A stretch of 20,710 nt of DNA from IMG/VR virus record IMGVR_UViG_3300025138_007091, positions 1 to 20,710 of that record; one strand, given 5' to 3'. This DNA is from a virus. Shown here one piece after another: positions 1-20,710 of this stretch. Each line of letters begins with the position of its first letter. Position 1 is the first letter of the stretch. Under the pieces are notes generated by a model. That model worked only from the letters and a program-made list of their open reading frames with translations, was not told where the DNA came from and did no database searches. The position numbers and the translations under genes are program-made.

Positions 1-711
1 ACTACTGGAACTTTAGATGGAACTGAAACACACAAATTAGTCTTGGAAGGATTGTTTGGAAGGGTAATCAAAGTCACAACAACAAAAAAATTACAAGACG
101 ATTCAACACTTGCCCCATTAGAAATATACTTGTTAAAATTAAAATATTCAGAAGATGATTGCTTCCAGAATATAGGTAATACCTATGCTCAAGAAATTAA
201 TTTTATTGTTTTGAATGAACAAAGAAACAAATTTATTCGTAATTTATCTTTAAGTATGGATGGAAATACTTTAGTATTATTTCAATTTGTAGAAAAACAT
301 GGTAAGGTGTTGTATGATCTAATTTGTAATAAGAAAGAAGATAAAAGAAAAGTATTTTTTGTTTCAGGTGCTACAGAAGCATCTGATAGAGAAGCAATTA
401 GAAAAATTGTAGAAAGTCAAAAGGACGCAATCATTGTCGCATCTTTAGGAACCTTTAGTACAGGTATAAATATTAGGAACTTACATAATATAGTATTTGC
501 ATCACCAAGCAAATCTCAAATTAGAGTTTTACAAAGCGTTGGAAGAGGATTGAGAAAAAGTGATAACGGAAAGATTACAAAATTATATGATCTGATTGAT
601 GATTTACAGCATAAGAAAAAAATAAATTATGCGTTGCTTCACGGAGAAGAACGATTAAAGATTTACAAAAAAGAACAGTTCAACTTTAAAAAATACGAGG
701 TCAAGTTATGA
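1..711 (+). CDS. uvsW: UvsW-type DNA/RNA helicase, 3' part (5' end outside window)
   Basis: The frame is open from base 1, so this is the C-terminal 236 residues of a longer gene. UvsW is a superfamily 2 helicase that unwinds recombination intermediates and R-loops and drives the switch from origin- to recombination-dependent replication in T4. The first residues (TGTLDGTETHKLVLEGLFG) match the UvsW segment after helicase motif III. Further on, a GTFSTGINIRNLHNIVF block is motif V, and QSVGRGLRKSDNG is motif VI with its arginine finger. An internal TTG at 43 is not a real start. The stop overlaps the next gene by ATGA at 708-711. Identification rests on motif order and on recombination/replication neighbours. 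Confidence 0.9.
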   Translation, partial: TTGTLDGTETHKLVLEGLFGRVIKVTTTKKLQDDSTLAPLEIYLLKLKYSEDDCFQNIGNTYAQEINFIVLNEQRNKFIRNLSLSMDGNTLVLFQFVEKHGKVLYDLICNKKEDKRKVFFVSGATEASDREAIRKIVESQKDAIIVASLGTFSTGINIRNLHNIVFASPSKSQIRVLQSVGRGLRKSDNGKITKLYDLIDDLQHKKKINYALLHGEERLKIYKKEQFNFKKYEVKL

Positions 712-1133
712 GTAAAGAAGATATAAAACAAATAAAAATGTCATCTGGTGATGAAATCTTATGCGAGATCATGGATATTAATGATGAAGAACTTATAATA
801 AGACATGCTCTTCAAATTTGCAAAGTAGATGTTGATGCAACAAGAACTTATGGAATGTTACGACCATGGATTTCATTTCAAGAAGAAACTGGAGAATTGA
901 TTTCATTAAATGATATGCACATCGTTGCAATCGCTATTCCAAGTAAAGATTTGTTGAAACAATTTTCAACTGCTATAGGAAGCAGTAAAATAGAAACACC
1001 ATCCGAAATATTTGATGTAGAAAATTGGATGGAACGATTGTATAATAAAAAAAGTAGTGAGAGTTCTGAATATAGTGAAATGCTTGATAGTGATGAAAAT
1101 ATCATTAACTTCCCTTCGGGATATAAGCATTAA
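708..1133 (+). CDS. Small Sm-like-fold phage protein, function unknown
   Basis: A protein of 141 residues whose ATG overlaps the uvsW stop (ATGA), so it is probably translationally coupled. The N-terminal 70 residues carry a pattern typical of small Sm-like beta-barrel phage proteins: a KMSSGDEILCEI strand pair, an acidic turn (DINDEELI), a HALQI segment and a RPWISF strand. The C-terminal third is rich in Ser, Glu and Asp and looks disordered. Sm-like folds usually bind RNA or act as oligomeric scaffolds, but nothing in the sequence fixes a role. The family call is from pattern memory only. The gene is followed by an eight-C run and a small hairpin. Confidence 0.6.
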   Translation: MSKEDIKQIKMSSGDEILCEIMDINDEELIIRHALQICKVDVDATRTYGMLRPWISFQEETGELISLNDMHIVAIAIPSKDLLKQFSTAIGSSKIETPSEIFDVENWMERLYNKKSSESSEYSEMLDSDENIINFPSGYKH

Positions 1134-1161
1134 CCCCCCCCAATAAAGGATACTCCTTATT
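1134..1161 (+). other. C8 run and bulged hairpin after the uvsW operon
   Basis: Eight consecutive C residues (1134-1141) directly follow the stop codon. Then comes a short hairpin: AAGGA (1146-1150), loop TAC, TCCTT (1154-1158), extended by AAT/ATT around a bulged A. No T tract follows, so it is not a classic intrinsic terminator. It may still be a weak transcript-end or processing signal. Confidence 0.35.
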
Positions 1162-1215
1162 ATACACCTAACTTATGATTCTGTCAACCCCTAAAATAAA
1201 ATAAAATAATTATGC

Positions 1216-1244
1216 TTTACATTACCGTCTATTTGTGGTAGAAT
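1216..1244 (+). promoter_or_regulatory. Sigma70-like promoter for gp55-gp47-gp46
   Basis: TTTACA (1216-1221), a 17-base spacer and TAGAAT (1239-1244), with TGG directly before the -10 as an extended -10. An A/T-rich stretch with repeated AAAAT units (about 1192-1210) lies just upstream and resembles an UP element. The promoter sits 27 bases before the gp55 start. Confidence 0.7.
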
Positions 1245-1256
1245 GGTAGAAATATT

Positions 1257-1262
1257 AAGGAG
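1257..1262 (+). promoter_or_regulatory. Ribosome binding site fixing the gp55 start
   Basis: AAGGAG ends 8 bases before ATG 1271. It overlaps the possible GTG start at 1262, so ATG 1271 is the start used. Confidence 0.7.
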
Positions 1263-1270
1263 TGAATTTA

Positions 1271-1864
1271 ATGCCAAAAGCAAAGTCTAAAAGTACGCAT
1301 TATGTAGATAACAAAGAATTTTCCGCGAAAATAGTAGAATATGTTAAAACTATAAATGAAGCGAGAGATAACGGCAAAGAATTACCTGTAGTTCCAAATT
1401 ATTTGGCACTATGTTTTTTAAAAATTGCTGAAAACCTTTCTCATAAATCAAATTTTATCAGATACACGTATCGTGAAGAAATGGTTATGGATGCTGTTGA
1501 GAATTGCTTAAAGGCAGTAGAGAATTATAATATTAATGCCGCGACCAGAAGTGGTAAACCAAACGCCTTTGCTTATTTCACTCAAATTATTTGGTATGCA
1601 TTTTTAAGAAGAATTGCCAAAGAAAAAAAACAACAAGATATTAAAGAAAAATATATGTCTCAATCTGGCATTGAATCATTTCTGGTAAGCGAAACTGGTG
1701 AAGCATCTACTGGTGTTGCGACACACTTTATTGACGTTCTTAAAGACCGAATTGATAAAGTAAAAGAGTATGATACTGAAATAAAAATATTTGGTAAGGC
1801 TGAAAAACAAATAAGAAAAAAAAGAACAGTTAATGTTGATTCTGATTTGAAAGACTTTTTATAA
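1271..1864 (+). CDS. 55: gp55-type late-transcription sigma factor
   Basis: gp55 is the minimal sigma-family protein that directs host RNA polymerase to TATAAATA late promoters, activated by the DNA-loaded sliding clamp. The protein has 197 residues (T4 gp55 has about 185). The signature block is FIRYTYREEMVMDAVENCL followed by NAFAYFTQIIWYAFLRRIAKEKKQQ, the sigma region 2-like -10 recognition helices. The C-terminus is basic and then ends DSDLKDFL, an acidic/hydrophobic tail of the kind that contacts the sliding clamp in T4. The stop and the next ATG share one base (TAATG). Two matching late promoters are present in this window at 7600 and 10181, which supports the role. Confidence 0.93.
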   Translation: MPKAKSKSTHYVDNKEFSAKIVEYVKTINEARDNGKELPVVPNYLALCFLKIAENLSHKSNFIRYTYREEMVMDAVENCLKAVENYNINAATRSGKPNAFAYFTQIIWYAFLRRIAKEKKQQDIKEKYMSQSGIESFLVSETGEASTGVATHFIDVLKDRIDKVKEYDTEIKIFGKAEKQIRKKRTVNVDSDLKDFL

Positions 1865-2934
1865 TGAAATTATTGATATTAAATGATACACATACAGGTA
1901 TAAGGAATGCCTCTGATATTTTTTTAGATAATGCTGCGAAGTTTTACAAAGAAATATTATTTCCATATTGCGAAACACATAATATCAAGCAGATATTGCA
2001 TTTGGGTGATTATTATGATCACCGAAAATTTATTAATTTTAAAGCACTAACTCACAATCGTAAGAGTTTTTTAAATCCTATGCGTGATCTTGGTATGACT
2101 ATGGATATCATTCCAGGTAATCACGATACTTACTTTAAGAATACAAATGATTTAAATTCATTGAAAGAATTATTAGGTCATTATATGAATGAAATTCATA
2201 TTATCATGAAACCTACAGTTATGAATTATGGCGGTCTTGACGTTGCGTTACTACCATGGATCACCAGTGAAAACTGTTCAGAATCTATGAATTTTGTTAA
2301 AAATTGCAAAGCATCATTCCTTGCTGGTCATTTAGAATTATCTGGTTTTGATATGATGAGGGGAGTCCAAAATCAACATGGAATGGATAAAGAGCAACAA
2401 GCGGCGTTCTCTAGGTTTGAGTTAGTTTTATCTGGTCATTATCATACCAAATCTCAAAAAGATAACATTATGTATCTAGGAACACAGATGGAATTTTTCT
2501 GGTCAGATGCACATGATCCAAAACATTTTCACGTTTTAGATACTGAGACTCGTGAAGTAGAAGCAATCATTAACCCTTTCACATTATTTGAAAAGATAAC
2601 ATATGATGATACAAAAATGGACTACAGTAATTATAATGTAGACCATTTAGATAATAAATTTGTAAAATTAGTTGTGATTAATAAATCTAATTCATTGACA
2701 TTTGACAAATTATGTGATAAAATTACAAATAAGAAAATACACGAATTAAAAATTGCTGAGAATTTTGACGAATTTATAGGTGAGAGAGTTGGTGATGAGG
2801 GTGTTTCTGTAGAGGATACCACTACTCTTCTTGATAGTTACATTGATAATGTTGACACTGAATTAGATAAGTCTAGAATTAAAATTGAAATGAGAAATTT
2901 ATTGACTGAAGCACAGGCACTTGAAATCGCATGA
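1864..2934 (+). CDS. 47: gp47 recombination nuclease subunit (Mre11-like)
   Basis: This is the nuclease subunit of the gp46/gp47 complex, which resects DNA ends for recombination-dependent replication and host DNA breakdown. The calcineurin-type phosphoesterase metal ligands are in order: D8 and H10 (NDTHTG), GDYYD near 48-52, GNHD 85-88, GH at 155-156 and GHYH 191-194. The length is 356 residues (T4 gp47 has about 339). It starts one base inside the gp55 stop and overlaps gp46 by ATGA, so the partners are translationally coupled. The C-terminal 120 residues are acidic and would hold the partner-binding part. Confidence 0.95.
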   Translation: MKLLILNDTHTGIRNASDIFLDNAAKFYKEILFPYCETHNIKQILHLGDYYDHRKFINFKALTHNRKSFLNPMRDLGMTMDIIPGNHDTYFKNTNDLNSLKELLGHYMNEIHIIMKPTVMNYGGLDVALLPWITSENCSESMNFVKNCKASFLAGHLELSGFDMMRGVQNQHGMDKEQQAAFSRFELVLSGHYHTKSQKDNIMYLGTQMEFFWSDAHDPKHFHVLDTETREVEAIINPFTLFEKITYDDTKMDYSNYNVDHLDNKFVKLVVINKSNSLTFDKLCDKITNKKIHELKIAENFDEFIGERVGDEGVSVEDTTTLLDSYIDNVDTELDKSRIKIEMRNLLTEAQALEIA

Positions 2935-4646
2935 TAATATTTAAATCATTGAAGTATAAAAATTTCCTATCAACTGGAAATAGTTGGACTGAAATAAAAT
3001 TAAATAATTCTAAATCCACTCTCATTGTAGGATCAAATGGGGCAGGTAAATCAACTATGTTGGATGCCGTATCATTTGGGTTATTTGGTAAACCTCATCG
3101 TGGAATAAATAAACCTCAATTAGTTAATACAATTAATAATAAAGATTGTGTAGTTGAAGTTGAATTTTCAATAGGAAGTAAAGACTTTAAAATTGTTCGT
3201 GGAATAAAACCAAATATTTTTGAGATTTGGACAAATGGTAATATGATTGATCAATCATCTCATGCTAAAGAGTATCAAAAAATATTAGAACAAAATATTT
3301 TAAAATTAAACCACAAATCTTTCCATCAGATTGTAGTATTAGGTAGCAGTTCTTTTATTCCATTTATGCAACTGCCAGCGCAACACCGCAGGGATGTTAT
3401 TGAAGACTTATTGGATATTAACGTTTTTTCTAAAATGAATAGTATTCTAAAAGATAAAACTTCTGTATTGCGTGATAATTTAAAAGAAGTAAAATATAAT
3501 ATAGATACTACCGAAACTCAGATAAAAACTCAAAAGAAATATATTAATGACATAACCACATTAAATGACGATTTTATAGAGAAAAGAAATACTGATATAT
3601 CTAATCTAATTTCTGAGCGCGAAGGCTTGGAAAATGATAATAAAATATGTCAAAAGTTTATAGATGAAAATCAGAAAACTATGCAAGAGGAATTAGATCG
3701 TGCGAATGATAAGAAGCAAGCGTTGCTACAGTACCAAGCACAATTCCAAACAAAAATCAAGACCTTGGTTAAAGCAGCGAAATTCTATGAGAAAAACGAA
3801 ACTTGTCCAACTTGTACCCAAAATATTGACGAAAGTGTTAGATCAGAGAACCTTAAATCATCAAAATCTAAAGCAAAAGAATTTCAAAAAGCTATGGATC
3901 ATGGACTTGAAGAGTCGGTTGCTGTGGAACAGATTATTGAACGGTACACTAAGTTGGCAGAGGAGATTAGACAACAAATGTCAAATATATCTTCTAACAA
4001 TAACGCTATCACACGGTTCCAAAGACAAGTACAATCTTATCAAGATGAACTAACTACACTTGCTAGTCAAACTGGAGATTTGTCAAAGGCTAACGTAGAG
4101 TTAAAAGGCTTAGAAGAAAAGAAGGAAACTTTTAATAATGAAAGGTATGAGTTAAATGAATCTCATACCTATAATACTGTCATAGGTGAAATGCTTAAAG
4201 ATACTGGAATTAAGACTAAGGTTATCAAACAATACTTACCTGTCATTAATAATTTGGTCAACAAATATTTACAGACCTTAGATTTTTTTGTACATTTTGA
4301 TTTAGATGAATCCTTTCAAGAGACTATTCGCTCAAGGCATAGAGATGCTTTTTCATACGAATCTTTCAGTGAAGGTGAAAAACAACGCATTGATTTGGCA
4401 CTTCTGTTTACTTGGAGAATGGTCGCTAAGATGAAAAATTCAGTCTCTACTAATCTTCTGATTTTAGATGAAACCTTTGATTCATCGTTGGATCATGACG
4501 GTGTTGACAATCTCATAAAAATATTGTATACTCTTGGAGATGATACTAATGTGTTCGTGATTTCCCATAAAGGAGAAATTCTTGATGGTAAGTTTGAAAA
4601 TAGGTTAGAATTTTACAAGGAAAAAAACTTTAGCAAGCTGAAATAA
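2931..4646 (+). CDS. 46: gp46 recombination nuclease subunit (Rad50-like ATPase)
   Basis: This is an SMC/Rad50-type ATPase that works with gp47. Walker A is at 34-41 (GSNGAGKS), followed by the Q-loop region. Long charged coiled-coil segments run from about 170 to 410, broken by a zinc-hook C292-P-T-C295. The ABC signature FSEGEKQR is near 479-486 (S480), and Walker B ILDETFD includes D513 and E514. The length is 571 residues (T4 gp46 has 560). The start overlaps the gp47 stop. A promoter for gp45 follows immediately, so this gene closes its operon. Confidence 0.96.
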   Translation: MIIFKSLKYKNFLSTGNSWTEIKLNNSKSTLIVGSNGAGKSTMLDAVSFGLFGKPHRGINKPQLVNTINNKDCVVEVEFSIGSKDFKIVRGIKPNIFEIWTNGNMIDQSSHAKEYQKILEQNILKLNHKSFHQIVVLGSSSFIPFMQLPAQHRRDVIEDLLDINVFSKMNSILKDKTSVLRDNLKEVKYNIDTTETQIKTQKKYINDITTLNDDFIEKRNTDISNLISEREGLENDNKICQKFIDENQKTMQEELDRANDKKQALLQYQAQFQTKIKTLVKAAKFYEKNETCPTCTQNIDESVRSENLKSSKSKAKEFQKAMDHGLEESVAVEQIIERYTKLAEEIRQQMSNISSNNNAITRFQRQVQSYQDELTTLASQTGDLSKANVELKGLEEKKETFNNERYELNESHTYNTVIGEMLKDTGIKTKVIKQYLPVINNLVNKYLQTLDFFVHFDLDESFQETIRSRHRDAFSYESFSEGEKQRIDLALLFTWRMVAKMKNSVSTNLLILDETFDSSLDHDGVDNLIKILYTLGDDTNVFVISHKGEILDGKFENRLEFYKEKNFSKLK

Positions 4647-4651
4647 TAAAC

Positions 4652-4680
4652 TTGACTACATTATGATTATGTGGTATAAT
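4652..4680 (+). promoter_or_regulatory. Strong sigma70-like promoter for the gp45 operon
   Basis: TTGACT (4652-4657), a 17-base spacer and a perfect TATAAT (4675-4680), preceded by TGG as an extended -10. It lies 31 bases before the gp45 ATG. A GGAGA ribosome site at 4699-4703 supports that start. Confidence 0.85.
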
Positions 4681-4711
4681 TATAAAAATTAAACAAATGG
4701 AGACTTAAATT

Positions 4712-5398
4712 ATGAGAGAAGTGATTAGCGATTCTACAATTCAGATTTTGAAGAATTTTGCTTCAATTAATAGTAATATTGTTATTGATGAAGGTAGCAG
4801 TATTAGGACAATTTCTGAAGCGAAGAATATTTTGGCTACATCAGTAGTTGAACAAACATTTCCCGAAAGGTTTGGTATTTACGACTTAAATGAATTTCTT
4901 GGAGTTCTTGGATTAGTTGATACTCCAGTGTTGGATTTTCATGGTGATTATGTGACTATTGGAGATTCTACTGGTAGATCAAATATCAAGTATTTTTTCT
5001 CTGATCCAGACATGCTGACAACATCTACAAAAGATGTAAAGATGCCAGAAGGTGATGTTAAATTTCGCCTAGATATGGATACATTAAATAAACTAAAACG
5101 AGCGGCATCAGCACTAGGCCACTCAGAATTGATCATTGAATCTAGTGAAAATGCTGGTCTTGCGAAATTGACGGTAACGACAACTGATAATTCTACAGCG
5201 AATACCTTTTCTATTGATATTCCTGTTGAAGAAAACTCAAGTAGTTATAAGTTTGTGTATAACATTAACAACTTGAAAATTTTAACTGGTAATTATGATG
5301 TGGAGATTTCATCAAAATTGATTTCAAAATTGACTAATGCTGAAACTAAATTGCAATACTGGATTGCACTTGAAAAAACATCTACTTATGGAGAGTAA
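4712..5398 (+). CDS. 45: gp45 DNA polymerase sliding clamp
   Basis: This trimeric clamp tethers gp43 and activates gp55-dependent late transcription. The length is 228 residues, the same as T4 gp45. Features aligning with the family are an N-terminal LKNFASINSNIVID strand, the FGIYDLNEFLGVLGL segment, the KFVYNINNLKILTGNYDVEIS block and the terminal LQYWIALEKTST strand. It has a dedicated strong promoter, as expected for a clamp needed in quantity. It is followed 6 bases later by a small unknown gene and then by the clamp-loader ATPase. Confidence 0.95.
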   Translation: MREVISDSTIQILKNFASINSNIVIDEGSSIRTISEAKNILATSVVEQTFPERFGIYDLNEFLGVLGLVDTPVLDFHGDYVTIGDSTGRSNIKYFFSDPDMLTTSTKDVKMPEGDVKFRLDMDTLNKLKRAASALGHSELIIESSENAGLAKLTVTTTDNSTANTFSIDIPVEENSSSYKFVYNINNLKILTGNYDVEISSKLISKLTNAETKLQYWIALEKTSTYGE

Positions 5399-5404
5399 TT
5401 AAAA

Positions 5405-5623
5405 ATGGCTGACGATAAAAATAAAAAAGTTGAAGATTCACATAAAAAAGCATATGATCTTATGAATCAAATCTCTCGCAGCGCGATTGCAGTAATTGAT
5501 ACCGTAACTCAGCGAGGTGGTTTTCGTGGTGAAGAACTATCAACGATTGGGCAGTTGAGAGATCAGTGTACTCAAGGTGTGCAGATTGTTGAAAACTATA
5601 AGCAAGAGCAAGCAGAAGAATAG
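5405..5623 (+). CDS. Unknown 72-residue helical protein between clamp and loader
   Basis: I do not recognise this protein. It is highly charged and predicted helical: Lys-rich N-terminus (DDKNKKVEDSHKKAYDLM), a middle with ISRSAIAVIDTVTQRGGFRGEEL, and an acidic Gln/Glu-rich C-terminus. It has no Cys, membrane segment or signal peptide. It starts 6 bases after gp45 and ends 23 bases before gp44, so it is co-transcribed with the clamp apparatus. In T4 the small RNA polymerase-binding protein RpbA lies next to gp45. A similar accessory role is possible by position only, as I see no sequence match. Confidence 0.75.
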   Translation: MADDKNKKVEDSHKKAYDLMNQISRSAIAVIDTVTQRGGFRGEELSTIGQLRDQCTQGVQIVENYKQEQAEE

Positions 5624-5646
5624 ATATTAAAGGATAGATTTATATA

Positions 5647-6612
5647 ATGAATACTCAGAGTGACTTCTGTAATACAAATGAATTTCTGTGGGTGGAGAAG
5701 TACCGCCCACAGAAAATTGAAAGAACTATCCTACCAAAAGAACTAAAGGAAAATCTACAAAAAATCGTTGAGACCGCCGAAATTCCTAACATGCTATTTA
5801 CTGGAACCGCTGGTCTCGGCAAAACAACAGTCGCCAAAGCATTATGTAATACACTAGGTTTGGATTACATAATAATTAATGGTTCTGAAGATGGTAATAT
5901 TGATACCTTGCGTGGCAAGATCAAACAATTTGCTTCTACTGTGTCACTGCAAGGTGGTTATAAGGTTGTGATCTTAGATGAGGCAGACTACCTCAATCCA
6001 CAATCAACTCAACCTGCTTTGCGTGGATTTATAGAAGAATTTAGCAACAATTGTCGCTTTATAATGACATGCAATTTTAAGAATAGAATTATTGAACCTT
6101 TACATTCCAGATGTGGTGTATATGAGTTTAATACGACTAAAAAAGAAATGGCTGGTCTTTGTGGGGATTTTCTTAAACACGCTAGAAATATTCTTGAACA
6201 AGAGAATGTAAAATTTGAAGATCAAGACCTTGTTAATATTATTATGAAACATGCTCCTGATTGGAGAAGGGTTTTAAATGAGACACAAAGACGATCTGTG
6301 GGTGGTATTCTTAGTGCTAATAGTTCTAATAATACTGGTATTAATGAAATTGACTCTCTCTTAAAGTTCATCAAAGACAAAGACTTTAAAAAAATGCGTT
6401 CTTGGGTAGTAAACAATATTGATACAGATAGTTCTGCTATTTTTAGGGGAATTTATGATAAAATGTCAAGTCATATCAAACCACACGCTATCCCTCAAGT
6501 TGTGTTAATTCTCGCAGAATATCAATATAAAAATGCTTTTGTTGCTGATTTAGAAATCAATACAGTTGCATGTTTAACTGAAATAATGGCAAATGTGGAG
6601 TTCATAGAATGA
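5647..6612 (+). CDS. 44: gp44 clamp-loader large subunit (AAA+ ATPase)
   Basis: This AAA+ ATPase, in a 4:1 complex with gp62 in T4, opens and loads the gp45 clamp on primer-template DNA. The N-terminal WVEKYRPQ is typical. Walker A GTAGLGKT is at 53-60, Walker B ILDEAD at 109-114, and the SRC motif with the arginine finger at 154-156 (HSRCGVYEF). The length is 321 residues (T4 gp44 has 319). An AAAGGA ribosome site (5629-5634) lies 12 bases upstream, slightly far. The stop overlaps the exonuclease start (ATGA). The expected partner gene 62 lies one gene further on. Confidence 0.95.
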   Translation: MNTQSDFCNTNEFLWVEKYRPQKIERTILPKELKENLQKIVETAEIPNMLFTGTAGLGKTTVAKALCNTLGLDYIIINGSEDGNIDTLRGKIKQFASTVSLQGGYKVVILDEADYLNPQSTQPALRGFIEEFSNNCRFIMTCNFKNRIIEPLHSRCGVYEFNTTKKEMAGLCGDFLKHARNILEQENVKFEDQDLVNIIMKHAPDWRRVLNETQRRSVGGILSANSSNNTGINEIDSLLKFIKDKDFKKMRSWVVNNIDTDSSAIFRGIYDKMSSHIKPHAIPQVVLILAEYQYKNAFVADLEINTVACLTEIMANVEFIE

Positions 6613-7220
6613 GTGTTGCTTATGAAGGATTAAATGATTGTGTGATATATGACTTTGAAACACTTTCTGTTGATGTAAACAGAGGTGTTGTATTATCTTT
6701 AGGTCTGCTTACTTTCTCTAGGGCGAGATTTACAAATAATTCATACAGTTATGAAGAACTTTTAGATAGTAGTGTTGGTATTAAATATGATGTTAAAAAA
6801 CAAGTGGAAGTTTATGATCGTAAGATTTCAAAATCTACGCTTGATTGGTGGAATAAACAGCCCAAAGAAACAACAGCATCAGTGATGGTTCCATCAGAAG
6901 ATGATAAAGATATTAGTGAAACCTATAATTTTTTTGTGAAGAATGTAAATATCAATAACCTAAAAACTGTGTTTTCTCGCGGAAATACCTTTGATATTCC
7001 TTTCTTTGAAGGTATCTTAAATGATACTGGTAAAAAAGTTCCTTATCCATTTTGGATGGTTCGCGATACAAGGTCATTTCTTGATGGTTTGCTTTGGGGT
7101 TCTGATGTTAAGAATGATTATATTCCAGAAGGATGTGCAGAAAAGTTTTTTAAACATGATGCGCGGCATGATTGTGTAATGGATGTAATGCGTATGCAAA
7201 CAGTGATACAAAACCTATGA
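6609..7220 (+). CDS. dexA: DexA-like 3'-5' exonuclease (DEDD family)
   Basis: An RNase-H-fold 3'-5' exonuclease of 203 residues (T4 DexA has 227). The catalytic DxE is in IYDFETLS near residues 14-17. KISKSTLDWWNKQPKE matches the DexA WW block, SRGNTFDIPFFEG carries the second acidic motif, and HDARHDCVMDVMRM the final His/Asp motif. T4 DexA degrades single-stranded DNA and is non-essential. Here the gene sits between gp44 and gp62 with ATGA overlaps on both sides, unlike T4 where 44 and 62 are adjacent. It might act as an extra proofreading or end-trimming activity for the replisome; that is inference from position. Confidence 0.85.
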   Translation: MSVAYEGLNDCVIYDFETLSVDVNRGVVLSLGLLTFSRARFTNNSYSYEELLDSSVGIKYDVKKQVEVYDRKISKSTLDWWNKQPKETTASVMVPSEDDKDISETYNFFVKNVNINNLKTVFSRGNTFDIPFFEGILNDTGKKVPYPFWMVRDTRSFLDGLLWGSDVKNDYIPEGCAEKFFKHDARHDCVMDVMRMQTVIQNL

Positions 7221-7594
7221 ACCACTTTGATTATTTAAACTCAATCAACCATAATAAAGACGATATTATGGTTGATGATATCACTGAGAAAGCATATAAA
7301 TCATACTACATTAATAGATCATTATCCTATTTTAATGACACTATTCTTGCTGCAAATGAGATGAATAGGCATCATCATATTGACGATAGATTACAATATG
7401 ATTTTATGCGTAATATTGTTAGGAAACGAAAAAGGTTTTCTAAATGGACTAAGGCTGATAAAATGGATGCTCTAGATTCAATTAAGGAGTATTATGGATA
7501 CTCAAATCAAAGAGCAAGAGAAGTTCTAAAATTGATACCCAAAGAGCATTTAGATCATATTAGATTTAAGTTGCGTAAGGGCGGTAAAAATTAA
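7217..7594 (+). CDS. 62: gp62 clamp-loader small subunit
   Basis: This is the small subunit that completes the clamp loader with gp44. The likely start is ATG 7217, overlapping the exonuclease stop, and it gives 125 residues beginning MNHFDYLNSINHNKDD. A longer frame from 7172 lies inside the exonuclease and lacks support. The diagnostic block is YYINRSLSYFNDTILAANEMNRHHHID, then LQYDFMRNIVRKRKRFSKW and IKEYYGYSNQRAREVL, matching the short gp62 of marine T4-like phages rather than the 187-residue T4 protein. Confidence 0.88.
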   Translation: MNHFDYLNSINHNKDDIMVDDITEKAYKSYYINRSLSYFNDTILAANEMNRHHHIDDRLQYDFMRNIVRKRKRFSKWTKADKMDALDSIKEYYGYSNQRAREVLKLIPKEHLDHIRFKLRKGGKN

Positions 7595-7599
7595 AATTA

Positions 7600-7607
7600 T
7601 ATAAATA
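7600..7607 (+). promoter_or_regulatory. T4-type late promoter before regA
   Basis: TATAAATA in a 54-base intergenic gap. The longer stretch TATAAATACCATT matches the extended T4 late consensus TATAAATACTATT at 12 of 13 positions. Late promoters need only this -10 element and are read by gp55, which is encoded at 1271. It would drive regA and the co-directional genes with capsid-targeting leaders downstream. Confidence 0.8.
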
Positions 7608-7648
7608 CCATTGTCATTAATGAATATAACAAAAAAAGTGAGTTGACA

Positions 7649-8062
7649 ATGAATGAAGAAACAAATATAGTAAATTGGTCACCAACTGATATGTTGGAGA
7701 TAACTTTAAATGAACCTGATGATTTCTTAAAAGTAAGAGAAACATTAACACGAATTGGTGTATCAAGTAGGAAAGAAAATAAACTATTTCAATCTTGTCA
7801 TATCCTTCATAAACAAGGTAGATACTTTATAGTCCATTTTAAAGAGTTGTTTTTGCTAGATGGCAAAAAATCAAACTTAGAAGAAAGTGACATAGGCCGT
7901 AGAAATACTATCGCTACACTTATGTCTGATTGGGGTCTAGTCTCCATACAAAATGAATCAGTTGCTAAAAATTTAGCACCTCTGCGACAGATTAAGATTA
8001 TTCCTTTTAAAGAAAAAAGTAATTGGGAATTATGCCCCAAATATAATATAGGAAGAAAATAA
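7649..8062 (+). CDS. regA: RegA translational repressor
   Basis: RegA binds ribosome-binding regions of early phage mRNAs and represses their translation, including those of replication genes. MLEITLNEPDDFLKVRETLTRIGVSS, then LFQSCHILHKQGRYFIVHFKELFLLDGK and the terminal WELCPKYNIGRK closely follow T4 RegA. The chosen ATG 7649 gives 137 residues. T4 RegA (122 residues) begins at the equivalent of the internal methionine at 7691, but no ribosome site precedes that codon here. A TTG at 7643 is also possible. A one-base gap separates the stop from the next ATG at 8064. Confidence 0.92.
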   Translation: MNEETNIVNWSPTDMLEITLNEPDDFLKVRETLTRIGVSSRKENKLFQSCHILHKQGRYFIVHFKELFLLDGKKSNLEESDIGRRNTIATLMSDWGLVSIQNESVAKNLAPLRQIKIIPFKEKSNWELCPKYNIGRK

Positions 8063-8063
8063 A

Positions 8064-8624
8064 ATGCAGAGTTTTAAATCACATCTTATCAATGAAAGTG
8101 CGCTTAGTGCATTAAGAACCGCAACGAAAGCACATAGTGGACAGTTTAGAAAAAGTGGGGGAGAATATATTGCTCATCCAAAAGAAGTCGCTAAAATAGT
8201 TGCTAAGTTCAAACCAAAATCAAAAAATTTATCTGCATTAGTTCAAGCGGCATATCTGCATGATACTATAGAAGATACTGATTTATCACATGCTGACTTA
8301 GTAAAGCAATTTGGTGGATTGGTTGCAAATTTAGTAGATCAACTAACCACTAAGAAAGATGATTTAGAAGCAGCAGGTGGTAAGGGTGAGTATATAAAAG
8401 ATAAGATGGTCAACATGACAAGTTGGGCATTAGTTATTAAACTCGCTGATAGACTTGCTAATGTATCTGATATTAAGCAGCAGAAACCAGAATGGCAAAG
8501 AAAATATGCTGGTGATACAAAGTTGGCCCTAGACGCTGTAAAAAAAGATAGGAAACATTTGAGTCCTACACATAAGAAAATTATTAAGAATATAGAAACC
8601 ATAATCGCTCCTTATGTATCATGA
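8064..8624 (+). CDS. Small alarmone hydrolase-type HD protein with capsid-targeting leader
   Basis: A RelA/SpoT-family hydrolase domain without a synthetase domain, like MESH1 and bacterial small alarmone hydrolases. The family removes the 3' pyrophosphate from (p)ppGpp, and some members remove pyrophosphate placed on tRNA CCA ends by toxSAS toxins. All Mn-site and catalytic residues are visible: H24 is in KAHSGQFRKSG, then H38 (AHP), H66-D67 (HDTIEDT), E70, D71, D129 and N133 (KLADRLANVSD). The spacing matches MESH1. The first 11 residues, MQSFKSHLINE, precede the domain and resemble the T4 capsid targeting sequence, with cleavage expected after Glu11. The length is 186 residues. The stop overlaps the next ATG. 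Confidence 0.88.
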   Translation: MQSFKSHLINESALSALRTATKAHSGQFRKSGGEYIAHPKEVAKIVAKFKPKSKNLSALVQAAYLHDTIEDTDLSHADLVKQFGGLVANLVDQLTTKKDDLEAAGGKGEYIKDKMVNMTSWALVIKLADRLANVSDIKQQKPEWQRKYAGDTKLALDAVKKDRKHLSPTHKKIIKNIETIIAPYVS

Positions 8625-8968
8625 AACTTTTTTCTAAATTTATAACAGAAATCACTAAAAATCAACGTAAAAAGAAAGAAGCCTATGCTTTGACATATGT
8701 TCGGCAAGGTAAGATGGGTATTCTAAGGATTAGGCCATTACCAGGCAGCAAGTGGGTTGAAGTACGTGGTAAGGTAGGATTTGAAAATAATTATGATGAA
8801 AATGATTATCTACACAGAACGATGACTCTTATTGGCAAAGGTGTAAACGTATCTGATTTTGTAAATGGTACAGAGGTTGTGCTATATGATAGGGGCGATA
8901 AAGTTGCAAAACTAGCGTTAAGGGCAGTCAGAGCAATCGTAAAATATCCAGACGCACAGCATTGGTAG
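8621..8968 (+). CDS. Unknown 115-residue protein with capsid-targeting leader
   Basis: I do not recognise the body of this protein. The start overlaps the HD hydrolase stop (ATGA). Residues 1-10, MKLFSKFITE, fit the T4-type capsid targeting and gp21 cleavage pattern (I/L-x-E). The rest is basic and beta-rich (AYALTYVRQGKMGILRIRPLPGSKWVEVRGKVGFENN; later MTLIGKGVNVSDFVNGTEVVLYD), suggesting a small barrel, possibly nucleic-acid binding. There is no Cys or membrane segment. Its place between two RNA-processing enzymes with similar leaders suggests it is also virion cargo. Confidence 0.8.
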   Translation: MKLFSKFITEITKNQRKKKEAYALTYVRQGKMGILRIRPLPGSKWVEVRGKVGFENNYDENDYLHRTMTLIGKGVNVSDFVNGTEVVLYDRGDKVAKLALRAVRAIVKYPDAQHW

Positions 8969-8978
8969 GGAATAATAA

Positions 8979-10202
8979 ATGAAAAGTTTTATATCTCATT
9001 TAAATGAAAGTATGTTAGAAAAACTTTTAACTATGAAAGTTAGAAAGTCTATTAAAAACGCTGGTGGTAAAATCTATCAAATTGGTGGTGTGGTTCGTGA
9101 TGAACTACTTGGAAAGGTTTCAAAAGACTTAGACTTAATCGTTGTTGGTGTAGAACTAAGAGACTTAGAAAGTATATTAAAGCCTCATGGTAAAGTGAAT
9201 ATGGTTGGTAAATCTTTTGGTATTCTGAAATTTGTACCAACAGGTTCAACGGAAGAAGAGGATGTTGATATTTCAGTACCAAGAGTTGACTCTAAGAGTA
9301 CTGGTGCTGGTCATAAAGATTTTGAAGTACAGTTAGGAAAAGGTATTACTTTACAACAAGATCAGTTAAGAAGAGATTTTTGGATAAATCAATTGGCTAA
9401 AGATGTTGATACTGGAGAAATTATTGACACTGATGGCAAGGGTATGAAAGATATTAAGAATAAAGAAATTCGTATGATCAGTCCTACTTCATTTGAAGAT
9501 GATCCTTTAAGAATGTTAAGAGCCATTCAATTCGCGGCTAGGTTTGAATTTAAAATTGAAAAAAATACCTTCAAAGAAATGAAAAAACAAGCGCATACTA
9601 TTTCATCAGTTTCTTCTGATAGATTTAATGAGGAATTTAAAAAACTTTTCACCAAATCAAAAAAACCATCAATCGGTGTAAAACTTTTATTTGAAAGTGG
9701 ATTGATAAAGCATCTATTCCCAAAAGCATCTATTAAAGACATTAATTTAAAAGCATTAGATAAACTAGAAACTTTTGATGGGTTTAATAAAAACTATGGT
9801 GCTTTTATAGGAATGGTTCTAATGAGTTATAAGCAAGACGCTGGTAAAATTGCCAAGGCTGGAATGAAATTATCTAATATTGATTCTAAAGCAGTTCAAT
9901 CTGTAACTTCATACAAAGATATGGATTTAGTTAAATTAGTTGGATGGGCTAAAGATAACGATATTAAATCTGTTGATGCTTATCTTACCGCTATAGGAAA
10001 ACCAACAGTATCATCAAAATTAGAAGGTGTTAAATATCTTTCAATTAAAGAACTACCTATAAATGGAAAAGATGTTTCTCAATTGGGATTTAAAGGTAAA
10101 AGTATAGGTGATGCCTTACAATCCGCATTAGATTTTTCTATTAAGACTAATAAAACAAGTAAAAATGATCTTCTTAAATATATAAATAGTAAGAACAAAT
10201 GA
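8979..10202 (+). CDS. CCA-adding/poly(A) polymerase-type tRNA nucleotidyltransferase with capsid-targeting leader
   Basis: A class II nucleotidyltransferase that builds or repairs the CCA 3' end of tRNA, or adds A tails. Motif A is GGVVRDELLGK (36-46) followed by the metal-binding D50-L-D52, with a third acidic strand VDIS near 96-99. RRDFWINQLAKD is at 131-142, EDDPLRMLRAIQFAARF at 173-189, and RFNEEFKKLF follows. The C-terminus keeps the usual ELPINGKDVSQLGFKG turn. The length is 407 residues, full size for the family. Residues 1-10, MKSFISHLNE, are an extra leader ahead of the domain and fit the prohead-protease pattern. CCA versus poly(A) specificity cannot be settled by eye. Confidence 0.9.
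   Translation: MKSFISHLNESMLEKLLTMKVRKSIKNAGGKIYQIGGVVRDELLGKVSKDLDLIVVGVELRDLESILKPHGKVNMVGKSFGILKFVPTGSTEEEDVDISVPRVDSKSTGAGHKDFEVQLGKGITLQQDQLRRDFWINQLAKDVDTGEIIDTDGKGMKDIKNKEIRMISPTSFEDDPLRMLRAIQFAARFEFKIEKNTFKEMKKQAHTISSVSSDRFNEEFKKLFTKSKKPSIGVKLLFESGLIKHLFPKASIKDINLKALDKLETFDGFNKNYGAFIGMVLMSYKQDAGKIAKAGMKLSNIDSKAVQSVTSYKDMDLVKLVGWAKDNDIKSVDAYLTAIGKPTVSSKLEGVKYLSIKELPINGKDVSQLGFKGKSIGDALQSALDFSIKTNKTSKNDLLKYINSKNK
10181..10188 (+). promoter_or_regulatory. T4-type late promoter inside the end of the nucleotidyltransferase gene
   Basis: TATAAATA lies in the last codons of the upstream gene, 28 bases before the start of the cupredoxin-like virion gene at 10217. A strong AGGAG ribosome site (10204-10208) lies between them. 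Confidence 0.7.
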
Positions 10203-10216
10203 TAGGAGACTGAAAC

Positions 10217-10789
10217 ATGGCGTGGGTAAATATTACAAACAATTCTAGTTGGCAATATGACAATGCCCCAGTTGATCCCGGTGCTAATAGTCCATTAAGA
10301 CCTCTATGGTTAAAACAAACTAACGGTATTAGAACTACAAATGGTCATGCTGTGTATACAAGTGTTCGTAAAACCATCGCGACTGCTGGTACTGTTACTT
10401 TTGCTATAACTGTTTCAAATCCCGGTTCTGGAAATAAATACTACATAGACTCTGGTGGTCCAGCCCCAACAGTAAGTTTGATAGAAGGTAGAACATATAA
10501 ATTTGACCAATCACACTCTTCTAACTCAAACCATCCGCTAAAATTCAGTATAACATCCAACGGGATACATGGTGGCGGGAGTGAGTACACAACAGGAGTA
10601 ACAACGTCAGGAACTCCGGGAAGTGCTGGAGCATATACTCAGATAGTTGTTGCAACTTCTGCACCTACCTTATATTATTATTGTACAAACCACAGCAATA
10701 TGGGCGGGACTGCAAACACTCCAGCATCTAGTACGTCTACAGTTTCTATGGGTGAAATTAGTAAAACCTTTTGGGATAATGTATCATGA
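10217..10789 (+). CDS. Virion-type protein with cupredoxin-like copper motif
   Basis: A protein of 190 residues. The N-terminal 60 residues (MAWVNITNNSSWQYDNAP, RPLWLKQTNGIRT) look like those of marine phage structural proteins. The second half is a beta-rich Gly/Ser/Thr domain seen repeatedly in marine T4-like virion and fibre proteins. It holds H106 (SNHPLKF) and the cluster C156-x2-H159-x2-M162 in YYYCTNHSNMGG, the His-Cys-His-Met set of type 1 copper proteins, though the H-M spacing is shorter than in plastocyanin. No signal peptide is seen. Its own late promoter and ribosome site support late structural expression. Copper binding is inference. Confidence 0.8.
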   Translation: MAWVNITNNSSWQYDNAPVDPGANSPLRPLWLKQTNGIRTTNGHAVYTSVRKTIATAGTVTFAITVSNPGSGNKYYIDSGGPAPTVSLIEGRTYKFDQSHSSNSNHPLKFSITSNGIHGGGSEYTTGVTTSGTPGSAGAYTQIVVATSAPTLYYYCTNHSNMGGTANTPASSTSTVSMGEISKTFWDNVS

Positions 10790-11055
10790 TTAAGTTTATA
10801 ACATTTATAACTGATGAGTATCAGAGAGATTACAAAAAAGAACGAAAAAACTATCTTGGTACTCCAGAACAGATGGAAAGAAACGCTGCTAGAAAACGCG
10901 CTAGAAGAAAGATGGAAAAAGAGGGTAAAGCAGAGCCTTTTGATGGAAGAGATATTCATCACAAAGATGGTGATCCACTCAATAATAATCCCAAAAATTT
11001 ATCAAGTGTAACTGTTCATTATAATCGTAAAGAGCCAAGGATGAGAGATAAATGA
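10786..11055 (+). CDS. HNH-like small nuclease with capsid-targeting leader
   Basis: A very basic protein of 89 residues. IHHKDGDPLNNNPKNLSSV (57-75) followed by H78 and N80 (VHYNRK) fits a compact HNH core with the His pair, the Asn-rich turn and a final His/Asn. The stretch before it (ERNAARKRARRKMEKEGKAEPFDGRD) is a basic helix like that of small HNH proteins widespread in T4-like marine phages. The first 11 residues, MIKFITFITDE, resemble the leader of its neighbours, but Asp occupies position 10, so the cleavage pattern is imperfect. The start overlaps the virion gene stop and the stop overlaps the next ATG. Confidence 0.75.
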   Translation: MIKFITFITDEYQRDYKKERKNYLGTPEQMERNAARKRARRKMEKEGKAEPFDGRDIHHKDGDPLNNNPKNLSSVTVHYNRKEPRMRDK

Positions 11056-11453
11056 AAACATTTAAAAATTTTATAACAGAAGATAAATGCGATTTAGTGG
11101 GTATGAAACAAATCAAAGCATTTGAATCCATTGTAGATAAATTGTTCAAAAAGTATGGGATTGATTTTAAATTCACTCGTCATTTTGGTGATAGGATGGG
11201 AGACGATAGGAACAACCCTTGCATTTCTATGAAAGAGTTGGCAGAATTTATAAAAAAGATTTACGCAAGGCAAGGCAAGTCGCTTAAAGGTGTGGCTGGC
11301 GCAGAAGCGGTAATTAAAGATATGCAAACTAATTTAAATATTCCAGTAGCAGTTAAGTATGATCAAAGAAAAGATGAATTTGATGTTGTACTGAAAACGA
11401 TTATGCGTAAAAAAGATTTTAAAACACCAGATAAAATAATAAAATATGCGTAA
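11052..11453 (+). CDS. Unknown protein with capsid-targeting leader, possible BECR-type RNase
   Basis: A protein of 133 residues. MKTFKNFITE (1-10) is nearly the same as the T4 internal protein III leader MKTYQEFIAE. The body carries FTRHFGDRMGDDRN (41-54), GAEAVIKDMQTNLNIPVAVKYDQ and a terminal VVLKTIMRKKDFKTP, a conserved pattern in marine T4-like phages. The order His, Arg, conserved strands and Thr/Lys near the end recalls phage Barnase-EndoU-ColicinE5/D-RelE-like nucleases. That match is weak and I cannot confirm it without a profile search. It closes a three-gene overlapping run from 10217. Confidence 0.8.
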   Translation: MKTFKNFITEDKCDLVGMKQIKAFESIVDKLFKKYGIDFKFTRHFGDRMGDDRNNPCISMKELAEFIKKIYARQGKSLKGVAGAEAVIKDMQTNLNIPVAVKYDQRKDEFDVVLKTIMRKKDFKTPDKIIKYA

Positions 11454-11488
11454 GTATGTAATGGCGTAGAACATTTTCGGATTAAATT

Positions 11489-12178
11489 ATGAAATACTTT
11501 ATATCAGCACCTTTTGGAAACTATTTAAAACTTCCTAACGCAATTAGCGTAACTGGAAGTTGGACTGTTGAAAAAAGAGAAGGACTTATTCCCCAAATTT
11601 TTAAAACTCTTAGATATAAAAATGGTGGATGGATTAATAAAATTGGATTACGAAATGCAGGAATATATGAGGGTTTAAAAAGAACAAACTCTACAGATGT
11701 GTTGAGCCTTGCCGCAATAGACGAATATGATTGGATAAATTTAGACCGCATAGTAGGTAAAAATTTGTCTGTTGAAATTAATATAAGTTGTCCAAACCTT
11801 GATAAAGATGTAGGAGCGGTTAATCTGCGCGGCTTTGATTTATTTCCTAAAAATAATAGAGAATGGTGCATATGTAAAATACCGCCTACTGCGACAGAAT
11901 ATCTCATAGACAAGATAGTAGATTTGGGGTATAATCAAATACATGCAAGCAACACTTTGTACTCTTTAAATGGGGGTCAAAGTGGAACAATTTTAAAACC
12001 ATATACTACAAGGATTATAGAATATATAAAGAGAAAACATCCCAGTGTCACTATAATCGCTGGTGGTGGGGTTACAAATAAGGATGATGCAGAATTTTAT
12101 TTTGATAAGGGCGCAGACTATGTAAGTCTAGGAACAGTATGTTTTACACCTTGGAAAATAAAAAGCATAATTTCTTAA
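11489..12178 (+). CDS. Short dihydroorotate dehydrogenase-like flavoprotein
   Basis: A TIM-barrel protein of 229 residues resembling class 1/2 dihydroorotate dehydrogenase, the pyrimidine enzyme that oxidises dihydroorotate to orotate with FMN. It shows NKIGLRNAGI, VEINISCPN (95-103), KIPP (130-133), HASNT (152-156), GGQSG (162-166) before LKPYTT, IIAGGGV (189-195) and YVSLGT (211-216), the FMN and phosphate-binding turns in the usual order. It is about 80 residues shorter than cellular PyrD, mainly before and between barrel strands, so it may be a reduced enzyme or use another substrate. The start has only a weak ribosome site. A T8 run follows the stop. Confidence 0.8.
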   Translation: MKYFISAPFGNYLKLPNAISVTGSWTVEKREGLIPQIFKTLRYKNGGWINKIGLRNAGIYEGLKRTNSTDVLSLAAIDEYDWINLDRIVGKNLSVEINISCPNLDKDVGAVNLRGFDLFPKNNREWCICKIPPTATEYLIDKIVDLGYNQIHASNTLYSLNGGQSGTILKPYTTRIIEYIKRKHPSVTIIAGGGVTNKDDAEFYFDKGADYVSLGTVCFTPWKIKSIIS

Positions 12179-12197
12179 CTTTTTTTTACCTAACCTC

Positions 12198-12227
12198 TTG
12201 AAATCACAAAATAAAGACATATATACT
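12198..12227 (+). promoter_or_regulatory. Sigma70-like promoter for hsp20
   Basis: TTGAAA (12198-12203), an 18-base spacer and TATACT (12222-12227). Transcription would begin near 12234, giving a leader of about 80 bases. Confidence 0.65.
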
Positions 12228-12233
12228 AATGAG

Positions 12234-12251
12234 TTAGCATCTTGATGCTAA
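12234..12251 (+). promoter_or_regulatory. Perfect hairpin at the predicted 5' end of the hsp20 mRNA
   Basis: TTAGCAT, loop CTTG, ATGCTAA: seven perfect base pairs closed on a CUUG loop. It begins about 7 bases after the -10, so it would form the extreme 5' end of the transcript. Such structures protect mRNAs from 5'-end-dependent decay. It is too far from the ribosome site at 12304 to block it directly. Confidence 0.6.
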
Positions 12252-12303
12252 TCAAACCAAGGGGATGCGAACAATCGGTCCCATTACAATCTTGCTTGAT
12301 CAA

Positions 12304-12309
12304 AAGGAG
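12304..12309 (+). promoter_or_regulatory. Ribosome binding site fixing the Hsp20 start
   Basis: AAGGAG lies 6 bases before ATG 12316. An in-frame ATG at 12265 has a G-run directly against it with no usable spacing, so 12316 is chosen. Confidence 0.7.
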
Positions 12310-12315
12310 ATAACA

Positions 12316-12798
12316 ATGACAGGCTTACAAACACTTTTTCCACGTTCATCTTTCGTGGGTTTTGACCATCTATTCAATGAACTAGAGTTCACTGCTAAAC
12401 ATGCTCAAGATCACTATCCACCACACAATATTATTAAAGCAGGAGAATCAGATTACTTGATTGAACTTGCTATTGCTGGATTTTCACAAGATGAAATCAA
12501 TGTTGAAGTAAAAGATAGAACTTTGACAATAACTGGTGAACACGTTTCTAAAGGTAGAGAATTTATCCATCGTGGCATTTCAACAAAGAAATTTAAACGA
12601 ACTTTTAGGCTGTCCGAACACGTACAAGTAAACGGAGCAGATATTCAAGATGGTATTCTGGCAATTGAATTGCAGTATATTATCCCAGAAGAAATGCGTC
12701 CTCGTAAAATTTCAATTGGAAAAAACGAGGAAAACTCAAATGCAACACATACTAACAACGCACAACTTCTTAACGAAAGGTCTAACAGGACTGTTTGA
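12316..12798 (+). CDS. hsp20: Hsp20/IbpA-type small heat-shock protein
   Basis: An ATP-independent holdase chaperone that keeps unfolding proteins soluble; small heat-shock genes are common in marine T4-like phages. From ATG 12316 it has 160 residues. The alpha-crystallin domain spans about 35-135 with YLIELAIAGFSQDEINVEVKDRTLTITGE and the core ADIQDGILAIEL (108-119). ISI (132-134) is the C-terminal I-x-I anchor for oligomerisation. The N-terminal FDHLFNEL is typical of the IbpA group. It has its own promoter and a 5' hairpin leader. Its 3' end overlaps the next gene by 59 bases. Confidence 0.93.
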   Translation: MTGLQTLFPRSSFVGFDHLFNELEFTAKHAQDHYPPHNIIKAGESDYLIELAIAGFSQDEINVEVKDRTLTITGEHVSKGREFIHRGISTKKFKRTFRLSEHVQVNGADIQDGILAIELQYIIPEEMRPRKISIGKNEENSNATHTNNAQLLNERSNRTV

Positions 12799-12952
12799 TC
12801 TTTTATCGTCTTTAGTAAGAAGTATTCAATTCACAAGACAATGTTCTGCAAATGCAGATTTGGTAAGATATTTTAGAATAGAATATCCAAATATGTCTGA
12901 TCATGAAATACTGACCGAACTAAATAGAAGAACTTTGGAGGAATTTAAATGA
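12740..12952 (+). CDS. Small unknown protein overlapping hsp20
   Basis: The chosen ATG 12740 has a GAGG ribosome site about 9 bases upstream inside hsp20 and gives 70 residues. A longer frame from 12650 lies wholly inside hsp20 and is unlikely. The protein has an amphipathic N-terminal helix (KGLTGLFDLLSSLVRSIQF) and ends ADLVRYFRIEYPNMSDHEILTELNRRTLEEF, a compact helical pattern with no catalytic motif. I do not recognise it. It overlaps the following gene by ATGA, so three genes from hsp20 on are translationally linked. Confidence 0.7.
   Translation: MQHILTTHNFLTKGLTGLFDLLSSLVRSIQFTRQCSANADLVRYFRIEYPNMSDHEILTELNRRTLEEFK
12937..12941 (+). promoter_or_regulatory. Strong ribosome binding site for the 54-residue gene
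   Basis: GGAGG lies 7 bases before ATG 12949 and is the main support for this very short gene. Confidence 0.65.
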
Positions 12953-13113
12953 TTCATTGGATCAAAAATTTCTTTAAGGGTGCAGCACCTAAAACTATGA
13001 TAGAAGAAAGAGATGAATATTTTGCAAATGCAAAAGATTTATGTGACCTTGAAAGAAGAATGAAAGCGTGGGAAAAAACATCTATGAATGAAAATCTTCG
13101 TGGGTGGATTTGA
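12949..13113 (+). CDS. 54-residue protein, DUF3563-like pattern
   Basis: A short gene with a strong ribosome site and an ATGA overlap with its predecessor. The protein runs from MIHWIKNFFKGAAPK through YFANAKDLCDLERRMKAWE to NENLRGWI. The pattern aYlaxAxDlxDLExRmrxxe is that of the DUF3563 family of tiny proteins seen in bacteria and phages, whose role is unknown. The N-terminus is amphipathic and could lie on a membrane or partner surface. The family match is from memory and not checked. Confidence 0.7.
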   Translation: MIHWIKNFFKGAAPKTMIEERDEYFANAKDLCDLERRMKAWEKTSMNENLRGWI

Positions 13114-13196
13114 TCTTATACCATATTATGATGAAATGGAAACTCTATAGACAGATTGCAGAATATATCTGGATTAGAGTTTTACCTTAAAACTAG

Positions 13197-13220
13197 GAAG
13201 GGCATCAATGCCCTTCTTTC
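13197..13220 (+). terminator. GC-rich hairpin, probable terminator after the hsp20 cluster
   Basis: GAAGGGCA (13197-13204), loop TCAA, TGCCCTTC (13209-13216), then TTTC. The stem is eight perfect pairs and is the most GC-rich structure in the window. The T tract is short, so termination may be partial. A membrane protein gene begins 26 bases later without a clear promoter of its own, so read-through is likely. Confidence 0.5.
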
Positions 13221-13245
13221 ACACACACAAATTATGGAGAATATA

Positions 13246-13551
13246 ATGAAAGAATATATTAATGACACTTGGAATAGTGTTATGGATGCAAACGTCAATC
13301 CTTTAAAGAATATCCCAAATTTACAAGTACGCCATTTAATCATGCAAATTCTTGCATGGATGTGGGTATCTGTATGTTCTATGTACATTGGTAGTATCAC
13401 TTTTTGGGGGATCAACGCAATCGCACATACACTTTTACTCGCTGCAATTGTTATTACAGTTGGCACATTTGAGACTGCGAAGCGAAAGCCTAAAGTTTTT
13501 GATAGAATTGATGGATACAACGGGCGACAAAATAACGGCGAACATAATTAA
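13246..13551 (+). CDS. Small two-helix membrane protein
   Basis: ATG 13246, with GGAGA at 13236-13240, gives 101 residues; an upstream in-frame start at 13156 would run through the hairpin and has no ribosome site. Two hydrophobic segments are visible, about 31-53 (LIMQILAWMWVSVCSMYIGS and onward) and 56-75 (INAIAHTLLLAAIVITVGTF), joined by a very short turn, so the protein would be a membrane hairpin with both ends on the same side. The C-terminus is basic and polar (AKRKPKVFDRIDGYNGRQNN). I see no holin signature beyond size and topology. Its function is unknown. Confidence 0.75.
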   Translation: MKEYINDTWNSVMDANVNPLKNIPNLQVRHLIMQILAWMWVSVCSMYIGSITFWGINAIAHTLLLAAIVITVGTFETAKRKPKVFDRIDGYNGRQNNGEHN

Positions 13552-13570
13552 AATTAGATAGGAACACACA

Positions 13571-13792
13571 ATGGCACACAAAAATCCCTTTGAAATCCGC
13601 GCAGAAATGTTAGCGATGGCAAAAGACTATATGGACCAACAATGGTCCATGAATATTCAACTTGCAAATGATATGTATGAGCAAGGTCAAAAGACAATGG
13701 ATGAAGTTAAAGAAGCATACCAAATTTATTCTACAGAAGATTTGATGGCGAAGGCTAAAGAAATGTATTCTTTCGTATCAAAGAAAGATTAA
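13571..13792 (+). CDS. Unknown 73-residue helical protein
   Basis: AGGAA (13560-13564) precedes the ATG by 6 bases. The protein is almost entirely helical and charged, starting NPFEIRAEMLAMAKDYMDQQW and continuing ANDMYEQGQKTMDEVKEAYQIYS. Similar small proteins beginning NPxxIRxExLxMAxxxMxxQ occur in T4-like marine phages next to structural and replication genes, with no known role. It has no Cys, no membrane segment and no metal motif. It is followed by a long inverted repeat and then the gp43 promoter. Confidence 0.75.
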   Translation: MAHKNPFEIRAEMLAMAKDYMDQQWSMNIQLANDMYEQGQKTMDEVKEAYQIYSTEDLMAKAKEMYSFVSKKD

Positions 13793-13797
13793 TGACC

Positions 13798-13845
13798 CAC
13801 AGATCATATTTTAAGTTTATGATCTGTAAATCATATTATTATTTT
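13798..13845 (+). terminator. Inverted repeat with T-rich tail before the gp43 promoter
   Basis: ACAGATCATA (13799-13808) pairs with TATGATCTGT (13818-13827) across a 9-base loop. A T/A-rich tail with TTTTT follows about 15 bases later. It looks like an AT-rich bidirectional transcript end insulating gp43 from the upstream genes. The tail does not follow the stem directly, so confidence is moderate. Confidence 0.45.
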
Positions 13846-13852
13846 TAATTTG

Positions 13853-13881
13853 TTGACTAAACCTTTATATTATGGTATAAT
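13853..13881 (+). promoter_or_regulatory. Strong sigma70-like promoter for gp43
   Basis: TTGACT (13853-13858), a 17-base spacer and TATAAT (13876-13881), with TGG as an extended -10 and A/T-rich DNA upstream. It has the same architecture as the gp45 promoter. Confidence 0.85.
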
Positions 13882-13891
13882 AACTCCAAAT

Positions 13892-13896
13892 GGAGA
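13892..13896 (+). promoter_or_regulatory. Ribosome binding site for the gp43 TTG start
   Basis: GGAGA lies 6 bases before TTG 13903. No ATG occurs at a suitable place, so the TTG is the likely initiator. Confidence 0.7.
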
Positions 13897-13902
13897 AGAA
13901 TA

Positions 13903-16404
13903 TTGAAAGCATTTTATACAAACGTAGCAAGATATGGAAACTCACTCTTATACCGTGGTTATAATGACCACGGTGTTCGTATTGATAAGCGAGTCAAGTT
14001 TAAACCAAAACTATTTGTTCGCAGCAAAGAAAAAAATACAGTATGGAAAACCCTTGAAGGATTTTCTGTTGCACCAGTAGAATTTGAATCTATGAGAGCA
14101 GCAAAAGAATGGTTAGAGACTTACAAAGATATGGATAATGTCAAAATCTATGGCATGACTAATTATATCCAACAGTTTATAACTAGCGCATTTCCAAATG
14201 AAATAGAATTTAATCGTAAAACAGTCAATGTCGCTAACTTAGATATTGAAGTTGCATCAGATGATGGATTCCCACATCCAGATGCTGCTGATTATCCTGT
14301 TATATCAATTTGCCATAAATCATCAACCTCTAATGTTTATCACGTTTGGGGTTTGGGCGAATATGATGTTGATAAACGTGAAAATCAAAATTTGATTGTC
14401 CAGTACCGTCACTGTAAAAACGAATTAGAATTACTAGCAAAGTACATGGAATTTTGGACTAAGAATCCACCAGATGTTATAACTGGTTGGTATATTAAAA
14501 TGTTTGATATGCCTTATCTAATTAATCGTGTTACTAAAATCGCTGGTAATGATGTAGCAAAAAAGTTTTCTCCATGGGGTTTGATTAGTGAACGCAACGT
14601 CAATGTCGCTGGTCAAAATCATAAACATTATGAAATAACTGGTATTTCTCAATTAGATTATATGGACCTATTTAAAAAGTTTGGATATTCGTATGGAACT
14701 CAAGCATCATACAAATTAGATCACATTGCCAATACTGTACTTGGCGAGAAAAAATTATCGTATGAGGAACATGGAACACTTCATACTCTATATAAAAATG
14801 ACCATCAATTATTCATTGATTATAATATCAAGGATGTTTACTTAGTGGATAAGATTGATGAAAAAATGGATTTGATTACTCTTGCACTTACTATGGCATA
14901 TCGTGGTGGTGTGAACTATGAGGCAACTCTTGGGACAACTGCTATCTGGGACTCAATCATATATCGTGAACTGAATAAACAACATGTTGCTATACCACCA
15001 AATGAAAATACAATCAAATCACCATATCCAGGAGGTTACGTTAAAGAACCTCAAGTCGGCCTACATGATTGGGTGGTTTCGTTTGATTTGAATTCACTAT
15101 ATCCCAATTTGATTATTCAATATAATATGTCACCAGAAACTTTGGTTGTAGATATTGAAAACACTTATCAATCAGGTGTTGAACATTATATGAATAATGC
15201 TCCAAATGTAAAAAACGATCTTTCTGTAGCGGCAAATGGCTCAACTTATACTAGACAAAGGCAAGGTATTGTACCACAAATTATTGCAGATTATATGTTG
15301 GAGCGTAAAGCGACTAAGAAGTTAATGCTTGAAGCAATGCAAAAAAATCAAGATAATCCATCTACTGAACTTGAAAAGCAAATCAATCAACTTGAAAATC
15401 GGCAAATGGCGATTAAAATTCTATTGAATTCTCTTTATGGTGCTTTGGGTAATGCTTACTTTCGGTATTTTGATATGCGTGTCGCAGAAGGTATTACTCT
15501 GTCTGGACAGTTAGCGATTCAATGGGCAGAACGCGCTATGAATGATGAAATGAATAAAATACTCAAAACAGATAATTTTGATTATGTAATCGCTATTGAT
15601 ACTGACTCGCTGTATATCAACTTTGGGCCTTTTGTAGATAAATTGAAACCTAATGACCCTGTTAAAGCATTGGACAAAATTTGCGCTGAACATTTTGAAA
15701 AGGTTTTAGAGAAAGCGTATGATAAACTGTTTAATCAAATGAACGCATATACAAATCGCATGGTTATGGAAAGGGAAGCGATTGCAGATCGTGGTATCTG
15801 GACAGCCAAAAAACGATATTTACTGAATGTTCATAATAACGAAGGTGTTCAATACGCAGAACCAAAATTAAAGATCATGGGTATTGAGGCTATTAAATCA
15901 AGCACACCTCAAGTGGTGCGAGATAAATTTATGCAGTCGTTTAAAATCATCATGTCTGGTTCTGAAGAAAAAACAAGAAAGTTTATTGCTGATTTCAAGA
16001 AAGAGTTTAAATCTCTACCACCAGAAGATATATCTTTTCCAAGAGGTGTTAGTGATATTGTGAAATGGAGCGACAGAAAAACTATTTACAAGAAAGGTAC
16101 ACCAATTCATGTGAGAGGTAGTTTACTCTATAATAATCAGATCAAAGATAAGGCATTAGGGAAAAAGTATGCGGTCATTCAAAATGGTGAAAAAATTAAG
16201 TTTTGCTATTTAAAGATGCCCAACCCTCTAAAGGAAAATGTTATATCATTTCCAGATTACATTCCAAGTGAGTTTAATCTACATAGATATGTAAATTATG
16301 ACGTTCAATTTGAAAAGACCTTTGTAGAACCAATTACACCAATCTTAGATGCAATTGGATGGAGTGTGGAAGAAAGATCATCCTTAGAAGATTTTTTCTC
16401 CTAA
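13903..16404 (+). CDS. 43: gp43 family-B DNA polymerase
   Basis: This is the replicative DNA polymerase with proofreading exonuclease. It has 833 residues (T4 gp43 has 898) and starts on TTG as MKAFYTNVARYGN. Exo I is NLDIEV with D114 and E116. Exo II is GWYIKMFDMPYL with D202. Exo III is DYNIKDVYLVDKID. Polymerase motif A is FDLNSLYPNLI with D395, motif B is KILLNSLYGALGN, and motif C is IDTDSLY with D566 and D568. KKRYLLNV follows. The usual Exo II asparagine (N217 in RB69) is a tyrosine here (Y197). The C-terminus SLEDFFS is a plausible clamp-binding tail. A dedicated promoter lies upstream. Confidence 0.97.
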   Translation: MKAFYTNVARYGNSLLYRGYNDHGVRIDKRVKFKPKLFVRSKEKNTVWKTLEGFSVAPVEFESMRAAKEWLETYKDMDNVKIYGMTNYIQQFITSAFPNEIEFNRKTVNVANLDIEVASDDGFPHPDAADYPVISICHKSSTSNVYHVWGLGEYDVDKRENQNLIVQYRHCKNELELLAKYMEFWTKNPPDVITGWYIKMFDMPYLINRVTKIAGNDVAKKFSPWGLISERNVNVAGQNHKHYEITGISQLDYMDLFKKFGYSYGTQASYKLDHIANTVLGEKKLSYEEHGTLHTLYKNDHQLFIDYNIKDVYLVDKIDEKMDLITLALTMAYRGGVNYEATLGTTAIWDSIIYRELNKQHVAIPPNENTIKSPYPGGYVKEPQVGLHDWVVSFDLNSLYPNLIIQYNMSPETLVVDIENTYQSGVEHYMNNAPNVKNDLSVAANGSTYTRQRQGIVPQIIADYMLERKATKKLMLEAMQKNQDNPSTELEKQINQLENRQMAIKILLNSLYGALGNAYFRYFDMRVAEGITLSGQLAIQWAERAMNDEMNKILKTDNFDYVIAIDTDSLYINFGPFVDKLKPNDPVKALDKICAEHFEKVLEKAYDKLFNQMNAYTNRMVMEREAIADRGIWTAKKRYLLNVHNNEGVQYAEPKLKIMGIEAIKSSTPQVVRDKFMQSFKIIMSGSEEKTRKFIADFKKEFKSLPPEDISFPRGVSDIVKWSDRKTIYKKGTPIHVRGSLLYNNQIKDKALGKKYAVIQNGEKIKFCYLKMPNPLKENVISFPDYIPSEFNLHRYVNYDVQFEKTFVEPITPILDAIGWSVEERSSLEDFFS

Positions 16405-16446
16405 GAATTATATTTAAGTTTATAAACAACAAGGAATAATTATATT

Positions 16447-17007
16447 ATGAAACTAAAGCCAAGTGAAATGTACGATTTAGCAAAAAATGATGAAATACAG
16501 AATTATATACAAAACAATCTTTATGACCCATGGATAGGAAGCCCCTTTGAAGGATATAGATATATGGGTAATAAACAAAAGGGTGAACTAGGAGAGAGAT
16601 TAGTAACTCTAATAATGGAAAAGGCAGGGTACAATGTTGAATTTGCTCACACATCAACTGCTGGATACGATAGAATTTTAAATGGAATTAAAACGGAAAT
16701 TAAGTTTTCTGTTGCACATACAGACACTAAAAAAAGATCAATCAAAAAAGATTGTTTTACAATGAACCATGTCGCAGTTGGTAAAGATTGGGACCGTCTT
16801 ATTTTTATTGGAGTAAATGAAAATCCTAATGAATTTAAGGCTGTGTATATGACAAAAGAAATGTTTGAAAACTGTCTGAAAACAGATAATCATTTTAATC
16901 ATCAACAAGGTGGTAAAAATTCAAAGAATGATGATTATATGGTTACGGAGAAAAAACTTAGAGAACTAATGCAATCAGAATATGTAAAAGAATTGAGTGC
17001 ATGGTAA
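16447..17007 (+). CDS. PD-(D/E)XK nuclease, probable restriction endonuclease
   Basis: A protein of 186 residues. KGELGERLVTLIMEKAGYNVE (45-65) is the typical first helix and strand with Glu47/Glu50. TAGYDRILNGIKTEIKFSV supplies D75 and E84-x-K86, the PD-(D/E)XK catalytic set with Ser after the Lys. The following block DRLIFIGVNENPNEFKAVYMTKEMF looks like the strands of small type II restriction enzymes. The gene overlaps the adjacent DNA methyltransferase by 7 bases, a normal layout for a restriction-modification pair. An AAGGAA ribosome site precedes it. Alternatives are a phage recombination or nicking nuclease. Specificity is unknown. Confidence 0.8.
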   Translation: MKLKPSEMYDLAKNDEIQNYIQNNLYDPWIGSPFEGYRYMGNKQKGELGERLVTLIMEKAGYNVEFAHTSTAGYDRILNGIKTEIKFSVAHTDTKKRSIKKDCFTMNHVAVGKDWDRLIFIGVNENPNEFKAVYMTKEMFENCLKTDNHFNHQQGGKNSKNDDYMVTEKKLRELMQSEYVKELSAW

Positions 17008-17729
17008 AAACTATACTTGGTGATTGCTTAGAGGTATTGCCTACAATTGAAGATAATTCAGTAGATATGCTTCTTGCTGATCTTCCATATGGCACTACTG
17101 CATGTAAATGGGATTCTGTTATTCCATTAGATAAACTATGGGAACAGTATGATAGGATTTGTAAGAAAAATGCAGCAATGGTTTTTACCGCAATGCAACC
17201 ATTCACAACAATTCTTGCTGCTTCTAATATAGAAAATTTAAGATATGAATGGATTTGGGAAAAACCTCAAGGCACAAACCCCATGAATGTAAAAATAATG
17301 CCTTTAAAGTCTCATGAAAACATCTTAGTATTTTACAGAGAGAAACCAACTTATAATCCTCAAATGTGGTATAGTACACCGTATTCTGGATTTAGTAGCG
17401 ATACTGCAAAAATTGGTGAAGTGTATGGCAATGCTGAATCAAAACATAGGGATAACCCAGAAGGATCAAGATACCCAAAAACAGTGATAAAACATAAACA
17501 AGAAAAAGGTTATCATCCTACTCAAAAACCAGTAGGTTTGATGGAATATTTGATAAAGACTTACACTAATGAATGGGATGTTGTTCTTGATAATACAATG
17601 GGTTCTGGAACTACAGGAGTTGCTTGCGTCCATACAAATAGAGAATTTATAGGAATAGAAAAAGAAGAAAAGTATTTTAAAATAGCAGAAAAAAGATTAG
17701 GTACAAATTTAAATGAATTTTTCTATTGA
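17001..17729 (+). CDS. Beta-class amino DNA methyltransferase (probably N6-adenine)
   Basis: A protein of 242 residues in the N6-adenine/N4-cytosine methylase family. Motif IV is ADLPYG (D27-Y30) near the N-terminus and motif I is LDNTMGSGTTGVA (196-208) near the C-terminus, the circularly permuted beta order. HPTQKP (172-177) is the usual motif just before motif I. DLPY favours N6-adenine over N4-cytosine, as the latter normally has SPP(Y/W). No distinct target-recognition domain is visible beyond the central 90-165 region. The start overlaps the nuclease gene, so the two are co-translated. The stop coincides with the -35 of the next promoter. Confidence 0.92.
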   Translation: MVKTILGDCLEVLPTIEDNSVDMLLADLPYGTTACKWDSVIPLDKLWEQYDRICKKNAAMVFTAMQPFTTILAASNIENLRYEWIWEKPQGTNPMNVKIMPLKSHENILVFYREKPTYNPQMWYSTPYSGFSSDTAKIGEVYGNAESKHRDNPEGSRYPKTVIKHKQEKGYHPTQKPVGLMEYLIKTYTNEWDVVLDNTMGSGTTGVACVHTNREFIGIEKEEKYFKIAEKRLGTNLNEFFY

Positions 17730-17754
17730 CTCTCTAATACGAATCATGTATTCA
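17726..17754 (+). promoter_or_regulatory. Possible promoter for the 67-residue gene
   Basis: TTGACT (17726-17731) overlaps the methyltransferase stop. At 17 bases the -10 would be TATTCA, which is weak, with TATAGT further down at poor spacing. A good AGGAG ribosome site (17776-17780) and ATG follow. Confidence 0.4.
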
Positions 17755-17786
17755 TATAGTTGAAGTTAATTAATTAGGAGAATATC

Positions 17787-17990
17787 ATGCACAGTAAAAA
17801 AGAATATAAATTTAATTCAGAGGCAGATGCTCAAAAGTTTGCTGATGCCGAAAATCAATCGTATGATCCTAGTTGTGATGTTTACATTACTGGACCTTTC
17901 TTTGTAGATGAGTCAAACACATTTAAAGATATGCCATGGGTTACTGATACTAAAACATACTGGCATGTTGGTGTAGAAGTTTACAGATAA
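17787..17990 (+). CDS. Unknown 67-residue acidic protein
   Basis: AGGAG lies 6 bases before the ATG. The protein begins KKEYKFNSEADAQKFADAEN, a strand followed by a helix, then SCDVYITGPFFVDE and WVTDTKTYWHVGVEVYR, which gives two or three further strands and a small alpha/beta fold. It has a single Cys, no membrane segment and no known catalytic motif. I do not recognise it. It sits alone between two promoters, so it may be expressed early and separately, as many small host-takeover proteins are. That is inference from layout. Confidence 0.75.
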   Translation: MHSKKEYKFNSEADAQKFADAENQSYDPSCDVYITGPFFVDESNTFKDMPWVTDTKTYWHVGVEVYR

Positions 17991-17996
17991 AATCTG

Positions 17997-18025
17997 TTGA
18001 CAAAATGTCCCATATATGTTAGTAT
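17997..18025 (+). promoter_or_regulatory. Sigma70-like promoter for mazG
   Basis: TTGACA (17997-18002), a 17-base spacer and TAGTAT (18020-18025), with TGT before the -10 as an extended element. It lies 27 bases before the mazG ATG, and an AAAGGA ribosome site intervenes. Confidence 0.7.
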
Positions 18026-18030
18026 GGGAC
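18007..18030 (+). promoter_or_regulatory. Perfect palindrome over the mazG promoter -10
   Basis: GTCCCATA (18007-18014), an 8-base centre and TATGGGAC (18023-18030), eight perfect pairs. It covers the spacer and the -10, so it has the place expected of an operator for a dimeric repressor. It could also form a hairpin at the very start of the transcript, but most of the left arm lies upstream of the expected +1. Confidence 0.5.
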
Positions 18031-18052
18031 AAACTTAAACAAAGGATATATT

Positions 18053-18397
18053 ATGGAAACTAAAAAAATTAGACCGCGCAGAGAATTTCCAGTAATGGCA
18101 TTAATTAATAAAATTGGTGATTGGCATGAAAATCGTAATTTGATTGATGGATCAAGTGACAAAGACCAAGTTTTGAAATTGATGCAAGAATTGGGAGAGT
18201 TGTCCGACAGCGTTTGTAAGGGTAATGATATTCGTGATGATTTAGGTGATATGATGGTTGTAATGATCAATATCATGAAACGTAATAATATTACTATGAA
18301 TGAATGTTTAACAGTTGCTTACAATGATATTAAAGATCGTAAAGGTAAAATGATTGATGGTATCTTTGTAAAGGAATCCGATTTAAAGGATATGTAG
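18053..18397 (+). CDS. mazG: MazG-type nucleotide pyrophosphohydrolase
   Basis: A protein of 114 residues with the all-alpha NTP pyrophosphohydrolase metal site: E46-L-G-E49 (QELGELSDSVCKG) and D63-L-G-D66 (RDDLGDMMVVMINI). It fits the phage MazG pattern with WHENRNLIDGS at the front and YNDIKDRKGKMIDGIFVKESDL at the end. MazG enzymes cleave (d)NTPs to monophosphates. Phage versions have been suggested to act on alarmones, although measured cyanophage MazG activity favours dGTP/dCTP. It has its own promoter with a palindrome. The stop shares one base with the next GTG start. Confidence 0.88.
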   Translation: METKKIRPRREFPVMALINKIGDWHENRNLIDGSSDKDQVLKLMQELGELSDSVCKGNDIRDDLGDMMVVMINIMKRNNITMNECLTVAYNDIKDRKGKMIDGIFVKESDLKDM

Positions 18398-19332
18398 TGT
18401 ACTCGCTTACGATATTCAAATCTATATATGACAACAAAACCCACCGTAGAATGAATTTCTCTCGGTGGGAAGCCTTTAAGGATTTCCTATATAAATTATC
18501 AGAACAAAAAATAGAAAGTAAAAAAGATGCTCAACTTATATCACCTGCTACTTACTTATCTAATACGACTAGGGCAAACGCGAATGTGGTTAATTGGGCA
18601 AATTGGACTGCTGTTGATGTTGATGATCATGTCTTTAAAGGAAACTTAAAGGATGAGTTATTTAATCGCTTTGGCGATTATACCTATATTTGTTATAGTA
18701 CCGCTAGTAGTTCTATTGACCATCCGAAGTTTAGACTTGTATTCCCGCTCAGTAAAGAGGTTGAAAATTCTAAAATTCGTCACTTCTGGTTCTCACTTAA
18801 TAAAGAACTCAGTGAAATCGGAGATGGGCAAACAAAAGACTTATCAAGGATGTATTATATCCCTGCTAATTATTCTAATGCTAACAACTTTATATTCAAT
18901 AATGTTGGCAGTGATATTGATCCTGACAAATTAATGAGTAAACATTCATATGAAGTGAAAAGTGGTAGTAGTTTCAAAGACCGTATGCCAAAACACATAG
19001 CAGATAGAGCAATTGAATATGAAAAGAATAAATTAGACAACACTGATGTTAGGTGGACAGGATATAGAGATTGTCCATTTGTAAATAAACGTCAGATACA
19101 TGATTGGTTTGATATTTCTGGTGTTGACAATTCTGGTAGATATGCTATGATATATAAAATTATGGTAAGTACTGCAATGAATGCAATAAGTAGAAAGTAT
19201 CCAATCACATCATTTGAGTTGGAGCAACTGATAAGAGAACTAGACAGTGAGACTTCTAGAAAATATGAAAAAAGACCTTTGGCTGTTGAAGCCGATAGAG
19301 CAATAGAATACGCATATAGGAATGTATTATGA
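18397..19332 (+). CDS. Putative primase/replication protein (AEP-like), tentative
   Basis: A protein of 311 residues starting on GTG, with AAAGGA 6 bases upstream. The central part shows AVDVDDH (D74-V-D-D77), then a TYICYSTASSSIDHPKFRLVFPLS block (96-119) with H109. The hDxD pair followed by strand-Ser/Thr-x-His-x-R is the arrangement of archaeo-eukaryotic primases and RepB-like primases of phages and plasmids. KDLSRMYYIPANY is also common in these proteins. The C-terminal 110 residues are helical. I saw no zinc site and no helicase domain. Whether it replaces or supplements gp61 cannot be told here. Confidence 0.55.
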   Translation: MYSLTIFKSIYDNKTHRRMNFSRWEAFKDFLYKLSEQKIESKKDAQLISPATYLSNTTRANANVVNWANWTAVDVDDHVFKGNLKDELFNRFGDYTYICYSTASSSIDHPKFRLVFPLSKEVENSKIRHFWFSLNKELSEIGDGQTKDLSRMYYIPANYSNANNFIFNNVGSDIDPDKLMSKHSYEVKSGSSFKDRMPKHIADRAIEYEKNKLDNTDVRWTGYRDCPFVNKRQIHDWFDISGVDNSGRYAMIYKIMVSTAMNAISRKYPITSFELEQLIRELDSETSRKYEKRPLAVEADRAIEYAYRNVL

Positions 19333-19373
19333 GTTTATTTGGAGAAACCGAATATTTAAATTCATATGTATGA
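19329..19373 (+). CDS. Possible 14-residue leader peptide gene
   Basis: ATG 19329 overlaps the preceding stop (ATGA), has AGGA (19318-19321) 7 bases upstream, and encodes MSLFGETEYLNSYV. Its own stop overlaps ATG 19370 of the methyltransferase (ATGA). It could be a coupling peptide, or the stump of a gene whose frame was lost. Confidence 0.35.
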   Translation: MSLFGETEYLNSYV

Positions 19374-20056
19374 AAAGAAAGTATGGAAATATGATTGATA
19401 TACCCACAAACTGGACATTTAATGACGTCAAGGTTGCAAGCAACTTTGACGATCATGTGCGCGAACAACTACCTTGGTACGATATGGTAAGTAGTGCTAT
19501 TGCTCAAATCGCTAATCACTACATACCAGAACAGGGTACTGTTTATGATGTTGGTGCGAGTACAGGTAATGTAGAGCGTACCTTGAAGTCTATTCTCACT
19601 GAGAGAAACGTAGACTTTATTCCGATTGAAAAAAGCCAACAGATGGCTGATATGTACACTGGTGACAATCCTGTGATTGTTACAGATGCTACACAACATT
19701 CATTTGAAGAATTTGACTTTGGGGTAATGTTCCTCACAATGATGTTCATACCACCACACAGACGAACCTTGTTGCTTGATGGCATGATGGATAGCCTAAG
19801 AGATGATGGCGCGTTGGTGATAGTAGAGAAAACCATTCCAACGGGTGGTTATGTATCTACTGTGCTTTCTCGCCTTACTTTGAGGGCAAAGATGGAAAGT
19901 GGCGCAAAACCAGATGATATTATTAAGAAAGAATTATCTTTGTCTGGTGTACAGCGTCCGATAAATCCAGAAACTCTTTTTAGTTCATACAAATACACTG
20001 AATTTTTTCGCTATGGTGAATTTGGTGGTTATATCATAGAAAGAAACGAAGCATGA
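19370..20056 (+). CDS. CmoA-like SAM-dependent methyltransferase
   Basis: A class I SAM-binding protein of 228 residues from ATG 19370; ATG 19391 is an alternative start, and 19322 is improbable as it runs back into the preceding gene. NWTFNDVKVASNFDDHVREQLPWYDMV then TVYDVGASTGNV (motif I), the acidic IPIEKSQQM, FGVMFLTMMFIPP and GALVIVEK follow the order of CmoA, which makes carboxy-SAM for wobble uridine modification of tRNA. The later KKELSLSGVQRPINPETLFSSYKYTEFFRYGEFGGYII also fits that fold. The substrate is unproven: plain methyl transfer to a small molecule, tRNA or nucleotide is possible. Confidence 0.75.
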   Translation: MKRKYGNMIDIPTNWTFNDVKVASNFDDHVREQLPWYDMVSSAIAQIANHYIPEQGTVYDVGASTGNVERTLKSILTERNVDFIPIEKSQQMADMYTGDNPVIVTDATQHSFEEFDFGVMFLTMMFIPPHRRTLLLDGMMDSLRDDGALVIVEKTIPTGGYVSTVLSRLTLRAKMESGAKPDDIIKKELSLSGVQRPINPETLFSSYKYTEFFRYGEFGGYIIERNEA

Positions 20057-20710
20057 AGGTATTCGATATATTCAGTGGAAGTGGTGGCTACAGTCTAGGG
20101 TTTGAACAATCTGGCATGGAGACTGTTGCGTTTTGTGAATACGAAGAATACGCCAAACGTGTTTTGAAAAAGAATTGGCAAGGGGTTCCCATATATGGTG
20201 ACGTCACAACAGTAACTGGCGAAGACCTTAAACGTGATGGGGTTGACTTTGATTTGATCTGTGGTGGGTTTCCGTGTCAAGACATATCTATAGCAGGTAA
20301 AAACAAAGGTATCATTGAAGGCGAACGTTCTGGCCTTTGGCGTGAATTTAGGAGATTAATTGATGAAACAAAACCAAAATATGCAGTTATTGAAAACGTC
20401 AGCGCATTGCTTTCAAGAGGACTTAATGTCATTCTGCAAGACCTTGCCGAAATCGGGTACGATGCGACTTGGACGATGTGCGACAGCCAATACTTTGGAG
20501 TCCCACAGCGAAGACGTAGAGTTTACATTCTGGCAGTCCGTGATGGAATCCCCGAAGGAGCCGATATATTCGGATTTGTCGGGCGCAGTGACAAAGCAAT
20601 CCAATCCAAAACTTTACATATCCAAAAAAGCCGCCCTTGGAATTTTGAACAGGGATGCAAAGACGGATATCCATTTGCCTTCTTTACTAGACAAAGAAGT
20701 GACCAGTTTG
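20053..20710 (+). CDS. C5-cytosine DNA methyltransferase, 5' part (runs off window)
   Basis: An open frame of 219 codons from ATG 20053, overlapping the previous stop by ATGA and still open at the window end. Motif I is FDIFSGSGGYSLGFEQSG. The catalytic motif IV is GGFPCQDISIAGK with the nucleophile Cys in PCQ. Motif VI is VIENVSALL and motif VIII is VPQRRRRVYILAV, so the enzyme core is intact. The target-recognition region and motifs IX-X lie outside or at the edge. The later part uses more G/C-ending codons than its neighbours, which suggests recent acquisition. It might mark phage DNA against host restriction or protect against a second phage nuclease. Confidence 0.93.
   Translation, partial: MKVFDIFSGSGGYSLGFEQSGMETVAFCEYEEYAKRVLKKNWQGVPIYGDVTTVTGEDLKRDGVDFDLICGGFPCQDISIAGKNKGIIEGERSGLWREFRRLIDETKPKYAVIENVSALLSRGLNVILQDLAEIGYDATWTMCDSQYFGVPQRRRRVYILAVRDGIPEGADIFGFVGRSDKAIQSKTLHIQKSRPWNFEQGCKDGYPFAFFTRQRSDQF

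Follow-up and report, generated by a model that had tools for sequence, protein, structure and literature searches.

The window analysed here, 20,710 nt in all, is a fragment of a T4-like marine myovirus in which a 10-11 residue leader is common to five unrelated proteins encoded within 3.4 kb. The leader-bearing cluster sits between regA and gene 43, and all the window features given below with coordinates lie on the + strand. All five ORFs start with ATG and with the N-termini that the first-pass annotation had read as T4-type capsid targeting leaders, cut by gp21 protease after I/L-x-E: MQSFKSHLINE (8064..8096) and MKSFISHLNE (8979..9008), both taken from the ORF translations and compared with relatives, MKLFSKFITE (8621..8650), MIKFITFITDE (10786..10818, from the ORF translation) and MKTFKNFITE (11052..11081). 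Four of the five (8064, 8621, 8979 and 11052) do contain I/L-x-E. The further statement that the site falls at exactly the T4 position holds for 8621 (I8-T9-E10), 8979 (L8-N9-E10) and 11052 (I8-T9-E10), all ending at residue 10; in 8064 the site comes one residue later (I9-N10-E11). The fifth leader, that of the HNH-like protein, has Asp before Glu as had been noted (F-I-T-D-E), and this degenerate cut site does not fit I/L-x-E; more distant relatives of 10786 carry the canonical forms MKSFIEYIGE, MKTFKAYISE and MKTFKAYLCE. His at position 7 and the 11-residue spacing also occur among the window leaders. The five-gene cluster is real, with the amendment that a sixth gene without a leader (10217..10789) lies inside the interval and had been passed over; the probability of five leader genes of 32 falling within six consecutive genes is 0.0007. 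We searched with two patterns: a broad one, drawn to fit the five leaders and partly circular, and a T4-only one, written from T4 IPII and IPIII alone, whose leaders were read directly in AF158101.

Behind the leaders, the bodies are unrelated. The 186-aa protein at 8064..8624 is above the Pfam cut-offs for HD_4 (1.6e-15) and HD, with no synthetase family found in the Pfam search; its PDB matches are RelA/SpoT HD domains, MESH1, a (p)ppApp hydrolase and small alarmone hydrolase chains, and the motifs RKSG..Y..HP, HDT.EDT and KLADRL are seen in phmmer alignments to RelA HD domains. It is thus small alarmone hydrolase-like, of the MESH1/SpoT HD type, with a predicted hydrolase activity. The 407-aa protein at 8979..10202 has both parts of a class II, CCA-adding type tRNA nucleotidyltransferase, the PolyA_pol head (1.1e-17) and the RNA-binding domains (PolyA_pol_RNAbd, 1.2e-15); it matches the tRNA nucleotidyltransferase PHROG at 1.8e-56 and CCA-adding enzymes and poly(A) polymerases in the PDB, and, as to CCA versus A-only or poly(A) addition, its NCBIfam scores stay under every listed cut-off. 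In L096, a short ORF links the opening codons of the nucleotidyltransferase gene with its tail. The small protein at 10786..11055 (89 aa) has an HNH motif (Pfam HNH_3, 1.1e-7). The 115-aa protein at 8621..8968 had no match in Pfam, PHROGs or NCBIfam, and its AlphaFold2 model (pLDDT 72) gave no useful fold match. For the 133-aa protein at 11052..11453, whose homology to phiM12-type phages starts at residue 10, the AlphaFold2 model (pLDDT 89.6) suggests a possible RelE/HigB-like fold behind the leader: all but one of the 15 best VIA-align rows are toxin-antitoxin entries, with a highest Z of 6.5 over 75 residues, which is below 8, and Foldseek alone gives E of at least 0.24. PADLOC returned no match for any of the five. 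The leaderless sixth gene encodes a 190-aa tail-fibre/baseplate-like protein, for which the top PHROGs family is of unknown function (6.5e-24) and tail families follow from 5.6e-19.

Ahead of the cluster, the gap upstream of regA holds a late promoter box of the T4 type, TATAAATA (7600..7607). All 13 distinct regA upstream regions that lead into window-type cargo have this box (in 11 of them the HD gene comes next; the other two are L171 and L178), against 0 of the 59 remaining regions; two of the 59 (L012 and L035) have another leader-like gene directly after regA, yet no box. A second, also conserved copy falls within the 3'-terminal part of the nucleotidyltransferase gene, upstream of gene 10217 (10181..10188). 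Seven of the nine distinct regions upstream of that gene have it, and it is kept in L084 and L085, where 8621 and 8979 are absent. Since the window as a whole contains three copies of TATAAATA against 4.27 expected, which is not above chance, the count is no evidence and only the position and conservation of the boxes are. The motif is also found upstream of hsp20 (25/70). As motifs of the gp55 type, the boxes may indicate late expression of the cluster.

The absence of a gp21-type S77 protease from the genome had been named as a refutation of capsid targeting, and this check turned out in favour of the reading: although the protease was not found within the 20.7-kb window fragment, 18 of 23 records carry Peptidase_S77, among them contigs that, where they overlap the window, are 93-96% identical to it. 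The gp21 of these contigs reads ..LDLITEAKE and their gp23 reads ..GFGQLTEAAP, a similar putative cut site. In the head operon of the same phages, a 64-aa protein encoded just before gp21 begins in a similar way to the leaders and reads MKTFKELKENLLIEK.

The motif search that the first-pass annotation had proposed places the leader on many unrelated families. Clustering the mature parts behind it (E 1e-3) gave 31 clusters, some of the singletons among which may be due to chance. Cargo bodies come and go between relatives as cassettes: the HD gene occurs without the CCA gene in 6 of 18 complete contigs, and in L171 and L178 the CCA gene is present without an HD gene next to regA. In C48C1, the best gene-43 match, the broad pattern matches just 4 of 226 called genes (148 of 156 kb), one of them probably by chance, so the rich cluster is lineage-specific. 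Some of the leader-cargo domains are also found inside long polyproteins, and for the kinase cargo domain, [ILVM]-x-E stands immediately before the domain in 8 of 8 distinct contexts matched, three of which are canonical leaders. Strict leader copies are the exception at polyprotein junctions: of 54 extrapolated ones, 2 have such a copy (random windows, 0.96%); a looser site is present at 20 of 86 distinct polyprotein contexts, a count without a control. In 29 dereplicated long ORFs, motif A occurs 33 times vs 5.5 +/- 2.5 in shuffles (83 vs 74 +/- 9 in 246 control proteins), and motif B 15 times vs 4.2 +/- 2.0, with the controls also exceeding their shuffles (88 vs 59 +/- 7).

The head-operon protein MKTFKELKENLLIEK would fit a reading in which the leader does package its cargo and the cargo is a mere component of the head core, cut and then either kept or broken down, and playing no part once the DNA is injected; according to the available text of PMC9958956, T4 gp22, gp67 and gp68 are packaged and then degraded. 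However, the bodies here belong to enzyme families and are exchanged between relatives as cassettes, and T4 IPI and Alt are described, in the text available to us, as acting after injection or on the host polymerase. We therefore consider a purely structural fate of the cargo unlikely.

Published proteomes of other phages bear directly on packaging. Genes were counted with a simple caller of our own, which misplaced at least one start (that of S-CREM2 ORF14, annotated as GTG), and for this reason the T4-only pattern was scanned at every start codon, in all frames, of the cyanophages S-CREM2, S-SM1 and S-SCSM1. It occurred at five start codons, every one an annotated gene start, and all five proteins are reported in virions: three in S-CREM2, the S-SM1 cytidylyltransferase and the S-SCSM1 NMNAT. 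With the broad pattern, 4 of 5 S-CREM2 proteins were detected in virions vs 51 of 218 overall (p = 0.011), the undetected match being 55 aa long; the second broad-pattern match of S-SM1 is a ferrochelatase. In S-PM2, the annotated homologue starts without a leader and, in the accessible part of the S-PM2 proteome report, is not among the detected virion proteins; since that proteome, as far as the same part goes, failed to pick up gp21 and gp5, among others, this negative result is weak. It should be noted that the authors of the S-CREM2 and S-SCSM1 studies considered that the enzymes might be unseparated material left after CsCl purification. The term 'capsid targeting sequence' was not found in the S-SM1, S-SCSM1 and S-CREM2 proteome papers, and our literature searches, which largely lacked subscription papers, returned nothing that connects enzymes of marine phages with the capsid targeting sequence of T4.

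The shared N-termini could instead reflect a feature of translation initiation or of the DNA itself, or be scars of recombination, with no targeting involved. The AT-rich starts do resemble each other as DNA, and the short ORF of L096 joins a nucleotidyltransferase start to its tail. Among the homologues of 8621, however, the free leader positions (2, 3, 5 and 6) are hypervariable, with a mean of 4.75 distinct residues vs 1.40 at the pattern positions and 1.31 in the body, and codons differ although the residue pattern is kept. Strong variation at the free positions, which is seen neither at the pattern positions nor in the body, argues for selection on the peptide, and in three other phages detection in virions tracks the pattern, leaving an origin at the DNA level very improbable.

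The patterns are rare elsewhere. The broad one matches 5 of 32 called genes in the window, 4 of 1,366 genes from 80 regA loci and 14 of 12,439 internal Met, and the T4-only one, applied to a T4 segment of 44 called genes, finds IPII and IPIII only. That short N-termini are alike by chance, a concern because the five had been chosen by eye, with the broad pattern fitted to them, is hardly credible when the T4-only pattern matches 2 of the 32 window genes (8621 and 11052) vs 0 of 15,690 internal Met, 0 of 1,366 genes of the regA loci and 0 of 216 genes in parts of T5 and N4, which are phages without gp21.

The presence of gp21 in near-identical contigs, the unrelated bodies and the virion reports from other phages together support the T4-type capsid targeting reading of the first-pass annotation. 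With a probability of roughly 0.83, we read the leaders as T4-type capsid targeting sequences placed on enzymes, which would be loaded, cut and delivered with the DNA; the phage would thus probably load enzymes, for example a tRNA-repair enzyme, into its head. We infer the following course for this phage. The five proteins would be made late in infection, from the gp55-type promoter boxes, and would dock through the N-terminal leader on the gp22 scaffolding core. Inside the prohead, gp21 protease would cut after I/L-x-E, and the mature enzymes would remain beside the DNA and be carried with it into the next host, as a swappable effector set able to act ahead of any phage gene expression. The likeliest role of the set in the window may be the protection of translation. 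We hypothesize that the HD protein and the nucleotidyltransferase rescue tRNA 3' ends: the former could strip the pyrophosphate that toxSAS defence toxins add to tRNA 3'-CCA ends, and the latter could rebuild damaged CCA ends. A wider proposal is more doubtful, and we offer it tentatively: that marine T4-like phages have a general modular capsid-loading system, in which one leader serves dozens of interchangeable enzyme cargos and some lineages also have polyproteins, processed in the head, whose cargo domains carry leader-like gp21 sites of their own, and that the kit of the window phage contains a tRNA 3'-CCA rescue pair loaded in advance (alarmone hydrolase and CCA-adding enzyme), which would counter abortive infection aimed at translation, such as toxSAS, before any phage gene is expressed.

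Enzymes with a similar tag are already on record from the virions of other marine phages, and cyanophage proteomics, which found NMNAT/cytidylyltransferase, kinase and SAM hydrolase in virions, left cargo vs contamination undecided. The leader supplies a sequence rule and a mechanism by which packaged effectors become predictable from genomes, those of uncultured marine phages included, and the delivery of ready-made counter-defence enzymes at time zero becomes testable. It also provides natural examples of what a T4-type leader may load, up to a 755-aa kinase-like protein.

Several known systems resemble the one proposed here. The SPN3US / phiKZ-type ejection proteins and prohead protease, as the available sources describe them, comprise many packaged, protease-trimmed proteins; those phages are a different group from the window phage. 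T4 Alt, an ADP-ribosyltransferase, is packaged in the core and trimmed at its N-terminus by gp21 (PMC9958956, available text); the enzymes of the window come from other families and are likened to it by their proposed packaging. T4 IPII and IPIII share with the window proteins the leader of about 10 residues (M-K-x-F/Y-x-x-F-I/L-x-E), unrelated bodies and, in the near-identical contigs, an S77 prohead protease; unlike them, the window cargo can in part be assigned to enzyme families (those of alarmone hydrolases, CCA-adding enzymes and HNH proteins), and its genes are clustered between regA and gene 43. The cytidylyltransferase/NMNAT, SAM hydrolase and APH/ChoK-like kinase of S-SM1, S-SCSM1 and S-CREM2 have the same leader and are reported in purified virions, although their families differ from those of the window cargo. 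Finally, the window HD protein is 33.8% identical over 80% to a gene of the Salmonella phage SSU5, which from the phage and the annotation we take to be the small alarmone hydrolase PaSpo-SSU5; PaSpo, according to the available text of PMC11559606, counteracts FaRel2 by removing its tRNA modification.

The five genes that the first-pass annotation had described as sharing a T4-type capsid targeting leader of 10-11 residues are genuine ORFs at 8064, 8621, 8979, 10786 and 11052 of this 20,710-base virus record. A sixth gene (10217-10789), tail-fibre-like and without a leader, lies inside the interval. Searches identified regA, hsp20 and DNA polymerase gene 43; the top match of gene 43 (57%) is in phage C48C1 of the Kyanoviridae, and marine Synechococcus phages rank next. 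By the matching order in C48C1, we take the genes upstream of regA to be uvsW, 55, 47, 46, 45, 44 and 62. Positions 11489-12178, 3' of the cluster, encode a short (229 aa) dihydroorotate-dehydrogenase-like protein, also leaderless.

A broad pattern fitted to the five leaders matched 5/32 called window genes, 4/1,366 genes in 80 regA loci and 14/12,439 internal methionines. Because of that fitting, we wrote a second pattern from T4 IPII and IPIII alone, whose leaders read MKTYQEFIAE in the T4 record. This T4-only pattern matched two of the 32 window genes (8621 and 11052) and 29 of 1,307 genes in 80 loci retrieved with 11052, but none of the 1,366 genes in the regA loci, the 216 genes called in 100 kb of T5 and 50 kb of N4, or 15,690 internal methionines. 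Among 44 genes called in a T4 segment it picked out IPII and IPIII only; IPI, which begins MKTFKEF and has STITE farther along, was not matched.

The search across related genomes that had been suggested recovered 247 leader proteins from 195 viral loci, the window and C48C1, with mature parts falling into 31 clusters. Weighted by family, leader position 2 is Lys in 56% and position 4 is Phe in 95%, the pattern itself restricting the latter to F/Y/L. Among homologues of the 8621 protein, the mean number of distinct residues is 4.75 at free leader positions, 1.40 at pattern positions and 1.31 in the remaining protein, and the leader codons vary; on these sequence comparisons, selection acts on the leader peptide. 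In the 11052 protein, residue 10 is where homology to phiM12-type phages starts.

A gp21-type protease, expected in the same phage if the leaders are trimmed, is encoded in close relatives: Peptidase_S77 turned up in 18 of 23 searched records, among them contigs that share 93-96% identity with the window where the two overlap. The other five records gave no match but may be fragments stopping before the gene, so these misses are uninformative. The head operon of the window's relatives runs 64-aa protein (MKTFKELKENLLIEK), gp21 (MKLIAEYCDGALDLITEAKEN), gp22 and gp23 (..GFGQLTEAAPANN), and their gp21 and gp23 carry I/L-x-E sites like those of the leaders, which we infer, by analogy with T4, to be cut sites. 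The gene adjoining gp21 upstream (64-67 aa; L217:2297-2491 and relatives in loci L214-L222) has MKTFKELKENLLIEK or a near variant as its N-terminus, resembling the cargo leader, with a possible cut site farther on; its product is perhaps a prohead core protein.

Virion proteomes published for other phages include leader proteins. The broad pattern was settled before the test on phage S-CREM2 (OR473000), in which 218 of 219 annotated CDS were compared with Table 3 of PMC10665884. That table gives 51/218 CDS as MS-detected overall and four of the five broad-pattern genes (Fisher p = 0.011), namely the SAM hydrolase, ORF13, an APH/ChoK-like kinase and a cytidylyltransferase; the fifth, a 55-aa ORF, is absent from its MS detections. 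ORF136 (MQTFSMFFSE), narrowly outside the pattern, was likewise detected. The S-CREM2 Cas9-like nuclease ORF12 (L246:7704-10313, minus strand), also detected in virions, has a leader-like LRFASFMAEAA at residues 17-27, inset from the annotated start.

A scan of S-CREM2, S-SM1 and S-SCSM1 with the T4-only pattern, covering all start codons in every frame, found five sites, all of them annotated gene starts. Three are in S-CREM2 (the SAM hydrolase, the cytidylyltransferase and, with a GTG start, the kinase); the others are the S-SM1 cytidylyltransferase (MKKFSAFLNE) and the S-SCSM1 NMNAT (MKSFLQFLKE). All five proteins are reported in virions in the sections consulted (PMC10665884 Table 3; PMC3037559; PMC9602691 and its GenBank note, respectively). 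The other broad-pattern match in S-SM1 is a ferrochelatase. S-PM2 encodes a cytidylyltransferase whose annotated start lacks the leader, and the relevant section of PMC3037559 gives it as undetected in virions; this contrast is weak, since the same older proteome, by that account, also missed gp5 and gp21. The S-CREM2 and S-SCSM1 authors, in the passages concerned, allow for incomplete separation of enzymes from virions (PMC10665884, PMC9602691).

The 8064 protein carries RelA/SpoT-hydrolase HD motifs, with PDB matches to MESH1 and small alarmone hydrolases; a further match is a Salmonella phage SSU5 gene annotated as hydrolase/synthetase. The 8979 product is a class II tRNA nucleotidyltransferase, that of 10786 has an HNH motif, and models weakly suggest a possible RelE/HigB-like fold for that of 11052. 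Since 8064 is alarmone-hydrolase-like and 8979 a tRNA nucleotidyltransferase, the pair would make an attractive tRNA 3'-end rescue kit. The pairing is not obligatory: of the 18 contigs that span regA to hsp20 or 43 in full, the window included, all have the HD gene and six jointly lack the 8621 and 8979 homologues, and two incomplete contigs (L171, L178) have the latter two without HD.

The putative late promoter box TATAAATA lies upstream of regA in all 11 distinct regions where the HD leader gene comes next and in 2 of 61 where it does not; those two are L171 and L178, where homologues of 8621 and 8979 follow regA. By region type the box precedes regA in 13/13 window-type regions versus 0/59 others (12 more being too short to class), the window-type relatives being so closely related that its occurrences are not independent events. 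Two of the 59 box-less regions have a different leader-like gene directly after regA (L012:10405-10968 and L035:3295-4041, one a P-loop kinase), in phages without the window-type cluster. Elsewhere the box precedes gene 10217 in 7/9 and hsp20 in 25/70, and is absent before 43 (0/64), 44 (0/11), 45 (0/61), 46 (0/42) and 47 (0/33); its raw count in the window shows no excess over chance. Contigs L084/L085 retain the box and lack 8621 and 8979, and L096 retains it with a 14-codon ORF, MKSFILKHINSKNK (about 8243-8287), that joins the start of the nucleotidyltransferase leader to the enzyme's tail. Between box and regA, window positions 7610-7648 hold CCATTGTCAT...AATGAATATAAC...GTGAGTTG, apparently strongly conserved in window-type relatives.

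Long ORFs, reaching 1,269 codons, also contain homologues of the 11052 and HNH proteins as internal domains; in some of these ORFs, cytidylyltransferase-like, kinase and further cargo-type segments are present too. One 1,265-aa ORF (L141:7961-11758) combines kinase, 11052-type and other cargo-type domains, with FExFLEE-like strings (FEMFLEE, FEAYLNE, FEAFITEE, FESYLEE, FESFLEDE) recurring along its length. The kinase domain, an AAA_33/Zeta_toxin match in L138, is immediately preceded by [ILVM]-x-E in all eight distinct contexts fitting its signature. Three of the eight are canonical leaders and one, MNILE, is a very short N-terminus; the remaining four are of other kinds. Strict leader copies stand at 2/54 polyprotein junctions. 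We infer that the long ORFs encode fused versions of this cargo that are cut inside the head.

For T4, the capsid targeting sequence and its trimming by gp21 are established, according to the portions consulted of PMC3012670 and PMC9958956. As far as literature searches show, three things are new: the natural use of enzymes as such cargo by marine phages, a rule tying the leader to virion-detected enzymes and a fused, polyprotein form of the cargo.

Follow-up and report, generated by a model that had tools for sequence, protein, structure and literature searches.

The locus and its probable late promoter

The DNA examined here (the window, 20,710 nt in full) is a 20.7-kb record of a T4-like marine phage. 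Several of its genes we take to encode a sliding clamp, a clamp loader, a RegA-like protein, an SbcC-like recombination protein and a family B DNA polymerase, and a gene for an SbcD-like recombination protein was identified by search. Outside the structural cluster, surrounded by replication and recombination genes and by genes for putative head-internal proteins, lies an ORF with an ATG start on the + strand (10217-10789) that encodes a protein of 190 amino acids, P0001. A first-pass annotation had assigned to the interval 10181-10789 a virion-like protein with a His-Cys-His-Met copper motif and its own late promoter. The interval holds for the gene but not for its start, as 10181 is the first base of the motif TATAAATA and the gene begins at 10217. 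The positions given for the four residues (H106, C156, H159 and M162) are exact in the numbering of the 190-residue protein, whose histidines are at 44, 100, 106, 118 and 159, whose methionines are at 1, 162 and 178, and whose sole cysteine is C156. Full-length orthologues were found at loci L001/L002 (identical with L319/L320), L321 and L327, with ~86% identity where measured. The features of the gene and of the region in front of it are:

10181..10188, + strand: TATAAATA, T4-type late promoter motif (from its position, its conservation and the depletion of ATAAATA elsewhere)
10204..10208, + strand: AGGAG, ribosome-binding site, kept or nearly kept in orthologues
10217..10789, + strand: P0001 gene, a core with an inserted, predicted cupredoxin-type domain (ORF; full-length orthologues)
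10217..10372, + strand: N-terminal part of the core protein, residues 1-52, common to domain-less forms of 70-77 amino acids
10385..10726, + strand: predicted cupredoxin-type domain, residues 57-170, an eight-stranded beta sandwich (AlphaFold2, Foldseek, in-frame absence in relatives)
10532..10534, + strand: codon of His106, predicted copper ligand, conserved in 96.4%, aligned with the first His in plastocyanin/azurin-type profiles
10682..10684, + strand: codon of Cys156, predicted copper ligand, conserved in 96.0%, in register
10691..10693, + strand: codon of His159, predicted copper ligand, conserved in 95.7%, in register
10700..10702, + strand: codon of Met162, predicted axial copper ligand, conserved in 95.7%, in a C-x2-H-x2-M loop of amicyanin length
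10727..10786, + strand: C-terminal part of the core protein, residues 171-190 (...GEISKTFWDN), retained in domain-less forms

The motif TATAAATA is the late promoter of T4, and NATAAATA is the motif reported in cyanophages (PMC2984593). The copy at 10181 sits within the preceding gene (tRNA nucleotidyltransferase), at its 3' end. As the raw count of TATAAATA in the window is not enriched (3 versus 4.3 expected), the case for a promoter is built on position, conservation and depletion elsewhere. Two of the three sites in the window precede a gene start by 36 and ~49 nt. The motif at 10181 was retained at -32 to -37 in all eight relatives checked; locus L317 retains it although two upstream genes are deleted there. 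ATAAATA is depleted about threefold in the window (5 versus 15.2 expected), with all five occurrences on the + strand, which is what selection against sequences resembling late promoters would produce. These data support the view that a conserved late-type promoter drives the P0001 gene, and they bear out the late promoter that the first-pass annotation had proposed.

The genes on either side of P0001 share an N-terminal pattern, M-x-x-F-x-x-[FH]-[IL]-x-E, which is found in 5 of the 30 ORFs of the window where 0.017 would be expected:

8064-8624: HD-domain hydrolase
8621-8968: gene without an assigned product
8979-10202: tRNA nucleotidyltransferase
10786-11055: HNH protein
11052-11453: gene without an assigned product

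The same pattern is carried by 7 of the 12 ORFs at L327, which had not been used to form it; in relatives the regions with the pattern span 2416-7186 of L321 and 2145-6298 of L327. All five N-termini resemble the capsid-targeting sequence of T4 with its prohead-protease site, the role of which has been described (PMC3012670), and it is possible that the five genes form a cassette of head-packaged, injected enzymes. P0001, unlike these neighbours, has no match to the T4 capsid-targeting pattern, and its N-terminus (MAWVNITNN) is not a signal peptide either.

An optional insert in a small core protein

The first 58 residues of P0001, used as a query, retrieved 18 loci in viral_contigs and nothing in annotated phages. 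The setting was that of the window, behind TATAAATA, at 11 of the 18 loci. Seven of these 11 (L317, L318 and L322-L326) encode a 77-amino-acid protein without the domain, while L319/L320, L321 and L327 carry the domain. At L328-L334 a core of 70-73 amino acids was found in other settings, the domain-less cores of these distant relatives lying in non-structural neighbourhoods. The C-terminal part of the core in P0001 includes a predicted helix at residues 179-187 (DSSP on the model). The window and L317 share 98% identity: the two sequences are 99.5% identical up to 10374 and 97.9% identical from 10722 on, the domain is absent from L317 in frame, and two genes at 8620-10177 are lost as well. 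The 1.56-kb segment 8620-10177, which holds two putative head-internal genes, is missing at position 3967 of L317, with the junction exactly at TATAAATA. L317 also has an extra ORF of 195 amino acids (7289-7895) relative to 13843-13846 of the window.

The first-pass annotation had missed that the domain is an optional in-frame insert in a 77-residue core and that it is widespread. Since sister phages do without it, the domain is dispensable. We propose that a late phage core protein of 77 amino acids received a complete cupredoxin-type domain (~113 amino acids, residues 57-170) in frame. In the tree, the domain of the window falls with the second copies found in tail-fibre-like proteins that have the domain in tandem (support 0.966), and the L321 contig has, in addition to its full-length orthologue, a partial ORF of 464 amino acids with another copy of the domain. 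These sequence relationships point to module exchange with tail genes, from which the domain may have come.

Predicted fold of the domain and its four predicted ligands

AlphaFold2 modelling of P0001 on an alignment of 116 diverse relatives gave a full-length model with pLDDT values of 92-98 over residues 60-170 and below 50 over residues 1-50. A domain-only model reached a mean pLDDT of 96.8 and a pTM of 0.89. The domain is predicted to form a Greek-key beta sandwich of about eight strands (59-67, 74-77, 93-97, 108-111, 128-131, 140-144, 152-156 and 164-167). Comparing the domain-only model with the PDB by Foldseek placed copper proteins of the cupredoxin superfamily at all of ranks 1-31; the matches included three-domain nitrite reductase (TM 0.64), rusticyanin, AcoP, CueO and 2vmj, a nitrite reductase carrying a transplanted CTPHPFM loop of amicyanin. 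With the full-length model the first ten matches were copper proteins, and some Ig domains came below them. Given that the E-values are modest (8e-4 to 1e-2; none below 1e-3 for the domain-only model and one, 8e-4, for the full-length model), the assignment of the fold is drawn from the consistency of the match list and not from any single match. The topology of the model is canonical for a cupredoxin: H106 stands just before strand 108-111, C156 ends the penultimate strand 152-156, and H159 and M162 are in the loop preceding the last strand, an arrangement consistent with the four ligand atoms converging on one point. The domain thereby has the motif His...Cys-x(2-4)-His-x(2-4)-Met in its canonical topological positions, with three of the four residues in register and the Met placed as in amicyanin. 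The best overall fold matches, rusticyanin and the N-terminal cupredoxin domain of three-domain nitrite reductase, differ from the phage domain in having longer ligand loops and enzymatic or respiratory roles.

As a single sequence P0001 had no significant match in Pfam, NCBIfam or the PDB, and no cupredoxin family was reached at cut-off. Profile-profile comparison by hhalign with a plastocyanin/azurin-type profile of 31 proteins from bacterial genomes gave a score of 36.7 (probability 84.9%, single-comparison E 6e-6) and put H106, C156 and H159 in register with the copper ligands; the controls scored 13.7 (reversed profile) and no more than 13.9 (60 column shuffles). The Pfam family of plastocyanin and azurin (Copper-bind, PF00127) weakly matched 13 of the 116 relatives (best domain E 2.5e-5); at its curated cut-off of 21.2 bits P0001 had no match, and relatives L125 and L145 reached 15.3. 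The Met position in the phage domain is that of amicyanin and not that of plastocyanin, and a long conserved loop at residues 112-128 (GTHGGGSEYTTGV) sets the phage family apart from PF00127. Within this loop, most phage copies but not all bacterial ones share a further histidine, His118 (10568-10570 of the window). Ten sequences came back from a profile search of the PDB with the broader alignment A2; pseudoazurin or plastocyanins made up five of these and were aligned through C..H..MG, with E-values (0.7-0.9) that are not significant. The narrow alignment A1 returned noise only. The Pfam family CBM_4_9 gave weak matches in 21 of the 116 members (best 1.6e-4) and was not adopted, because the fold search and the ligand evidence indicate cupredoxins.

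The C-x2-H-x2-M spacing, which the first-pass annotation had considered unusual for a copper site, is exactly that of the ligand loop of amicyanin (PDB 1aac). Amicyanin is a beta sandwich with the same His-Cys-His-Met set (His53, Cys92, His95 and Met98) and the identical loop, C92-T-P-H95-P-F-M98 (PMC12723479), and two of its mutants, 3rym and 2idq, were among the Foldseek matches of the phage domain (TMt 0.52-0.55) at ~14% sequence identity between amicyanin and the phage domain. The two differ in their setting: amicyanin is a secreted single-domain electron carrier between methylamine dehydrogenase and a cytochrome, whereas the phage domain is built into larger proteins, as an insert or as one of their modules.

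To follow the four residues across the family, we gathered copies of the domain by a DNA pattern for GSEYTTGV, which contains no ligand, and combined them with the earlier sets into 286 unique copies, of which the 277 that span residues 94-156 were used for the statistics. All four ligands were present in 264 of the 277, and each residue was conserved in about 96%. The 13 copies with any loss fell into one that had lost a single ligand, four that had lost three and eight that had lost all four, so that 12 of the 13 lack three or four. This share of multiple loss, 0.92, was reached by none of 7315 quadruples of other conserved positions, for which it was at most 0.56. Degenerate copies still have 14 to 20 of another 22 conserved positions. 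Alignment gaps stand at the C-terminal ligands in four copies, where the sequence is YYYAEGT... or ILTYSDAG... and contains no Cys-His-Met. When three truncated copies are discounted, the losses represent about six independent lineages on a tree from which the ligand columns had been left out. The domain evolves under purifying selection (dN/dS ~0.2-0.3). Chance is excluded as an explanation for the four residues, given that about 96% of copies retain each of them and that losses are joint and not single; the pattern is that of joint selection on the ligands. Several lineages keep the scaffold without any ligand, which argues against the earlier suggestion that copper simply stabilises the fold, and for a functional site where the ligands are kept.

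Together, fold, topology, the in-register profile match and the concerted loss support the His-Cys-His-Met site of cupredoxin type that had been read from the sequence. On the strength of the models, P0001 probably carries a type-1-like copper-type module, in which H106, C156, H159 and M162 would form a type-1-like copper site on a short, amicyanin-type loop, and we consider it quite likely that the domain binds copper. Fold and site are of a kind already known; the novelty lies in a large family of cupredoxin-type domains with an amicyanin loop, interchangeable among tail and late proteins of phages.

Carriers of the domain and its proposed role

The profiles of PHROG 27200, 30742 and 693 matched P0001 with E-values of 6.5e-24, 5.6e-19 and 1.8e-17, respectively, and the PHROG tail fibre/baseplate profiles cover its residues 39-174, placing it in this domain family of marine phage tail fibres. 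The tail fibre proteins of these PHROGs and of PHROG 677 and 708 contain the same domain at 40-86% identity in one or two copies each; they are large tail proteins, in contrast to P0001, where the domain sits within a core of 77 amino acids. By tblastn the domain was found in 100 phage records, mostly of cyanophages and also of pelagiphages and Methylophilales phages, commonly under names such as tail fiber, baseplate, virion structural protein and hypothetical protein. Cyanophages S-TIM5 and P-HM2 are examples in which an annotated structural protein contains it. IMG/VR holds at least 594 relatives, most of which have one or two tandem copies inside proteins of ~240 to 1400 amino acids. An ORF of 3274 amino acids on the minus strand of L308 has at least seven copies or remnants, some intact and some ligand-less. 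Neither Pfam, NCBIfam nor PHROGs name the family as a cupredoxin at their cut-offs, and the descriptions of the five PHROGs mention neither copper nor cupredoxin. In the open-access literature searched we found no description of the domain as a copper protein, an absence that does not prove novelty.

The domain is also present in bacterial assemblies, some of which are prophages or co-assembled phage contigs. It accompanies DUF7507/DUF11 repeats in large proteins of Flavobacteriia (L101) and DUF4214 in Prochlorococcus (L148) and in a betaproteobacterial assembly (L145), and it occurs in T7-type tail fibres in Pelagibacteraceae assemblies (L094 and L142). In SAR86, three loci (L121, L144 and L155) encode small lipoproteins that consist of a lipobox, a glycine linker and a lone domain with intact HCHM. 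Cupredoxins work outside the cytoplasm, and the lipoproteins put an intact HCHM domain in that compartment; judged by their sequences, they are possibly an unrecognised copper protein.

Four other explanations were weighed against a copper site on a particle protein. That the domain serves adhesion as an ordinary Ig-like or beta-sandwich fold and binds no metal, its four residues being conserved for structure or contact only, fits the annotation of the P-HM2 relative with an Ig V-set domain (PF07686), the presence of Ig domains after the cupredoxins in the Foldseek list and the persistence of the scaffold in ligand-less copies. However, cupredoxins rank above Ig domains in that list, PF07686 had no Pfam match in P0001, the residue types and their order are exactly those of type-1 copper, the four are lost jointly, unlike every control quadruple, and a cysteine is retained in an extracellular-type domain without a disulfide partner; we regard this explanation as improbable. 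Somewhat less probable still is a site for a different thiophilic metal, be it Zn or the Fe that has been suggested for the HxH of phage tails, with a structural or receptor-mimicking part. It is favoured by the iron in tail fibres of T4 and marine phages, which has been proposed to exploit metal uptake by the host (PMC11705849), and by the conserved His118 in a conserved loop nearby. Against it, 96% of copies retain the Met, the loop is of the type-1 copper kind, and the iron sites of T4 are HxH motifs in an intertwined fibre of other architecture. The iron of T4 gp37 and the 'Ferrojan/Trojan horse' idea (PMC11705849) likewise place a transition metal on a phage appendage, but with other metal chemistry, fold and residues than the predicted mononuclear His2CysMet site.

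A redox carrier at the host surface, or an auxiliary metabolic gene such as petE, would account for the type-1 ligand set and for the single-domain lipoproteins of SAR86, which would be periplasmic or outer-membrane proteins, and cyanophages do carry the plastocyanin gene petE (PMC2984593). petE likewise is a cupredoxin encoded by a marine myovirus (PMC2984593), but it is a host-derived metabolic gene, whereas the phage domain is a virion/tail-type family of its own. P0001 has neither an NCBIfam match nor a signal peptide, and no conserved redox partner is encoded nearby. Its relatives mostly belong to tail fibres or large adhesins, often as tandem copies, and it is difficult to see how electrons would pass from there to a partner. 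This explanation is the least probable of the four, and electron transfer as the function of the domain is very improbable. There is a modest chance that P0001 is late but not on the outer surface, either packaged with or near the head-internal proteins or a non-virion protein of the lysate, in line with the position of its gene among neighbours whose N-termini resemble the capsid-targeting sequence of T4 and with the non-structural neighbourhoods of the domain-less cores of distant relatives. P0001 itself, however, begins without such an N-terminus (MAWVNITNN), and the other carriers of the domain are tail or surface proteins.

Returning to a copper site on a particle protein, we consider it reasonably probable that P0001 is located on the particle, as the relatives of its domain are tail and virion proteins, although the gene itself lies apart from the structural cluster. 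In marine phages the domain is a mobile building block, found once or twice per protein in tail fibres and in proteins associated with the baseplate. For this reason we propose that its most likely role in P0001 is that of an accessory decoration or host-surface contact module; P0001 itself would be late and probably particle-associated, and the metal ion would be part of a contact or ligand site and not a folding device. A part in surface contact is tentative, its chances falling a little short of even. More speculative, and on balance doubtful, is the general idea that marine tailed phages carry copper-loaded type-1 cupredoxin domains as interchangeable modules of the particle, used in host-surface contact (e.g. 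to dock onto proteins that handle copper or transfer electrons). Phages would then be copper ligands of the ocean, which parallels for copper what has been put forward for iron in tail fibres.

Should the site bind copper, an accessory domain that is among the commonest in tail proteins of marine phages would be an unrecognised metalloprotein, and virion copper, copper-dependent adsorption and the part of phages as trace-metal ligands would become testable with cultured cyanophages. Near-identical phages with and without the domain, and intact and degenerate copies adjoining each other in tail proteins, provide a natural experiment. The occurrence of the domain in SAR86 lipoproteins and in adhesins of Flavobacteriia suggests a surface chemistry common to marine bacteria and their phages.
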